Source of the DNA: Rhizobium sp. Leaf371
GTDB taxonomy: Bacteria > Pseudomonadota > Alphaproteobacteria > Rhizobiales > Rhizobiaceae
Reading direction: 5' to 3'
Length of the DNA: 64,000 bases
Assembly (NCBI RefSeq): GCF_001424045.1
Contig: NZ_LMQB01000025.1
Span: 139,854-203,853, forward strand
The position numbers and the translations under genes were made by a program. The notes beneath the pieces are model-generated. The model made no database searches. It was given only the letters and a program-made list of their open reading frames with translations, and had not been told where the DNA came from. This document shows, piece after piece, positions 1-64,000 of the stretch (position 1 is the stretch's first letter; each line of letters starts with the position of its first letter).

Positions 1-48
1 AAGCCGATGGCGATCGCGTTCGAGGTTTTTCGACACGAGGAGTATACG

Positions 49-234
49 ATGCCTGCCAAATCCCAAGCCCAGCAGAAAGCCGCCGGTGCGGCCTTGGCCG
101 CCAAGCGCGGCGATGCCAAGAAGAGCGACCTCAAAGGCGCTTCGAAGAGCATGGAACGGTCCATGAGCGAGAAAGAACTTGAGGACATGGCTTCGACCAA
201 GCAAAAGGGCAAGCCAAAGCACGTTTCGCCCTGA
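49..234 (+). CDS. DUF3008-family small protein
   Basis: A 61-residue, very hydrophilic, Lys/Ala-rich protein. It opens with MPAKSQAQQKAAG and continues with an Ala/Lys stretch and a helical segment (SMSEKELEDMA), which is the pattern I know from DUF3008 proteins of rhizobia. The ATG at 49 is chosen because a purine-rich GAGGAG lies 7-12 bases upstream; an in-frame ATG at 7 would add 14 residues that do not fit the family. The function is unknown. Small Lys-rich proteins like this are often stress-associated in rhizobia, but nothing here proves that. No partner gene is evident; recX follows after 70 bp on the same strand. Confidence 0.8.
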   Translation: MPAKSQAQQKAAGAALAAKRGDAKKSDLKGASKSMERSMSEKELEDMASTKQKGKPKHVSP

Positions 235-304
235 CATCGGCCCGTTCGCATGATGCCGGCACGCCAAATGGGCCATGTCGCGATGACGAGGGAGGATCGA
301 TCAG

Positions 305-889
305 GTGTATGGGCCGGAAGACCAGGGACAGGACGAGCAGGAGGAAACCCCGTCCTCTCCCGTTCCCACACCGCGCATGCTGTCCTGGGCCCGTAACTCG
401 GCGGCGTACCGCTTGGGGAAACGGATGCACACGGAGAAGCAACTGTCCCAGGCCATTGCCCGCAAAGCCCGCGAGAAATTCGAGGCGATCAGCGACGAGC
501 AGGTTGCCGCCCTCTCCGCTTTCGCCGTCGCCTTCGGCTACGACAACAAGGCCCTCGATGATGTTGCCTATGCGGATGTCGCTACCCGCTCCGGCCAGCA
601 GAGCGGCCGGTCGAAACGGGCCATATCGCAAAGGCTCGTGACGAAGGGGATTGACCGAGACACGGCGACGGCCGCTGTGGCCGAAGTCGATGACCTCAAG
701 GCCGCCGTCATTCTCGCCCGCAAGCGCGCCTTCGGCCCGTTCCGCAGGGAGCCGCCGGAGGAGAAACGCAAGATGAAGGAACTCTCCGCCTTTGCCCGCG
801 GCGGATTCAGTCTCGAAATCGGCCGCAAGGTCTATGACATGAGCCGGGATGAAGCAGAGGAGATTTTGACCGGAGGCGCACTGTTCTAG
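305..889 (+). CDS. recX: RecX-family regulator of RecA
   Basis: A 194-residue protein predicted to bind RecA filaments and dampen recombinase and SOS activity in the cytoplasm. After a charged, disordered N-terminus (about residues 1-22) come the tandem three-helix units of RecX: ARNSAAYRLGKRMHTEKQL, then SKRAISQRLVTKGIDRDTA, and a C-terminal unit ending FSLEIGRKVYDMSRDEAEEI. The length suits rhizobial RecX, which often stands alone, away from recA. The start is the GTG at 305, nine bases after GGAGG at 291-295; an overlapping ATG at 309 is in another frame. No neighbouring repair gene is seen apart from the uvdE remnant 8 kb away. Confidence 0.85.
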   Translation: MYGPEDQGQDEQEETPSSPVPTPRMLSWARNSAAYRLGKRMHTEKQLSQAIARKAREKFEAISDEQVAALSAFAVAFGYDNKALDDVAYADVATRSGQQSGRSKRAISQRLVTKGIDRDTATAAVAEVDDLKAAVILARKRAFGPFRREPPEEKRKMKELSAFARGGFSLEIGRKVYDMSRDEAEEILTGGALF

Positions 890-1080
890 CCAGAGGCTCC
901 CGCCGAGTCGCAACGCTCAAGAAAAACCATGCGCGGCGCTGAACCAATCGCTATCCGGTCATATGCCGGGGAAGTCCATGTCAGCGCCGCGTCTATGGTC
1001 TGATCAGATAATGCGCGGCGCCGCTCTCTGTTCCCATGTTTGGACAGGAGACTGTTCGGTCGAGCACCAGATCCGGATCC

Positions 1081-1302
1081 TCAGATATCCGACATGGACG
1101 GCAGGTGAAGTTCTACCTCGCGGCGTTCTTCGTCGCTCATCGGCTCGACCTTTTCTTTCCAGAAGGCCGCCGCCTCCGGCGCATCGTCTTCCCAGGCACG
1201 GGTGCTGACGATGTTGTCATCGACCTTTGCCTTGCGGCGGCCCCCGAGCGCCAGATACTCCTCCGCGATCTTCTTGGATGGTGTCGTGGTCTTGTCGTCC
1301 AT
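1081..1302 (-). CDS. small conserved-type hypothetical protein
   Basis: A 73-residue acidic, soluble protein beginning MDDKTTTPSKKIAEEYL and rich in Glu, Asp and Lys. I do not recognise a named domain. Composition and codon use look coding: all residues are typical of a small cytoplasmic helical protein, whereas the opposite-strand frames are Arg/Ser/Pro-rich. The ATG at 1302 is followed by an uninterrupted frame to 1081. A possible general-stress (EcfG-type) promoter lies about 110 bp upstream at 1412-1436, so it may belong to the general stress response. It is divergent from the 118-residue hypothetical gene at 1468. Confidence 0.6.
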   Translation of the reverse strand: MDDKTTTPSKKIAEEYLALGGRRKAKVDDNIVSTRAWEDDAPEAAAFWKEKVEPMSDEERREVELHLPSMSDI

Positions 1303-1411
1303 GATGCGATCCTCTCAACCTTCAATGCCTGCCGAACCCCCTGTGTCCTTGTCACGAGACGATCCACAAGATCGTATGCAAGAGGCCGGGAACGGGCGTG
1401 GCTGTCGTGAT

Positions 1412-1436
1412 AACAGACGGCCTGTGGATTCGTTCC
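1412..1436 (-). promoter_or_regulatory. possible EcfG (general stress sigma) promoter
   Basis: On the minus strand GGAAC (1436-1432) and TGTT (1415-1412) are separated by 16 bases. This resembles the alphaproteobacterial EcfG consensus GGAAC-N16/17-cGTT, with one mismatch in the -10. It points toward the small gene ending at 1081. Short motifs like this arise by chance, so confidence is low. Confidence 0.35.
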
Positions 1437-1467
1437 GGATGAGGGACATGGTCGAGCGAAAGGTCGG

Positions 1468-1824
1468 ATGGCGATGGAGATCAGCAGCGAGGTGGACGGT
1501 CGATATGCCCGGATCGAGGGCGAACTCATTCCACTCGTCTCGAATGTCTGGCTCTGCGACAGCCGCTACACCAATCCGTTCGCCCCGCTCTTGCACGATG
1601 TGGCGAACCCGAAGGACCGTGAATTCCTGGTCGTCCTCCTGCAGAAACGGCGGGTGGTGCTGACCGACGACGAAGCGCACCACGACGAAGCCGGCACGCT
1701 TTGCAGGCTGACCCGAAAAGACATCCTCGGCCTCTACGCGATCGACAATGCGGCCTACGCTCCGGATGCCGGTCTGTCCTTCACGCTCGGCCCCATGATC
1801 GCGCCTCTGAAGACGGCGTCCTGA
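1468..1824 (+). CDS. hypothetical protein, 118 residues
   Basis: Soluble protein of unknown function, reading ...LIPLVSNVWLCDSRYTN... and ...REFLVVLLQKRRVVLTDDE.... I recognise no family. It lacks a signal peptide and membrane segments and has a mixed alpha/beta look. The start ATG at 1468 has only a weak purine run (GCGAAAGG) upstream. Amino-acid composition supports coding over the opposite-strand frames, which are Arg/Gly/His-rich. It is divergent from the gene at 1081-1302. It is followed by 257 bp before the sensor-kinase operon, in which I see no gene. Confidence 0.55.
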   Translation: MAMEISSEVDGRYARIEGELIPLVSNVWLCDSRYTNPFAPLLHDVANPKDREFLVVLLQKRRVVLTDDEAHHDEAGTLCRLTRKDILGLYAIDNAAYAPDAGLSFTLGPMIAPLKTAS

Positions 1825-2081
1825 CCCTTCGAACGGCTGCAGATACATGTCCGCGAACGGGAGCGAACGCCGGCGCCGCCGTCTCCTGATGACGGGCCGG
1901 CGCGCGGACGGAAGTTCCGGACGATGGTCTCAGGCTTTGGAAAACAGCTGTGCAACGGGGAGAGAGTTGATGACGCGGCGCGTTGTGCTGCGATAGTCTG
2001 GAATGATACAGCGCGTTGCGCGACAACCTCGCCACAACCCGTCGCTGGACGCCGCCGCAGCCACCTTATGCCGAGAACCCG

Positions 2082-5558
<3,477 letters not shown>

Positions 5559-5569
5559 GGGAACCGTCG

Positions 5570-6394
5570 ATGGTGGAGAAAGTCGAGGACATCGAGATCC
5601 GCTTGCTGCTGGAAGCGCTTTATGCGCGCTACCACTACGATTTCCGCGGCTATGCCATGGCCTCGGTCAAGCGGCGGCTGCGTCAGGCGCTGGAACAGCT
5701 CGCCATTCCCACGATCTCCAGCCTGCAGGAGCGCTTGCTGCACGATCGGGACATGCTGCCGCAGCTGCTCGGCTATCTCACGGTCCAGGTCAGCGAAATG
5801 TTTCGCGATCCCGACTATTTCCGCGCGATTCGCGAGCAGGTCATCCCGCATCTTCGGACCTACCCGTCGCTGAAAGTCTGGGTGGCGGGGTGCAGCCATG
5901 GCGAAGAGCTCTATTCCCTCGTCATCCTCTTTCGGGAGGAAGGGCTGGAAGAGCGAACCCTGTTCTATGCCACCGATATCAGCCAGGAAGCCCTGCAGAT
6001 CGCGGAAGCCGGCGTCTACCCGCTCGATCGCATGCAGCTCTTCACGGAAAACCATCGCAGGTCTGGCGGAAAATCGTCTCTCTCCGACTATTATCAGGCG
6101 GCGTATGGTCGCGTGTCCTTCGACCGGACGCTGCGGCGCAACGTCGTGTTCTCCGATCACAGCCTCGTCACGGATGCGGTGTTCGGCGAGATGAACCTGA
6201 TCTCCTGCCGCAATGTGTTGATCTATTTCGATCGCACCCTGCAGGATCGCGCACTCGGCCTGTTCAAGGATTCTCTGCCGCGAAAGGGTTTCCTCGGCCT
6301 CGGCGCCAAGGAAAGCATCCGGTTTTCCGAGCATGCCGGCGCGTTTCGCGATTTCGTGCGCGAGGAAAAGATCTACCAGAGGATCGGCGCATGA
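5570..6394 (+). CDS. cheR: CheR-type protein-glutamate O-methyltransferase
   Basis: A 274-residue SAM-dependent methyltransferase of the CheR fold. The N-terminal helical domain (RLLLEALYARYHYDF, VKRRLRQALE) is followed by the Rossmann SAM-binding motif VWVAGCSHGEELYSL, the ATDISQEAL motif and the late-family motif NLISCRNVLIYF. The ATG at 5570 has GAGGG 8 bases upstream; an earlier in-frame ATG at 5555 overlaps the preceding stop as ATGA and is an alternative. It lies in an operon with CheB but without CheA, CheW or a chemoreceptor, so its target is probably not classical chemotaxis. It may modify a partner such as the kinase encoded upstream (inference). Confidence 0.88.
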   Translation: MVEKVEDIEIRLLLEALYARYHYDFRGYAMASVKRRLRQALEQLAIPTISSLQERLLHDRDMLPQLLGYLTVQVSEMFRDPDYFRAIREQVIPHLRTYPSLKVWVAGCSHGEELYSLVILFREEGLEERTLFYATDISQEALQIAEAGVYPLDRMQLFTENHRRSGGKSSLSDYYQAAYGRVSFDRTLRRNVVFSDHSLVTDAVFGEMNLISCRNVLIYFDRTLQDRALGLFKDSLPRKGFLGLGAKESIRFSEHAGAFRDFVREEKIYQRIGA

Positions 6395-6966
6395 GCGACG
6401 TCAGCCCGCAGGCCGTCGTCATCGGTGCGTCGGCCGGTGCCCTGGAGGCTCTGACGACCATCCTGCCGGCTCTGCCGGAGGATTTCCCTGTCCCCATTCT
6501 GCTCGTCGTTCACATTCCGGGCGACAAGCGCAGCGTGCTGGCGGAACTTTTCCGCGCAAAATGCCGAATCAAGGTCTTGGAGGTCGAGGACAAGGAGCCG
6601 CTGGCGGCCGGCACCGCCTATTTTGCGCCGCCCAACTATCATCTTCTCGTCGAAGCCAATAAAACCCTGTCACTCTCCAGCGACGAACCCGTCATGTTCT
6701 CTCGACCGTCCATCGATGTCCTGTTCGAAAGCGCTGCCGATGCCTTCGGCCCGGCTTTGGTCGGCATCGTGCTGACGGGCGCCAATCATGACGGGGCACG
6801 GGGCTTGCGTGCGATCACGGATGCGGGTGGTCAGGCCATCGTTCAGGACCCGAAAACGGCGTTTGCAGCGGCCATGCCCGAAGGTGCAATCGCACGCTGT
6901 CCCGGCGCGCGGGTCATGTCGCTTGACGCGATCGCGGCATCTCTTCAGAAGGTCGTATGCGCATGA
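6391..6966 (+). CDS. cheB: CheB-type methylesterase, catalytic domain only
   Basis: A 191-residue CheB methylesterase lacking the usual N-terminal receiver domain. The catalytic triad is visible: Ser14 in IGASAG, His41 in VVHIPG, and Asp134 in TGANHDGARG. The ATG overlaps the cheR stop as ATGA, implying translational coupling. Without a receiver it cannot be switched on by phosphorylation in cis. It would have to be controlled by protein contact with one of the receivers encoded in the operon (inference). It is predicted to act in the cytoplasm on glutamyl methyl esters made by the neighbouring CheR. Confidence 0.9.
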   Translation: MSDVSPQAVVIGASAGALEALTTILPALPEDFPVPILLVVHIPGDKRSVLAELFRAKCRIKVLEVEDKEPLAAGTAYFAPPNYHLLVEANKTLSLSSDEPVMFSRPSIDVLFESAADAFGPALVGIVLTGANHDGARGLRAITDAGGQAIVQDPKTAFAAAMPEGAIARCPGARVMSLDAIAASLQKVVCA

Positions 6967-8537
6967 GTCCCGTGACCTTTCTGCTGGTGGATGACCTCGA
7001 GGAAAACCTTCTCTCGCTGGAAGCCTTGCTGCGCCGCGACGGACTGACGCTTCTCAAGGCACGATCGGGCGATCAGGCGCTGGAACTGCTGCTGCAGCAC
7101 GATGTGGCGCTGGCTCTGATCGACGTGCAGATGCCCGGCCTCAACGGCTTCGAGCTTGCCGAACTGATGCGCGGCAACGAGCGCACGCGCCGCGTGCCCA
7201 TCATCTTCGTCACCGCCGGCAGCACGGATGGCCAGCGCCGTTTCCGCGGCTACGAGGCCGGCGCCGTCGATTTCATCCAGAAGCCGATCGAGACCGATAT
7301 CCTCCGCAGCAAGGCGGAGGTCTTCTTCGAACTCTACCGCCAGCGCCAGCAGATCGCCGAGCAGCGCGACGCGCTCGAAGCCCAGGCAAAGGCGCTGCGC
7401 GAGGCCGACCGCCGCAAGGACGAGTTCCTGGCGACCTTGGCGCATGAACTGCGCAACCCGCTGGCGCCATTGCGCCACGGCCTCGATGTCCTGCGCCGCA
7501 ACCCGACGGGCACTTCCGCAGAAAGCATCCGCGAGATGATGGACCGGCAGATGGTGCATCTGGTCCGTCTGATCGACGACCTCCTCGATGTTTCCCGCGT
7601 CAGCCAGGGAAAGATCGGTCTGCGCAAGGAGCGCGTCGCGATCGGAACCGTCATCCAATCCGCCATCGAAGCGAGCCGCCCGCTGATCGACGCTTCCGGT
7701 CACCGGCTGACGGTCGATGTGCCGGGCGAGCCGCTCTGGCTGGAAGCCGATCCGACCCGGATGGCGCAGGTCATCGCCAACCTCCTCAACAATGCCGCGA
7801 AATACACGCCGGCCGGCGGCCGTATCGGCATCGCGGCGCGGGCGCTCGACGGCTTGGCGATCATCGACGTTTCCGACAATGGCATCGGCATACCGGAGAC
7901 GCTGCAATCCGACGTGTTCCAGCTCTTCGCCCAGGTGGACGGCCATCTGGAGCATGCGCAGGGCGGGCTCGGAATTGGTCTCGCCCTCGTCCGCCAGCTC
8001 GTCGTACTGCACGGCGGCACGGTCGAGGTGACGAGCGCCGGCACAGGCAAGGGGAGCCTTTTCACGGTTCGCATTCCGCTGGCTCCACATGCCGCCACCG
8101 AACCGGTGCCGGCGCCCGTCGTCCATCCTTCGGCACAGCAAACGCAGAGCGACGGGGCTTCCGGCCATCGCCCGCTGAAGGTCTTGATCGTCGACGACAA
8201 CGTCATCGTGGCGGATGCGCTCGGATGGATGCTGGAGGATATCGGGCATCAGTGCGAAGCCATTCACGACGGGCGCGAGGCGCTCGATGCGGCCCGGCGC
8301 TTCCGCCCGGACGCCATCCTCCTCGATATCGGCCTGCCGGGCATGGACGGCTACGAGGTCTGCCGTGCCTTCCGACGCGAGGAGGCCTTCAAGGCGACGA
8401 CCATCATCGCCCAGACCGGCTGGGGACAGGACAAGGACAAGGCAAAAGCGCTCGAGGCCGGCTTTACGCACCATCTGACGAAGCCGGTGCTGATCGAGGA
8501 ACTGGAGCGGTTGCTGGAAGGCGTCACGGCCGCCTGA
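6963..8537 (+). CDS. soluble hybrid histidine kinase REC-HisKA-HATPase-REC
   Basis: A 524-residue cytoplasmic kinase with no membrane segment. An N-terminal receiver (Asp54 in IDVQMPG, conserved Lys in IQKPIE) leads through a short coiled coil into HisKA, with His161 in LAHELRNPLAP. HATPase follows (DNGIGIPE, GGLGIGLAL), then a C-terminal receiver with Asp455 in LLDIGLPGMDG. The ATG at 6963 overlaps the cheB stop and sits about nine bases after AGAAGG; an ATG two codons upstream is also possible. A receiver ahead of the kinase core suggests that phosphate from the first hybrid kinase of the operon controls this one, forming a branched relay with CheR/CheB as a possible output. Confidence 0.9.
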   Translation: MSPVTFLLVDDLEENLLSLEALLRRDGLTLLKARSGDQALELLLQHDVALALIDVQMPGLNGFELAELMRGNERTRRVPIIFVTAGSTDGQRRFRGYEAGAVDFIQKPIETDILRSKAEVFFELYRQRQQIAEQRDALEAQAKALREADRRKDEFLATLAHELRNPLAPLRHGLDVLRRNPTGTSAESIREMMDRQMVHLVRLIDDLLDVSRVSQGKIGLRKERVAIGTVIQSAIEASRPLIDASGHRLTVDVPGEPLWLEADPTRMAQVIANLLNNAAKYTPAGGRIGIAARALDGLAIIDVSDNGIGIPETLQSDVFQLFAQVDGHLEHAQGGLGIGLALVRQLVVLHGGTVEVTSAGTGKGSLFTVRIPLAPHAATEPVPAPVVHPSAQQTQSDGASGHRPLKVLIVDDNVIVADALGWMLEDIGHQCEAIHDGREALDAARRFRPDAILLDIGLPGMDGYEVCRAFRREEAFKATTIIAQTGWGQDKDKAKALEAGFTHHLTKPVLIEELERLLEGVTAA

Positions 8538-8546
8538 CATTTGCTT

Positions 8547-8744
8547 TCAAGGCGGTCTCAGGCTCCGCTCCAGCACGGCACGTTCCTCCGTTTCGAAGGT
8601 CTGCGCATCCGATGGTGTCATCCCGAAGCGGGCGGCCAGATCCGGTGCGTAGCGCAGGAGATCGGGGCGGAGCCGAAGCAGGGCAAGGTCTTTCGCTTTG
8701 GCTTCCAACATCACAACAAAATCGAGCGCCTCCGGCGCCGCTGA
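8547..8744 (-). pseudogene. 3' fragment of a UV-damage endonuclease (uvdE/uvsE) gene
   Basis: This frame encodes SAAPEALDF, then VVMLEAKAKDLALLRLR and a stop at 8547. I recognise the C-terminal end of UvdE/UvsE TIM-barrel endonucleases, whose hallmark is (V/I)MLEAK-KD-ALL-LR. The preceding ~230 residues are missing: upstream of about 8744 the frame turns into Arg-rich sequence without family motifs. A 54-codon open frame could start at the ATG at 8711, but no ribosome site is seen. I read it as a truncated relic left by a deletion next to the signalling operon. Confidence 0.6.
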
Positions 8745-8978
8745 ACACGTCCTTCGGTCCGCTCGCCGTCGTCAGCAGGTGAAGGCTGGTATCGCATCGC
8801 CGCTTGCGGAGCGCCAAGGCTGATTGACCAGCGACTCGACCTTGCGCAGCATTTCGATGACGCCGTGTCGGGTATCGGTGCCGCAACTCACTCGGGATGG
8901 TTGGATCCGCTTCCTTGGAAACGCGCTGTCGTGACACAGGACGACGGAACATCCAAAAGCCATACCTCAAAATAATTC
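8745..8978. other. intergenic stretch without a confident gene
   Basis: Between the uvdE relic and the LacI operators. On the minus strand a short frame reads TRHGVIEMLRKVESLVNQPW, which looks protein-like but lies in an ORF with implausible ends. It may be another gene relic. The right part (about 8960-9030) is AT-rich and presumably holds the promoter of the LacI gene; I see no convincing -35/-10 pair. Confidence 0.4.
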
Positions 8979-8998
8979 ATGAGAAAACGTTTTCTCAT
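8979..8998. promoter_or_regulatory. LacI-type operator, perfect 20-bp palindrome
   Basis: ATGAGAAAACGTTTTCTCAT is identical to its reverse complement. The central CG flanked by A-rich and T-rich arms is the classic shape of LacI/GalR-family operators. It lies 65 bp upstream of the LacI-family gene at 9063, so autoregulation is likely. Confidence 0.75.
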
Positions 8999-9011
8999 TT
9001 GACCATTCGCT

Positions 9012-9029
9012 TGAGAAAAGGTTTTCTCG
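9012..9029. promoter_or_regulatory. second LacI-type operator, imperfect
   Basis: TGAGAAAAGGTTTTCTCG repeats the pattern of the palindrome at 8979-8998 with two differences. The centres are about 32 bp apart, roughly three helical turns, so cooperative binding by one regulator on the same DNA face is plausible. Confidence 0.65.
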
Positions 9030-9062
9030 TTTTCAAGAGAGACGCGGGAGGCTGCTTTGGAC

Positions 9063-10109
9063 ATGCGTGGTAAGGGAGGACGGCAGACGATCCGCGACCT
9101 TGCGGCCCTGGCAGGGGTGAGCATTTCCACGGCCTCCAAGGCGCTGAACGATACCGGCCGGATGGGCGAGGAAACGCGCCAGCGGGTCAAGCGCGTGGCA
9201 CGCGAGATCGGTTTTCGGCCGAACGCGCTGGCGCAGGGCCTGTTGTCGAAGCGGAGTTTCACCATCGGCCTGCTGACCAACGATACCTATGGTCGCTTCA
9301 CCCTGCCGGTCATGGCCGGCGTTTCGGAAGCCTTGGTCGATCGGGGCGTCTCCGTCTTCCTGTGCGCCATCGAAGACGATCCGGCGCTGGGGCAGGTGCA
9401 TGTGGATGCCATGCTCGACAAGCAGGTGGACGGCATCATCGCGACCGGAAAACGCGTCGATCGCCGCCTGCCGATCGACCTGTCGGATGTGCCGGTTCCC
9501 GTGGTCTACGCGTTTACCGAGGGTGGACCGCAGAGCGTTTCCTTTCGCTCGGACGATGCGCATGGCGCGACGCTCGCGGTTGAATGGCTGAAGGCGAGCG
9601 GCCGGCAGCGGATCCTGCACGTCACCGGCCCCGAAGATTTCTTCTCGGTTCGCGAGCGCAGCGACGCCTTCCGGGCTGTGGCCGGGGCGGCGGCAACCGT
9701 TCTTTTCGGGGAATGGTCGGAAACCTGGGGGCGGGATGCCGTCGACAAGATCTGGTCAGCGGCCGGCGACAAGCCGGATGCGCTGTTCTGCGGCAACGAC
9801 CAGATCGCCCGCGGTGCCGTGGACGCTCTTCGCGAGCGCGGCATTCGCGTGCCCGAGGACGTTGCGATCGTCGGCTTCGACAATTGGGAGATTGTCGCGG
9901 CCCAGATGCGTCCACCCCTGACATCGGTGGATATGGACCTGAAGGAACTCGGGCGTCAGGCGGGCCTGACCATCCTCGCCTTGGCGGAAGGTCAGGCGGT
10001 GGAGCCGGGTGTGAGAACATTGCCGTGCCGACTGGTGGTTCGGCAATCATGCGGGGCCGGCGGCTCCGTCGGGGCGGGGAGCCCCGGAGATGAAAAACAA
10101 CGGCGCTGA
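9063..10109 (+). CDS. LacI-family transcriptional regulator of the arabinofuranoside operon
   Basis: A 348-residue repressor. The N-terminal helix-turn-helix and hinge read TIRDLAALAGVSISTASKAL with NALAQGL as the hinge helix. A periplasmic-binding-protein-like sugar domain follows (FTIGLLTNDTYGRFTLPVMAG, GFDNWEIVAAQMRPPLTSVD). The start is the ATG at 9063, 11 bases after GGGAGG at 9046-9051; a TTG at 9057 is nearer to the ribosome site and possible. It precedes the ABC importer and GH127 genes on the same strand, and two matching operators lie directly upstream. It therefore probably represses itself and, by read-through, the operon until the imported sugar binds. Confidence 0.9.
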   Translation: MRGKGGRQTIRDLAALAGVSISTASKALNDTGRMGEETRQRVKRVAREIGFRPNALAQGLLSKRSFTIGLLTNDTYGRFTLPVMAGVSEALVDRGVSVFLCAIEDDPALGQVHVDAMLDKQVDGIIATGKRVDRRLPIDLSDVPVPVVYAFTEGGPQSVSFRSDDAHGATLAVEWLKASGRQRILHVTGPEDFFSVRERSDAFRAVAGAAATVLFGEWSETWGRDAVDKIWSAAGDKPDALFCGNDQIARGAVDALRERGIRVPEDVAIVGFDNWEIVAAQMRPPLTSVDMDLKELGRQAGLTILALAEGQAVEPGVRTLPCRLVVRQSCGAGGSVGAGSPGDEKQRR

Positions 10110-10134
10110 GGAGCGCCACAAGGGAGGAATGACC

Positions 10135-11373
10135 ATGATGAAACAGCTTTTTGCTGCGACGAGCCTGCTCGCGCTGTCCTTGAGCCCCGGACTGGCTTCG
10201 GCCGAGACCATCAACATGTGGGTGCGCACCGGCGTCGGCGACGCCTTCAAGAATGTGGTTGCCGCCTATAATGCGGGCCACGAAGACAAGGTCGAGCTGA
10301 CCGAAGTGCCGTTCTCGGAGCTCGTGCAGAAATATGCGACGTCGATCGCCGGCGGCCAGGCGCCCGACGCGCTGTCGATGGACCTGATCTATACTCCGGC
10401 CTTCGCCGCGGCGGGGCAGCTCGAAGACCTGACCGACTGGGCGAAAAGTCTGCCCTACTTCAACTCCCTGTCGCCGTCGCATGTGCGCCTCGGCACGTAT
10501 GGCGACAAGATCTATGGGCTGCCGCTGTCGGTGGAAACGTCGGTCTTCGCCTGGAACAAGGACCTCTACCGCAAGGCCGGCCTCGATCCGGAAAAGGCGC
10601 CTGCGACCTGGGAGGAGATCACCGCCAATGCCGAGAAGATCCGCGCACTGGGCGACGATACCTACGGCTTCTATTTCTCGGGCGGTGGCTGCGGCGGTTG
10701 CATGATCTTCACTTTCACACCGCTCGTCTGGGGTGCCGGTGTGGATATCCTCTCGGCCGACGGAAAGACAGCGACGCTCGATACGCCGGAAATGCGCAAG
10801 GCGGTGGATATCTATCGCACCATGGTCAAGAAGGATCTGGTGCCCGCGGGCGCTGCCAGCGACAACGGCACCAATTTCCTCTCTTTTACCAATGGCAAGA
10901 TCGGCCAGCAGAGCCTCGGCGCCTTCGCCATCGGCACGCTCGTGACCGAACATCCGACGATCGACTTCGGCGTCACGCTCATACCCGGCGTCAACGGATC
11001 GCCCTCGTCCTTTGCCGGCGGCGACAATGTGGTGGTGACCAAAGGCACGACCAAGCTTGAGCCGGTCAAGGCCTTCATCCAGTACATCTATTCGGAAGAA
11101 GGCCAGAAGATCATGGCGAAGTACGGCAGCCTGCCGACCCGCGGCGATATCGCCGAGCAGGTGCTGAAGGGGCTCGATCCCCGCATGGAAGTGGGCATGA
11201 AGGCGATCGCGGTCGCAAAGACGCCCTACACCCTGCAGTTCAACGATCTGATCAACAGCGCGAACGGACCCTGGGCGACCTTCCTCAACGCCGCGATCTT
11301 CAGCGACGACGTCGATGGCGCATTCTCCTCGGCACAGTCCGAAATGCAATCGATCATCGACAGCGGCCAGTGA
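10135..11373 (+). CDS. ABC sugar importer, periplasmic substrate-binding protein
   Basis: A 412-residue family-1 extracellular solute-binding protein. A Sec signal peptide (MMKQLFAATSLLALSLSPG, cleavage after ASA) precedes the mature protein ETINMWVRTGVGDAF. Typical motifs are QAPDALSMDLIYTPAFA, a mid-domain GLPLSVETSVFAWNKDLYRKAG and the C-terminal YSEEGQKIMAKYGSLPTR. An unusual GGGCGGC turn occurs near residue 183. The ATG at 10135 lies 7 bases after AGGGAGG; an ATG at 10129 is too close to it. It is followed by a strong hairpin and two permease genes. With the GH127 gene downstream, the ligand is probably an L-arabinofuranosyl oligosaccharide. Confidence 0.9.
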   Translation: MMKQLFAATSLLALSLSPGLASAETINMWVRTGVGDAFKNVVAAYNAGHEDKVELTEVPFSELVQKYATSIAGGQAPDALSMDLIYTPAFAAAGQLEDLTDWAKSLPYFNSLSPSHVRLGTYGDKIYGLPLSVETSVFAWNKDLYRKAGLDPEKAPATWEEITANAEKIRALGDDTYGFYFSGGGCGGCMIFTFTPLVWGAGVDILSADGKTATLDTPEMRKAVDIYRTMVKKDLVPAGAASDNGTNFLSFTNGKIGQQSLGAFAIGTLVTEHPTIDFGVTLIPGVNGSPSSFAGGDNVVVTKGTTKLEPVKAFIQYIYSEEGQKIMAKYGSLPTRGDIAEQVLKGLDPRMEVGMKAIAVAKTPYTLQFNDLINSANGPWATFLNAAIFSDDVDGAFSSAQSEMQSIIDSGQ

Positions 11374-11393
11374 TCCTCCCCCTGGACGCCTGA

Positions 11394-11424
11394 GGGCGGA
11401 GGGGGAGAAGCGCCCCCTCCGCCC
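11394..11424 (+). terminator. intercistronic hairpin after the binding-protein gene
   Basis: A perfect 12-bp inverted repeat (GGGCGGAGGGGG and CCCCCTCCGCCC) with a 7-base loop. There is no U-run, so it is more likely an mRNA-stabilising or partial-termination hairpin that raises binding-protein output over the permeases. Confidence 0.7.
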
Positions 11425-11490
11425 GCTCCTTCAGCGACCGCGGCCCATGACGAAGCGTCGTCGGGTGTCCGTGAACTGCGAGATCTGCAC

Positions 11491-12408
11491 ATGACTGTCG
11501 TTTCCACCCTGTCGCGCGCCCCCGGGCGTCCAAGGCCGAGATCGTCGGCCTGGCGTGGCCTTCTCTATATCGCGCCCGCCATGGCGCTCGTCATCCTGTT
11601 CTTCGTCATTCCGGTCATCGTGACCGCGTGGATGAGCCTGCATGCCTGGCCTCTGATGGGTGCGCAGCGCTGGATCGGCATCAACAACTACATCCGCATG
11701 ATCCACGACGCGCGGTTCCTGTCGGCCCTCCGATTCACGGCGCTCTATACCGTCGTCGCCACCATCGCGATCTTCGCCGTGGCCTTCCCGCTGGCCTTGT
11801 TCGTCGAAAAGCAGCGGCGCTTTGTCGGCGCCTATCGCACAGTCATCTTCCTGCCCGTCGTCGTCGGCCTTGCAACCGCGTCTCTGCTCTGGGTGTGGCT
11901 TGCCAATGTGGACAGCGGCTTCATCGGGCCGCTCCTGAAGGCGCTCGGCATCGTGGAGCGGAGCCCCAACCTGCTTGCGACCTTCGACAGCGCCTTTCTC
12001 ACCATCATCGTCATGGTCGTCTGGAAGATCGCCGGCTTCACCATGATCATCCTGCTCACCGGCCTTCAGGCCATCCCGTCCGATATCGTCGAGGCCGCGC
12101 GCATCGATGGCGCCAAGCGCTGGCAGCGCTTTCGCTACCTGACGCTGCCGCTGATGCGCCGCACGATCGCGCTGGCACTGATCATCTCCGTCACCGGCTC
12201 GATCCTCGCCTTCGATCAGTTCTACATCATGACCGCGGGTGGGCCGCAGAACCGGATGATCTCTGTCGTCTACTACATCTTCAACCAGTCCTTCGTGTCC
12301 TTCAATCTCGGCTACGGCGCTTCGCTCTCCATCGTGCTGCTCGCCATTCTCGTTGCCATCAGCATCGTGCAGCTCTGGCTGCTGAAGGTCGGAGACGACA
12401 AGGCATGA
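11491..12408 (+). CDS. ABC sugar importer permease (MalF type)
   Basis: A 305-residue inner-membrane permease with six predicted hydrophobic segments, beginning GLLYIAPAMALVILFFVIP. The cytoplasmic EAA loop that docks the ATPase reads EAARIDGAKRWQRFRYLTLP. The length and motif suit the MalF/UgpA group without the large periplasmic loop. It overlaps the next permease gene as ATGA. Substrate specificity follows the binding protein encoded upstream. Confidence 0.9.
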   Translation: MTVVSTLSRAPGRPRPRSSAWRGLLYIAPAMALVILFFVIPVIVTAWMSLHAWPLMGAQRWIGINNYIRMIHDARFLSALRFTALYTVVATIAIFAVAFPLALFVEKQRRFVGAYRTVIFLPVVVGLATASLLWVWLANVDSGFIGPLLKALGIVERSPNLLATFDSAFLTIIVMVVWKIAGFTMIILLTGLQAIPSDIVEAARIDGAKRWQRFRYLTLPLMRRTIALALIISVTGSILAFDQFYIMTAGGPQNRMISVVYYIFNQSFVSFNLGYGASLSIVLLAILVAISIVQLWLLKVGDDKA

Positions 12409-13337
12409 CCATGACGCAACCCGCTCTCGCCCGGGGCTCGACCCCGACGGACAAAGTGTCGACGAGTACCGCCAACGAGGCCGCGAAAGCCGCCCGCGCA
12501 CGCCGCAAGCGCAACAGCGCGGTGGCCTACCACACGGCTGGCGCGGCCATTGTTCTCTTCTTTCTCGCGCCGTTCGCGATTGCGTTCCTCGCCTCGTTCC
12601 GCAGCGGCACGGAAGGCATGACCCCGCCGCTGCCGCCCTGGCCGACGACCGGGTTCAGCCTCGATTCCTATCGCTCGCTCGATACGTTCGGCGCGGGCAT
12701 CTGGCAGCACACGCTGAACTCGTTGATCGTGTCGCTCGCGACTGTCGTCCTGACCGTCGCCATCAGCCTGCTCGCGGGTTACGGCTTCTCGCGCTATCGT
12801 TTCCCGCTGAAGAACACGCTGTTCGTGCTCATCATCGCCACGCTGATGATCCCGTTCCAGTCGATCCTGACGCCGCTGTTCATCATCCTTGCCAAGCTCG
12901 GGCTTAACAATTCGCTCTTCGGACTGGTGCTGGTCTATGTCACGCTGCAGCTGCCTTTCTCGGTGTTCATGATGCGCAACGCCTTCGACGCCGTGCCGAA
13001 GGAGATCGAGGAGGCCGCGCGGATCGATGGGGCACGCGATCTGAAGCTGCTGGTGCGGGTGCTGCTGCCGCTCGTTCTGCCTGGAGCCGCGACCGTTGCG
13101 ATCTTTGCCTTTCTCAATGCCTGGAACGAGTTTCTCGCAGCGCTCGTGCTTCTCTCCAGCAACGACAACTATACCATGCCGGTCCTGATGATGGCGGTGC
13201 GTGCGGGCCGGCTCGGCGCCATCAACTGGGGCGCGGTCCAGGCCGGCGTCGTCGTCATGACGATCCCCTGCCTCATCATCTTCCTTCTCCTCCAACGCTA
13301 CTACATGCGCGGCCTCATGGCCGGCGCCGTCAAGTGA
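12405..13337 (+). CDS. ABC sugar importer permease (MalG type)
   Basis: A 310-residue permease with a longer basic N-terminal tail (about 40 residues, AARARRKRNSA) before the first membrane segment. The EAA motif is EEAARIDGARDLKLLVRVLLP, and the C-terminus QRYYMRGLMAGAVK is typical of MalG-like partners. The ATG at 12405 overlaps the previous stop. It forms the membrane pore together with the preceding permease; the ATPase is encoded after the glycosidase gene. Confidence 0.9.
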   Translation: MTMTQPALARGSTPTDKVSTSTANEAAKAARARRKRNSAVAYHTAGAAIVLFFLAPFAIAFLASFRSGTEGMTPPLPPWPTTGFSLDSYRSLDTFGAGIWQHTLNSLIVSLATVVLTVAISLLAGYGFSRYRFPLKNTLFVLIIATLMIPFQSILTPLFIILAKLGLNNSLFGLVLVYVTLQLPFSVFMMRNAFDAVPKEIEEAARIDGARDLKLLVRVLLPLVLPGAATVAIFAFLNAWNEFLAALVLLSSNDNYTMPVLMMAVRAGRLGAINWGAVQAGVVVMTIPCLIIFLLLQRYYMRGLMAGAVK

Positions 13338-13364
13338 TGCCGATAGTTTACGAAAGTGAAAGCC

Positions 13365-15326
13365 ATGGATAGCAAAGCGCACGCCGAGAACCAAAATCAG
13401 AAACAGAGCCGCAAGGATCGCAAGTTCCGGCCGCTGCCGGTCCCGAGCGTCACGCTCGGCGGCCTGTTCGGAGAGCGGCAGGATGCCATCTGCGCAAAAA
13501 CAGCGAAGACCCTGCTCGACCGCTGCGTGGAAGCCGGCATGCTGAAAGCCATCGACGTCAGCCTCCCGAGCCCCGGCGTCGTTCTGCCGATCCAGCCATG
13601 GGACGGTTCGACCCAGATGTTCTGGGACAGCGATCTCGGCAAGTCGATCGAGACGGTCGCCTATTCCCTGTTCCGCTCGCCCAATCCCGAACTCGAGGCC
13701 CGCGTCGATCAGATCGCCGATCTCTACGAAAAACTTCAGGACGAGGACGGCTACCTGAACGCCTGGTTCCAGCGCGTGCAGCCCGGCCGTCGCTGGACGA
13801 ATCTGCGGGATTTTCACGAACTCTACTGCGCCGGCCATCTGATCGAAGGCGCCGTCGCTTATTTTCAGGCGACCGGCAAGCGCAAGCTGCTCGACGTCAT
13901 GGCGCGCTTTGCAGACTATATGATCACCGTTTTCGGCCATGGCGAGGGCCAGATCCCGGGCTATGACGGCCATGAGGAAATCGAGCTGGCGCTCGTCCGG
14001 CTTGCGCGCGTCACCGGCGAGCAGAAATACCTCGACCTCTCCAAATACTTCATCGACGAGCGCGGCACCGAGCCGCATTTCTTTCTCGAGGAAGCCAGAC
14101 GCGATGGTCGCGAGGGCCGGAAATTCGTCTTCCACAGCTTCGAGTACAACCAGTCCCATCAGCCGGTGCGCGAGCAGACCCGGGTGGTCGGACATGCCGT
14201 ACGCGCCATGTACCTCTATTCCGGCATGGCCGACATCGCGACCGAATATAGCGACGACAGCCTGACACGGGCGCTGGAAACGTTGTGGAGCGATCTCGTC
14301 ACCCGGCAGATGTATGTCACCGGCGGCATCGGTCCGTCCGCAGCCAACGAGGGCTTCACGGACCCTTACGACATGCCGAACGAGAGTGCCTACAACGAGA
14401 CCTGCGCCTCGGTCGGCATCGTGTTCTGGGCCGCGCGCATGCTCGGCCGCGGGCCGGATCGCCGTTATGCCGATATCATGGAGCAGGCGCTCTACAACGG
14501 CGCGATGGTTGGCCTGTCGCTCGATGGCACGCGCTTCTTCTACGACAACCCGCTCGAAAGCGCCGGCAAGCATCATCGCTGGACCTGGCATCCATGCCCC
14601 TGCTGCCCGCCGAACATCGCGCGGCTGCTCGCCTCGATCGGCTCCTATATGTACGCCGTATCGGACGACGAGATTGCGGTTCATCTCTACGGCGAGGGCA
14701 AGGCGCGGTTCGAGATTGCCGGTGCCGAGGTGACGCTCGCCCAGGAGACGCGCTATCCGTGGAACGGCGCGATCCGCTTCGAGGTGGGTGTCGCGACGCC
14801 GTCCCGCTTTACGGTGTCGTTGCGGATCCCGGCATGGTGCAATGGCGCGATGCTCTCGGTGAACGGCACGCCGGTCGATCTCGATAAGGCTATGGTCGAT
14901 GGCTATGCGCGGATCGAGAAGGAGTGGTCAGACAAGGACGAGATCGCCCTCGATCTGCCGCTGGCGCCGCGGCTGCTGCGGGCCAACCCGCTGATCCGCC
15001 AGGATGCCGGCCGGGTCGCGCTCGTCCGCGGGCCGCTGGTCTATTGCGTGGAAGAAACGGACAATGGACACGGCCTGCAGCGTCTGAAAATCACCGGCGA
15101 ACCGTCCTCCGCACGCGAAGAAACGATGCCCGGACTCAACCATGCCGTCGCGCTCGAGATCGCAGCCGAACGGGATGAGGCCGACTGGGGCGAAACGCTG
15201 TATCGCGAGGCCCCGCCGGAAGCGAAGCCCGTGACCGCGCGCTTCGTGCCCTACCATCTCTGGGACAATCGGGAGCCCGGCGAAATGCTCGTCTGGATGC
15301 GCGATGGCGTGGGAGAGGCGAAATGA
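13365..15326 (+). CDS. GH127 beta-L-arabinofuranosidase, cytoplasmic
   Basis: A 653-residue glycoside hydrolase of family 127 (former DUF1680). These enzymes release L-arabinofuranose from beta-linked arabino-oligosaccharides with a zinc-bound cysteine nucleophile. The metal and catalytic residues are visible: Glu345 and Cys347 in YNETC, and Cys413-Cys414 in CPCCPPN. Other family motifs are QPWDGSTQMFWDSD, GHGEGQIPGYDGHEEIE and VTGGIG. No signal peptide is present, so hydrolysis occurs inside the cell after import. The ATG at 13365 is preferred to a GTG three codons earlier; the ribosome site is weak (GAAAG). It sits between permease and ATPase genes of one operon and overlaps the ATPase start. 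Confidence 0.9.
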   Translation: MDSKAHAENQNQKQSRKDRKFRPLPVPSVTLGGLFGERQDAICAKTAKTLLDRCVEAGMLKAIDVSLPSPGVVLPIQPWDGSTQMFWDSDLGKSIETVAYSLFRSPNPELEARVDQIADLYEKLQDEDGYLNAWFQRVQPGRRWTNLRDFHELYCAGHLIEGAVAYFQATGKRKLLDVMARFADYMITVFGHGEGQIPGYDGHEEIELALVRLARVTGEQKYLDLSKYFIDERGTEPHFFLEEARRDGREGRKFVFHSFEYNQSHQPVREQTRVVGHAVRAMYLYSGMADIATEYSDDSLTRALETLWSDLVTRQMYVTGGIGPSAANEGFTDPYDMPNESAYNETCASVGIVFWAARMLGRGPDRRYADIMEQALYNGAMVGLSLDGTRFFYDNPLESAGKHHRWTWHPCPCCPPNIARLLASIGSYMYAVSDDEIAVHLYGEGKARFEIAGAEVTLAQETRYPWNGAIRFEVGVATPSRFTVSLRIPAWCNGAMLSVNGTPVDLDKAMVDGYARIEKEWSDKDEIALDLPLAPRLLRANPLIRQDAGRVALVRGPLVYCVEETDNGHGLQRLKITGEPSSAREETMPGLNHAVALEIAAERDEADWGETLYREAPPEAKPVTARFVPYHLWDNREPGEMLVWMRDGVGEAK

Positions 15327-16474
15327 GCCTCGCTCAGGATCGCCGGGAGGGCAGGGCCGTTGCGCCGGACGACGGGGACGGCACTGCGACAGGCGGCGTC
15401 CGCCTGTCGGGGGTTCGAAAGTCGTTCGGCAGTCTCGACATCATCCATGGTATCGATCTGACAATCCCGGAGGGAGCCTTCACCGTCTTCGTCGGACCCT
15501 CCGGCTGCGGCAAATCCACCCTGTTGCGCATGATTGCCGGGCTCGAGGAGGTCACGGACGGGCTGATCGCCATCAAGGGACGCGATGTGACGGATCTCGA
15601 TCCTTCGGATCGCGGCATCGCCATGGTCTTCCAGTCCTATGCGCTCTATCCGCATATGAGCGTGCGCGACAATCTCGCCTTCGGCCTCAAGATGGCCAAC
15701 ACCCCGAAGGAGGAGATCGATCGTCGCGTCGCCGCGGCCTCCGCTATCCTGAAGACCGATCACCTCCTGGATCGCCGCCCCGGGCAGCTTTCGGGCGGCC
15801 AGCGCCAGCGCGTCGCCATTGGTCGGGCGATCGTCCGCAAACCCGATGTCTTCCTGTTCGACGAGCCGCTCTCGAACCTCGACGCCGAGCTTCGCGTCTC
15901 CATGCGCATCGAGATCGCAAGGCTCCATCGCGAGCTTGGCAACACGATGATCTATGTGACGCACGACCAGACGGAAGCGATGACGCTGGCGGACGTGATC
16001 GTCGTGCTGCGCGACGGCCGCATCGAGCAGGTCGGCAGCCCGCGCGAGATCTACGAGAACCCGGCCAACAGCTTCGTCGCGGGCTTCATCGGCTCGCCCC
16101 GCATGAACTTGTTGAAGGGCCAGCGCGTGGGCCGGCAAAGCCTGAGGCTTGCGGATGCGGTGCTGGCTGCACCGTTTCCGGGATCCACAGGGGAAGCCGA
16201 GCCCGATGTCACCTTCGGCATTCGCCCGGAGCATCTCGGCGTCGGTCACGAGATGATCGAGGGGCGGTCCCTTTCGGCGATTGTCGATTTTTCCGAGTAT
16301 CTCGGGGGAACGCAATATCTCTATTGCCAGCTCTCGGACGGTCAGGCCGTGACGGTCGAATACCGGTCTCCGGTCCCTGTGAAGCCGGGCGACCGCATCG
16401 TCCTCTCATGGACGCCGGAGGCGATCCGCCTGTTTGATCCCGCAGGCATGCGCCTGCGCGCCGAGGATGCCTGA
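15323..16474 (+). CDS. ABC sugar importer ATPase (UgpC/MsmK type)
   Basis: A 383-residue ATPase with Walker A GPSGCGKST, Q-loop FQSYALYPHM, signature LSGGQRQRV, Walker B VFLFDEPLSNLD and switch His in YVTHDQTEAM. A C-terminal TOBE/OB region (about 240-383) follows. About 27 extra polar residues precede the core. The ATG overlaps the GH127 stop as ATGA, so it is the last gene of the arabinofuranoside operon. It energises the two permeases encoded upstream. Confidence 0.9.
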   Translation: MSLAQDRREGRAVAPDDGDGTATGGVRLSGVRKSFGSLDIIHGIDLTIPEGAFTVFVGPSGCGKSTLLRMIAGLEEVTDGLIAIKGRDVTDLDPSDRGIAMVFQSYALYPHMSVRDNLAFGLKMANTPKEEIDRRVAAASAILKTDHLLDRRPGQLSGGQRQRVAIGRAIVRKPDVFLFDEPLSNLDAELRVSMRIEIARLHRELGNTMIYVTHDQTEAMTLADVIVVLRDGRIEQVGSPREIYENPANSFVAGFIGSPRMNLLKGQRVGRQSLRLADAVLAAPFPGSTGEAEPDVTFGIRPEHLGVGHEMIEGRSLSAIVDFSEYLGGTQYLYCQLSDGQAVTVEYRSPVPVKPGDRIVLSWTPEAIRLFDPAGMRLRAEDA

Positions 16475-16483
16475 TCAGACGTC

Positions 16484-16753
16484 TTACCGGCGCGGCGGCT
16501 GGAAACGATCCAGCCGCTTGACGACCTGGGTTTCCAGCTGTGTGAATTCCCCTGCAATGGCCTGGGACTCGTCGCTCGCCGTCACCGGCAGATGCACGAT
16601 GCCTTCCAGTTTCTGGAGCAGCCGGCCGGCGAGGTGCCGTTCCTTGTAGCTGAAGACGTCGCCGCCCTGGACGAGCAGGCAGAGGCTGTAGATGCGCCGG
16701 AGAGAATGAGGCTCCGATGCGAGGTTGAGCCATTGTGCTCTCGTAATATGCAT
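16484..16753 (-). CDS. hypothetical protein, 89 residues
   Basis: A basic, soluble protein beginning MHITRAQWLNLASEPHSL. I recognise no domain. The ATG at 16753 is preceded by GGAGG at proper distance, which supports translation. The upstream 130 bp contain a second open frame (start 16881) that looks coding only as far as this start; see the entry at 16582. The two may be coupled overlapping genes, or one gene split by a frameshift. It lies downstream of the methyltransferase gene on the same strand and convergent with the ABC operon. Confidence 0.5.
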   Translation of the reverse strand: MHITRAQWLNLASEPHSLRRIYSLCLLVQGGDVFSYKERHLAGRLLQKLEGIVHLPVTASDESQAIAGEFTQLETQVVKRLDRFQPPRR

Positions 16754-16881
16754 TTGACCTCCAGACCGAATGGAGGAAGACGAAAGCCCAGCGCAAAGAG
16801 TTTCAGGTTCGCGCTCTTCTCGATGTCGGCAAGGTCGAAAATTCGGCCGCCGAAGCGGCCGAACGAACGCGGTTCCGCCAT
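16582..16881 (-). CDS. possible short ORF or 5' half of a frameshifted gene
   Basis: It starts five bases after the methyltransferase stop with MAEPRSFGRFGGRIFDLADI and continues in a protein-like way to about FGLEVK (near 16750). After that the frame becomes Ser/Cys-rich like a shadow frame, while the +1 frame at 16753 starts to look coding. The junction is therefore either a real overlap of two small genes or a frameshift. No clear ribosome site precedes the ATG at 16881, but translation could be coupled to the preceding gene. Confidence 0.3.
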   Translation of the reverse strand: MAEPRSFGRFGGRIFDLADIEKSANLKLFALGFRLPPFGLEVKCILREHNGSTSHRSLILSGASTASACSSRAATSSATRNGTSPAGCSRNWKASCICR

Positions 16882-16886
16882 GGCGC

Positions 16887-17927
16887 TTACTGCGGCATGT
16901 GGATCGTTCCGTAGATGATGTTGCGGTTGGCGCCGAAGAAGACGCGCTTTTCCGCCCGCTGTCCGTCGAGGCTCGCTTCGATGATCGACCACATCTCCGA
17001 CTGCGATCGCAGGAGAAGCGTCCAGTTCATCATCGTTTCCATGTAGCCATCGTCGGGAACTTCGGTCGAGAAGTTGGCGAACAGGAACATGCCGCCCGGC
17101 TTCAGCATCGAGAGGCATGTCTGCGTCAGCTTCACCGCCACCTTGTCGGCAAGATAGTCGTAGAGGCCGGCCGCATAGATCAGGTCGAACTGGCCGAGGC
17201 TGTAGTCGTTCTTCAAGAGCCCCCGGACGGAACCGTCCATCGCGTCGATCGGCGTCCCGCGAAAATCGCGCATCGTGCGCCCGACGCTCAAGGGGTCCTG
17301 ATCGAGCGCGACCCAGCGTTTGATGCGGCCCTCCCGTACGGCGCCGGACGCTTCGGCTTCGCGCAGATGTCCCGCGGCCACCGCAAGCACTTCCGTCCCC
17401 GGGCCGCGTCTGGCAGCCGTTTCATCGACCGTGCGGGTCAGGAGATCGCGGCGCTCCCGCACCGCAACGGCGGAGGGGGCATTGCGGGTGTACTCATAGA
17501 GCGTGCGGCCGAGCGGCGAGGCGTTCTTGACATCGGCGGCACTATCCGGGTGCCCGTAAATGAAGTCGATCAGGCTCGCATCCCCGGAATAGCCACGCGG
17601 TTTTTCGAACGACCAGCGGGTAAAGGGATCATTGTGGAAATAGTCAGCCACCGGGTGATCTTGGACCAGTGGGATCAGCTGCGGCCAGACGGCGAAGTAT
17701 TTTTCGCGGGCCTCGTGAAGGGATCGGATCAGGCGGGCGATGATCTGGGCTGGGCTCTGGTCCCGCTGGATCTGCTGGGAGGCGACCTGCAGGATCAGGG
17801 CAATCTCGTCTCTGGCGATCCGCAGCAGGCGGTCGCTGACGGCGGCGCCCGAGGGGAAAACCTCCCTGTTGACAGCGATAGGCGTGATCAGGCTCTGCCC
17901 GTCAAATGCGTCGATTGGCTTTTTCAC
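16887..17927 (-). CDS. class I SAM-dependent methyltransferase
   Basis: A 346-residue cytoplasmic protein. The N-terminal half is helical and carries the motif FEKPRGYSGDASLIDFIY. The C-terminal half is a Rossmann methyltransferase: glycine-motif region TEVLAVAAGHLREAE, acidic ALDQDPLS, FDLIYAAGLYDYL and LKPGGMFLFANFS. The KPRGYxGD motif is one I associate with methyltransferase domains often annotated as PhcB-like (fatty-acid methyl ester signal synthesis), but that link is weak. The GTG at 17927 is chosen because AAAGGA lies 6 bases upstream and the frame further up looks non-coding. It is divergent from the c-di-GMP gene at 18217 across a 289-bp AT-richer spacer, which probably carries both promoters. 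Confidence 0.75.
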   Translation of the reverse strand: MKKPIDAFDGQSLITPIAVNREVFPSGAAVSDRLLRIARDEIALILQVASQQIQRDQSPAQIIARLIRSLHEAREKYFAVWPQLIPLVQDHPVADYFHNDPFTRWSFEKPRGYSGDASLIDFIYGHPDSAADVKNASPLGRTLYEYTRNAPSAVAVRERRDLLTRTVDETAARRGPGTEVLAVAAGHLREAEASGAVREGRIKRWVALDQDPLSVGRTMRDFRGTPIDAMDGSVRGLLKNDYSLGQFDLIYAAGLYDYLADKVAVKLTQTCLSMLKPGGMFLFANFSTEVPDDGYMETMMNWTLLLRSQSEMWSIIEASLDGQRAEKRVFFGANRNIIYGTIHMPQ

Positions 17928-18216
17928 GCTACATCCTTTGGTTAGCAGAAAGTTAACAGAGAGCGTAAGAGATGACTCAAATTGTAGGGATTTGCATCGA
18001 TCTTTAGGAAAGGTGGTTAACGGCGCAGGAGTACCCTTACGCAAGAAGGGTTCGGCGCTGTGGAAATGAACCGTTAAGCTACTTCCGCTAATGTTTTCTG
18101 GAGCGTTGGTAAGTCTGATAAGACATTGGAACGGAGTGCCCGGATCCTGCTTAAGGGATGGGCTGCCGAACGGCCGGTGAGGACATCGGTAAGGCAACGA
18201 AAACGGTGGAGGGTGC

Positions 18217-20205
18217 ATGATGCACAGGTCGACCGACACCATCGAGTTCGGCGCGTCGCAAGATCCGATGAGACAACCGGAGGTTACGCTTCGCGATCTT
18301 TATCGGCATCATGCCGAGAGCGCGCACAAGCAATCGACCCGCCGCGGTCTGTGGGCCGCCGTGTTCGTCTATCTCGTCTTTTCGATCAGCGACATTTGGC
18401 TGATCGGCGACGTCGCGCCCTATACCGTCACGGCCCGGTTCACGATCTCGATCATCATGCTGTTTGCGCTGGAATTTCAGGTGCGCAGGCCCTCATCGGC
18501 CGATGCGATCGACAGCACGGCGGCGATCGCGCTGATCTGTGCTTATGTCGGCTGGCTCATTCCCAGCATGATGAGCGAACACTCGGTCGTCATGTCCTAT
18601 TACATGGTGTTCGGCGCCATTTTCATGATGAGCGTCAACCTGTTCTTCAACTTCCCGTTCCGGATATCCGTGGTCGCCTCGGGCATCATCCTGGTGATCT
18701 TCCTGTCCGGCCTCGTCTGGTTTCCGAATGTCGGCTACAGCTACAAGTTTACGTTCGGCCTGTTCTGTATCTCCTGCTTCATCTTCACGTCGTATGTGAA
18801 CTGGAAGCTGAACCAGGAGCGCTTCAACGTCTTTCTGAATGCGCTGGAGGCCAAGGCGCAACATCGGCAGGCTGCCGAACGCGGCGAGGCGTTGCTCCGC
18901 CTGTCGCACACCGACCCTCTGACCGGCCTTGCGAACCGCCGCGCGATCGACAATCGTTTGCGCGATGTCTGGCGCGAATGGCAGCAAGCCGGCCGGACCT
19001 TCGCGATCATCCTGGTCGATGTCGATTTCTTCAAACGATACAACGACTATTACGGCCATCTGGACGGCGACAAGTGTCTCGTGCTGGTCGCGGAGGCTCT
19101 GCGCACACTGGCTGAAAAGCATAAGGCGTCTGTCGGCCGCTTCGGGGGCGAGGAATTTATCCTGCTCGCCCATGTCGAGTCCGAACAGCAGACCGCCGAG
19201 GTTTGCGAAGCGCTGCGCCGCGCCGTAGAGGACCTCGGGCTCCTGCACGAGCAGCGACGCGATGGCACGTCGAAAGTCACGGTCAGTGTGGGCGCTGCCT
19301 TTACCGCGGATCACACGCTGTCGAAAGTGGAGAAGCTGATCCATCAGGCCGACCGCGCGCTCTACAGCGCCAAGGCGTCGGGACGCAATTGCGTCAAGCT
19401 CTTCCATATCAACGATCCGAACAATCGGGACGACGGCGAAAACATTGCTGCCCTGCTGAAGATCGCGGTGCCGCAGGGCCTCGTGTCCATGGTCTACCAG
19501 CCGCTGCAGGACGTGACGACCGGCAAGACCTGCGGATATGAAGCCCTGATGCGGTTGAAGATGTCGGATGGGGCCTTTCTCTCGCCGGCGCTGTTTATCC
19601 CCGCGGCGGAGCGGTCGGGTGCGATCGTCGGCCTCGGGCAGTGGGCTCTGCGGCGTGTCTGCGAGGAGTTGCTCGTCACCAATCTCGCCCCCGTCGCCAG
19701 CGTCAACGTTTCCCCGCTCCAGTTGAAGACACCCGGCTTCGTCGCCTTCGTGGCAGAGACGCTGGACGAGTTCGGGATCTCGGGCGATCGTCTGGCCTTC
19801 GAGATCACCGAGGGGCAAGACATGGAGATCCATTCGAGCCTTTTGCGCTGCATCAGCGACCTGCGCGCCCTCGGGATCAAGATCTGGCTCGATGATTTCG
19901 GCACCGGCTTTGCCGGCCTCTCCTGGCTGCGGCTGATCGATTTCGACTGCATCAAGATCGACAAGTCCTTCCTGCACGATTGCGACACGCGGCGCGGCTG
20001 TGCCATGCTCGACGATATCCTGCGCCTGGCCCGCAACCGCGGGGCGACGATCCTGGTCGAGGGCGTCGAAACCGAGGAGCAGTTCGAGCTCATGCACCGG
20101 CTGAAGATCGACCTGATGCAGGGCTATTATGTCGGTCGCCCCGCGCCGGCCACGAGCCTCCGTCCGATCAGGCCGGTGCGCAAGCTGGTCGTGGTCTCCG
20201 GATAG
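18217..20205 (+). CDS. membrane GGDEF-EAL c-di-GMP protein
   Basis: A 662-residue protein that may make and degrade cyclic di-GMP. The N-terminal region (about 40-205) holds around six hydrophobic segments. A GGDEF domain (about 225-390) has the active-site motif GGEEF at 310-314 and SHTDPLTGLANRR. An EAL domain (about 410-650) has EAL at 442-444, NVSPLQL, FEITEG and LDDFGTGFAGLSWL. Both active sites look intact, so either activity is possible. GGAGGG at 18208-18213 precedes the ATG at 18217. It is divergent from the methyltransferase gene. Confidence 0.9.
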   Translation: MMHRSTDTIEFGASQDPMRQPEVTLRDLYRHHAESAHKQSTRRGLWAAVFVYLVFSISDIWLIGDVAPYTVTARFTISIIMLFALEFQVRRPSSADAIDSTAAIALICAYVGWLIPSMMSEHSVVMSYYMVFGAIFMMSVNLFFNFPFRISVVASGIILVIFLSGLVWFPNVGYSYKFTFGLFCISCFIFTSYVNWKLNQERFNVFLNALEAKAQHRQAAERGEALLRLSHTDPLTGLANRRAIDNRLRDVWREWQQAGRTFAIILVDVDFFKRYNDYYGHLDGDKCLVLVAEALRTLAEKHKASVGRFGGEEFILLAHVESEQQTAEVCEALRRAVEDLGLLHEQRRDGTSKVTVSVGAAFTADHTLSKVEKLIHQADRALYSAKASGRNCVKLFHINDPNNRDDGENIAALLKIAVPQGLVSMVYQPLQDVTTGKTCGYEALMRLKMSDGAFLSPALFIPAAERSGAIVGLGQWALRRVCEELLVTNLAPVASVNVSPLQLKTPGFVAFVAETLDEFGISGDRLAFEITEGQDMEIHSSLLRCISDLRALGIKIWLDDFGTGFAGLSWLRLIDFDCIKIDKSFLHDCDTRRGCAMLDDILRLARNRGATILVEGVETEEQFELMHRLKIDLMQGYYVGRPAPATSLRPIRPVRKLVVVSG

Positions 20206-20521
20206 GTCGACACGTCAACGCCCGGCCCTCCACCGCCTGTTTTTGCCGGTGCCCACTGCGAGGAAACAGGCCCGCGACCGCACATCGCCCGTCCGACGAA
20301 CACGCGTCTCGCTGCAGGTCGGAATGCCGGCACCTTGCCGTTGCCGTCAATACTCAGAGTCGGAACCAAGCACCTCCGGGGAGTGGATGCGATGCGGGTC
20401 TGGTGCCAGTCCACCTGACCGGCGCTCTTCCTCTCATCCCTGAACGCCGCTCTCCAGAAGATCACGTCGCGTGATGTCGTCGAGCGAAGCTTCTTCGAGC
20501 TGAGAACCGGCGCGCTTTTCC
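20206..20521. other. non-coding stretch at the left edge of an accessory patch
   Basis: I see no supported gene, terminator or RNA here. Short frames are Arg/Pro-rich shadows. It separates the GGDEF-EAL gene from the IS21 fragment, and its right end contains the first copy of a 13-bp repeat (20501-20513). Confidence 0.5.
20501..20513 (+). repeat. 13-bp direct repeat, copy 1
   Basis: TGAGAACCGGCGC, repeated exactly at 20897-20909 in the same orientation. The two copies bracket the istB fragment and are 396 bp apart. Possible origins are a recombination scar, ends of a decayed element, or chance. Confidence 0.45.
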
Positions 20522-20755
20522 ACCTTCGTCGCCGACCAAGGTAACGTGGTCCTCGTCGGCGGCACAGGGACAGGAAAGAGCCACCTGGCTATTGCGATTG
20601 CCCGTTCTCTCATTCGCAACGGAACACGCGACCGCTTCTTCAATGTCGTTGATCTGGTCAACCGCATGGAAACGGAAACACGCAGCGGAAAGCAAGGACG
20701 AACGGCGGATTATCTCAATCGCCTCGACTTCATCATTCTTGATGAACTCGGCTAT
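20522..20755 (+). pseudogene. istB: internal fragment of an IS21-family istB gene
   Basis: The frame encodes GNVVLVGGTGTGKSHLAIAI, FFNVVDLVNRMETETRSGKQ and LDFIILDELGY. These are the Walker A and Walker B regions of the IstB AAA+ helper ATPase of IS21-type insertion sequences. The N-terminal ~90 residues and everything after the Walker B motif are missing: after DELGY the frame continues as unrelated sequence. No istA is seen, so the element is dead. Confidence 0.8.
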
Positions 20756-20896
20756 GCGCACCATGTCGTTGCCGACATGACCTATCGCTTGGGAGATCGC
20801 CCGGGCAGGCAAACAAAGGACCGCGTTCTCAATGCCCCAACCAGTTGCTGCGGGCCAAGCAGTACCCACCTTTGCCGCAATCCACACTGACCGCAT

Positions 20897-20909
20897 TGAG
20901 AACCGGCGC
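20897..20909 (+). repeat. 13-bp direct repeat, copy 2
   Basis: TGAGAACCGGCGC, the second copy of the repeat at 20501-20513. It ends 14 bases before the start codon of the gene at 20924. Confidence 0.45.
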
Positions 20910-20923
20910 AATCAGAGGCGCCA

Positions 20924-22003
20924 ATGCAAGACCTTGAAAGCGAGACCAGCATGATCGAATTTACCCGCGCCTGCGCCCGGTCCGCCAACGTACTGGTCAT
21001 TGCGGCGGCTCTGGCCGGTTCGGATACCTATCATCCGGAAACGCGGCTCTTCCGCTTCGAGCATGACGGCCAGGCGGGGGAACAGTGGTATTTCGACGAC
21101 TTCAATTTTCACGTGCAGGACGTGACCTTGTTCCGCAATCCGGAGATCGATGCGACGACGGATTACCTCACCTATCTTTCGTCGGAGGGTGACGTGTTCC
21201 ATGCCTGGTGGAAGGGGAACTTCCGCGAGAAAATCCCTGCCGCTGGAACCTGGGCGGACGATGCGAAAGGCCATGGCAGGATGTCGGCGATCGCGCAGAT
21301 CGGCGACAGGCTTTACGCGTGCGGGCAGGGCGGCCAGATCTATCGGCGGCAGGGCCAGGACGATTGGCAGCTTCTCACGGACGCCTTGCTTTTCGATAGA
21401 ACAGCCTACCAAAAGAAGAAGGAAGGCCGCCCCAAGACGACGGATCCGGCCTATCTGGATTGGCTTCGGGACTATCAGAAGCAGGCGCCCAGAAACATTT
21501 CGTTCAATGCGATAGCAGGGCTCTCGGAAGATGCAATCTATCTATGCGGAGAGGAGGCAACGAGGCCGATCCTGTATTACTGGGACGGAACGGCGCTGCA
21601 CGAGCAGAAGGTGCATCTGGAAGAAGCGGCGCTGACCAACATCTGGATCGAGCATGCCGACAGCATCTGGGTCTGCGGGAGCGAGGGTGTGCTTCTTCAC
21701 GGCAGCTTTGCGCGGGGCTTCACCCCCGTCAATCTGCGCGAACAGCTTAACCTCTTCCATATGATCACGCCTTACCGCGGCCAGCTGGTGATGGCCTCGA
21801 GCGTCCGCCCCGGCGGGCTCTTCGAGCTTGATCCAGCGACATCGGAACTCAGTCGTTTTTCGCCTAGCATGCCGAAGCTGCGCGGCGACTATATCTTCTA
21901 CGCCTGCGCCATAGGCGATGTTCTATGGGTGGTAGGTCAGAAGGACATTCTTTGCTTCGATGGCCGCGAATGGGAAAGAATCGAACATCCAGATCTGCCG
22001 TGA
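20924..22003 (+). CDS. propeller-like hypothetical protein, tandem copy 1
   Basis: A 359-residue soluble protein of unknown function. It consists of repeated beta-strand units with Gly-rich turns and aromatic-Asp pairs, such as IGDRLYACGQGGQIYRR, DSIWVCGSEGVLLHGSF and LWVVGQKDILCFDGREWERI. This is the look of a beta-propeller. GAGG six bases before the ATG at 20924 supports the start; MIEF at 20951 is an alternative. The gene at 22343 has the same order of motifs, so the two are probably diverged tandem duplicates. The surroundings (IS21 and AAA fragments) suggest horizontal acquisition. An immunity or binding role is conceivable but unproven. Confidence 0.7.
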   Translation: MQDLESETSMIEFTRACARSANVLVIAAALAGSDTYHPETRLFRFEHDGQAGEQWYFDDFNFHVQDVTLFRNPEIDATTDYLTYLSSEGDVFHAWWKGNFREKIPAAGTWADDAKGHGRMSAIAQIGDRLYACGQGGQIYRRQGQDDWQLLTDALLFDRTAYQKKKEGRPKTTDPAYLDWLRDYQKQAPRNISFNAIAGLSEDAIYLCGEEATRPILYYWDGTALHEQKVHLEEAALTNIWIEHADSIWVCGSEGVLLHGSFARGFTPVNLREQLNLFHMITPYRGQLVMASSVRPGGLFELDPATSELSRFSPSMPKLRGDYIFYACAIGDVLWVVGQKDILCFDGREWERIEHPDLP

Positions 22004-22342
22004 TCGCGTCCGGCCGTAGAACCTGAACAATCTTAGTTTCTGTGGAATAACGCCATGGTCGATACCTGGTGAAGCTCTGAAAGCCAGAATGTTTCGCTTT
22101 CGGGGCTCGAAGCGGTCAGTAGGTTGCTCAGATTCCCGCTACCGGGAACAGCCCGGATGGAGGCTATCCTCATGGGAAAGCATCAAGGTCATCAACGACA
22201 TCCCGGATCTGCCGCCGGAATGCAAAAACTTGCAGCGACGATGGCGACCGGGCAAGTGTCCGCTAAAACCAGTGCCGCCGCGCCCGGTCGTATAAAGGAA
22301 CGGCCGCTACCAACCGGCGAGGCCGAGAAGGGGACAATACTG
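22004..22342. other. spacer between the tandem propeller genes
   Basis: 339 bp without a confident gene. An in-frame extension of the downstream gene up to 22124 (reading MGKHQGHQRHPGSAAG) is open, and another frame reads WESIKVINDIPDLPPECKNL. Either could be a relic of a third gene. AAGGGG at 22328-22333 serves as ribosome site for the next gene. Confidence 0.4.
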
Positions 22343-23458
22343 ATGTATGTCAACGAATGGGCTGCAACAATGCAGGCAGCCGTCGCGCTGGACGCCGACC
22401 GCTTCACCATCTGCCTCGGCGAACTCGAATACGACGATCCCTTCACGGCGATCATCTCCTATGATGGCCAGTTCCCGCAGCCCTGGAGCCGGACGGACGT
22501 TCGTCGCGAGATCGTCGATGTCGCCTATCTTGACATTGGTGGCTCCGAAGGCTTCGTTCCCGTTTCTCTTAGTAACGAGGGTGACGTGTATGTCGTTAAG
22601 GAGGATCGGGCCGAGTGGTCAAAGATACCGGGAGCCGGGGTGTTAAGCGAGGATGCGGAAGGTTTCGGCGCGGTACATGCTCTCGTTGTGGATGGCGCGC
22701 GCCAGTATGTCGTTGGCAACAGCCGGCAGCTTTATCAACGCGACGGACTGGGCGACTGGCAGCGCATCTCGGCGGATGTGTCTCATGCAGAAGGGTATGA
22801 GGCTGAACATTTCGGCGGGGCTATTGCGGTGGATGGTGCCCTGTTGATCGAAGCATTCCAAAGGCCGGCTTCGGAAACGACGGTTGCGGATCTCGATCCG
22901 AAACGCTGGGAAAACATGACACAGGAGCAGTTCCTGGCAATGATGGATGAAGATGAGGGGGAGCGCAGCACGCGGTCGCGCCAGCAGCGGCTATACACAT
23001 ATCGCGACGGCAGCTTTACGGAACGTTCCGTGCCGCAGGACATCGTGATCAGTGGTCTTTATCGCGACGAGGATGGCAGCGTCTGGCTGCTCGGTGTCAA
23101 CGGGCTGATCATGAGGAGTCGAAGCGATGGCAGTTTTGAAACACTCGGCTTCCATGGCGACACGGAGACCCTATTCAGTGCAGCCCGACGCGCTTCAACT
23201 CTCTACTTCGCAACCGATGACGGGCTTCGCAGCTTCGACGGGCACAAGCTGAAGGTGGTGAAGCCCGTTATGAATTCGCCGTCCATCAATCAAAACGTCC
23301 CGGTTCCCCTGAAGATCCAAGCCTTTGGAAACATGCTGGTATATTTCGACCGCAAGCACGGCGTCGCACGTTGGGACGGAACCGATTGGAAATGGGTGGA
23401 GATTCCGCCCGAGCTGCTGGAACGAGACTTTAAGCGACCCTTGCTGCAAACACGGTAG
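22343..23458 (+). CDS. propeller-like hypothetical protein, tandem copy 2
   Basis: A 371-residue soluble protein beginning MYVNEWAATMQAAVALDA. Beta-strand units parallel the preceding gene: LSNEGDVYVVKED against LSSEGDVFHAWWKG, RQYVVGNSRQLYQRDGLGDW against RLYACGQGGQIYRRQGQDDW, and WDGTDWKWVEIPPELL against FDGREWERIEHPDLP. The ATG at 22343 lies nine bases after GGGG; upstream in-frame starts lack ribosome sites. I do not recognise a named family. The paired, diverged copies in an accessory patch suggest selection for diversity, as in immunity proteins, but no toxin gene is visible nearby. Confidence 0.7.
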   Translation: MYVNEWAATMQAAVALDADRFTICLGELEYDDPFTAIISYDGQFPQPWSRTDVRREIVDVAYLDIGGSEGFVPVSLSNEGDVYVVKEDRAEWSKIPGAGVLSEDAEGFGAVHALVVDGARQYVVGNSRQLYQRDGLGDWQRISADVSHAEGYEAEHFGGAIAVDGALLIEAFQRPASETTVADLDPKRWENMTQEQFLAMMDEDEGERSTRSRQQRLYTYRDGSFTERSVPQDIVISGLYRDEDGSVWLLGVNGLIMRSRSDGSFETLGFHGDTETLFSAARRASTLYFATDDGLRSFDGHKLKVVKPVMNSPSINQNVPVPLKIQAFGNMLVYFDRKHGVARWDGTDWKWVEIPPELLERDFKRPLLQTR

Positions 23459-23666
23459 TGCTAAAATACGAGACAAATGGCCAGCCAACTTCGTTTTTAA
23501 ACGCCACAAACTCAAAGGAAGCGGCCGTGTCCGGCTAAGGTCACAATCAAAGCGCAGCCCGAGTTCGCGGTTCTGCGTTCTTCTGCTGGCAAGCAGTTTG
23601 CCCAACTGCTCGAGTTGCTCAGGCAAGGCTCTAGCTGAACCACTTAGCGCTTCCTCAAGCGCCTCA

Positions 23667-24059
23667 AATCTCGACGGCGCATCCGGACGTCACGGGGTCG
23701 TGGTGATCGCCGCAACCAACAGGCCGGACGACATCGATACGGCACTGCGAAGGCCGGGAAGGCTTGATAGACACATCCAGGTCGAGATGCCTCACATGGA
23801 AGCACAAGAGCAGATCCTGTCGGCGCATATCGGTCATGCCCTCCCGTCGGACGAGCTGCGAAACATCGGTCTTGCGACAAGCGGCTACTCCGGAGCAGGC
23901 TTTTGGCAGCTTGTCAGGGATGCCCGCCGTGTCGCACGCAAGAAGCGCAGACCCGTCTGCGGCGACGATTTCCTTTCCATCGTGCCGCCCCTCGAGGCCC
24001 TAGCGGAGGCGGAGAGTTGCCCCATCTGCGTCCATGTGGCCGGGCACGCCGTCCGTAAG
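23667..24059 (+). pseudogene. fragment of an AAA+ ATPase/M41-like (FtsH-type) protease gene
   Basis: The frame encodes GVVVIAATNRPDDIDTALRR followed by PGRLDRHIQVEMP. This is the sensor-1/second region of homology with arginine fingers of AAA+ proteins. SGYSGAGFWQLVRDARRVA and a C-terminal CVHVAGHAVRK follow. The last motif resembles the HExxH zinc site of FtsH-like proteases but has Val in place of Glu. Walker A and B are absent, and the frame ends in low-GC sequence. I read it as a decayed, transferred gene piece. The 208 bp to its left hold no gene I can support. Confidence 0.65.
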
Positions 24060-24335
24060 TTTTTCAATTTCATGTATTTGTGCCTACAAAATTTAACCAC
24101 AGTAGGAATCAGATAAAAATCTGAGATGATACAAAAACGGGAGAGAGCAGGTCGTTTTACAGCACGTCGCCGCGTTCAGGAAATATGTCCTTGCACTAAC
24201 TTGGGACACAAACTTGAGTTCTGGACATTTTGGTTGAATACCAAAACTTTGCAGAAACAAGACATTCTAACTTTGCGGCTACACCTCTGGATCAGATAAT
24301 CAACATTATGGAACTGGGCAGCCCCACAATTGCTC
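24060..24335. other. low-GC intergenic stretch
   Basis: This 276-bp block is clearly poorer in GC than its neighbours and has no open frame of note. It contains a small perfect inverted repeat (TTTTGGT-TGAAT-ACCAAAA, 24228-24246). It lies downstream of the BMP-type ABC operon and marks the right edge of the accessory patch. Confidence 0.5.
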
Positions 24336-25280
24336 TCAACGTTCACCCCGTCGATATGGCTGCATCAAAGCCTGCGGCACGCGGGCGCGGCGGGCGGTGA
24401 TGGCGAGGGCGGCGATGGAGAGGATGTAGGGAATCATCAGGAAGAGCTGGTATGGAACGACGCCGCCCAGTGCCGTCTGCAGGCGCAATTGGAAGCCGTC
24501 GAAGAAGGCGAAGAGAAGCGCGCCGATGAGGGCCCGGCCCGGGTGCCATGACGCGAAGACGACGAGCGCGATGCAGATCCAGCCGCGACCTTGCACCATC
24601 GTCGGGAAGAAGCTGTTGAACGCCGAGAGCGTCAGGAAGGCGCCGGCCATGCCCATCAGGGCGCTGCCGGCCATGACGGCGCCGTAGCGGATCGCCATCG
24701 GATCGACCCCTTGCGCGTCGGCCGCATGCGGATTTTCACCGGTCATACGGATCGCAAGCCCCAGCGGGGTTCGAAACAGGACATAGGCCATGACGACGGC
24801 GATCAGGATCGCGAGATAGGTCGGCGGCGTCTGCGCGAACAGCGCCGGCCCAAGGAACGGGAGATCGCTGAGGCCGGGAATGGCGATCGGCTGGAACGGC
24901 TCGATCGTCGGCGGGTTTCCGGCGACCGGCACCAGCAGGCGGAAGAGAAAATAGCTGAGGCTCGAGGCAAACAGGGTGACGCCGAGACCGGAGACGTGCT
25001 GGGACAGGCCGAGCGTGACCGTGAGCAGCGCATGCAGGGCACCGAAGACGGCGCCGGCGATGGCGGCAACGATCAGGCCCGTCCAGAGGTCGGCGCCATT
25101 GTAGACCGAAAGCCAACCAATCATCGCCCCGAAGGTCATGATGCCTTCGATGCCGAGATTGAGGACGCCTGCCCGCTCGCAGAGCAAGGCGCCGAGCGTA
25201 CCGAGGATCAGCGGCGTGGCGATGCGCAGCACGGCGGCCCAGAGCCCGGCGGACGCGAGGATGTCGAACACCGCGGTCAT
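24336..25280 (-). CDS. ABC permease 2 of a BMP-type (nucleoside-like) importer
   Basis: A 314-residue polytopic permease of the BPD_transp_2 type. The typical early motif is ERAGVLNLGIEGIMTFGAM, followed by GLSQHVSGLGVTLFASSLSY and a C-terminal GALLFAFFDGFQLRLQ. The family is that of NupQ/RbsC-like permeases. The ATG at 25280 overlaps the stop of the preceding permease gene. It is the last gene of the operon that begins with the BMP lipoprotein-like gene at 30244. Confidence 0.88.
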   Translation of the reverse strand: MTAVFDILASAGLWAAVLRIATPLILGTLGALLCERAGVLNLGIEGIMTFGAMIGWLSVYNGADLWTGLIVAAIAGAVFGALHALLTVTLGLSQHVSGLGVTLFASSLSYFLFRLLVPVAGNPPTIEPFQPIAIPGLSDLPFLGPALFAQTPPTYLAILIAVVMAYVLFRTPLGLAIRMTGENPHAADAQGVDPMAIRYGAVMAGSALMGMAGAFLTLSAFNSFFPTMVQGRGWICIALVVFASWHPGRALIGALLFAFFDGFQLRLQTALGGVVPYQLFLMIPYILSIAALAITARRARVPQALMQPYRRGER

Positions 25281-26326
25281 CGGCGGATCCTGTACTGGGT
25301 GAAGAAGACGGCCACCAGCATGGTGAGCAGCGACAGCGACACGGTGAGGTCCGCGATGTAGCTCGGAATGCCCATGCTGCGGCTCATGCCATCCGCACCG
25401 ACGAACATCGTCGCGGTGAACAGAGCGGCGAGCACCACGCCGAGCGGATGCAGATTGGCGAGCATGGCGACGACGATGCCGGAATAGCCATAGCCGGGCG
25501 AGAGATCGGTCGTCACATAGCCCTTGACGCCCATGACCTCGACCGCGCCGGCGAGCCCCGCAAGACCGCCGGAGATGCAGGCGACGATGACGAGCGTGCG
25601 GGCGAGCGGCACGCCGGCAAAGACCGCCGCCTGCGGATTGAGGCCGGCTGCGCGCGACTGCAGGCCGAAGACCGTGCGCGACTGCACGAGGTGCAAGAGA
25701 ACGGCGAAGACGAGAGCGAGGACGAGCCCGAGATGCAGCCGGGAGCGCGACAGCAGTTTTGGCAGCACGGCGCCGTCCGCGACCGATTGCGACTGCGGCC
25801 AACCGAAGGCGGCGGGATCTTTCAGCACCGTATCGATCAGCATGGAGACGAAGAGCACCGCGACGAAATTGAGGAGCAGCGTCGTCACCACTTCATCGAC
25901 GGAAAAGCGCAGGCGGAGCCAGAGCGGCACGAGCAGCAGAACCATGCCGGCGAGAGCGCCGAGGACGAGCAGTGCCGGGATCTGAAGAATGGCGGGAAGT
26001 CCGCCGAGGAGATGGGAACTTGCCGCCGCCACGACGATGCCGCCGAGATAGAGCTGGCCTTCCGCGCCGATATTCCAAAGCCGCGCCCGGAAGGCGACGG
26101 CGGCGGCAAGGCCGGTGAGCATCAGCGGCGTGGCCCGCGTCAGCGTTTCCGTGGCGGACAGGCGCGACCCGAAGGCACCCTTCAGAATGCGCCAGTAGGC
26201 TTCCCAGACCGGTGCGCCGGCCAGGGCGATCAGCACGCCCGAGATGGCGAGCGCTGCGGCGATCGCGATGATCGGCGTCGCAATCACCAGAGCGACAGGC
26301 CGGTGTTCGCGCCGCTCAAACCGCAT
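25277..26326 (-). CDS. ABC permease 1 of a BMP-type importer
   Basis: A 349-residue permease of the BPD_transp_2 family. Motifs are TPLMLTGLAAAVAFRARLWN and IGAEGQLYLGGI, then VDEVVTTLLLNFVA and GYGYSGIVVAMLANLHPLG. About eight to ten hydrophobic segments are visible. It overlaps the ATPase stop at its 5' end and the second permease at its 3' end. In this family the pair takes up nucleosides, purines or related ligands. Confidence 0.88.
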   Translation of the reverse strand: MRFERREHRPVALVIATPIIAIAAALAISGVLIALAGAPVWEAYWRILKGAFGSRLSATETLTRATPLMLTGLAAAVAFRARLWNIGAEGQLYLGGIVVAAASSHLLGGLPAILQIPALLVLGALAGMVLLLVPLWLRLRFSVDEVVTTLLLNFVAVLFVSMLIDTVLKDPAAFGWPQSQSVADGAVLPKLLSRSRLHLGLVLALVFAVLLHLVQSRTVFGLQSRAAGLNPQAAVFAGVPLARTLVIVACISGGLAGLAGAVEVMGVKGYVTTDLSPGYGYSGIVVAMLANLHPLGVVLAALFTATMFVGADGMSRSMGIPSYIADLTVSLSLLTMLVAVFFTQYRIRR

Positions 26327-27836
26327 CTCGTGTCTCCGTCTGCCATTCGCCGGCCATCATCAGACCCAGCCTTCGCCTGTCGGCATCCTCGCTGCGGATC
26401 GGCGGCGAAAGCCGACCACCGACGATCGCCTGTATCCGGTCGGCCAGCGCCATCACCTCGTCCAGATCCTCGGACATCAGAAGGACGGCCGTGCCGGCCG
26501 CGCGCGCTTCGAGGATCCGTGCATGAACGGCGGCGATGGCCCCTTCGTCCAGCCCTCGCGCGGGCTGTGCGGCGAGGAGAATGCGCGGCCTGTCGATGAG
26601 ATTGCGGCCGAGGATCAGTTTCTGCATGTTGCCGCCCGAGAGCAGCCGGGTGCGTGTCGTGGGCGTGCCCCCGCGCACGTCGAACTGCTCGATGATATCG
26701 CCGGCGAATGTCAGGCCGCCGGAGCGGTCCACGAGGCCGTATTTTGCAAAGCGCGGGAGCCGTTCGAGAACGGCGTTTTCCCAGATGGCCATCTCGCCGA
26801 TCGCACCGTCTTTGTTTCGATCTTCCGGAATGCGCCCGATGCCGGCTGCGACGACATCCGCGACCGTGAGATGATCGACGGCCTTGCCGAAGAGCAAAAG
26901 CTCGCCCGAGGTTCGGGCCAGCGTGCCGGACAGAAACTGCGCCAGCGTCCCCTGCCCGTTACCGGAGACGCCGATGATGCCGAGAACCTCGCCGGCGCGC
27001 AGATGGAAATCGACGGCCTTCAGCCGATCGACGCCACCGCTTCGCACGGTCACGCGAACGGCCTCGAGAACCGTTGCGCCCGGCGCCGATGCCTCGCGAA
27101 CCGGCCGCGCCACGCTGCGCCCGACCATGAGTTCGGCCAGTTCCGATTTGCTGGTTTCCGAGGTCTTTCGATCTGCGACATGCCGGCCGCCGCGCAGGAC
27201 GACGACGCGGTCGGCCGTCGCCATCACCTCGTCCAGCTTGTGGGAGATGAAGATCAGCGAAAGGCCCTGGCGCGCCATGTCCTTCAGGGTCGAGAACAGC
27301 GTCTCGGCCTCCGGCTGCGTTAGCACCGCGGTCGGCTCGTCCAGCACCAGGATGCGGGCATCATTGTAGAGCGCTTTCAGGATCTCCACGCGCTGCTGCT
27401 CGCCCACGGAGAGATCCCCGAGCCGTGCATCGGGATCGACGGCGAGACCGAAGCGCTGCGCGATATCGACCAGTTTGGCCCGCGCCTGCCCGCGGCGCGA
27501 GCGCGGCGACCACAGGCTTTCCGTTCCCGTGGTCACGTTTTCCAGAACGGTGAGGTTCGGCGCGAGCGAGAAATGCTGGTGCACCATGCCGATTCCGGCG
27601 CGGATGGCGGCCCGTGGCTTGCCGGGCGGCAGCGGCGTCCCATCGACCAGCACCTTGCCGCTGTCGGGGACGTAATGTCCGAAGAGAATGCTCATCAGCG
27701 TGGTCTTGCCCGCGCCATTCTCGCCGAGAAGTGCCACGATCTCGCCCTTTGCCAGCGAGAGCGAGATGCCGTCATTGGCGAGGTTGGTGCCGAAGCGCTT
27801 GCTGACGTCGACGATGTCGAGAACGGGCGCCGTCAT
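26316..27836 (-). CDS. ABC ATPase, double cassette, of a BMP-type importer
   Basis: A 506-residue protein with two nucleotide-binding domains, as in RbsA/NupO. The first has Walker A GENGAGKTTL, signature LSVGEQQRVEI and Walker B ILVLDEPTAVL. The second is degenerate in Walker A (GVSGNGQGTL), has signature LLSGGNMQKLIL, and carries AQPARGLDEG instead of the usual DEPTRGxD. The asymmetry is typical of the family. The ATG at 27836 overlaps the amidase stop. It powers the two downstream-encoded permeases. Confidence 0.9.
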   Translation of the reverse strand: MTAPVLDIVDVSKRFGTNLANDGISLSLAKGEIVALLGENGAGKTTLMSILFGHYVPDSGKVLVDGTPLPPGKPRAAIRAGIGMVHQHFSLAPNLTVLENVTTGTESLWSPRSRRGQARAKLVDIAQRFGLAVDPDARLGDLSVGEQQRVEILKALYNDARILVLDEPTAVLTQPEAETLFSTLKDMARQGLSLIFISHKLDEVMATADRVVVLRGGRHVADRKTSETSKSELAELMVGRSVARPVREASAPGATVLEAVRVTVRSGGVDRLKAVDFHLRAGEVLGIIGVSGNGQGTLAQFLSGTLARTSGELLLFGKAVDHLTVADVVAAGIGRIPEDRNKDGAIGEMAIWENAVLERLPRFAKYGLVDRSGGLTFAGDIIEQFDVRGGTPTTRTRLLSGGNMQKLILGRNLIDRPRILLAAQPARGLDEGAIAAVHARILEARAAGTAVLLMSEDLDEVMALADRIQAIVGGRLSPPIRSEDADRRRLGLMMAGEWQTETRDAV

Positions 27837-29257
27837 GCCGGCAATCCTGCGATGGGAAAGCGATGTGCATAGCGCTGTTCCCGTTCGAGCGACGCGGCCA
27901 GTTGCAGGAGGCGCGCCTCCCCGCCCATCGGCGCCATCAGCTGGACCGGAAGAGGCAGGCCGACAGCGTCCGACCCGAACGGCAGCGTGATGGCCGGACA
28001 TCCCGAGGCATTGGCGAGGGCGGCGAGCGGCGCGAACGCTGCCATGCGCCGGAAATGCAGGTCGATATCGCCATGATCGCTCGGAAAGGACCCAAGGGCC
28101 GGCGGCGGGCCTGACAGCATCGGGCAGAGCAGAACGTCGATGTCGTCGAACAGGCGCCAGAGATCGCGGCTGACGAGAACCATGGCATTCAGGCTCTTCC
28201 ACAGATCGGCCGCCGGGAGGGACAGGCCGCGCGTGATGACGGCCTGCGTCAACGGCTCGGTCCGCCCGGCATCCAGGCCGAAGGCCGTTATTGCCTCGGC
28301 AAGGTTTACGCAGACGATGTCGAGAAAAGCCTGCCGGCTTGCGGCGCCGGCCTCGTCCACCGCCGAGAAGGGAACGGTGACGAGCCGGTGCCCCTGCGTT
28401 TCGAGCGCCCTGCCCGCCGTCTCCACGATCGCCATGTGCTCGGCATGGGTCGGGTAGAGTGTGCCGGTGTCTGTGAGAACGCCGACCCGCAGCGGTCCCT
28501 CGATATGCGGCACAGGTTCGACGGGCGGGAACGGCCCGCGCGCCCGTCCGCTGACGGCGGCGAAAATGCTCGATGCGTCGCGCACCGACCGGCAGACGGC
28601 AAGTTCCGTCGCGATGCCGCCGAGATGGTTGCCGAAGCTTGGACCGGCCGGCATCGCGCCGCGGCTGGGCTTGAGGCCGACGAGGCCGCAGCAGGCGGCG
28701 GGCACGCGGATGGAACCGCCCGCATCCGTCGCATGGGCGATGGAGACGATGCCGGCGGCCACCGCTGCCGCTGCCCCGCCGGAAGAGCCGCCCGCCGTCC
28801 GCGTCGTGTCGAGCGGATTGCGGCAGATCGGGCCGATGGCGGGTTCGCTGGCTAGCGACAGTCCGAATTCCGGGCTCGTGGTCAGGCCGAAGAGGCAGAG
28901 GCCGGAGGCGCGAAACCGTTCGGCGAGATCGGAATCCGGGGTGGGCTGGTCCGTATCGCCACGGGCAAGCTGCCTTGATCCTGCAGCGACGGGGAAGCCT
29001 GCAAACGGGCCGCCGAGATCCTTGGCGAGCGTCGGCACGCCGGCAAATGGCATGCGCCCACGCACAAGCGAGCTTCCCGGCAAAGCGTCGATCGCTGCTG
29101 CCGCGGTGAGACCCCTCTCCGCATTCAAGGACGTGATGGCGCCGAGGCCGGCAAAGGTCTCGGCAGCCGACAGCGACGCCTGCATGGCCTCGCGCGCGGT
29201 CAGGCGACCACGGGCGATTGCCTCGGCCAGCGCCGTCGCATCGGCGATGGGGGACAC
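27833..29257 (-). CDS. amidase-signature hydrolase
   Basis: A 474-residue amidase of the GatA/AS superfamily. The Ser-cisSer-Lys triad is visible: Lys79 in LAKDLGG, Ser158 in TAGGSSGGAAAAVAAG and Ser182 in DAGGSIRVPA. It has no signal peptide, so it is cytoplasmic. The gene sits between the binding-protein gene and the ATPase gene of the importer and overlaps the ATPase start. It probably cleaves an amide in the imported compound. The start is the GTG at 29257, directly after the stop of the binding-protein gene. The true substrate (ureide, nucleobase derivative or other amide) cannot be told. Confidence 0.88.
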   Translation of the reverse strand: MSPIADATALAEAIARGRLTAREAMQASLSAAETFAGLGAITSLNAERGLTAAAAIDALPGSSLVRGRMPFAGVPTLAKDLGGPFAGFPVAAGSRQLARGDTDQPTPDSDLAERFRASGLCLFGLTTSPEFGLSLASEPAIGPICRNPLDTTRTAGGSSGGAAAAVAAGIVSIAHATDAGGSIRVPAACCGLVGLKPSRGAMPAGPSFGNHLGGIATELAVCRSVRDASSIFAAVSGRARGPFPPVEPVPHIEGPLRVGVLTDTGTLYPTHAEHMAIVETAGRALETQGHRLVTVPFSAVDEAGAASRQAFLDIVCVNLAEAITAFGLDAGRTEPLTQAVITRGLSLPAADLWKSLNAMVLVSRDLWRLFDDIDVLLCPMLSGPPPALGSFPSDHGDIDLHFRRMAAFAPLAALANASGCPAITLPFGSDAVGLPLPVQLMAPMGGEARLLQLAASLEREQRYAHRFPIAGLPA

Positions 29258-30244
29258 CTATTTCGGCTCGTCGGCAACCTTAGGAACCTCGAAGGTGCCG
29301 GCCTTGATCTCGGCGCGCTTGGCCTCCATCGCGGCTTCGGCATCGGCCGGGGCGACGCCCTTCACGAAGACGATATCGCTGCCGCCTTCCTTCATCAAAC
29401 CGTAGGCGGTGTAGTCGCGGCCGGTGGGCTTGCCGGCGGCGACGTCCGCCAGCGCGGCGTTCAGGATCGGGCGGAAGTTCCACAGCGCATTGGCAAAGAC
29501 CGTGTCGGGATAGCGCGGCGTGTAGTCCACGAGCGATCCCACGGACTTGATGCCGCGTTCCTTGGCGGCGTCCGCCGTGCCGATGCGCTCGCCGAAGAGA
29601 ATGTCCGCACCGGCATCGATCTGCGCCAGACCGGCCTCGCGCGCCTTCGGCGGATCGAAGAAGGTGCCGATGAAGGTGACCAGGTGCTTGGCATCCGGAT
29701 TCACCGCCTTCACGCCGGCGGCAAAGGCGTTGATCAGCATGTTGACCTCGGGGATCGGCATCGCGCCGACCGAGCCGACCACGTTCGATTTCGTCATCTT
29801 GCCGGCAAGCATGCCGGCGAGATAGGCGCCGTCAAAATTCCAGGTGCCGAACACGCCAAAATTGTCACCGGCTTCCTTGCCGCTGGAGCCCATGACGAAG
29901 GCCGTATCCGGATAGTCGGCCGCGACTTCACGGGCCTGTTTTTCGACCGGAAAGGTTTCGCCAATGATGAGTTTTGCCCCCTGTTCCGCATATTCCCGCA
30001 TGGCGCGGGGATAGTCCGTGCCGGAGACCCCTTCCGAGAAGACATATTCGATGATGCCGTCCTTGGCGGCGTCCTGCATCGCCTTGTGCAGCACGGAGTT
30101 CCACGCATTTTCGACCGGAGACCCGTGGATGCCGGCGACCTTTACCGGCGTGGCCGCACGCAGGGCGGGGGCGAAGGCGCTTGCGCCCAAGGCCATTCCC
30201 GATGCCAGAACGGCGCGGCGCGACATCAAGAACTGTTTGGTCAT
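29258..30244 (-). CDS. BMP-family substrate-binding protein
   Basis: A 328-residue periplasmic binding protein of the Bmp/Med (PnrA-like) family. The N-terminal signal MSRRAVLASGMALGASAFA contains a twin-arginine pair and ends near LRA, so Tat or Sec export is possible. Family motifs are GIHGSPVENAWNSVLHKAMQ, YPDTAFVMGSSG, GTWNFDGAYLAGMLAGKMT and VGSVGAMPIPEVNMLINAF. The family commonly binds nucleosides. It is the first gene of a five-gene minus-strand operon with an amidase, an ATPase and two permeases, and has a good promoter upstream. Confidence 0.9.
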   Translation of the reverse strand: MTKQFLMSRRAVLASGMALGASAFAPALRAATPVKVAGIHGSPVENAWNSVLHKAMQDAAKDGIIEYVFSEGVSGTDYPRAMREYAEQGAKLIIGETFPVEKQAREVAADYPDTAFVMGSSGKEAGDNFGVFGTWNFDGAYLAGMLAGKMTKSNVVGSVGAMPIPEVNMLINAFAAGVKAVNPDAKHLVTFIGTFFDPPKAREAGLAQIDAGADILFGERIGTADAAKERGIKSVGSLVDYTPRYPDTVFANALWNFRPILNAALADVAAGKPTGRDYTAYGLMKEGGSDIVFVKGVAPADAEAAMEAKRAEIKAGTFEVPKVADEPK

Positions 30245-30278
30245 CTGAGATCCCCGTTTTTTTGATCGATTGGTTCAA

Positions 30279-30307
30279 TTTCTATGAGCGGCCTAAAAAT
30301 GTGTCAA
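30279..30307 (-). promoter_or_regulatory. sigma-70-type promoter of the BMP operon
   Basis: On the minus strand TTGACA (30307-30302), a 17-base spacer and TAGAAA (30284-30279), about 35-60 bases upstream of the start codon at 30244. The -35 box is perfect. Confidence 0.6.
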
Positions 30308-30331
30308 GCGGATAGCAAGGTCAGAAAATAA

Positions 30332-30360
30332 GCATGCACAGGTCTTCGTAAGGTGCATGC
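30332..30360. promoter_or_regulatory. inverted repeat upstream of the BMP promoter
   Basis: GCATGCAC and GTGCATGC, perfect 8-bp arms with a 13-base spacer, centred about 40 bases upstream of the -35 box. It could bind an activator, or act as a weak hairpin after the LacI gene that ends at 30394. Confidence 0.4.
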
Positions 30361-30393
30361 GACGGCGAAAAATGCCATGCTCACGTCTGACAT

Positions 30394-31422
30394 TCAACCG
30401 CTGTCACCATCGATCAGCGCCATCGGCCAGAGCTGGCGATGGGCGGCGTTCGGATAGAGGGCGGCATAGGCGGGCATGCTGGCAAGGAGCGTTTCGGCGA
30501 GCGAGATGCCGAGATCGCGAAGCGACAGGTCGAAGCAGGTCAGGCGTGGCGAGAGATAGCGAGCCTGCGGGCTGTGGAGGCCGATGACGGCGATATCCTT
30601 GCCGGGCGTGAGACCGGCGGCTTCCAAACCATGGAACAGGCCGGTGACGCTGCCATCGTTCAGCACGACGATGGCCGAGGGGCGGTTGGGATGGCGTGCG
30701 AGGTCCTGCCCGACGCGATAGCCGCCAGCTTCGTTGGGCGATGCGGTGAAGATCAGGCCTTCCTCCAAGGCCAGCCCGTGTTCGGCCAGCACCGTGCGGC
30801 AACGCTCCAGAAAGACATGGCCGAGATTGAGGTCGTCATGCGGGCGGAGCACCGCGATGCGACGGTGGCCGCGCTGCGCCAGCCGCGTCATCACCGTCGT
30901 CGCCATGCCTTCGAAATCGAGATCGATGAAGGGCTGCCCGACATCGGTAAGGCTGCGGCCGAGGGAGACGAAGGGGATCTTGCGTCGGTCGAGCAGGGCG
31001 AAGCGCTCGTCGATCCGCCGCGTCGCCGACAGCATGATGCCATCGGCAAAGCCGCGCGCCACCACCCGCTCGAGATAGGCATCCGGATCCTCCTCCGAGG
31101 AGCAGAGCAGCGCGACCAGATCCAGCCCGTGTCGGGCAAACACCGTCTGCACGCCATCGAATACGCTCATGAAGAAGGTATCGCCCTCCCCCGTGATCTC
31201 ATGGCCGGTCTGCATCATGAAGCCGATGACGCCGGTCGAGCCTTTGCGCAGCGCCCGGCCGGACTGATTGGCGACGTAGCCGAGCCGCTCGGCCGCTTCG
31301 AGAACCCGCCGCCGCGTCTCTTCGTTGACGTCCTTCTTCCCGTTCAGCGCACGCGAAACCGTACCGATCGAGATCTCCAGATGTTCGGCCAACTGCCGTA
31401 TGCCCTTCACCACCACCGTCAT
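30394..31422 (-). CDS. LacI-family transcriptional regulator
   Basis: A 342-residue regulator. The helix-turn-helix and hinge read IRQLAEHLEISIGTVSRALN and NQSGRALRKGST. The sugar-binding core has GVIGFMMQTGHEITGEG and IAVIGLHSPQARYLSPRLTC. The ATG at 31422 follows AAGGA closely. It is divergent from the oxidoreductase/isomerase/ABC operon. A perfect CGTAAACGTTTACG operator lies in the 112-bp spacer, so it most likely represses that operon and possibly itself. Confidence 0.9.
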   Translation of the reverse strand: MTVVVKGIRQLAEHLEISIGTVSRALNGKKDVNEETRRRVLEAAERLGYVANQSGRALRKGSTGVIGFMMQTGHEITGEGDTFFMSVFDGVQTVFARHGLDLVALLCSSEEDPDAYLERVVARGFADGIMLSATRRIDERFALLDRRKIPFVSLGRSLTDVGQPFIDLDFEGMATTVMTRLAQRGHRRIAVLRPHDDLNLGHVFLERCRTVLAEHGLALEEGLIFTASPNEAGGYRVGQDLARHPNRPSAIVVLNDGSVTGLFHGLEAAGLTPGKDIAVIGLHSPQARYLSPRLTCFDLSLRDLGISLAETLLASMPAYAALYPNAAHRQLWPMALIDGDSG

Positions 31423-31448
31423 CAATCCTTCGCTTTCGACAAATCCTA

Positions 31449-31476
31449 TTGACACGAACCCTCTTCTGTCCATAGT
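31449..31476 (+). promoter_or_regulatory. sigma-70-type promoter of the oxidoreductase/ABC operon
   Basis: TTGACA (31449-31454), a 16-base spacer and CATAGT (31471-31476). The predicted start of transcription falls inside the LacI operator just downstream, which is the expected geometry for repression. Confidence 0.65.
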
Positions 31477-31478
31477 CT

Positions 31479-31492
31479 CGTAAACGTTTACG
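31479..31492. promoter_or_regulatory. LacI-type operator, perfect 14-bp palindrome
   Basis: CGTAAACGTTTACG equals its reverse complement and has the central CG of LacI/GalR operators. It starts two bases after the -10 box of the promoter at 31449-31476 and would block initiation. Confidence 0.8.
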
Positions 31493-31534
31493 GCGATCGA
31501 AAGAGGAGTTTCGATCCCGTTCGGGAGGACTTCA

Positions 31535-32587
31535 GTGACAGCATACAGAGCCGTTTTATGCGGGTGCGGAGCTATGGCCAAAGGCTGGCTGAAGGCGCTT
31601 GCCGCAGACCCGCTTCTCCGCAGCCGCATCGAGATCGTCGGCCTGGTCGATCTCGATCGCGCCACGGCGGAAGCGCTCGCCCGCGAGTTCGGCCTCTGCG
31701 ATGCCGCGATCGGAACCGACCTGCCCTCGATGCTGGAAGCGACGCAGCCGCAGATCGTCTTCGACGTCGTCATTCCCGCAGCCCGCCGCGCCGTCGTCTC
31801 CGCCGCGCTCGCACAGGGATGCCACGTGCTGAGCGAAAAGCCGATGGCGACCTCGCTCGACGAGGCCCGCGAGCTTCTCGATCTCGCCCGAAAGGCCGGC
31901 CGTCTCCACGCCATCGTCCAGAACCGCCGTTTCATCTCCGGCGTGCGGCGCATGAAGCGGCTCGTGGAGAGCGGCGCGATCGGCGCGCTGACGGCGGTCC
32001 ATTGCGACTTCTTCCTCGCCCCGCATTTCGGCGGCTTTCGCGACCAGATGCAGAACGTGCTGCTGCTCGACATGGCAATCCACACCTTCGATGCCGCCCG
32101 CTTCGTGTCCGGCAAAGTGCCACTGTCGGTCTATTGCGTGGAAACCAACCCCGTGGGCTCGTGGTATGCGCATGGCGCTGCGGCCAATGCCGTCTTCAAG
32201 CTGTCGGACGATGCCGTCTTCACCTATCGCGGTTCCTGGTGCGCGGAAGGCCGACGCACGAGCTGGGAGAGCGAATGGCGGTTGGTCGGTTCGAAGGGCA
32301 TGATGACCTGGGACGGCGAGGACATGTTCGATGTCACGGTTTCCGGTCACGAGCTCGGCCTTCTCCACGGCGCCCGCGCCCTGCCGATGCCGGACGCCGC
32401 CGACGCAGCGGAAACGCTCGGGCATACCAGCGTCCTCCTCGATTTCATCCGCGCGATCGAGACCGGCGGCGAGCCGGAGACGATCGGGCACGACAATATC
32501 AAGAGCCTCTCCATGGTGTTCGGTGCCATCGAGAGCGCCCGGACCGGCCTTGCCGTCGATCTTTCAGCAGAAGGACAAAAGTCTTGA
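31535..32587 (+). CDS. Gfo/Idh/MocA-family oxidoreductase
   Basis: A 350-residue NAD(P)-dependent sugar or cyclitol dehydrogenase. The N-terminal Rossmann start is AVLCGCGAMAKGWLKAL, the family motif is LSEKPMATSLDEA, and the C-terminal domain contains DMAIHTFDAARFV with the likely catalytic His. GGGAGG at 31523-31528 precedes the GTG start. It is the first gene of a LacI-regulated operon with an isomerase and an ABC sugar importer. The substrate is probably the imported sugar or cyclitol, but its identity cannot be read from the sequence. Confidence 0.88.
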   Translation: MTAYRAVLCGCGAMAKGWLKALAADPLLRSRIEIVGLVDLDRATAEALAREFGLCDAAIGTDLPSMLEATQPQIVFDVVIPAARRAVVSAALAQGCHVLSEKPMATSLDEARELLDLARKAGRLHAIVQNRRFISGVRRMKRLVESGAIGALTAVHCDFFLAPHFGGFRDQMQNVLLLDMAIHTFDAARFVSGKVPLSVYCVETNPVGSWYAHGAAANAVFKLSDDAVFTYRGSWCAEGRRTSWESEWRLVGSKGMMTWDGEDMFDVTVSGHELGLLHGARALPMPDAADAAETLGHTSVLLDFIRAIETGGEPETIGHDNIKSLSMVFGAIESARTGLAVDLSAEGQKS

Positions 32588-33486
32588 ACAATCCCGCAAA
32601 TTCCATCCGCGTCGGCACCATGATCAGCGCGAGCGCCGGACAGGCGGCCACCCGCATCGGGCAGATCGCCGATCTCGGCTTCGAAAGCTTCGAGCCCTTC
32701 TTCTGGCAGACCACCAACGGGCAGGATCTGGCAGACCTCGGCAAGCGCTGCCGCGAGGCGATCGGGGATCGCGACATCACGATCTCCACCATCGGCATGT
32801 TCGGCAATCCGCTGGAGGAGCAGGACCTCGACCTGCAGACGCTGCAGGGATGGAAGGACTGCATCGACAATGCCCATCACTTCGGCGCCACCTGCGTTGC
32901 CGGTTTCACCGGCCGCGTTCGCGACAAGCCCCTGCCCGAGAGCCTGCCGCGCTACCGCGAGATCTGGAGCGAGCTTGCCCGCCGCGCCGCCGACAAGGGC
33001 GTGAAGATCGCCTTCGAGAATTGCGCCATGGACGGCAACTGGCAGAGCGGCGACTGGAACATCGCTCACAACCCGGATGCCTGGGAGCTGATGTTCAACG
33101 AGACCCCGGACGACAATATCGGGCTCGAATGGGAGCCCTGCCACCAGATGGTCTACCTGATCGACCCGCTGCCGCAGATCCGCAAATGGGCATCCAAGAT
33201 CTTCCACGTTCACGGCAAGGACGCGACGATCCGCTGGGATGTCATCCGCGAGCATGGCATCTTCGGCAAGGAAAAGTTCGTGCTCATGCGCACGCCGGGC
33301 TTCGGCGACAGCAACTGGACCGACATCATCTCGGAACTGCGCCTCGCCGGCTGGTCCGGTTCGATCGACATCGAGGGCTGGCACGATCCGGTCTATCGCG
33401 ACGCGCTGGAAATGACCGGGCAGGTGCACGGCCTGAACTATCTTAAGACATGCCGGGGCGGAACTTTCGTGACCGACCCGCAGTGA
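32584..33486 (+). CDS. sugar phosphate isomerase/epimerase (xylose-isomerase-like TIM barrel)
   Basis: A 300-residue AP-endonuclease-2-type TIM-barrel protein. Metal-ligand regions are visible: VKIAFENCAMDGNW, IGLEWEPCHQMVY, IFHVHGKDATIRWD and WSGSIDIEGWHDPVY. The TTG at 32584 overlaps the oxidoreductase stop, with AAGGA at 32571-32575. It probably isomerises or epimerises the oxo-sugar produced by the preceding enzyme. No signal peptide. Confidence 0.85.
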   Translation: MNNPANSIRVGTMISASAGQAATRIGQIADLGFESFEPFFWQTTNGQDLADLGKRCREAIGDRDITISTIGMFGNPLEEQDLDLQTLQGWKDCIDNAHHFGATCVAGFTGRVRDKPLPESLPRYREIWSELARRAADKGVKIAFENCAMDGNWQSGDWNIAHNPDAWELMFNETPDDNIGLEWEPCHQMVYLIDPLPQIRKWASKIFHVHGKDATIRWDVIREHGIFGKEKFVLMRTPGFGDSNWTDIISELRLAGWSGSIDIEGWHDPVYRDALEMTGQVHGLNYLKTCRGGTFVTDPQ

Positions 33487-33491
33487 GACGG

Positions 33492-33518
33492 CCGGGCGCC
33501 ATGGAGGATGGCGCCCGG
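33492..33518 (+). terminator. intercistronic hairpin before the binding-protein gene
   Basis: A perfect 11-bp stem (CCGGGCGCCAT and ATGGCGCCCGG) with loop GGAGG and no U-run. It may protect the 5' end of a processed binding-protein mRNA, which is also followed by a hairpin at 34808-34844. Confidence 0.6.
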
Positions 33519-33547
33519 AGGAAAACCCGTAAACCAAGGAGGAGAAC

Positions 33548-34780
33548 ATGACCATGAAGACCTGGCTTGCCGCCGGTGCGCTCGCACTGGCCACCGCTTC
33601 CACGTTCGTGCCCGTCGCGCACGCCGAAGACGTGAAGATCACCGTCTGGACGCTCGACCGCGATATCCAGCCGGCACCGAACCTCATCAAGGATTTCAAC
33701 GCGCTGAAGAACGGCATTACGGTCGAACATCGCCAGATCCAGTTCGACGACGTTGTCAGCGAGGCCATGCGCGCCTATTCGACCGGTCAGGCGCCCGACA
33801 TCATCGCGATCGACAATCCGGAGCACGCGCTCTTCTCGTCGCGCGGCGCCTTTCTCGACCTGAGCGACAAGATCGCTGCCTCGACCGTGGTCAAGACCGA
33901 GAACTATTTTCCCGGCCCGCTCGCCTCCGTCATGTGGGACGGCAAGTATTTCGGCATTCCGAAGGCCACGAACACGATCGCGCTCTACTACAACAAGGAC
34001 ATGTTCAAGGCGAAAGGTCTCGATCCCGACAAGCCGCCGCAGACATGGGCGGAGCTGCTCGATGCCGCGCGCAAGCTGAACGATCCGGCCAAGAACGTCT
34101 ATGGCCTGGCCTTCTCGGCAAAGGCCAACGAGGAAGGCACCTTCCAGTTCCTGCCCTGGGCGCAGATGGGCGGCGCCTCCTATGAAACGATCAATGCGCC
34201 GGGTGCCGTGAAGGCGCTCGAAACCTGGAAGACCATCATGGACGAGAAGCTCGCCTCGCCCGACACGCTGACGCGCGGCCAGTGGGATTCCACCGGCACC
34301 TTCAATTCCGGCAATGCCGCCATGGTCATCTCCGGTCCGTGGGAGCTCGACCGCATGAGCACCGAGGCGAAGTTCGACTGGGCCGTGACCCTGCTTCCCG
34401 TGCCGGAAGCCGGCGCCGAGCGCTCCTCCGCCATGGGCGATTTCAACTGGGCGATCTTCTCGACCACACAGCATCCGGACGAAGCCTTCAAGGTGCTCGA
34501 ATATTTCGCCTCGCAGGACGACCGGATGTTCAAGGACTTCGGCCAGCTGCCCGCCCGCTCCGATATCGCCATTCCTCCGACCGGCAACGACAAGAAGGAT
34601 GCGGCGCTGAAGGTGTTCGTGGAGCAGCTGAAATATGCCAAGCCGCGCGGCCCTCATCCGGAATGGCCGAAAATCTCCAAGGCCATCCAGAATGCCATCC
34701 AGGCCGCGCTGACCGGGCAGATGAGTGCGCAGGACGCGCTCGACCAGGCGGCAGAGAAAATCAAGTCGGTTCTCGGCTAA
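33548..34780 (+). CDS. ABC sugar importer substrate-binding protein
   Basis: A 410-residue family-1 solute-binding protein. A Sec signal [16 protein letters not shown] ends near AHA, and the mature start is [13 protein letters not shown]. Motifs are [39 protein letters not shown] and [21 protein letters not shown] lies directly upstream. The gene is flanked by strong hairpins on both sides and is followed by two permease genes and an ATPase gene. Confidence 0.92.
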
Positions 34781-34807
34781 ACGGGCTTCCTCCCGGAGAG
34801 CATGGTG

Positions 34808-34844
34808 ACCGGAGGAGGTCCAAGGTCCGCTTGCCTCCTCCGGT
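34808..34844 (+). terminator. intercistronic hairpin after the binding-protein gene
   Basis: A perfect 11-bp stem (ACCGGAGGAGG and CCTCCTCCGGT) with a 15-base loop and no U-run. It lies 28 bases after the binding-protein stop and is probably a 3' stabiliser or partial terminator. Confidence 0.65.
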
Positions 34845-34946
34845 GCCGTGTTCGGGCACCGCCTGCACCCTGTCCAACCTCATTCCGACGCATGACCACC
34901 GCGGGACCGCGCCCCGTTGCCCGGAAAAGCTCTGATGGGAGCGACG

Positions 34947-35849
34947 ATGAAACGCATCTTCTCCAGTCTTGCGGACGGAAAAGGCTTCGATATCGCCTTG
35001 ATCGTCTTCCCCTTCGCCTTCCTGTTCGTGATGGCGGGTCTGCCGCTTGTCTATAACGTCATCATGAGCTTCCAGGAGGTCGACATGTTCAGCCTCGGTT
35101 CCTTCGCGCGGCCCTTCGTCGGTTTCAAGAACTACGTGACGCTGTTCTCGCAGCCGGAGACCTGGCCGATCCTCAAGAACACCGCGATCTTCGTCTGTGC
35201 CTCGATCGCCGGTCAGTTCGTCGTCGGCTTCGGGCTCGCGCTGTTCTTCTGGACCAATTTTCCCGGCGCCTCGTGGCTGCGCGGCCTGTTTCTCGTCTCC
35301 TGGGTCATGCCCGGCCTCGTGGTCGGCGCCATCTGGAACTGGATTCTCTCCGGCGATTTCGGCGTTCTCAACTACCTCCTGAACACGCTCGGCATCATCG
35401 ACGGCAACATTTTCTGGCGTTCCGATCCGGCCTATGCGCTCTGGGCCGTCATTATCGCCAATATCTGGCTCGGCACCTCGTTCAACATGATCCTCCTGTC
35501 GGTCGGCCTTTCCGCCATTCCGAAAGACCTGTTCGAGGCGGCGGAACTCGACGGCGCCAATGCCATCCAGCGATTTACGACGATCACCCTGCCGATGATG
35601 CGCTCGACCATCGGTGCCGTCATCTCCCTCGGGCTGATCTTTACCCTGCAGCAATTCGACCTGTTCGCAGCCATCACTTCCGGCGGGCCGAACAATGCCT
35701 CCAACGTCACCCAGTACTGGGCGTGGGAGCTGTCGTTCCGGCAATACGACTTCGCGCAGGGCGCGACCATTTCGGTGGTCATGATCGTCTTCGTGATGAT
35801 CGCGTCCATCGTCTATGTCAGGTCCACACGGCACGAGGTGCGCGGATGA
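34947..35849 (+). CDS. ABC sugar importer permease (MalF type)
   Basis: A 300-residue inner-membrane permease with six hydrophobic segments. The EAA loop is FEAAELDGANAIQRFTTITLP. The ATG at 34947 (MKRIFSS) has GGGAG five bases upstream; an ATG at 34935 is a weaker alternative. It overlaps the next permease as ATGA. Its substrate is set by the binding protein encoded at 33548. Confidence 0.9.
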   Translation: MKRIFSSLADGKGFDIALIVFPFAFLFVMAGLPLVYNVIMSFQEVDMFSLGSFARPFVGFKNYVTLFSQPETWPILKNTAIFVCASIAGQFVVGFGLALFFWTNFPGASWLRGLFLVSWVMPGLVVGAIWNWILSGDFGVLNYLLNTLGIIDGNIFWRSDPAYALWAVIIANIWLGTSFNMILLSVGLSAIPKDLFEAAELDGANAIQRFTTITLPMMRSTIGAVISLGLIFTLQQFDLFAAITSGGPNNASNVTQYWAWELSFRQYDFAQGATISVVMIVFVMIASIVYVRSTRHEVRG

Positions 35850-36673
35850 GCGACGTGTCGAAACACCGGCTGATGCTGGCGATCGCCTGCATCCTCGCGG
35901 CCGTCTATCTCTTTCCGCTCTACTGGATGTACGTCACGTCGCTGAAAAGCGGTTCGGCGATGTTTGCAACGCCGCCCGGCCTGTTCCCGGTCGATCCGCA
36001 GTGGAGCGTCTACAGCTATGTCTGGGAATCCCGGGACATGGGTCGCTACATGTGGAATTCGCTGGTGATCGCTGCCGGCTCGGTCGCGCTCATCGTGCTT
36101 CTCGGCACGGGCTGTTCCTATGTGCTGGCCCGATACCGCAGCCGCTGGGTCGATGTCGGCCTGTTTCTCATCCTCATGCTGCAGGTTCTGCCGGCCTCGC
36201 TGCTGATCACCCCGATCTTCGTCGGCTTTTCCCAGCTCGGTTTGCTGAACACCCCGCGAACCGCCGTCATCATCGCCATCGCGGCAAAGAGCATGCCGTT
36301 CTACGTGGTGCTTGTGCGCTCGACCTTCATGAGCGTGCCGATGGAGCTCGAGGAAGCCGCGCTCGTCGATGGCAATTCGCGCGTCGGTGCGTTCTTCAAC
36401 ATCGTGCTGCCGCTCGCCCGCAACGGCATTCTCGTCAGCGGCATCCTCATCTTCATGCAGGCCTTCGGCGAGTTCGTCTATTCCAAGTCGATGATCCAGA
36501 ACATCGAGCTCCAGCCGGCCAGCGTCGGGCTCAATTCCTTCATGGGGCCGAACACCAACGAGTGGAACAACATCCTGGCGTTTGCCTCGATGTATGTGAC
36601 GCCGATCCTGGCCATCTTCGTCCTGCTTCAGCGCCGCATCGTCTCCGGCCTCACCTCGGGAGCCCTCAAATGA
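35846..36673 (+). CDS. ABC sugar importer permease (MalG type)
   Basis: A 275-residue permease beginning MSDVSKHRLMLAIACILAAV. The EAA motif is LEEAALVDGNSRVGAFFNIV, and the C-terminus LQRRIVSGLTSGALK is typical. Its start overlaps the upstream permease and its stop overlaps the ATPase start (ATGA in both cases). Confidence 0.9.
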   Translation: MSDVSKHRLMLAIACILAAVYLFPLYWMYVTSLKSGSAMFATPPGLFPVDPQWSVYSYVWESRDMGRYMWNSLVIAAGSVALIVLLGTGCSYVLARYRSRWVDVGLFLILMLQVLPASLLITPIFVGFSQLGLLNTPRTAVIIAIAAKSMPFYVVLVRSTFMSVPMELEEAALVDGNSRVGAFFNIVLPLARNGILVSGILIFMQAFGEFVYSKSMIQNIELQPASVGLNSFMGPNTNEWNNILAFASMYVTPILAIFVLLQRRIVSGLTSGALK

Positions 36674-37764
36674 GCAACCAGACCGACCTGCAGATCGCGT
36701 TGACAGCCGTCAACAAGCATTATGGCGCCTATCACGCCCTGAAGAATATCGACCTGCGCATCGCGAAGGGCTCGTTCGTCGCGCTTGTCGGCCCGTCCGG
36801 CTGCGGCAAGTCCACGCTGCTGCGCTCCATGGCAGGGTTAGAGTCCATCACCAGCGGTGACCTCTTCATCGCCGGCGAGCGAATGAACAACGTGCCGCCG
36901 CGCAAGCGCGATCTTGCCATGGTCTTCCAGTCCTATGCGCTCTACCCGCACATGACGGTGGAGGAGAACCTGACCTACAGCCTGCGCATTCGCGGCGTGA
37001 AGAAGGCCGAGGCGAAGAAGGCGGCCGAGGACGTCGCGGCCACCACCGGTCTTTCCGGCCTCATGGGTCGCTATCCGCGCGAACTCTCCGGCGGCCAGCG
37101 CCAGCGCGTCGCCATGAGCCGCGCCATCATCCGCCATCCCAAGGCGTTCCTGTTCGACGAGCCGCTCTCCAATCTCGATGCGGCCCTGCGTGTCCACATG
37201 CGCAAGGAGATCCGCGCGCTGCACGACCGGCTGGGCGCCACCTCCGTCTACGTCACGCACGACCAGATCGAGGCGATGACCATGGCCGACCATGTCGTGG
37301 TGATGCGTCAGGGCATCATCGAGCAGCAGGGTGCGCCGCTCGATCTCTACGACCGACCCGTCAACCGCTTCGTCGCCGGTTTCATCGGTTCGCCGGCCAT
37401 GAACTTCGTGCCGGCGGTCGCCGGCGACGACGGGCGGTCGCTGCTGCTCGATCTCGGCGACGGGCAGAGGCTTGCCCTCGATCGCCCGATCGCCGCCGGC
37501 CGGCCGCTGATCGCGGGCCTTCGACCGGAGCATCTGGTGATCGATCCGACCGGCGCGGGCCCGATCCGGCTTCGGGTCGCCGCCGTCGAAAGCACGGGCT
37601 CCAGCAGCTACATCACCACCGCCAGCAAGCCGGAGATCGTCCTCGTCACCAATGGCCGCAGCCCGGTCGCGCCCGGGGACATGATCACAATCGGTATCGC
37701 TCCGCAGCACGTTCACGTCTTCGACGCGGAAACCGAGGCCCGCATCGAGATGCTGACAGGATGA
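36670..37764 (+). CDS. ABC sugar importer ATPase (UgpC/MsmK type)
   Basis: A 364-residue ATPase with Walker A GPSGCGKST, Q-loop FQSYALYPHM, signature LSGGQRQRVAMSRA, Walker B FLFDEPLSNLD, switch VTHDQIEAM and a C-terminal TOBE region. It is the last gene of the LacI-regulated operon that starts at 31535. About 180 bp without a gene separate it from the diguanylate cyclase. Confidence 0.92.
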   Translation: MSNQTDLQIALTAVNKHYGAYHALKNIDLRIAKGSFVALVGPSGCGKSTLLRSMAGLESITSGDLFIAGERMNNVPPRKRDLAMVFQSYALYPHMTVEENLTYSLRIRGVKKAEAKKAAEDVAATTGLSGLMGRYPRELSGGQRQRVAMSRAIIRHPKAFLFDEPLSNLDAALRVHMRKEIRALHDRLGATSVYVTHDQIEAMTMADHVVVMRQGIIEQQGAPLDLYDRPVNRFVAGFIGSPAMNFVPAVAGDDGRSLLLDLGDGQRLALDRPIAAGRPLIAGLRPEHLVIDPTGAGPIRLRVAAVESTGSSSYITTASKPEIVLVTNGRSPVAPGDMITIGIAPQHVHVFDAETEARIEMLTG

Positions 37765-37943
37765 TGCGACAACGAGGGAAGCGATAAGACTCCGTAAAGC
37801 ACGCCGAGCGACTTCCGTGAATTGCGAGGCTTTCAGGCGTGAAGTGAAAACCTTTCAGGGCTCAAGAGAAGGAGGACCGCCACATCTAGGGTAATTTATT
37901 AGAAGATGCTCACTAGGCTGCGGCATAAAGGAGATCTCACGCC

Positions 37944-38786
37944 ATGATCGGCTGGGTGAAACGCCAGATACTCGCCTTCTGCGCAACCAACGCCTTCGCG
38001 TCGCGTCGCGATGTGTTTTCGATCGCCATGCGCTCCGCCGTCGGTGTCATCTTCGTCGGCGATATCCTGAATGTGATCGGACATGTGGTCCTCGATCGGT
38101 TCGGCCTGCTGCCCTACCCGCTCGTGCCGGCGGCCACCGTCGGCGCGCTGATCACCACCCTGCTCGGCATACCGCTGATCTTCACCGTCCTCTATATCGT
38201 CGGTCTCGCGATCCACGACCTCTCGATCTCCCGCGCACGCTTCGAGGAACTGAGCCGGACCGACCAGCTGTCTGGCCTCCTCAACCGCCGCGCCTTCCTC
38301 GATGCCTATGCGCACCATCGAGGCCCCGCGTCCCTCGTCATTTTCGACATCGACCGCTTCAAGGCGCTGAACGACAGCTTTGGACATGAGGCCGGCGATC
38401 GGGCGATCGTGTCGGTCGCCGCCGTTCTCAAGGCGATTTTCCAGACGCCGCACGTGGTTGCCCGGATTGGCGGCGAAGAATTCGCGGTGCTCGTCACAGG
38501 CATGCACGACGCGGATCGCCTGGCCCTTGCCGGAGCAGCCGTGAGCCGTATCGCGGGCACCGTTATCGACCTTGGCGATGTCGATACGGTCGTTACGGTC
38601 TCTGCAGGGGTCGCGGAGTTTGCGCAGCACACAGAGTTCGCGCAGCTCTTTGCAGCAGCCGACAAGGCCCTCTATCTCGCCAAGTCGTCCGGCCGAAACC
38701 AGGTTCTGCACGAGACCGAAATCCCCGAGCCGATCCGCAGGGGTTCCAGCCACCATTCTCCGGTGCACTCGGTCCAGTCGGCGTAA
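37944..38786 (+). CDS. membrane diguanylate cyclase (GGDEF)
   Basis: A 280-residue c-di-GMP synthase. Two to three hydrophobic segments (about 28-95) anchor it. The GGDEF domain (about 105-265) starts SRTDQLSGLLNRRAFLD and has the active-site motif GGEEF at 176-180. I see no clear RxxD inhibitory site before it. AAAGGAG lies upstream of the ATG at 37944. A short disordered tail follows the domain. No obvious partner gene. Confidence 0.9.
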   Translation: MIGWVKRQILAFCATNAFASRRDVFSIAMRSAVGVIFVGDILNVIGHVVLDRFGLLPYPLVPAATVGALITTLLGIPLIFTVLYIVGLAIHDLSISRARFEELSRTDQLSGLLNRRAFLDAYAHHRGPASLVIFDIDRFKALNDSFGHEAGDRAIVSVAAVLKAIFQTPHVVARIGGEEFAVLVTGMHDADRLALAGAAVSRIAGTVIDLGDVDTVVTVSAGVAEFAQHTEFAQLFAAADKALYLAKSSGRNQVLHETEIPEPIRRGSSHHSPVHSVQSA

Positions 38787-38813
38787 CCGGGCCCGCGAGT
38801 CTAACGCTCCCTG

Positions 38814-40337
38814 TTACATCGTGGCGCCCAGCTGCCAGGGAACGAATTCGTTTGCGCCATAGCCGAGCTCCTCGGACTTGGAGCGCTCGCCGGAGGCAAC
38901 GCGCAGGACGGTCTGAAAGATCTCGCGACCCTTTTCCTCGATCGAAACGCCTTCGAGGACGTCCCCGCAATTGATGTCCATGTCCTCTTCCATGCGGCGG
39001 TAGAGATCGGAATTGGTGGCAAGCTTGATCGACGGAGTCGGCTTGCAGCCATAGGCCGAACCGCGGCCGGTGGTGAAGGCGATGACATTGGCGCCACCTG
39101 CCACCTGCCCGGTGGCGGCGACCGGATCGTAGCCCGGCGTGTCCATGTAGACGAACCCCTTGCGATCGATCCGTTCGGCATAGCCGTAGACGCCGCGCAG
39201 GGTCGACGTGCCGCCCTTGGCGACGGCGCCGAGCGACTTTTCGAGGATCGTGGTCAACCCGCCTGCCTTGTTGCCGGGCGAAGGATTATTGTTGAGCTCG
39301 CCACCGGCCCGCGCCGCATATTCCGTCCACCAATCGATCAGATCGACGATCTTCCGGCCGACCGCCTCGCTTTCCGCCCGCCGCGTGAGCAGGTGCTCTG
39401 CGCCGAAGATTTCGGGCGTTTCGGAGAGGATGGCCGTGCCGCCCTGCCGCACGAGCTGATCCACCGCCGCGCCGAGCGCCGGATTTGCCGTGAGGCCGGA
39501 ATAGCCATCGGAACCGCCGCACTGGAGCGCGAGCGTGATTTCGGACGCAGCGACGGTTTCGCGACGCGCCTTTGCGGCAACCGGCAGGAGATCGCGGACG
39601 CGTGCCACACCGGCCTCGATCGAGCGGCGTGTGCCCCCGGTTTCCTGGATCGTCAGGCTCTGGAAATGATCGCCCTCGACGATCCCATATTGCTGCTTCA
39701 GGCGCGGAATCTGAAAGACTTCGCAGCCAAGGCCGACGAGCAGGACGGCCGCGAGATTGGGATGCGTGGCATAGCCCCACTGGGTGCGTGCAAGGATGTC
39801 GTACCCCTCGCCCGTGGAGGCCATGCCGCAGCCGGTGCCGTGGGTGAACGGGATGACGCCGTCGATCTCCGGATAATCCCGGAGAATGCCGGAGCGTTCC
39901 ACCGCCTCGGCAATGAAGCCGGCGACGGTGGCGGAACAGTTCACCGACGACAGGATGCCGATATAGTTGCGCGTGCCGACGCGCCCGTCCGGGCGGCGAA
40001 AGCCCTGGAATGTCTCCGGCACCTCGCCCGCCAAGAGGCCGCCGTCGGGGCGAGCCTCGGTGGCAAAGGCGTAGTCGCGAGCGAAATCATGGATCGCCAC
40101 ATTGTGCTCGTGCACCCAGTCGCCCGGGGCGATCGCGGCCGCGGCGAAGCCGATGATCTGGCCGAACTTGCGGATCGGCTCGCCTTCGGCGATCGGCACG
40201 AGCGCGATCTTGTGCCCCTTGCCCACCGCGCTGCGCGCCGCCACGCCGTTTGGCAGACGGTCGCCCTTCGACACGCGGTCGATGGCGATGACCACGTTGT
40301 CGGCATCGTTGAGGCGCAGGACACGGGGCGTCGGCAT
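38814..40337 (-). CDS. uxaA: altronate dehydratase
   Basis: A 507-residue UxaA-family dehydratase that converts D-altronate to 2-keto-3-deoxy-D-gluconate. The N-terminal SAF-type domain (about 1-90) precedes the large GD_AH domain with GRVGTRNYIGILSSVNCSAT, HGTGCGMASTGEGYD and LALQCGGSDGYSGLTANPAL. Conserved Cys residues probably hold iron. The ATG at 40337 is preceded by GGAGG; the upstream open frame is not family sequence. It follows the dehydrogenase gene at 40340 almost without a gap, which supports a pathway with UxaB (41461). Confidence 0.9.
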   Translation of the reverse strand: MPTPRVLRLNDADNVVIAIDRVSKGDRLPNGVAARSAVGKGHKIALVPIAEGEPIRKFGQIIGFAAAAIAPGDWVHEHNVAIHDFARDYAFATEARPDGGLLAGEVPETFQGFRRPDGRVGTRNYIGILSSVNCSATVAGFIAEAVERSGILRDYPEIDGVIPFTHGTGCGMASTGEGYDILARTQWGYATHPNLAAVLLVGLGCEVFQIPRLKQQYGIVEGDHFQSLTIQETGGTRRSIEAGVARVRDLLPVAAKARRETVAASEITLALQCGGSDGYSGLTANPALGAAVDQLVRQGGTAILSETPEIFGAEHLLTRRAESEAVGRKIVDLIDWWTEYAARAGGELNNNPSPGNKAGGLTTILEKSLGAVAKGGTSTLRGVYGYAERIDRKGFVYMDTPGYDPVAATGQVAGGANVIAFTTGRGSAYGCKPTPSIKLATNSDLYRRMEEDMDINCGDVLEGVSIEEKGREIFQTVLRVASGERSKSEELGYGANEFVPWQLGATM

Positions 40338-40339
40338 GG

Positions 40340-41350
40340 TCAGACCTCCAGAATGGCTTTGATGGTGCCGGCGTCCGGGCGCAACCACTGCGGAAACAGC
40401 TCCGGTCCGTCGGCCAGTGCGCCACGATGCGTGATCAGCGCGTCGACCGGCACGCGGCCGGCCGCCAACTGGCGCACGACCTCGGCAAAATCGTCGGCCT
40501 GCGCGTTGCGGCTGGCAAACAGCGTCGCCTCGCGTTTGTGAAACTCGGGGTCCGAGAAGGTGATGTCCGTGCGCACGACGCTGACGAGCACGTATCGCCC
40601 GGCATGCGCGAGGAAACCGAAGCCGCGCTGCATGGCGGTGGCATTGCCGGTCGCGTCGATGACGACGTCGAAGAAGTCGCCGCCCGTCATTCGCGACGCC
40701 TCTGCCTCCGCCGACGCATCGGCCCTGATCGTCGCATCGGCGCCCAGCCGGTCGAGGGTAAAGCCCAGGCGATCCTCGCGGACATCCATGACGGTGACAT
40801 GGGCGCCGCGCGCCTTGGCGAAGATGATCGCCGACATGCCGATCGGCCCGGAACCGACCACGAGAACCCGGTCTGCCGCGGACACGCTGCCGCGCTTCAC
40901 GCCATGCGCGCCGATGGCCAGGAACTCGATGGTGGCGGCGGCATCGAGCGAGGCGCTTCCGGCGGACACCACGTTTCCTTCCGGCACGCAGAGATATTCC
41001 GCCATGCCGCCATCGCGATGGACGCCGAGCACGGCGATGGTCTGGCAGGCATTCGACACGCCCTTGCGGCAGGCATGGCAGGTTCCGCAGGAGAGATAGG
41101 GCACGATATAGACGGCTTCGCCAGCTTTCAGGGCGCTGCCCTCGGGCGCGCGCTCCACGGTGCCCGAGAGTTCATGTCCCATGATCCGGGGATATTCGAG
41201 GAAAGGATGCTTGCCCTGGAAGATGTGGTAGTCCGTTCCGCAGATTCCGACGCGACGGATGCGGACGAGCACCTCGCCCGGCGCCGCCACGGGAACGGGA
41301 CGGTCGATGACCGAAAGACGGCCGGGCTCGTTGCAGATCAGGGCTTTCAT
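40340..41350 (-). CDS. zinc alcohol dehydrogenase, L-galactonate 5-dehydrogenase-like
   Basis: A 336-residue medium-chain dehydrogenase. The catalytic zinc site is VGICGTDYH with GHE. The structural zinc Cys cluster is CGTCHACRKGVSNAC. The nucleotide fold is VLVVGSGPIGMSAI. The N-terminal half resembles E. coli LgoD (YjjN), which oxidises L-galactonate to D-tagaturonate. Position between uxaB and uxaA fits that role, because tagaturonate is the UxaB substrate. Other hexonate substrates remain possible. Confidence 0.8.
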   Translation of the reverse strand: MKALICNEPGRLSVIDRPVPVAAPGEVLVRIRRVGICGTDYHIFQGKHPFLEYPRIMGHELSGTVERAPEGSALKAGEAVYIVPYLSCGTCHACRKGVSNACQTIAVLGVHRDGGMAEYLCVPEGNVVSAGSASLDAAATIEFLAIGAHGVKRGSVSAADRVLVVGSGPIGMSAIIFAKARGAHVTVMDVREDRLGFTLDRLGADATIRADASAEAEASRMTGGDFFDVVIDATGNATAMQRGFGFLAHAGRYVLVSVVRTDITFSDPEFHKREATLFASRNAQADDFAEVVRQLAAGRVPVDALITHRGALADGPELFPQWLRPDAGTIKAILEV

Positions 41351-41397
41351 GACATCACCTTAGCAGATCGTTCGTCGTCTCGTCTCGTCTCAGGGCA

Positions 41398-41420
41398 GAA
41401 GCCGGAAGACCCGGCTTCTA
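41398..41420 (-). terminator. hairpin between uxaB and the dehydrogenase gene
   Basis: A perfect 9-bp stem (AGAAGCCGG and CCGGCTTCT) with loop AAGAC, lying in the 110-bp gap after uxaB. It lacks a clear U-run, so it is probably a partial terminator or an mRNA-processing site. Confidence 0.5.
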
Positions 41421-41460
41421 GAATAGCGTCGTCATCAGGTCTGGGCAGGGTCGCCGTCGC

Positions 41461-42615
41461 TCAAGCCTTGGCCCTTCCCGTCTCGATCGTGGCGTCGCTC
41501 TGTGCGGCGACGAGGTTGCGCAAAATCGGTGCCGGAGGCGTTTCACCCGACTGTGCGACCCAGGCCAGGAAGGCCGCGATGCGCCGCTCGATCTTGACGC
41601 CGTGGTTCTGAGCGATGTCGGCCACGCGATGATCGAGAAACGGGTTGTCGAACCGTTCGAGTGTGACATCGACATAGGCCTTGGCCGCGTCGGCCATGCC
41701 GTGTGCGCCAAAGCCCGGCACGACCTCCTGCCGATAGACGGCGAGCAGCCGTTCGCGAATGGCGGCATCCTGCAGGAGGGCCCGGACCGTTTCGTCCGGC
41801 GCGCGGCCTTCGCGCAGCCAGATCTCTGCGAGAACGGTGTGGCCGAGGTTGAGGATGTGCAGTTTCAGCCGTTCGAAGGATTCGAGATCGTCCGTCAGGA
41901 CGACCGAGGGATGGTGAAACGGCAGCGACAGCCCCGGCTTGGCCTCGATCGCCCAGAGGGCGTAGGGCTCGGCCACCGCGCCGACGGGTTCGATCGGCTC
42001 GGAAACGATGCGGTCCACCAACGTGTTGGCGAAAAGGATATCGGTCTCGACAGAGGCGCGGAACGCGTCGTCCGCGCCGGCGTCCGTGGCAAGCGAAAGG
42101 ACCGCCTCTTTCAGCCTGTCGCCGTTGCGGTTCAAGAGCTCGCAGGGCAGCACGGTGAGCGGACCACCCTGCGACCGCCAGCGATGATGCAGCAATGCGG
42201 TGAGCTTGCCGACGAAGGAAGCAGGCACGCGGCCTGACAAAAGCGCCGCGCTGCGATCGCCTGCCGGCACCTCGTATCCGCGGTCGCCCGTATTCGAGAC
42301 GACGAAGGCCGCGTCCGCGGCGAAAAGCGCTTTCAGCCTTGCCCAATCGGCCTCGGCCGAGAGACCGCCATCGACGGATGTGACCGCGATCCGACGCTCG
42401 ACCCTTTCGCCGGCTTCGATGCCGCGAATGATGACGGGGTACCCTTCGGGTCGGCCGAAGGCTGCGACGCGACCGGCACGCTCCGGGGCGCCCGACACCT
42501 GCACGATGGTGATGGGTCCGATCGCCTGACCGGCCTCCCGCGCCTCGTGAACGAAAAGATCGACATGCGCCTGGAGAAATCGGCTCGTTCCGAACTGGAT
42601 GATCCGGGTGCTCAC
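41461..42615 (-). CDS. uxaB: tagaturonate reductase (altronate oxidoreductase)
   Basis: A 384-residue member of the mannitol dehydrogenase family that reduces D-tagaturonate to D-altronate with NADH. Motifs are IIQFGTSRFLQAHVDLFVHE, VVSNTGDRGYEV, LPCELLNRNGDRL, VDRIVSEPIEPVG and KLHILNLGHTVLAEIW with the active-site Lys and His. The length is below that of E. coli UxaB (about 480), as usual in rhizobia. The start is GTG at 42615. It is divergent from the GntR gene, and a palindromic operator overlaps its putative -10 box. Confidence 0.85.
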   Translation of the reverse strand: MSTRIIQFGTSRFLQAHVDLFVHEAREAGQAIGPITIVQVSGAPERAGRVAAFGRPEGYPVIIRGIEAGERVERRIAVTSVDGGLSAEADWARLKALFAADAAFVVSNTGDRGYEVPAGDRSAALLSGRVPASFVGKLTALLHHRWRSQGGPLTVLPCELLNRNGDRLKEAVLSLATDAGADDAFRASVETDILFANTLVDRIVSEPIEPVGAVAEPYALWAIEAKPGLSLPFHHPSVVLTDDLESFERLKLHILNLGHTVLAEIWLREGRAPDETVRALLQDAAIRERLLAVYRQEVVPGFGAHGMADAAKAYVDVTLERFDNPFLDHRVADIAQNHGVKIERRIAAFLAWVAQSGETPPAPILRNLVAAQSDATIETGRAKA

Positions 42616-42701
42616 GTGCGCATGGTCCTGACGCGGAGCACCAACCCGATGGTCCCGTCGCTCCGTCTTTTCGTCATGCGCTTGACCCTCCCCGGTCTTC
42701 C

Positions 42702-42718
42702 TTGCATTTTATATGCAA
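42702..42718. promoter_or_regulatory. operator candidate, inverted repeat TTGCAT-N5-ATGCAA
   Basis: Perfect 6-bp arms. It covers the minus-strand -10 box of the uxaB promoter (42708-42737) in the divergent uxaB/gntR spacer, so it is a likely binding site of the adjacent GntR regulator. A partial copy lies at 42751-42763. Confidence 0.6.
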
Positions 42719-42737
42719 AGAGCAAGGCGGCGCGCAA
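42708..42737 (-). promoter_or_regulatory. putative uxaB promoter
   Basis: On the minus strand TTGCGC (42737-42732), 18 bases and TATAAA (42713-42708). The -10 is good and the -35 moderate. It overlaps the inverted repeat at 42702-42718, consistent with repression. Confidence 0.5.
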
Positions 42738-42750
42738 CGTTTTATTGTGT

Positions 42751-42763
42751 TTGCTTGATGCAA
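42751..42763. promoter_or_regulatory. second, partial operator TTGC-TTGAT-GCAA
   Basis: Same half-site core (TTGC and GCAA) as the repeat at 42702-42718, with the same 5-base central gap. It is 45 bp upstream of the GntR start codon and may allow autoregulation. Confidence 0.45.
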
Positions 42764-42807
42764 TAGACAGGATGGGCTGCTGACGAAACAGGCTGGGAGG
42801 CACTGGG

Positions 42808-43719
42808 GTGAAAGGGAATGCCGTCTACAAGCGGAGCTACAATGGCTGCCTTTCGATCTGCGAGACCCTTGCGCCTGGCGCCGAGATGCCGTCCGAAAAC
42901 GAGATTTCGCAGTCTCTCTCGGTCAGCCGCACGACGATCCGGGCGGTCATGGCCGGGCTGGAAGCCGCGGGCATCCTCACGCGCCAGGGGGCATCGCGCC
43001 GTCTGACGCGTCGTCCCGAACCGACGGATGCCTTTCCCGATACGCAGACCGTGTCCACCAGCGCCACGGTCGAGCGGCGCTTCCTCGAATGGATCCTGCA
43101 AGGCCATATCGGCCCCGGCCATTTGCTGACGGCGGCGGAACTGGCGCGGCAATTCGGGACATCGACCACGATCATCCGCGAGCATCTGCCGCATTTCCAG
43201 CATTTCGGCCTCATCGAGCGACGGCCAAACAGCGCCTGGCTCTTCAAAGGCGTCACGCCGGCCTTCGCCCACGAGATCTATGACGTGCGCGAAATGTTCG
43301 AGCTGCGCGCGGCGCGCAGCTTCATCGCCCTTCCCGATCCGTCACCGCCCTGGCAGCGCATGCGGACGATCGAGAGAGAACATCGGGCGCTGCTGGCGGA
43401 CATCGACACGGGCTATGCCCTGTTTCCGGATCTGGACGAGCGCCTCCACCGCACGGTGCACGAAACCGCCGACAATCGCTTCATCAAGGATTTCTACGAC
43501 ATCATCTCGATGCTGTTTCACTACAACGCGCAGTGGGACGCCGAGGACGAGAAGCAGCGCGCCTTTACGGCGCTGAGCGAACACCTCGCCTATATCGAGG
43601 CTCTGCTGCGCCGCGACCTGAAGGCGATCGACCGTGCCTGCCGCCAACATCTGAAGACGGCTCGCTCCAATCTGCTGCGCTCCATCGAGCTGCGCCTGAA
43701 GAAGCCGCCGTCGCTCTGA
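42808..43719 (+). CDS. GntR-family regulator with two winged helices and an FCD-like domain
   Basis: A 303-residue regulator. The first winged helix lies at about 10-65 (LAPGAEMPSENEISQSLSVS, RTTIRAVMAGLEAAGIL). A second is at about 88-150 (TAAELARQFGTSTTIIREHL and FGLIERRPNSAWLF). An all-helical FCD-type effector domain follows (IYDVREMFELRAARSF, LDERLHRTVHETADNRFIKD). Two DNA-binding units in one GntR protein are less usual. GGGAGG seven bases before the GTG at 42808 supports the start. It is divergent from uxaB and probably controls uronate or L-galactonate genes in response to a pathway intermediate. Confidence 0.85.
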   Translation: MKGNAVYKRSYNGCLSICETLAPGAEMPSENEISQSLSVSRTTIRAVMAGLEAAGILTRQGASRRLTRRPEPTDAFPDTQTVSTSATVERRFLEWILQGHIGPGHLLTAAELARQFGTSTTIIREHLPHFQHFGLIERRPNSAWLFKGVTPAFAHEIYDVREMFELRAARSFIALPDPSPPWQRMRTIEREHRALLADIDTGYALFPDLDERLHRTVHETADNRFIKDFYDIISMLFHYNAQWDAEDEKQRAFTALSEHLAYIEALLRRDLKAIDRACRQHLKTARSNLLRSIELRLKKPPSL

Positions 43720-43815
43720 ACGTTTCCAGTATCGATCACGCGGATGAATCGGACGCCTAGGATCGATTCATAAGTTTGGTTGGACGCTGCAGGGCTGCCG
43801 GGCGATTCTTGTGGC

Positions 43816-44100
43816 ATGAGCCAGCACCCCTTCTATCTCTACATCGAGCGCACCCAGCCTGCGAAAAATATGGCCCGGTTCTATGCCCTCTCGATCGAAC
43901 CATCTCTGTTCGGGAAGACGTCCCTGGTGCGTCGTTGGGGTCGGATCGGGACCACGGGACGCGAGAAGATCCATCTTTTCGAGAACGAGGCAGACGCCGT
44001 GACGCTGTTCCTGGCCGTCGCGCGCCGGAAGCGAGATAGAGGCTACGTGCCGAGAGCCGTGAAATCCAATCACGCCGCCGCCGCGTATTGCCTTGCGTGA
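43816..44100 (+). CDS. short WGR-domain protein
   Basis: A 94-residue protein made almost entirely of a WGR domain: FYLYIERTQPAKNMARFYAL, then LVRRWGRIGTTGREKIHLF. In larger proteins (PARP, some bacterial repair proteins) WGR domains contact DNA or nucleic acid. Stand-alone versions are common in rhizobia and have no agreed role. The ATG at 43816 (MSQHPFYLY) is chosen because the domain begins there; the ORF opens 12 codons earlier without a ribosome site. No operon partner. Confidence 0.8.
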   Translation: MSQHPFYLYIERTQPAKNMARFYALSIEPSLFGKTSLVRRWGRIGTTGREKIHLFENEADAVTLFLAVARRKRDRGYVPRAVKSNHAAAAYCLA

Positions 44101-44214
44101 CCGAGACTCAGACCTGGCAATTTCGCAGATTCTCATATGGCCGGAACAAAGGGCGGTACGAGGGCATTGTGAGGTGCCGTTGTAACTGCCTTCTTTTCGG
44201 CGCCTGGAGTACGC

Positions 44215-45321
44215 ATGAGCCAGAAAGACGATTGGCATCTGACGGAAATCCTCGATTACGAGCATGGCCGCGGTGACCCGTTTGCCGCAGCTGTCCGCGC
44301 GACGCGTATGGCGATGGTCATTACCGATCCCGCGCAGCCCGATAATCCGATCGTCTTCTGCAACGAGGCGTTCCAGCACCTGACCGGTTACAGCCGCGAG
44401 GAGATCATCGGCCGGAACTGCCGTTTCCTACAGGGCGAAGGCACAGACCGGTCCAGCGTCGCAAGGATCCGTGCCGCCATCGATGCCGCGGAAAGCATTC
44501 ACGTTGATCTGCTGAACTACCGAAAGGACGGCTCGACCTTCTGGAACGCTTTGTTCCTCAGCCCCGTTCGCGGCGAAAGCGGCGATGTCCAGTTCTTCTT
44601 CGCCTCTCAACTCGATGTGACCGACCGCGTCATGGCACAGGAGACGATCGCCGCTCAGAAGGCGGCCGTCGACAGCGAGGTGAAGCGCCGGACGGCCGAT
44701 CTCGAAAAAGCGCTGGAAGCCAAGACCCTGCTGCTTCACGAGGTCGATCATCGCGTCAAGAACAACCTGACGATGATCGGCGCGCTGCTGCGGCTGCAGG
44801 TCCGCTCGATCGACGATGCGGATATACGCGCAAAGCTCGAGACCATGATGGAGAGGATCGATGCGCTGGCCACCGTTCACCGCCGGCTCTACCAGGCGGA
44901 TGACGTGACGCGCTTCGACGTTGCCGCCTTCGCCGCCAATCTCGCCTCCGACGTGATCGGCGCAAGCGGCCGCAGCAATATCCGCCTGCGATGCGATATC
45001 GAGCCGATCGAAGTGCGTTCCGAGCATGCTTCGGCGCTCGGACTGATCCTCAACGAAGTTCTCACCAACGCCATCAAGCATGGGCTGCGGGAGAACAGGG
45101 CGGGATCGGTTTCCATCTTCGCGACGCGAGACGGCGAGGAAGCCACCTTGTCGATCGAGGACGACGGCGTCGGTCTGATCATGGATCCGGCGTCCTCAGG
45201 CCTCGGCCATGCCTTGATCAAACGCCTGTCGCCGCAAAGCGGCACGACCGTCGCCTGGGACCGCCTGCCGACGGGCACCCGCGTGACGTTGAGAATACCG
45301 GAAATGGAGCACACATCATGA
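44215..45321 (+). CDS. LOV-domain blue-light histidine kinase (HisKA_2 type)
   Basis: A 368-residue soluble kinase. The LOV domain (about 25-140) has the photoactive Cys69 in GRNCRFLQG, plus NEAFQHLTGYSREEIIG and NYRKDGSTFWNALFLSPV, all needed for flavin adduct chemistry. A coiled linker leads to HisKA_2 with His179 in DHRVKNNLTMIGALL and an HATPase (NEVLTNAIKHGL). The architecture matches the LOV kinases of Brucella and related bacteria. It overlaps a single-domain response regulator gene, its likely partner. Light would be expected to raise autophosphorylation. Confidence 0.9.
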   Translation: MSQKDDWHLTEILDYEHGRGDPFAAAVRATRMAMVITDPAQPDNPIVFCNEAFQHLTGYSREEIIGRNCRFLQGEGTDRSSVARIRAAIDAAESIHVDLLNYRKDGSTFWNALFLSPVRGESGDVQFFFASQLDVTDRVMAQETIAAQKAAVDSEVKRRTADLEKALEAKTLLLHEVDHRVKNNLTMIGALLRLQVRSIDDADIRAKLETMMERIDALATVHRRLYQADDVTRFDVAAFAANLASDVIGASGRSNIRLRCDIEPIEVRSEHASALGLILNEVLTNAIKHGLRENRAGSVSIFATRDGEEATLSIEDDGVGLIMDPASSGLGHALIKRLSPQSGTTVAWDRLPTGTRVTLRIPEMEHTS

Positions 45322-45797
45322 CCCCCTCCCCCACACCCTTCAAGGCTTTGCAGGTGCTCATCGTCGAGGACGAGCCCCTGTTGGCGATGGATGTGGAGAT
45401 GATGGTCGAGGAAGCGGGCCACAGCGTCGTCGGCGAGGCTGCATCGCTCTATGAGGTCGAGGCAATGCCGACCGAGCCGGCGCCGGACCTTGCTTTGGTC
45501 GATATGCAGCTTGCCCGCGGCACCAACGGGCTCGATGTTTCGCGGCTGATCCAGGACCGCTGGCCGTCTGCCGTTATCGTGTTCGTCACCGCGAACCCGA
45601 AGAAAATTCCGGAGGATTTTTCCGGCGCGCATGGCGTCATCGCCAAGCCGTTTTCCCGAAGCGGGTTCATGTCTGCGCTCAACTACCTCGGCGAAGGCAT
45701 CGCCGATCCGCCACCTGCGTCCAGCCAACCGTCGAGCTTCGTCGCCGCGCCATCGGTGCTCGAAATCTGGTCGGCCAGATCCCAGATGGACGGATAG
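45318..45797 (+). CDS. single-domain response regulator
   Basis: A 159-residue receiver. VLIVEDEPLLAMDVEMMVEE supplies the acidic pocket, Asp62 in LALVDMQLARGTNGLDV is the phospho-acceptor, and the conserved Lys is in GVIAKPFSRSGF. No output domain follows, only a disordered tail of about 35 residues. Its ATG overlaps the LOV kinase stop (ATGA), so the two are co-translated. It probably passes phosphate on or acts by protein contact. Confidence 0.9.
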   Translation: MTPSPTPFKALQVLIVEDEPLLAMDVEMMVEEAGHSVVGEAASLYEVEAMPTEPAPDLALVDMQLARGTNGLDVSRLIQDRWPSAVIVFVTANPKKIPEDFSGAHGVIAKPFSRSGFMSALNYLGEGIADPPPASSQPSSFVAAPSVLEIWSARSQMDG

Positions 45798-45852
45798 GTT
45801 CGAAGGAAGGGAGCGCCACTCGAGCTCTCTCGCAAGAAACGCCGGAGCGCAC

Positions 45853-48078
45853 CTACTCCGTTTGCTGAAGCTGCGTCAGCAGAGCCTGCATTTTCACAAC
45901 GAGGCCCGACGGTGCGTAATCGACATCCGTGCCGCCGGAGCCTGCCAGGCCCATGCGCAGCAGCTTCGAGCCGAAGCCTTTACGCTCGGGCGGCGTGACC
46001 GACGGTCCATCGGTCTCCTGCCACGTCACGTGCAACGAACGTTCCGGGCCCTTCCCCTCGATCAGCCAATCGATCGCGACGCGGCCATGCTCGTTCGACA
46101 AGGCGCCGTATTTGACCGCATTGGTGCCGAGTTCGTGCAACAGCAAGGCGAGCGACAGCGCACCCTTCGGCCCGACGATCGTGCGGGGGCCGCGCAGATC
46201 GAACCGTTCCGCAGGGGCCACGCTTTCGAGCGTGGTCGCCATGATCGCCTGGATGGGCGCCGAATCGTGATTGTCGTGCAGCAGGACGTCATGGGCACGG
46301 CTGAGCGCATGCAGCCGCTTCTCGAAGGTGCGGACGTGCGCCTGCTCGGTCACCGGTCGCAGGGTCTGCGTCGCGATGGCCTGCACCATGGCGAGCATGT
46401 TCTTCAGCCGGTGCGCCATCTCCCGGTTGATCAGTTCCTTCTCGGCCTCGACCACCTTGCGGTCCGAAATGTCCGTCACGGCGACGACGGCGCCCGAAAG
46501 TTCGCCCGATAGATCCTTGATCGCCTCGCCCACGATCGAGAGCCAGGTCTTGCTGCCGTCCGGCCGGTGATAGAGCACCTCGGCCTTGGCGCGGTCGCAC
46601 TCCCAGGCCATGATCCGCGCCAACGGATAGTGTCGCGGGTCGAAAGGCGAGCCGTCATGGTTGGTGGCGACGAAGATGTCGTAGTCCTCGACCGATCGTG
46701 CTGCCGTCGCATCGTGACCCAGCAATTGCTGTGACCGTTCGTTCTGGAGGATGATGCGACCCGTCGGCGCCTCGGCCAGAAGGACGCCGACCGGCATGGT
46801 ATCGATGATCGTGGAGAGCTGTCTCTGCTGGTCGCGAAGTTCGGCTTCGAGCTTCAGCCGCTCGGTCACCTCGACGAAGAGAACGACGAAGCGTTCCTGG
46901 TCGAGAGGCTGCGCATGCCCCTCGTACCAGCGACCGGTCTCGCCGACCTGCCGCACGAAGACGAGCGGTTCCCCGGATCGGACGACCTCTGCAAACGCGG
47001 GAATCCACGCGTCTTCGGCCCCTGCAAAAACGTCCCGAACCGTTCGCCCGACGGCAGAGGACGGCGCGACGCCGACGAGATCGCCCCAGGCTCGGTTGAC
47101 CTCGACATAGCGCCAGTCGATCACCTCGCCATCGCTGCGGCGGATGAGTTCGCCGAGGATGAACCCTTCCTCCAGCTGCTCGAAGAGCCCGCGCCAATGC
47201 GCCTCGCTCTTCTGCAGGCGTTCTTCCGCCTGTTTGCGGGCGGTCACGTCGGAAAAAACGGAGGCGATCTGGTCCGCACCGATCCGCCGGATGCGGTTCT
47301 CGAACCATTTTCCGCCGATTTCGGTGGCCCTGTTCACGTGGACGATCGGCTCGCCATGCTCGAAAACCGTGCGATAGGCCGGCATCATGTCGTCGAGAAC
47401 CCCCGGCGCGACCTGCGAGAGCGTCGCCCCGCGGACCGTGTTCGGCGTCATCCCCGTCAGACGCTGGAAGGCCGGATTGACGTCCTCGAAGCGGATGTCG
47501 ACGATATCGCCGGTGGCGTCGCGCACGGCGCTGGCGACGTAATAGCCCTCCTGCATGTCGTGAAAGAGCGAGCGATACATGAGTTCGGAAACGCCGACCT
47601 CGATCTGCTTCTCGACGACGTTTGCAAGCGTTTCCAACGCGTGTCGGTCCCGCTCCACCCAAATGCGTGGCTTGGTATCGATCGCCGCGAGCGCGCCGAT
47701 GAGCTGCCCGTCCGGCAGACAGATGGGAACGCCGAGATAGGCGACGACGCCGAGATCATCGATCGCCATATTGTCGCGAACAAGGTCGTCGATCCGCGCG
47801 TCCTCGATCGTCAGAACGGCGTTCGTGCTCACGACATGCTGGCAGAAAGAGTGGGTGATCGGTGTCTCGCCCAGCGACGCCCAAGGTTCCGGTAGGCCGC
47901 AATGTCCGGCAAAGACCTGTCGTTTCTCGTCTACGATGGAAATGATGGCGACGGGAACGCCGAGTGCGACGCGAACGTGCTCGGTCAGATGTCCGAATTG
48001 TTCGTTTCCGGCCTTGTCGAGAAGGCCACTGCGACGGATCGCGGCGATGCGTTGGGCGGCAAGTTCTTCGGCGTTCAT
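45853..48078 (-). CDS. GAF-PAS-PAS-PAS HWE histidine kinase
   Basis: A 741-residue soluble sensor kinase. The GAF domain (about 20-165) has VPVAIISIVDEKRQVFAGHC and THSFCQHVV. Three PAS units follow (about 170-290, 295-415, 420-545). The HWE kinase domain has phospho-acceptor His556 in EMAHRLKNMLAMVQAI, the box LLLHELGTNAVKYGAL and the WxE motif in TWQETDG. There is no membrane segment. It is convergent with the LOV kinase/receiver pair, whose receiver could be a shared target (inference). The signal is unknown; GAF domains of this type sometimes bind bilins or small metabolites. Confidence 0.9.
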   Translation of the reverse strand: MNAEELAAQRIAAIRRSGLLDKAGNEQFGHLTEHVRVALGVPVAIISIVDEKRQVFAGHCGLPEPWASLGETPITHSFCQHVVSTNAVLTIEDARIDDLVRDNMAIDDLGVVAYLGVPICLPDGQLIGALAAIDTKPRIWVERDRHALETLANVVEKQIEVGVSELMYRSLFHDMQEGYYVASAVRDATGDIVDIRFEDVNPAFQRLTGMTPNTVRGATLSQVAPGVLDDMMPAYRTVFEHGEPIVHVNRATEIGGKWFENRIRRIGADQIASVFSDVTARKQAEERLQKSEAHWRGLFEQLEEGFILGELIRRSDGEVIDWRYVEVNRAWGDLVGVAPSSAVGRTVRDVFAGAEDAWIPAFAEVVRSGEPLVFVRQVGETGRWYEGHAQPLDQERFVVLFVEVTERLKLEAELRDQQRQLSTIIDTMPVGVLLAEAPTGRIILQNERSQQLLGHDATAARSVEDYDIFVATNHDGSPFDPRHYPLARIMAWECDRAKAEVLYHRPDGSKTWLSIVGEAIKDLSGELSGAVVAVTDISDRKVVEAEKELINREMAHRLKNMLAMVQAIATQTLRPVTEQAHVRTFEKRLHALSRAHDVLLHDNHDSAPIQAIMATTLESVAPAERFDLRGPRTIVGPKGALSLALLLHELGTNAVKYGALSNEHGRVAIDWLIEGKGPERSLHVTWQETDGPSVTPPERKGFGSKLLRMGLAGSGGTDVDYAPSGLVVKMQALLTQLQQTE

Positions 48079-48310
48079 CCTGACCTTGTCGACCTTGATA
48101 CGATCGATCTTCCCGGACCCGCGCCAGAGGGACTATCCAGCGGCTGCGACGTTCGGCTGAGACATACGACCGAATGCCGGTATTTCAAGCATGTTCTGAA
48201 GGAAACATGCGTCCGGCCCCGTCGATGGCGACGAAGAACGGCAAAAATGTCGATCTGTGGTGAACCGCCGGTCTTCGCGCGCGGGACCGGATCGTCTGGC
48301 GCGGCACCGC

Positions 48311-49036
48311 CTAGCCGAGGATATCCATCGCCCAAGCCTGACGCCCGAGGCGGATCGAGGCGGTCGCGGGTCTCAATATCAGCAGGCCGCCGCAGAGCGA
48401 ACCCGTCGTCACGACAGTGCCCCGTCGCAATGTCTCTGCCGGGCGGTGCCCGTCATTGGCATAGGCAACGAGGGCGGCCAGCGGGTCTTTGTCCGGATGC
48501 CGGCCCGGCGCATCGAAGAGAGACTGGTCGCCCGCTGTGACCTGCAGATGTTCCGCATCATGATCTTCATCGAGGACTGCGACATCGAGTGCCGGTCCGA
48601 GACGGTAACCGGCATTGCTCATGAGGTCCGCAACCAGAAAGCCCGTTCGGCCCTGCGGCCCGCCGACATAACGGCTGCGGACGAACTCGATCCCCATGCG
48701 CACGTTCGAGATCGCCTCCCGGATCTCCTGCCGGCTGTAGGACTGCGCCCGCACCGGGAGATCGCGGCCGAGAACGATCGCGATCTCGACTTCCAGCTTC
48801 ACCTCGGGTTGATAGGGAAAGCTGGCGGTCTCGGTGGCTGACAGAAGCGGTGCGCTCAGCACGCCGTCGTCGCGCAGCGAGAGCTTGCAGCCTTGCGGTG
48901 TAACGCCGAGCTGACCAATCACGGCCGACTGGATGGCGTAGGCCTCCGCGAGGTCCGGTTGCGAGATGGCGTCGCCGTCGATCGTCCCGTCGTTCCGGAT
49001 GGCCTCGACCAGAATGTCTGCCAGATCCCTGCCCAT
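48311..49036 (-). CDS. fumarylacetoacetase/2-keto-4-pentenoate hydratase family protein
   Basis: A 241-residue member of the MhpD-like hydratase/decarboxylase family. Motifs are AYAIQSAVIGQLG, PEVKLEVEIAIVLGRDLP with metal-binding Glu, ISNVRMGIEFVRSRYV and a C-terminal VVTTGSLCGGLL. The ATG at 49036 is preceded by GAGG. It follows udh by 58 bp on the same strand, so it probably acts in uronate or aldarate breakdown. The reaction is uncertain, since the known oxidative pathway does not need it. A 232-bp spacer without a gene separates it from the HWE kinase. Confidence 0.8.
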   Translation of the reverse strand: MGRDLADILVEAIRNDGTIDGDAISQPDLAEAYAIQSAVIGQLGVTPQGCKLSLRDDGVLSAPLLSATETASFPYQPEVKLEVEIAIVLGRDLPVRAQSYSRQEIREAISNVRMGIEFVRSRYVGGPQGRTGFLVADLMSNAGYRLGPALDVAVLDEDHDAEHLQVTAGDQSLFDAPGRHPDKDPLAALVAYANDGHRPAETLRRGTVVTTGSLCGGLLILRPATASIRLGRQAWAMDILG

Positions 49037-49094
49037 GTGCGCCTCGCTTCTCTGTTCTCGATCGTAGCGGTACAATCCGGACGTCGTCCCGGGA

Positions 49095-49898
49095 TCAGGC
49101 CTTGCGATCTCTATGGATCGGCTCTGCCACGAAAGGTCCGCCCTGGTAAAGTGCGGCCGGGTCGTCTTTCGGGGGCATGGGGATCGCCGCGTCGAGTTCT
49201 CCCCGGAATGTCTCGGCATTGTCCTTCGGACGCCAGCCGAGATAGGCGGCTGCGCTGTTGTCCCACCAGGAGCAATCATTGTTCGAGACGCCCCAGATGA
49301 TCGGGCAACCGAGCATCGGCGCATGGAAGACCCGGCCGATCAGAGCCTCGAAATCGTCGAACGACATCCAGGTTGCCAGCATCCGATGATTTCTCGGCTT
49401 TTCGAAGCAGCTGCCGATGCGGACCAGCGCCGTCTCCTGGCCGAATTTCTCATAATACATCCGCGCCAGAGCTTCGCCGAAGCATTTGGAGACGCCGTAA
49501 AGCCCGTCGGGCCGCATCGGCGATCGGGTGTCGATATGCTCGTCCTGCCGGTAGAAACCGATCGTGTGGTTGGAGCTGGCAAAGAGAATCCGTGGCTGTC
49601 CATGCGCCTGCGCGGCCTCGTAGAGATTGTAGAGGCCGGCAATGTTGGCGTTGAGGATCTTGGAGAACGTGTCCTCGACCGAGATGCCGCCGAGATGCAG
49701 AATGCCGTCGCAGCCCTCGACCAGCGCCATCACCGCATCGGCATCGCCGAGGTCGCAGGGCATCAGTTCCTCGTTCGGCGCGGCATCTCCGAGATCGGCG
49801 ATGTCCGACAGCCGAACGATGTCCGCCAACTTGCCCAGTCGTTCGCGCATCGCACGGCCGAGGCCACCTGCAGCGCCCGTTACCAGCAGTCGTTTCAA
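49095..49898 (-). CDS. udh: uronate dehydrogenase
   Basis: A 267-residue short-chain dehydrogenase that oxidises D-galacturonate or D-glucuronate to the aldaro-lactone with NAD+. It closely follows the Agrobacterium Udh sequence: KRLLVTGAAGGLGRAMRERL, GILHLGGISVE, FASSNHTIGFY, catalytic Tyr134 and Lys138 in DGLYGVSKCFGE, GQETALVRIGSC and WWDNS. The start is TTG at 49898, eight bases after GAGGAGG; it replaces the ATG of relatives, so expression may be tuned down at translation. The promoter (49927-49954) carries a GntR-type operator over its -10 box. It is divergent from the GntR gene at 50023. Confidence 0.93.
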   Translation of the reverse strand: MKRLLVTGAAGGLGRAMRERLGKLADIVRLSDIADLGDAAPNEELMPCDLGDADAVMALVEGCDGILHLGGISVEDTFSKILNANIAGLYNLYEAAQAHGQPRILFASSNHTIGFYRQDEHIDTRSPMRPDGLYGVSKCFGEALARMYYEKFGQETALVRIGSCFEKPRNHRMLATWMSFDDFEALIGRVFHAPMLGCPIIWGVSNNDCSWWDNSAAAYLGWRPKDNAETFRGELDAAIPMPPKDDPAALYQGGPFVAEPIHRDRKA

Positions 49899-49923
49899 CG
49901 GCAATTCCTCCTCTGTTGTCAAA

Positions 49924-49935
49924 CTTATCATACAG
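49924..49935. promoter_or_regulatory. GntR/FadR-type operator candidate at the udh promoter
   Basis: On the minus strand CTGTATGATAAG, overlapping the -10 box TATGAT. The same motif, CTGTATGACAGG, occurs at 50750-50761 before kdgD (10 of 12 identical), so both are likely sites for the regulator encoded at 50023. Confidence 0.55.
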
Positions 49936-49954
49936 GTTGCTGGAATCGCGTCAA
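49927..49954 (-). promoter_or_regulatory. udh promoter
   Basis: On the minus strand TTGACG (49954-49949), 16 bases and TATGAT (49932-49927). Both boxes are close to the sigma-70 consensus and lie 29-56 bp upstream of the udh TTG. Confidence 0.65.
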
Positions 49955-49979
49955 CAGATCGGCTATATCAGTGGCGTCG

Positions 49980-49998
49980 GATGCACGTATACTGCATC
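49980..49998. promoter_or_regulatory. inverted repeat before the GntR gene
   Basis: GATGCA-N7-TGCATC. The arms bracket a TATACT (49988-49993) that could be the plus-strand -10 box of the GntR gene, so it may be an autoregulatory site. The -35 box is unclear. Confidence 0.4.
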
Positions 49999-50022
49999 GA
50001 ATTTCAGTCGGGGACGTGAAGA

Positions 50023-50757
50023 ATGAACAGGACCGGCGCCATGGGACGCACCCTGACGGCAAAGCTCGGCGAGAGCCTGCGCGCAGCGATCGTCGATGGC
50101 CAGTTTCCACCCGGCACCAAGCTTCCGAGCGAGGCGCAACTGGGAAAATCGCATGGCGTCAGCCGGACCGTGGTGCGTGAGGCGATCGCCAGCCTGCGCG
50201 CCGATCGTCTGGTGGACACACGCCAGGGTGCCGGCGTCTTCGTGCTGGAGCCTCCGCAGCCGATGATTCCCGCAGCGCTTTCGCTGCAGAATGTCGATCC
50301 GGCGCGCGTCTCCTCCATGATCGAGGTTTTGGAACTCCGAACCGCTGTCGAGGTCGAATCAGCCGGTTTGGCGGCACTTCGTCGCTCCCCGCTTCAGGAA
50401 GAGGTCATTCTCGAACGCCATTATGCCGTTCGCGCCTGCCTGGAAGCGGGCACGTCGAGTTCGGAGGCCGACTTCGCGCTCCACCTTGCGATCGCCGAGG
50501 CGACGAACAATCCCCGCTTCCGCGATTTCCTGTCGATGATCGGCGCCAGCGTCATTCCGCGCGCCGCTTTGCGGACGGGTGAGGAGGAGGTCGACCAGAC
50601 AGCCTATCTCAAACTGATCGACGAAGAGCATCGCGCCATCGTGTTCGCCATCTCCAATGGCGACGAGGATGCGGCGCGCGAGGCCATGCGGCGCCATCTG
50701 CGCGGCAGCCAGACGCGATACCGCTCCCTGCTGCGCGAGAGCCGCAAAGCTGTATGA
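50023..50757 (+). CDS. GntR/FadR-family regulator of oxidative uronate catabolism
   Basis: A 244-residue regulator. The N-terminal winged helix reads LRAAIVDGQFPPGTKLPSEA, GVSRTVVREAIASLRADRLV and DTRQGAGVFV. The helical FCD domain has EVLELRTAVEVESAGLAAL, FALHLAIAEATNNPRF and EEHRAIVFAI. The ATG at 50023 follows a weak GAAG. It lies between udh (divergent) and kdgD-gci-gli (downstream), with a shared motif at both promoters. It is probably a repressor released by an aldarate or uronate. Confidence 0.9.
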   Translation: MNRTGAMGRTLTAKLGESLRAAIVDGQFPPGTKLPSEAQLGKSHGVSRTVVREAIASLRADRLVDTRQGAGVFVLEPPQPMIPAALSLQNVDPARVSSMIEVLELRTAVEVESAGLAALRRSPLQEEVILERHYAVRACLEAGTSSSEADFALHLAIAEATNNPRFRDFLSMIGASVIPRAALRTGEEEVDQTAYLKLIDEEHRAIVFAISNGDEDAAREAMRRHLRGSQTRYRSLLRESRKAV

Positions 50758-50761
50758 CAGG
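50750..50761. promoter_or_regulatory. GntR/FadR-type operator candidate before kdgD
   Basis: CTGTATGACAGG, matching the site at the udh promoter. It overlaps the last codons of the GntR gene and ends just before the -35 box at 50765. Confidence 0.5.
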
Positions 50762-50764
50762 TTA

Positions 50765-51733
<969 letters not shown>

Positions 51734-51734
51734 G

Positions 51735-52883
51735 GTGAAGATCGCGGCCGTCCACACCCATCTTCTGGAATATCGGCTGCCGACACCGTTCGAAAGCGCG
51801 TCGATGCGGTTCGACCGGCGGGCGCATATTCTGGTCGAGGTGGTCTGCGATAACGGCCTCGTCGGCTGGGGCGAATGCCTCGGCCCTGCCCGGCCGAATG
51901 CGGCGGTGGTCAAGGCCTATACGCAATGGCTGATCGGCGCCGATCCGCTGGAGACCGAGAAGATCTGGGCGGTGCTCTACAATGCGCTGCGCGATCAGGG
52001 CCAGCGCGGGCTGGCCATCACGGCCCTCTCCGGCATCGATATCGCGCTCTGGGACATCAAGGGCAAGCATTTCGGCGTGCCGGTCTCGACCCTGCTCGGC
52101 GGCCGCTTCCGCGAGAGCGTCAAGGCCTATGCCACCGGCAGCTTCAAGCGCGACGGCGTCAACCGTCTGGACGACAACGTCGCCGACATCACCCGCTACC
52201 AGCGCGAAGGCTTTCACGCGAGCAAGATCAAGATCGGTTTCGGCGTTTCGGAGGATCTCGCGATCGTGCGGGCGGTGCGCGATGCGGTCGGCCCGGATTT
52301 CCGGATCATGGTCGATGCCAATCACGGTTACGACGCGCTGGATGCCATCCGCTTCGGCAATGCGGCGGCCGAGCTGGATATCGATTGGTTCGAGGAGCCG
52401 GTCGTGCCGGAGCAGCTTGCGGCCTACCGCGAGGTGCGCCATCGCCAGCCGATCCCCGTTGCCGGCGGCGAGACCTGGCACAGCCGCTGGGGCATGCGCG
52501 AACCGATCGAGACCCGCGCGGTCGATATCCTCCAGCCCGATCTCGCCGGCACCGGCGGTTTTACCGAGGCCCGGCGCATCGCGGATCTCGCAGCGCTTCA
52601 TGGCGTCCGCGTCGTGCCGCATGTCTGGGGCACGGCCGTGCACATCGCCGCCGCCCTCCAGTTCATGGCGGCGATGGTGCCGAGCCCGGTTCGCGTCAAC
52701 CCGATCGAACCGATCCTCGAGTTCGACCGCACGGAAAATCCCTTCCGGCAGGCGGTGGTCAAGACGCCGATCGATCATGTCGGCGGCGTGGTCGCCATCC
52801 CGGACGGCCCGGGCCTCGGCATCGAGATCGATCGCGACGCGCTCACCGAATACCGCATGCCCGACGCCGGAAAGGACATATAA
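51735..52883 (+). CDS. gci: D-galactarolactone cycloisomerase
   Basis: A 382-residue enolase-superfamily enzyme, close to Agrobacterium Gci, which turns galactaro-1,4-lactone into 5-keto-4-deoxyglucarate. Recognisable features are HTHLLEYRLPTPFESASMRF, catalytic Lys in HASKIKIGFG, metal ligands in IMVDANHGYD, DWFEEPVVPEQL and VAGGETWHSRWG, and His in RVVPHVWGTAVHIAAALQF. The start is GTG at 51735 with GGAGG upstream, one base after the kdgD stop. Its stop overlaps the gli start. Confidence 0.92.
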   Translation: MKIAAVHTHLLEYRLPTPFESASMRFDRRAHILVEVVCDNGLVGWGECLGPARPNAAVVKAYTQWLIGADPLETEKIWAVLYNALRDQGQRGLAITALSGIDIALWDIKGKHFGVPVSTLLGGRFRESVKAYATGSFKRDGVNRLDDNVADITRYQREGFHASKIKIGFGVSEDLAIVRAVRDAVGPDFRIMVDANHGYDALDAIRFGNAAAELDIDWFEEPVVPEQLAAYREVRHRQPIPVAGGETWHSRWGMREPIETRAVDILQPDLAGTGGFTEARRIADLAALHGVRVVPHVWGTAVHIAAALQFMAAMVPSPVRVNPIEPILEFDRTENPFRQAVVKTPIDHVGGVVAIPDGPGLGIEIDRDALTEYRMPDAGKDI

Positions 52884-53764
52884 TGCTCGTCAGACCCCTC
52901 TCAGGAGCAAAACCGGCGTTCGCGTTTCCCGCGGGTGCGGTCGATGCGCAGATGCATATGTACCTGCCGGGGTATCCCGCGCTGCCGGGCGGACCGGACC
53001 TTCCCGCAGGCAGTCTTCCCGATGCCGATCAGTACCGCGCCTTCATGGCCTGGCTCGGTATCGACCGCGTCATCATCACGCAGGGCAATGCCCACCAGCG
53101 CGACAATGGCAATCTCCTTGCTTGTCTCGATGAAATGGGGGACGTCGCGCGCGGCGTTGCCGTCATCGACGAGACAACCAGCGAGAGCGAGCTCGACCGG
53201 CTCTCGGCCGCCGGCGTCGTCGGCGTCCGCATCATGGATCTTCCGGGCGGCGCCGTCGGTCTCGACGCGCTGGAAGCGGTGGACGCGAAGGCGGCGAGCC
53301 GCGGCTGGATGCTGGCCGTCCAGTTCGACGGCAACCGCATCCTCGACCATGCCCCGCGCCTGCAGGCGTTAAAGTCGCGCTGGGTGTTCGATCACCACGG
53401 CAAGTTTTTTGCCGGCGCCATGCCCGATGGCCCCGAGATCACGGCCCTGCGGCAGCTGATGGAGGGCGGCCGATGCTGGTTCAAATTTGCAGGCGTCTAC
53501 GAATCCTCCCGCTCCGGCGGTCCGGATTACGCTGACGTGGCCGCGTTCTCGAAGGTTCTGACGGCCCATGCGCCGGAACGCATCGTCTGGGGAAGCAACT
53601 GGCCGCACAATCTGGCGAAGACGCAGGATACCTATCCCGATGACGTCGCCCTGGCGGACACGGTTCTCGGCTGGATCGGCGACGAAGCCGCCCTTCGTCA
53701 GGCGCTGGTCGACAATCCCGAAGAACTCTTCGGCCTTCCCGCATGGCAGGGCAGCCGAACGTAG
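52883..53764 (+). CDS. gli: D-galactarolactone isomerase (amidohydrolase family)
   Basis: A 293-residue amidohydrolase-2 protein matching Agrobacterium Gli, which interconverts galactaro- and glucaro-lactones. Motifs are GAVDAQMHMYLPGYPALPGG, IDRVIITQGNAHQRDNGNLL, IMDLPGGAVGL, SRWVFDHHGKFFAG, WFKFAGVYESSR and ERIVWGSNWPHN. The ATG overlaps the gci stop (TAATG). Together with Udh, Gci and KdgD it completes conversion of galacturonate to 2-oxoglutarate semialdehyde. Confidence 0.92.
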   Translation: MLVRPLSGAKPAFAFPAGAVDAQMHMYLPGYPALPGGPDLPAGSLPDADQYRAFMAWLGIDRVIITQGNAHQRDNGNLLACLDEMGDVARGVAVIDETTSESELDRLSAAGVVGVRIMDLPGGAVGLDALEAVDAKAASRGWMLAVQFDGNRILDHAPRLQALKSRWVFDHHGKFFAGAMPDGPEITALRQLMEGGRCWFKFAGVYESSRSGGPDYADVAAFSKVLTAHAPERIVWGSNWPHNLAKTQDTYPDDVALADTVLGWIGDEAALRQALVDNPEELFGLPAWQGSRT

Positions 53765-53769
53765 GATCG

Positions 53770-53801
53770 ATCGTCCGTTCGGCAGTGGAGTGCCGGACGA
53801 T
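53770..53801 (+). terminator. hairpin between gli and dctP
   Basis: ATCGTCC-GGCA pairs with TGCCGGACGAT (11 bp, with a 4-base bulge on the left) and is followed by TCTTTAAAAAAG. It could be a partial terminator separating the catabolic genes from the TRAP genes. Confidence 0.45.
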
Positions 53802-53826
53802 TCTTTAAAAAAGTGGAGGAGAACAC

Positions 53827-54801
53827 ATGAACATCGCAAGCAAGTTGATCATGGCGCTGGGCATCGCCCTCGCCGCATCGACCGCACAGGCGCAGGAAAT
53901 CACCCTGCGCTCGGCGGACATCCATCCGGATGGCTATCCGACCGTCGAGGCGGTCAAATACATGGGCCAGCTGGTCTCTGAACGGTCCAATGGCCGCATC
54001 AAGATCGAGGTGTCCAACAATGCCGTGCTCGGCAACGAGAAGGACACGATCGAGCAGACCCGTTTCGGCGTCATCGACTTGAACCGCGTTAACGCAGCGC
54101 CGTTCAACAACCTGGTGCCGGAAACCACGGTGCTCGGCCTGCCCTTCCTGTTCCGCTCCACCGAGCATATGCATCACACGGTCGATGGACCGATCGGCGA
54201 GGAAGTGCTCAAGGCCTTCGAGCCGCACGGTCTCGTCGGTCTGGCCTTCTACGATAGCGGCGCCCGCTCCTTCTACACGACGAAGAAGCCGATCGAGAAA
54301 CTGGACGATCTCAAGGGCATGAAGATCCGCGTCCAGCAGTCCGACCTCTGGATCGCCATGATGCAGGCCTTCGGTGCCAACCCGACGCCGATGCCGATGG
54401 GCGAAGTCTACTCGTCGCTGGAAACCGGCGTCGTGGATGGTGCCGAGAACAACTGGCCGTCCTACGAGTCCGCGCGCCACTACGAAGTTGCCAAGAACTA
54501 CACGCTGACCGAACATTCCCTCAATCCCGAAATCCTGGTCATGTCCAAGATTTCCTGGGACAAGCTGACCCCCGAAGATCAGACGCTGCTGCGTCAGGCC
54601 GCGAAAGACTCCGTCGGCAAGATGCGGGAACTCTGGACGGCGCGTGAAAAGGCATCCGAGGAAAAGGTCCGCGCGGCCGGCAACAACATCATCAAGGTCG
54701 ACAAGAAGCCCTTCGCCGATGCGATGAAGCCCGTCTACGACCGCTTCGTCACCGATCCCGCCATGAAGGACCTGCTCGAGCGCGTCCAGGCCGTTCAATA
54801 A
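53827..54801 (+). CDS. TRAP transporter substrate-binding protein (DctP)
   Basis: A 324-residue periplasmic binding protein. The Sec signal MNIASKLIMALGIALAASTA ends near AQA, and the mature part starts QEITLRSADIHPDGYPTVEA. Family motifs are GPIGEEVLKAFEPHGLVGLA, FYDSGARSFYTTKKPI, LKGMKIRVQQSDLW with the substrate-binding Arg, and GVVDGAENNWPSYES. GGAGGAG lies directly upstream. In this setting the ligand is probably a uronate or aldarate. A hairpin follows the gene. Confidence 0.92.
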   Translation: MNIASKLIMALGIALAASTAQAQEITLRSADIHPDGYPTVEAVKYMGQLVSERSNGRIKIEVSNNAVLGNEKDTIEQTRFGVIDLNRVNAAPFNNLVPETTVLGLPFLFRSTEHMHHTVDGPIGEEVLKAFEPHGLVGLAFYDSGARSFYTTKKPIEKLDDLKGMKIRVQQSDLWIAMMQAFGANPTPMPMGEVYSSLETGVVDGAENNWPSYESARHYEVAKNYTLTEHSLNPEILVMSKISWDKLTPEDQTLLRQAAKDSVGKMRELWTAREKASEEKVRAAGNNIIKVDKKPFADAMKPVYDRFVTDPAMKDLLERVQAVQ

Positions 54802-54811
54802 CATCCGCTAA

Positions 54812-54838
54812 CGACAGGCCCCGTCTCGGGGCCTGTCG
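54812..54838 (+). terminator. hairpin between dctP and dctQ
   Basis: A perfect 12-bp stem (CGACAGGCCCCG and CGGGGCCTGTCG) with loop TCT and no U-run. It probably stabilises the dctP mRNA or causes partial termination before the membrane genes. Confidence 0.7.
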
Positions 54839-54888
54839 TCGCACGTGCCGGCGCGGGCATTTCACCGGCTCATTGGGAGGACTCTGCA

Positions 54889-55410
54889 ATGCGGCATTTC
54901 ATGTCGTCTGTGCGGCCCATTCTGGCCGCGCTCAACCGGACGGCGCTCTATCTCGCCGGTCTCGGTATCATCGTGATGACGTTGATCATCGGCTGGCAGG
55001 TTTTCGGACGCTATGTCCTCAACGACACGCCGAGCTGGTCGGAGCCGCTGTCGCTGCACCTCATGTCGTGGTTCATTCTCCTCGGGGCTGCCGTCGGCGT
55101 GCGCGAAAGCGTGCATCTCGGGCTCGATCTCGTGCACCACATGGTGTCGCCCGCCATCCAGAAAGTGATGGACCAGATCAGTCTCGGCCTGATCACCCTC
55201 TTTGGCATCGCCATGGCCTATTATGCGATCCTTCTGGCCGCCGGCACATGGAGCGCCCGCATTCCGGTTCTCGGCTGGCCGGGCGGGGTCGATTTCTTTC
55301 CCATGATCGTCGGCGGCGTGCTGATCGCCTTGTTTGCGGCGGAACGCTTCGTCGATGTCTCGCTCGGCCAGGAAGTCACCGACGTCGTCGTGCTGACGGA
55401 GGTCGCATAA
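54889..55410 (+). CDS. TRAP transporter small permease (DctQ)
   Basis: A 173-residue membrane protein with four hydrophobic segments, for example LAGLGIIVMTLIIGWQVFGR and SLHLMSWFILLGAAVGVRES. The motif VFGRYVLNDTPSWSEPL is typical of DctQ. GGGAGG precedes the ATG at 54889. It overlaps dctM (TAATG) and works with dctP and dctM. Confidence 0.92.
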   Translation: MRHFMSSVRPILAALNRTALYLAGLGIIVMTLIIGWQVFGRYVLNDTPSWSEPLSLHLMSWFILLGAAVGVRESVHLGLDLVHHMVSPAIQKVMDQISLGLITLFGIAMAYYAILLAAGTWSARIPVLGWPGGVDFFPMIVGGVLIALFAAERFVDVSLGQEVTDVVVLTEVA

Positions 55411-56690
55411 TGGCTTACACCATCCTTTTCGGCACCTTCGTCGTTTTGATGTTCATCGGCATGCCGATCGCCTTCTGCCTCGGCATCGCCTCGGTCGCCA
55501 CGGTGCTCTACATGGGCCTGCCGCCCATCGTCGTGTTCCAGCAGATGAATTCCGGCATGAACGTCTTTGCCATGATGGCGATCCCGTTCTTCATCTTTGC
55601 CGGCGACCTCATGGTGCGCGGCGGTATCGCTAACCGGCTGATCCGGTTCGCCGCAGGCCTCGTCGGCCACCTCAAGGGCGGTCTTGGCCAGGTCAACATC
55701 GTGGCATCGACCCTCTTCGGCGGCATCTCCGGATCGGCCGTCGCCGATGCCTCGGCGGTCGGCGGACTGATGATCCCGCAGATGGCCGCGCGCGGCTACG
55801 ACCGCGGCTATGCGGTCAACGTCACGGTGAACGCCGCGATCATCGCCCTGATGATCCCGCCCTCGCACAACATGATCCTCTATTCGATCGCTGCCGGCGG
55901 TAACGTCTCGGTCGCCGATCTCTTCACCGCCGGCATCATTCCAGGCATGCTGCTTGCCGGTGCCCTGATGATCACCGCCTATATCGTCGCCCGCCGCCGC
56001 GGCTACCCTTCGGAGCCGTTCCCCGGGTTCTCGAGGCTCGGCTATTACCTGCTTGCGTCCTTCCCCGGCCTGCTCCTGATCGGCATCATCTTCGGCGGCG
56101 TGCGCTCCGGCGTCTTCACGGCGACGGAAAGCTCGTGCATCGCGGTGCTCTATGCCTTCCTCGTCGCCACCCTCGTCTATCGCGAACTCGACTGGGCCGG
56201 CTTCATCGAGGCGGTGCTCGGTGCGGCGCGCACCACCTCCATGGTGCTGCTCGTCATCGGCACGGCGGCGGCCTTCGGCTGGCTGATGGCCTTCCTGCAG
56301 GTTCAGACCCTGATGATCGGTGCGATCAGCGCGATCTCCGACAATCCGATCATCGTCCTCCTGGTCATCAACATCATCCTGCTGCTGCTCGGGACCTTCA
56401 TGGACATGGCGCCGATGGTGATCATCGCGACGCCCGTTCTCCTGCCCGTCGTCAAGGCGTTCGGCGTTGATCCGGTGCATTTCGGCGTGGTGATGATCCT
56501 CAATGCCGGGATCGGCCTGAACACGCCGCCGGTGGGGACCGTGCTCTTTGTCGGCTGCGCCGTCGGCGGCATTTCGATCCGGGAAGCGATGAAGACGATC
56601 TGGCCCTTCTTCGGTGCCAGCGTCGCGGTGCTGCTGCTGGTCACGTACATTCCCGCCCTCTCGCTCTGGCTGCCGGCCGTGTTCCGGTAA
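55410..56690 (+). CDS. TRAP transporter large permease (DctM)
   Basis: A 426-residue membrane protein of the DctM type with about twelve hydrophobic segments. Typical motifs are MAIPFFIFAGDLMVRGGIA, STLFGGISGSAVADASAVGG, LMIPPSHNMILYSIAAGGN and FGVVMILNAGIGLNTPPVGT. It ends the uronate TRAP operon and is followed by a rho-independent terminator. Confidence 0.93.
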   Translation: MAYTILFGTFVVLMFIGMPIAFCLGIASVATVLYMGLPPIVVFQQMNSGMNVFAMMAIPFFIFAGDLMVRGGIANRLIRFAAGLVGHLKGGLGQVNIVASTLFGGISGSAVADASAVGGLMIPQMAARGYDRGYAVNVTVNAAIIALMIPPSHNMILYSIAAGGNVSVADLFTAGIIPGMLLAGALMITAYIVARRRGYPSEPFPGFSRLGYYLLASFPGLLLIGIIFGGVRSGVFTATESSCIAVLYAFLVATLVYRELDWAGFIEAVLGAARTTSMVLLVIGTAAAFGWLMAFLQVQTLMIGAISAISDNPIIVLLVINIILLLLGTFMDMAPMVIIATPVLLPVVKAFGVDPVHFGVVMILNAGIGLNTPPVGTVLFVGCAVGGISIREAMKTIWPFFGASVAVLLLVTYIPALSLWLPAVFR

Positions 56691-56718
56691 GCGTTTCACG
56701 CGGACAGTATTGCAACGA

Positions 56719-56750
56719 ACGCCCTGCATCGCACCGATGCGGGGCGTTTT
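56719..56750 (+). terminator. rho-independent terminator after dctM
   Basis: A 13-bp stem with one wobble pair (ACGCCCTGCATCG and CGATGCGGGGCGT), loop CAC, then TTTT. It ends the uronate/TRAP transcription unit 28 bases after the dctM stop. Confidence 0.8.
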
Positions 56751-56822
56751 CGGGTTGGGCATCTGCACGCCCGCTTGCTGGCGAGCAACGTGCGGAGCCA
56801 AAATTTCGGGAACACCAGAAAC

Positions 56823-56981
56823 GGAAAAAGCCTGCTGCGGGAGGAGGTGCAGCAGGCTTTTCCGAATATACCGAACACGGGCTGGGAGGAGGAGAGCCGG
56901 TGTTCGAACAGACGTCCCTGGGAGGAGGACGGGATCGTCTGAGGAACGAAGCTTTGCGGGAGGAGGTGCATCGCTTCGTTG
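56823..56981 (-). ncRNA. four tandem CCUCCUCCC-loop hairpins (cuckoo/CcsR-type sRNA cluster)
   Basis: On the plus strand GGGAGGAGG occurs four times (56839, 56884, 56920 and 56958), each time as the loop of a different hairpin. The hairpins lie at 56945-56980 (arms AACGAAGC/GCTTCGTT), 56909-56941 (CAGACG/CGTCTG plus inner pairs), 56872-56906 (CGAACAC/GTGTTCG) and 56823-56863 (GCCTGCTGC/GCAGCAGGC). The stems differ in sequence while the loops are identical, so structure and loop are under selection. Read from the minus strand, each loop is CCUCCUCCC, an anti-Shine-Dalgarno sequence, and the last hairpin is followed by TTTTT like a terminator. This is the signature of the cuckoo RNA family of Hyphomicrobiales and Rhodobacterales (CcsR1-4 in Rhodobacter). 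A TATACT -10 box lies just before the first hairpin. Confidence 0.85.
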
Positions 56982-56987
56982 GTGCCG

Positions 56988-56993
56988 AGTATA
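56988..56993 (-). promoter_or_regulatory. putative -10 box of the sRNA cluster
   Basis: Minus-strand TATACT. It would place the first base of the RNA near 56981, exactly at the first hairpin. I see no good -35 box, so an alternative sigma factor (for example RpoH) or an activator may be involved. Processing from the upstream exonuclease mRNA is another option. Confidence 0.45.
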
Positions 56994-57073
56994 CGGATCT
57001 CTGCCGGACTTCCCAGAGACGTCTTTGCAGTGCAGCCATGCGGTAGAAGCAGGTCTGGAACGAGGATCCGCTG

Positions 57074-58045
57074 TCAGGCGCGAAACCGGTCGAAGGCCGT
57101 CAGCCGGCGCATCGGCGGTTCCGCTTCCGCATAGCGATAGATCTCGTTGCGCAGGAAACGCAGTTCCTCATCGACGGCCTCTTCGGCGATCTCGATCCAC
57201 CAGGACTTCGGGCGTCCGTCGCTGCCATCCGCCCAGCGATAGCCCCGCGCCTTCAGGTGATCCTTCATATCGAAGGGGCTATGTTCGGCATAGATCCGGA
57301 CACGGCTGACCTGGCTCGCCTGATGCAGCTCGCAAAAGGCCGTGGGCACGCCATCGACAGCACGGTCGAGGACTTCGAGAAGCGCAAAGCAATCGTCCAC
57401 CGCCCTATGGCCTTCGTGGAAGAACCCGGCCTGGCCGATGAGATAGCCGAGCTTGCTGCCCTCATAGCCGCGGGCCGACCAGCCGACCTCCGCATTCGAG
57501 CAGGCCCAGGCCTTGCGGCCGAAGAGCGGATGGAAGGTCTCGCAGAAGGGGCGATCGAAGGCTGCGTTGTGCGCGATGATCAGATCTGCGGGCGCGATCA
57601 TCGCTTCCAGAGCAGGGATATCGATCTCCTGCCCGGCAACCATCTCGTCGGTGATGCCGGTGAGACGGGTAATCTCGGGCGGAATGGCGGCGAGAGGTTG
57701 CCGAAGACCGCCGAAAACGCCGGAGACGTCGCCGATCGCGCCGGCCTCGTTGTAGGTGAAGGCGATCGCACCGATCTCGATAATTTCGTTGCGGCGATGA
57801 TCGAGGCCCGTCGTCTCCGTGTCGAGGATGACGCCGCGCAGCGGGAAGCCGGGACGAAGCACGCTTGCGACGGCGCGCGGCTCCAGCTTGCGCAGGACCC
57901 TGTAGCGTCCGGTCCCCGTCAGGTGCTCGACGAGGTTGGCCTCGGCGACCGGGCCTGTCGGAACCGCGGCCGGCCGCGCGCGCCGCGTTGCCGGTCGTGT
58001 CGTTTCGTGCGCCTCATGCGCAAACATGTCGAACTGCACTGCCAT
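57074..58045 (-). CDS. DEDDh 3'-5' exonuclease (DNA polymerase III epsilon-like)
   Basis: A 323-residue protein with an exonuclease domain at about 65-235. ExoI is GVILDTETTGLDHRRNEIIE, ExoII lies around ADLIIAHNAAFDRPF, and ExoIII is EGHRAVDDCFAL with the catalytic His. The family is that of DnaQ-like stand-alone exonucleases. A C-terminal extension (about 245-323) has HLKARGYRWADGSDGRPKSW, a motif found in such rhizobial proteins. The ATG at 58045 (MAVQFDMF) follows AGGC; ATG 58057 and an upstream GTG are alternatives. The gene ends 93 bp before the sRNA cluster on the same strand. Confidence 0.85.
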   Translation of the reverse strand: MAVQFDMFAHEAHETTRPATRRARPAAVPTGPVAEANLVEHLTGTGRYRVLRKLEPRAVASVLRPGFPLRGVILDTETTGLDHRRNEIIEIGAIAFTYNEAGAIGDVSGVFGGLRQPLAAIPPEITRLTGITDEMVAGQEIDIPALEAMIAPADLIIAHNAAFDRPFCETFHPLFGRKAWACSNAEVGWSARGYEGSKLGYLIGQAGFFHEGHRAVDDCFALLEVLDRAVDGVPTAFCELHQASQVSRVRIYAEHSPFDMKDHLKARGYRWADGSDGRPKSWWIEIAEEAVDEELRFLRNEIYRYAEAEPPMRRLTAFDRFRA

Positions 58046-58160
58046 TGCCTGCCTCATCTGCCGATCGACCGGGGCGAAGACACCCGCTTGTTCTTTGAGT
58101 CTATGCGGACTCGCAGAGACCATTATAACGTCACGAAAGACTCACGTCAGGAGGAAGCCC

Positions 58161-58367
58161 TTGGAAACCACTGAAATCGGCAGCCGCAGCGATTTTGCGC
58201 TTTGGGCGATCCAGCGCGCGCAGGAGATCGTCACCAGCGAGGGTGCTGCCTTCGCCATTGCCGCGCGCGACATGAACGAGGAGGCTCTGGCGGCAACCGC
58301 CGCAGCGCTGGGCACGGCCATTTCCGAAGCGATGCTCGAAGTGTTCGACGGTCTGATCGGCGATTGA
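58161..58367 (+). CDS. small hypothetical protein with TTG start
   Basis: A 68-residue acidic, Ala-rich helical protein reading ETTEIGSRSDFALWAIQRAQ and then EIVTSEGAAFAIAARDMNEE. I recognise no family. AGGAGG lies nine bases before a TTG at 58161, and the following frame is clearly protein-like, whereas the same frame upstream is Arg/Ala shadow of the exonuclease. It is divergent from the exonuclease gene. Confidence 0.65.
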   Translation: METTEIGSRSDFALWAIQRAQEIVTSEGAAFAIAARDMNEEALAATAAALGTAISEAMLEVFDGLIGD

Positions 58368-58507
58368 CGAAGCTGAACCGCACCTATCCGTAAGTTTCCA
58401 TCGATTTCAGTCGGATACGCCCTTCCCTTCACAGGGAACCGCTATATCTCCCTAACAAGCGTCCAGGAGGCATTTCCCGGAGGCCTTTTATGTAAGGAGT
58501 TGGGGTT

Positions 58508-58675
58508 ATGGGAAGTTCTGCACTGATCAGCATTCTGATCACGTTTCTCGTCGTCGTTCTGGTTCTCTATCTCGTCGCGCGCCTGCCGATCGATGGTCGT
58601 GCCAAGCAGATCGTCCAGATCATCGTCATCATCATCGGCATCATCTCGCTGCTGAAGTATCTCGCTGTATTCTAG
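58508..58675 (+). CDS. small inner-membrane protein, 55 residues
   Basis: It reads MGSSALISILITFLVVVLVL, then YLVARLPIDGRAKQ and a second hydrophobic stretch IVIIIGIISLLKYLAVF. Two membrane helices are joined by a short basic hairpin. AAGGAG eight bases before the ATG at 58508 and a terminator after the stop support a real gene. It resembles the short two-helix membrane proteins often annotated as Thivi_2564 family. The function is unknown. Confidence 0.75.
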   Translation: MGSSALISILITFLVVVLVLYLVARLPIDGRAKQIVQIIVIIIGIISLLKYLAVF

Positions 58676-58699
58676 GCGACGGACGATCGACAGGATTAC

Positions 58700-58729
58700 A
58701 CAGGCTCGGCGTCTCGCCGGGCCTGTTTT
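58700..58729 (+). terminator. rho-independent terminator
   Basis: A 12-bp stem with one wobble pair (ACAGGCTCGGCG and CGCCGGGCCTGT), loop TCT, then TTTT. It ends the small membrane protein transcript and lies 8 bp before the convergent ferric-reductase gene, so it may serve both directions. Confidence 0.75.
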
Positions 58730-58737
58730 CGTTGGTG

Positions 58738-59505
58738 CTAGTCGAATTTTTCCTGAGTGTCCGCCTGACCCATCACCCAGTAACCGGCGGCTTTCAGCCA
58801 GCCCTGCGGCAGGCCGCGTCGCTCGACTTCGCCTCGCAGGGCCCGTGTGACGGACGCTTCCGCGGCGATCCAGACGAAAGTGTCCGGTTCGATCGGGATC
58901 GTCTCCAGCAGATCAAGCAGCGGAGCCGGATCGTTCGCGGCCGACAAAGGTCGGTAAGCCCAGAGATCCTGGAGCGATGCATGGGTCTCGAAGGACTGCT
59001 TCTCCCGAGGGTTTGCCACGGCCACGAGGCTTGTGATCACGTGATCGCCTGCCGCTTCTTCGATCCGGCGACCGATCGCCGGCAGGGCCGTCTCGTCGCC
59101 GATCAGCAGCCAACGCTTGACGTCGGGAGAGATGACGGCGGAACCGCGCGGCCCGCCGATCCGAAGCGCGTCACCGATCTTGGCGTTCACGGCCCACCGC
59201 GTCGCCGGTCCGGCATCGTGAACCGCGAAGTCGATGTCAAGACGACCCGTCTCCGCATCAAAACGCCGGGGCGTATAGTCGCGGCGCTCTTCTCGGTCTG
59301 CCTCTGCGGAAAAGATGATCTTCACATGATCGTCAGGAGACAGGCTCGAAAACCCCGCGATTTCCTCGCCCGCCAGCGTGATCCGCAACATGGCAGGCGT
59401 GACGTGCGCGATGGCGACCACGGAAAGCGTTCGGCGCGTCAGCACATGGCGGACGCGGTCGATCTGCGGTGGCGGGCAGTGGTTTACGGTGGGAGTAAGC
59501 GTCAT
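58738..59505 (-). CDS. siderophore-interacting protein/ferric-chelate reductase (YqjH-like)
   Basis: A 255-residue FAD-dependent NADPH ferric-chelate reductase that frees iron from siderophores in the cytoplasm. The FAD motif is RRDYTPRRF (RxYTxR). The SIP C-terminal domain has RWLLIGDETALPAIGRRIEE, FVWIAAEASVTRALRGEV and AAGYWVMGQAD. The ATG at 59505 follows AAGGA at nine bases; the upstream open frame is not family sequence. It is divergent from a His-rich PadR gene, the same pairing as E. coli yqjH/yqjI. Confidence 0.9.
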   Translation of the reverse strand: MTLTPTVNHCPPPQIDRVRHVLTRRTLSVVAIAHVTPAMLRITLAGEEIAGFSSLSPDDHVKIIFSAEADREERRDYTPRRFDAETGRLDIDFAVHDAGPATRWAVNAKIGDALRIGGPRGSAVISPDVKRWLLIGDETALPAIGRRIEEAAGDHVITSLVAVANPREKQSFETHASLQDLWAYRPLSAANDPAPLLDLLETIPIEPDTFVWIAAEASVTRALRGEVERRGLPQGWLKAAGYWVMGQADTQEKFD

Positions 59506-59580
59506 GAGCGAGTGTCCTTTCAGAACCGACGTCAGGCTGTTGCGACTGCGAATAAGGCAGGCATGTTTGACATTCAGATA

Positions 59581-59601
59581 TATCGTGATATATCCACGAT
59601 A
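59581..59601. promoter_or_regulatory. operator, inverted repeat TATCGTG-N7-CACGATA
   Basis: Perfect 7-bp arms around an AT-rich core in the divergent spacer. It ends on the first base of the PadR start codon. It is the probable binding site of the PadR regulator for both genes, as in the yqjH/yqjI system. Confidence 0.7.
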
Positions 59602-60332
59602 TGACAAATAATCAACAGACGTCCTCTTCTGAAACAGACACCCCGTCGTCTCTCACGCCTCGCGACGAGACGCAGGGATCCGCAACAGCATCGCCCGGCG
59701 AAACCTCTCACGATGAAAAACAGGAGCATCGGGGCAAGCACGAACGGCACGGGCACGGGCACGGGCACGGGCATGGGCGGGGTCATGGCCATCATCGCGA
59801 TCACGGGCACCACGGCGATCCCGCGGGCCACGGCGAGCGTCACGGCAGGCATGGCCCTGATGGTGAACGACGCGGCGGGCGGCATCGTCTGTTCGACTAC
59901 GGCGAATTCCGTCTCCTGCTTCTCGCGATGATCGCGGACCGCCCGAGCCATGGCTACGAGCTGATCAAGGCCGTCGAGGAGAGATCCGGCGGCAGCTATG
60001 TCCCGAGCCCGGGTGTCGCCTACCCGACCCTCGCCTGGCTCGACGATATGGGCTATGCGGTGATCGAGCCGGAAGAGAAGGGTCGTAAGCTCTACCGGAT
60101 CACGCCGGACGGTCAGGTATTTCTCACCGAAAATCGCGAGCTGGCGGATATTCTGCTGTCCCGGCTATCGCCATCGGCCCGCGGGCATGTTCCGCCGCCG
60201 GTCCTGCGCGCCATGGAAAACGTCAAATTCGCGCTTCGCCTCCGCCTGAAGCAGGAGACGGTCGATGCCACGACGATCGAGGCGATTGCTGTCGCGCTCG
60301 ATGCGGCTGCCAAGGCGATCGAGCGGAGCTGA
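59601..60332 (+). CDS. His-rich PadR-family metal-responsive regulator (YqjI-like)
   Basis: A 243-residue regulator. The first ~100 residues are polar and His/Gly-rich (HGHGHGHGHGRGHGHHRDHG), a likely Ni/Fe-binding tail. The PadR winged helix follows (FRLLLLAMIADRPSHGYELI, SPGVAYPTLAWLDDMGYAVI) and then a helical dimerisation end. E. coli YqjI has the same layout and represses yqjH until nickel or iron binds. The ATG at 59601 has no ribosome site and abuts the operator, so the mRNA may be leaderless or the true start may lie further in. A terminator follows at 60345. Confidence 0.88.
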   Translation: MTNNQQTSSSETDTPSSLTPRDETQGSATASPGETSHDEKQEHRGKHERHGHGHGHGHGRGHGHHRDHGHHGDPAGHGERHGRHGPDGERRGGRHRLFDYGEFRLLLLAMIADRPSHGYELIKAVEERSGGSYVPSPGVAYPTLAWLDDMGYAVIEPEEKGRKLYRITPDGQVFLTENRELADILLSRLSPSARGHVPPPVLRAMENVKFALRLRLKQETVDATTIEAIAVALDAAAKAIERS

Positions 60333-60344
60333 TCCCATAACGAT

Positions 60345-60370
60345 AACCGGCCTCGGAGTGAGGCCGGTTT
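60345..60370. terminator. bidirectional rho-independent terminator
   Basis: A perfect 10-bp stem (AACCGGCCTC and GAGGCCGGTT) with loop GGAGT. TTT follows on the plus strand. It lies between the convergent padR and PRC-barrel genes and probably serves both. Confidence 0.75.
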
Positions 60371-60398
60371 CTTGTGTTTGTGCGCTAACCGATGCGGA

Positions 60399-60779
60399 TC
60401 AGTCGTCATAGACCGGGAGCTGGGCCGCAGCGGCCGCATCGATGTCCACCACGAGGCGCAGGCCATCCTGCTTTACCTTGGTGATATCGACCACACGATG
60501 TTCCCGGCCGAGATTGGCAGAGCGTTCGAAATCGATGGCGACGCCGGTCGGCGTCGAAGCGTCGGTTCCCACGACGTCCTCGATCTCGCCGATCTTCTCG
60601 CCGGCCGCGTTATAGACGTTCATGCTTTCCAGATCGTCCGCCGTAACGTTGAAGCCCGGAACCATCGTCTTTCCCGAAATATCGACGAGAGCGGTTGCCT
60701 GCGCCTGTGCAAAGGATGTGCCGGCACCGGCAAGAAGAGCAAGGGTCGCTGTCGTGATGAGGGTGTTGAGCTTTGTCAT
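60399..60779 (-). CDS. exported PRC-barrel domain protein
   Basis: A 126-residue protein with a Sec signal (MTKLNTLITTATLALLAGAG, cleavage near SFAQA) and a PRC-barrel domain (MNVYNAAGEKIGEIEDVVGT and VAIDFERSANLGREHRVVDI). The family is widespread in rhizobia as periplasmic or envelope proteins of unknown role. The ATG at 60779 has GGAG five bases upstream. The 237-bp spacer to 61017 holds its promoter region but no gene. Confidence 0.85.
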   Translation of the reverse strand: MTKLNTLITTATLALLAGAGTSFAQAQATALVDISGKTMVPGFNVTADDLESMNVYNAAGEKIGEIEDVVGTDASTPTGVAIDFERSANLGREHRVVDITKVKQDGLRLVVDIDAAAAAQLPVYDD

Positions 60780-61016
60780 GGTGACTCCGTCCTGTCTGAT
60801 GATGATGCTGGCCACGAAAGATGCGGCCTGCAGGTCAAGGAAGGCGCGAGGCATCCGATAGGTTCCCGCCGACGCATCGCTCACTGATCACAAAGGCGCG
60901 TGTGGCGATCACGGTGACGATCACGATGTTTCCAGTCTTGTCGTTTCCGTCGCCGCTCCGGATGTGTCGTGGCTCGCGTTGCACCATGTCGCACCGCCGC
61001 CGATCATGAGGCGATA

Positions 61017-62120
61017 TCAGGACGAGAGAGCGTCGCCGGACAGGGTTTCGAGATGCACCCGCCGGCCATCCGGGCCGAAAAGATGCAGCCGCTCGGGCGG
61101 AAAGCCGACCGTCAGGCTCGCGCCCGGCGTCAGCAGCGCCCGGTCGCTGCTGAAGATCTTGAACGGCAATCCGTGGACCGTGAGATGCAGGATAATGCCG
61201 AGGCCGGTCGGTTCCACCAGTTCGACCGTCGCCGCCACGCCGCCGGCAGGCGGGCGGATCGTGACGTGCTCGGGACGGATGCCGAGAGTGACGGAGGTTC
61301 CCTCCGGCATATCCACGCGTTGACCGAGGGAGATCGTGGTGCCGTTCATGAGGCGGACGAGGCTCGTCCCGGTCTCGGAGACGATGCTGCCCTCCAGCAT
61401 GTTCATGCCCGGCGAGCCGATGAAGCCTGCGACGAACAGATTGGCCGGGCGATCGTAAAGCTCGAGCGGCGCACCGATCTGCTGCACCTCGCCGGCGTTC
61501 ATGGCGACGATGCGCGAGGCGAGCGTCATGGCCTCGATCTGGTCATGGGTGACATAGACGGAGGTGGCGCCGAATTCGGCATGCATGCGCTTGATTTCCG
61601 CGCGCATCTGTTCGCGCAGGCGCGCATCCAGATTGGAGAGCGGCTCGTCGAACAGAAAGGCCTTCGGCTGGCGGACGATGGCGCGGCCCATGGCGACGCG
61701 CTGGCGCTGCCCGCCGGAAAGCGCCTTGGGACGGCGTCCGAGATAGGGATCGAGGCCGAGCTTGGCCGAAGCCGCGGCCACGGCCGCCGCGATCTTTTCC
61801 TTGGGCGTGCGGCGCAGGCGCAGGCTGTAGCTCATATTGTCGGCGACGGTCATATGCGGGTAGAGCGCGTAGGACTGGAACACCATGGCGATGTCGCGGT
61901 CCTTCGGCTTGAGGTCGTTGACCTCGCGTCCGTCGATCGACATCGTCCCGGAGGAGATCGACTCCAGGCCCGCGATCATCCGCAGCAGGGTCGACTTGCC
62001 GCAGCCGGAAGGGCCGACGAGGACGATGAATTCGCCGTCTTCGATCGACAGATCGACGCCGTGGAGGACCGGGTGGTCTCCATAGGTCTTGACGATATCG
62101 CGCATTTCGATGGAGGCCAT
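61017..62120 (-). CDS. ABC sugar importer ATPase (UgpC/MalK type)
   Basis: A 367-residue ATPase with Walker A GPSGCGKST, Q-loop FQSYALYPHM, signature LSGGQRQRVAMGRA, Walker B FLFDEPLSNLD, switch VTHDQIEAM and a C-terminal TOBE region. It is the last gene of a minus-strand operon (binding protein, two permeases, ATPase) and starts three bases after the MalG-type permease stop. Confidence 0.92.
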   Translation of the reverse strand: MASIEMRDIVKTYGDHPVLHGVDLSIEDGEFIVLVGPSGCGKSTLLRMIAGLESISSGTMSIDGREVNDLKPKDRDIAMVFQSYALYPHMTVADNMSYSLRLRRTPKEKIAAAVAAASAKLGLDPYLGRRPKALSGGQRQRVAMGRAIVRQPKAFLFDEPLSNLDARLREQMRAEIKRMHAEFGATSVYVTHDQIEAMTLASRIVAMNAGEVQQIGAPLELYDRPANLFVAGFIGSPGMNMLEGSIVSETGTSLVRLMNGTTISLGQRVDMPEGTSVTLGIRPEHVTIRPPAGGVAATVELVEPTGLGIILHLTVHGLPFKIFSSDRALLTPGASLTVGFPPERLHLFGPDGRRVHLETLSGDALSS

Positions 62121-62123
62121 GGA

Positions 62124-62948
62124 TTATCCTTTCACCGCGCCGGCCGTCAGGCCCTGCACGAGATACCGCTGGATCAGGAGGAAGAAGAGGCAGGCCGGCA
62201 CCAATGCCATGACGCCCGCCGCCATCATCTGCCCGAAATCGACGGAGAATTTCGAGACGAAGGTGAGCAGTCCGACCGGGAATGTCGCGCTGTCATTGCC
62301 CGAGATCAGCATGAGCGCGAAGAGCAGCTCGCTCCAGGCCGCCGTGAACACGAAGCCGAGCGTGGCCGCGATGCCGGGCAGCGTCAGCGGCAGGATGATC
62401 TGGCGAAAGGCCGTGAACCGGCTCGCCCCGTCGATCATCGCGGCATCTTCGAGATCCCTCGGAATGCCGTCGAAGAAGGATTGCATGAGGAACGTCGCGA
62501 ACGGCACGTTGAAGGCCGTGTAGACGATGACGAGGCCGGTCAGGCTGTTGGTCAGCCCGAGCGGCGACAGCATCTTGAAGATCGGCGCGACCAGCATCAC
62601 CAGAGGAAACATCTGGGTGATCAACATCAGCGCAACGACCGCATATTTGCCACGAAACACGAAGCGGGACAGCGCATAGCCGGAAAGCGAGGAGATCAGC
62701 GTCACCGCCAGCGCCGTGGACCCCGCAACGATCAGGCTGTTGCGGAAGAAGATCGGGAAGGCGCTGTTCTCGATGACGTAGCGATAATGCGCGAGCGTCG
62801 CATGCGACGGCCACATCCGCACGCCTTCGCTATAGAGCAGGTCGTTCGGCGTGACCGACACTTTGAGCAGCCAGTATAGCGGAAACAGTGCGAACACGAC
62901 ATAGGCGAGAATGGCGAGGCGATGCGCGATGGTCAGAAGAATGCCCAT
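62124..62948 (-). CDS. ABC sugar importer permease (MalG type)
   Basis: A 274-residue permease beginning MGILLTIAHRLAILAYVVFA, with six hydrophobic segments, EAA loop LEDAAMIDGASRFTAFRQII and C-terminus QRYLVQGLTAGAVKG. The ATG at 62948 lies two bases after the preceding permease stop. Confidence 0.9.
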   Translation of the reverse strand: MGILLTIAHRLAILAYVVFALFPLYWLLKVSVTPNDLLYSEGVRMWPSHATLAHYRYVIENSAFPIFFRNSLIVAGSTALAVTLISSLSGYALSRFVFRGKYAVVALMLITQMFPLVMLVAPIFKMLSPLGLTNSLTGLVIVYTAFNVPFATFLMQSFFDGIPRDLEDAAMIDGASRFTAFRQIILPLTLPGIAATLGFVFTAAWSELLFALMLISGNDSATFPVGLLTFVSKFSVDFGQMMAAGVMALVPACLFFLLIQRYLVQGLTAGAVKG

Positions 62949-62950
62949 GG

Positions 62951-63877
62951 TCAATCCTTCTCGATCAGGCGCTGGCGGATGACGACGATCACCATGGAAT
63001 AGGCGAGCAGCAGCACGAGCAGCACGAGCGCGATGGCGGATGCGTAGCCGAAATCGAGCCGCTTGAAGGCCTGGGTAAAAATGTAGCTTGCGACGATCTG
63101 GGTGCGGTCGGCTGGGCCGCCATTGGTCATGACGATGATGAGGTCGGCGAAATTGGCGATCCAGACGGTGCGCAGGAGGACGGTGATGGCGATGGTCGGG
63201 GCGAGGAAGGGCAGCGTGATCGAGGTGAAGCGCTGGATGGGATTGGCGCCATCGATCGCGGCGGCCTCGTAGAGATCGCGCGGGATGGCCTGAAGGGCTG
63301 CGAGCAGCGTGATCGCGAAGAACGGAATGCCCCACCAGACATTGGCGATGATCGGTCCCCACATCGCAAGCTGGGGATCGGCCAGAATGTTGTTGGGTGC
63401 CGACAGGATGCCGAGCGACACCATCCAGTGCGGCAAAGGTCCGATGACGGGGTTGAACATCCAGGCCCAGTTGAGCCCCGCAAGGAAGGTCGGAACGGCC
63501 CAGGGCAGGAAGACCAGCGCCTGTGCGAGGCCGCGCCCGGCAAAGGGCTTGTCAAGCAGCAGAGCGAGGATCAGGCCGAAGAAGAACTGTAGGAAAACGG
63601 AAGCGCCTGTCCACCAGAGCGTATTGCGCAGCGCGCGATAGAAGGCGGTGTCCTGCGAGAGCTCGCGAAAATGATCGAGCCCGACGAAGCCGCCCGAGAA
63701 CGGATTGAGCAGCTGGATATCGCGAAACGCGTAGGACAGGCCGAGCACGAGCGGCACCAGCATGACGGCAATGATGAGCACCAGGACGGGTGCCGTGTAG
63801 AGCCAAGGCTCGGCGGCATCGGCGAGCCGGCGTGCGAAAGGCTTGCGCGGGCGGCGGCCCGTGGCGGAAAGGGTCAT
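62951..63877 (-). CDS. ABC sugar importer permease (MalF type)
   Basis: A 308-residue permease with a basic N-terminus (RRPRKPFARRLADAAEP), six hydrophobic segments and EAA loop YEAAAIDGANPIQRFTSITL. It is the first membrane gene after the binding-protein gene that runs off the right edge. The substrate is unknown. Confidence 0.9.
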   Translation of the reverse strand: MTLSATGRRPRKPFARRLADAAEPWLYTAPVLVLIIAVMLVPLVLGLSYAFRDIQLLNPFSGGFVGLDHFRELSQDTAFYRALRNTLWWTGASVFLQFFFGLILALLLDKPFAGRGLAQALVFLPWAVPTFLAGLNWAWMFNPVIGPLPHWMVSLGILSAPNNILADPQLAMWGPIIANVWWGIPFFAITLLAALQAIPRDLYEAAAIDGANPIQRFTSITLPFLAPTIAITVLLRTVWIANFADLIIVMTNGGPADRTQIVASYIFTQAFKRLDFGYASAIALVLLVLLLAYSMVIVVIRQRLIEKD

Positions 63878-63919
63878 GGTGTGGTCACCTGAGGTCCGGC
63901 GCTGTCTTGGAAGGCGAGA

Positions 63920-63948
63920 CCCGGCGCGCGCGATGTTTGCGCGCCGGG
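63920..63948 (-). terminator. intercistronic hairpin after the binding-protein gene
   Basis: A perfect 10-bp stem (CCCGGCGCGC and GCGCGCCGGG) with a 9-base loop and no U-run, between the binding-protein and permease genes. This is the same arrangement as the hairpins after the other binding-protein genes of the window. Confidence 0.65.
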
Positions 63949-63961
63949 ATGTCGAGAAGGC

Positions 63962-64000
63962 TTACTTCGACGCGAGGAACTTCTTCTGCGCCTTCGTCAT
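63962..64000 (-). CDS. C-terminal end of an ABC substrate-binding protein gene (partial)
   Basis: The last 12 codons and stop read ...MTKAQKKFLASK on the minus strand and are cut by the window edge. The assignment rests on position: the first gene of this operon type is a family-1 binding protein, and Lys-rich C-termini are common in it. The sequence itself is too short to prove the family. Confidence 0.5.
   Translation of the reverse strand: MTKAQKKFLASK

Follow-up and report, generated by a model that had tools for sequence, protein, structure and literature searches.

NfeR1 (Smr14C2) is the founding member of αr14 (RF02344), a family of RNAs with characteristic anti-Shine-Dalgarno loops, variable stems, and multiple copies per genome. 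Both NfeR1 and the RF02344 model have three hairpins. The loops of NfeR1 act redundantly in the silencing of ntrB and of two transporter mRNAs (PMC10746234). Hairpins with CCUCCUCCC loops are also found in the cuckoo RNAs (CcsR1-4) of Rhodobacter sphaeroides, which have two loops per RNA according to PMC3927594. For Sinorhizobium meliloti, the same source reports three such hairpins in SmelA075 and four in SmelA099, and it relates the proposal that these RNAs form a single family whose module number varies (two, three, or four). SmelA099 (smrA6) was listed at pSymA 1328175-1328334, minus strand, with a length of 160 nt, among the known sRNAs for which deep sequencing gave confirmation (PMC2873474), and appears with the same coordinates and without a sigma factor in PMC7143759. 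SmelA075 was strongly detected after a heat shift, and shorter forms of it exist (PMC2873474).

The first-pass annotation of a 64-kb stretch of Rhizobium sp. Leaf371 DNA (the whole stretch is called the window here) had claimed a minus-strand RNA with four hairpins, unrelated stems, and an identical anti-Shine-Dalgarno loop. Indeed, the plus-strand 9-mer GGGAGGAGG is present at four sites, while 0.71 sites per window are expected by chance and four were reached in none of 100 shuffles; a search of both strands revealed no further site in the window. On the minus strand, where it reads CCUCCUCCC, each copy of the 9-mer occupies the loop of a separate hairpin. In the order of the RNA, these are hairpin 1 (56946-56979; loop 9-mer 56958-56966), hairpin 2 (56909-56941; 56920-56928), hairpin 3 (56873-56905; 56884-56892), and the terminator-like hairpin 4 (56825-56860; 56839-56847). 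The 173-nt minus-strand fold had a z score of -8.35, and none of 200 shuffles was equally stable. Among 31 four-loop sequences of Rhizobium sp. Leaf371 and its relatives, the mean probability of the 9-mer being unpaired was 0.98-1.00 per hairpin, with a lowest single value of 0.64 in hairpin 3, compared to 0.27 for the remainder of the RNA. In line with the proposed unrelatedness of the stems, the flanks of any two hairpins had only 6 to 9 of 24 letters in common.

The two signals noted on either side of the hairpins were also located. The -10 box TATACT (56993-56988, minus strand) precedes hairpin 1, and five U (56829-56825) follow the GC-rich section of the last stem, three of them pairing with AAA in the consensus structure. 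Based on the Rfam match described below, the fold, and ends carried over from SmelA099, we predict an sRNA of 160 nt at approximately 56981-56822. Directly upstream of it, on the same strand, lies a gene for a 349-aa protein with an RNase_T exonuclease domain (57074-58123; PF00929, 6.7e-17), which served as a synteny marker.

At gathering thresholds, Rfam identified a single RNA in the window, αr14 (RF02344; 56823-56947, minus strand), with 97.4 bits against a gathering score of 58.8 and a complete model (positions 1-123). This corroborates the suspected cuckoo/αr14 type of the RNA. As in other αr14 RNAs, CCUCCUCCC is unpaired in the loops and the stems are variable yet paired. In contrast to the three hairpins of NfeR1 and of the model, the window RNA has four, the additional one being at the 5′ end: the match spans hairpins 2 to 4, which alone fit the model, and hairpin 1 lies outside. 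For four-loop members, the RF02344 model thus omits hairpin 1, and an annotation of the window gene based on it (56823-56947) would place the start about 34 bases late. The expectation that cuckoo RNAs usually have two hairpins holds for the Rhodobacter form, whereas three- and four-loop members from Rhizobiales were described in 2011 (PMC3927594). What we claim for the window RNA is membership in this wider αr14/cuckoo family of variable module number. A four-loop member is already published. The window RNA adds a new example and no new mechanism; it looks like a real, conserved, and ordinary member of the described family, from a genus of Rhizobiaceae near Ferranicluibacter.

The Rhizobium sp. 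Leaf371 genome harbors five αr14 copies, while none was found in 14 control genomes. Three copies have four exact loops, one has four loops of which two are changed by one base, and one has three loops. The sole three-loop copy (L005, G000:C1:760084-760200) differs in its upstream region, and a gene that hits the DusB model TIGR00737 below its cut-off follows at a distance of approximately 220 bases.

We consider it very probable that the window RNA belongs to the αr14/cuckoo family and blocks Shine-Dalgarno sequences in trans with redundant loops. As a trans-acting sRNA, it would be transcribed from its own promoter directly behind the exonuclease gene. This promoter probably requires an activator, as the conserved box described below suggests, and the transcript would end at hairpin 4. 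Each loop would present an unpaired CCUCCUCCC, which could base-pair with a ribosome binding site of the GGAGG type in a target mRNA and stop its translation. The multiple equivalent loops would confer redundancy, and one RNA, or shorter processed forms of it, could engage more than one site. We infer expression, target silencing, redundancy, and processing of the window RNA from NfeR1 and SmelA075.

Possible targets were analyzed by calculating duplex energies against random 60-mers, for which the 5% point was -12.5 kcal/mol and the 1% point was -14.9 kcal/mol. Against the assumed start of ntrB in this genome, the 11-nt loop did not stand out (-8.8 kcal/mol, a value at least equalled by 30% of the random 60-mers). 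With 16-nt segments comprising loop plus flank, ntrB reached -12.8 to -18.2, values in which stem bases are counted and which stand without a background. When six gene starts in the window were tried, dctP (-13.8 kcal/mol) and dctQ (-12.9 kcal/mol) were within the best 5% of the random 60-mers, and the other four were outside it. Strong Shine-Dalgarno sites are common, and these energies therefore do not amount to a target prediction. GGAGG sites precede the starts assumed for dctP, dctQ, and a putative dctM (53815, 54876, and 55398, plus strand) in the convergent TRAP transporter operon, and seven contiguous bases at dctP pair with the loop. The three neighboring genes are possible targets.

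Instead of acting on chosen mRNAs, the loops could chiefly titrate an RNA-binding protein or the whole pool of ribosome binding sites. The four identical loops, the five genomic loci, and the freedom of the stems to vary would suit such a sponge, and the CcsR RNAs of Rhodobacter are associated with the small RNA-binding protein CcaF1 (PMC10253847). We nevertheless regard this as unlikely. NfeR1 targets individual mRNAs, and ntrB repression is lost when all three of its loops are mutated (PMC10746234). Furthermore, whereas CcsR1-4 form an operon with a DUF1127 gene behind an RpoHI/RpoHII promoter according to PMC10253847, no DUF1127 gene adjoins the window RNA or any other of the five αr14 copies. 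The genome contains six DUF1127 matches, the nearest of them 6 kb from the copy at C25:223709 and 33 kb from the window copy on the same contig. Cuckoo RNAs are characterized by stress-induced expression, and those at CIN1 loci often, though not always, neighbor a DUF1127 gene.

The first-pass annotation had allowed for two arrangements, two tandem units or one four-loop RNA. We favor one four-loop RNA, because a single -10 box precedes hairpin 1, a single U-run follows hairpin 4, and the loop spacing is nearly constant among the orthologues (approximately 38/36/45). A further reason is that the homologous SmelA099, with matching architecture, is recorded as a single 160-nt RNA. A pattern search of pSymA detected four chained loops at 1328192-1328319 on the minus strand, inside SmelA099. 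All four loops are exact (CCTCCTCCC), as in the window RNA, and their spacing is 37/36/46, compared to 38/36/45 in the window. The upstream box (with 2 mismatches in 13 positions) and the -10 box are at distances equal to those of the window RNA. The two RNAs differ in that SmelA099 resides on the pSymA replicon and in 27% of the positions (73% identity over the RNA in a global alignment). Against these points, two tandem two-loop RNAs with separate ends have precedents: CcsR1-4 of Rhodobacter are consecutive and processed by RNase E (PMC10253847), and a genome of another genus of the family contains a similar arrangement of four tandem two-loop units, 132-137 bases apart (G026:C23:266683-267130). 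For the window locus, we consider separate two-loop units very improbable. The favored four-loop primary RNA may be processed afterwards.

Base pairing was evaluated in two alignments. The first, of orthologues, comprised 14 rows with 98.3% of the cells paired and two-sided changes in 8 of 40 pairs; its 13 distinct rows represent 9 distinct RNAs, since the tails of sequences retrieved in duplicate are not the same, and it is weaker than it appears. The second, which included paralogues, comprised 29 distinct rows corresponding to 25 distinct RNA cores. Here, 96.2% of the cells were paired, a figure favored by the use of the structure from the consensus of the first alignment, and two-sided changes were found in 18 of 40 pairs. 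Three-loop copies were excluded from the second alignment, the stem comparison, the box count, and the count of loops in distinct cores; L047-L050 were excluded from the second alignment as copies of sequences from the genus. The covariation score was 0.329, compared to 0.170 (sd 0.008) for shuffled and 0.047-0.081 for slid alignments, and is to be read knowing that kinship among rows can by itself exceed the shuffled scores. Most change was in hairpins 2 and 3, with two-sided changes in 7 of 9 and 6 of 9 pairs, respectively. Covariation is thin in hairpins 1 and 4, where 6 of 10 and 9 of 12 pairs are invariant. In the wider set, the fit of hairpin 3 is poorer (91.2% of the cells paired).

The loops were better conserved than their surroundings: mean column identity was 0.88 in loops, 0.79 in stems, and 0.57 in linkers, and the loop 9-mer was exact in 111 of 116 cases in the 29 rows and in 95 of 100 cases when each of the 25 distinct four-loop cores is counted once. 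Together with the covarying stems, this bears out the proposed selection on the anti-Shine-Dalgarno loop. That the locus is a coding frame or a REP-like DNA repeat instead of an RNA gene is exceedingly improbable: hairpin 1 does hold an ATG in 12 of 14 sequences, but the ATG is missing in the other two, the frames range from 50 to 539 aa with differing ends, which led us to reject the coding reading, the base pairing covaries, and a repeat is at odds with only five copies, four of them sharing an upstream box.

The locus is kept behind this exonuclease gene in several related Rhizobiaceae. All seven genomes searched in the genus, including Rhizobium sp. Leaf371, contain a match. Five of the six others have a copy of the locus with 88-89% identity over 242-255 of 266 bases and with four exact loops; a close orthologue of the window locus is absent from the sixth (G004). 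A search for the upstream exonuclease gene yielded 52 loci, the nearest named ones from Rhizobium sp. NFR03, Rhizobium sp. PP-CC-3A-592, and Ferranicluibacter rubi. Within a flank of 2,500 bases, which is shorter at several loci, most of the 52 had no such RNA. The eight that did all had four loops, with one change in one loop of L063, and four of these eight carry RNAs identical to those of genus genomes already counted. This linkage of RNA and exonuclease gene extends to Neorhizobium huautlense, Endobacterium cereale, Ensifer sp. LC163, and Rhizobium calliandrae.

Matches were also found in 477 of 72,556 plasmid records, whose genera we take to be Rhizobiaceae. By pattern search, two neighboring exact loops were present in 52 of 61 genomes of the family and in 10 of 61 genomes of the order, the latter including Rhizobium sp. 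Leaf371 and another member of the family. The backward control of the pattern gave one match each in two family genomes (G014 and G038) and two order genomes (G092 and G108). The order matches in G108, where the control matches too, and in G114, a simple DNA repeat, may be due to chance. Beyond the genus, four chained loops were found, among the matches listed, at G020:C34, G053:C36, and G035:C1326, and in another family at G076:C6.

Upstream of the -10 box, a conserved 17-bp box was detected (in the window GCATGGCTGCACTGCAA, 57025-57041, minus strand, 31 bp before the -10). It has the consensus GCATaGCTGCacTGCAA and precedes the four-loop αr14 genes of 33 members. In 13 scored positions, 31 of the 33 had at most two mismatches, one had three, and one had four; the gap to the best -10 match was exactly 31 bp in 27. 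With the same scoring, the box was found in 1 of 9,900 shuffled sequences and in 0 of 132 other upstream stretches. These numbers refer to the 33 sequences on which the box was defined, many from close relatives, and thus do not represent 33 independent cases. In Rhizobium sp. Leaf371, four of the five αr14 copies share the box.

We recognized no -35 consensus upstream of the window RNA, where the -10 and the box are present. Simple scanners reported neither a sigma-70-type promoter nor a terminator between 56690 and 57150; the promoter was missed because there is no -35 consensus, and the terminator because its loop of 10 nt exceeds the limit of 8. The box is perhaps an activator site, which would fit an activator-dependent promoter. 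NfeR1 promoters were published with an LsrB site, TGCA-N6-GCAT (PMC10746234). By eye, neither this motif nor the NfeR1 signature CTTAGAC-N17-CTATAT was recognized at the window locus; the box differs from the LsrB motif, although it does contain T-N11-A. It is possibly undescribed so far, as it was not mentioned in the literature passages surveyed. Tentatively, the fixed position of the box 31 bp before the -10, its occurrence at paralogues on separate contigs, and its difference from published NfeR1 sites could mean that the four-loop RNAs form a co-regulated subclass of the family, although we hold this to be doubtful. If true, several four-loop RNAs would be induced together, and loop number would determine the dose of ribosome-site blocking. 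The conserved element could reveal the regulator of the four-loop RNAs. L027, a copy in G006 whose box is weaker (3 of 13 mismatches) and two of whose loops are altered (CCTTCTCCC and TCTCCTCCC), is perhaps a decaying paralogue.
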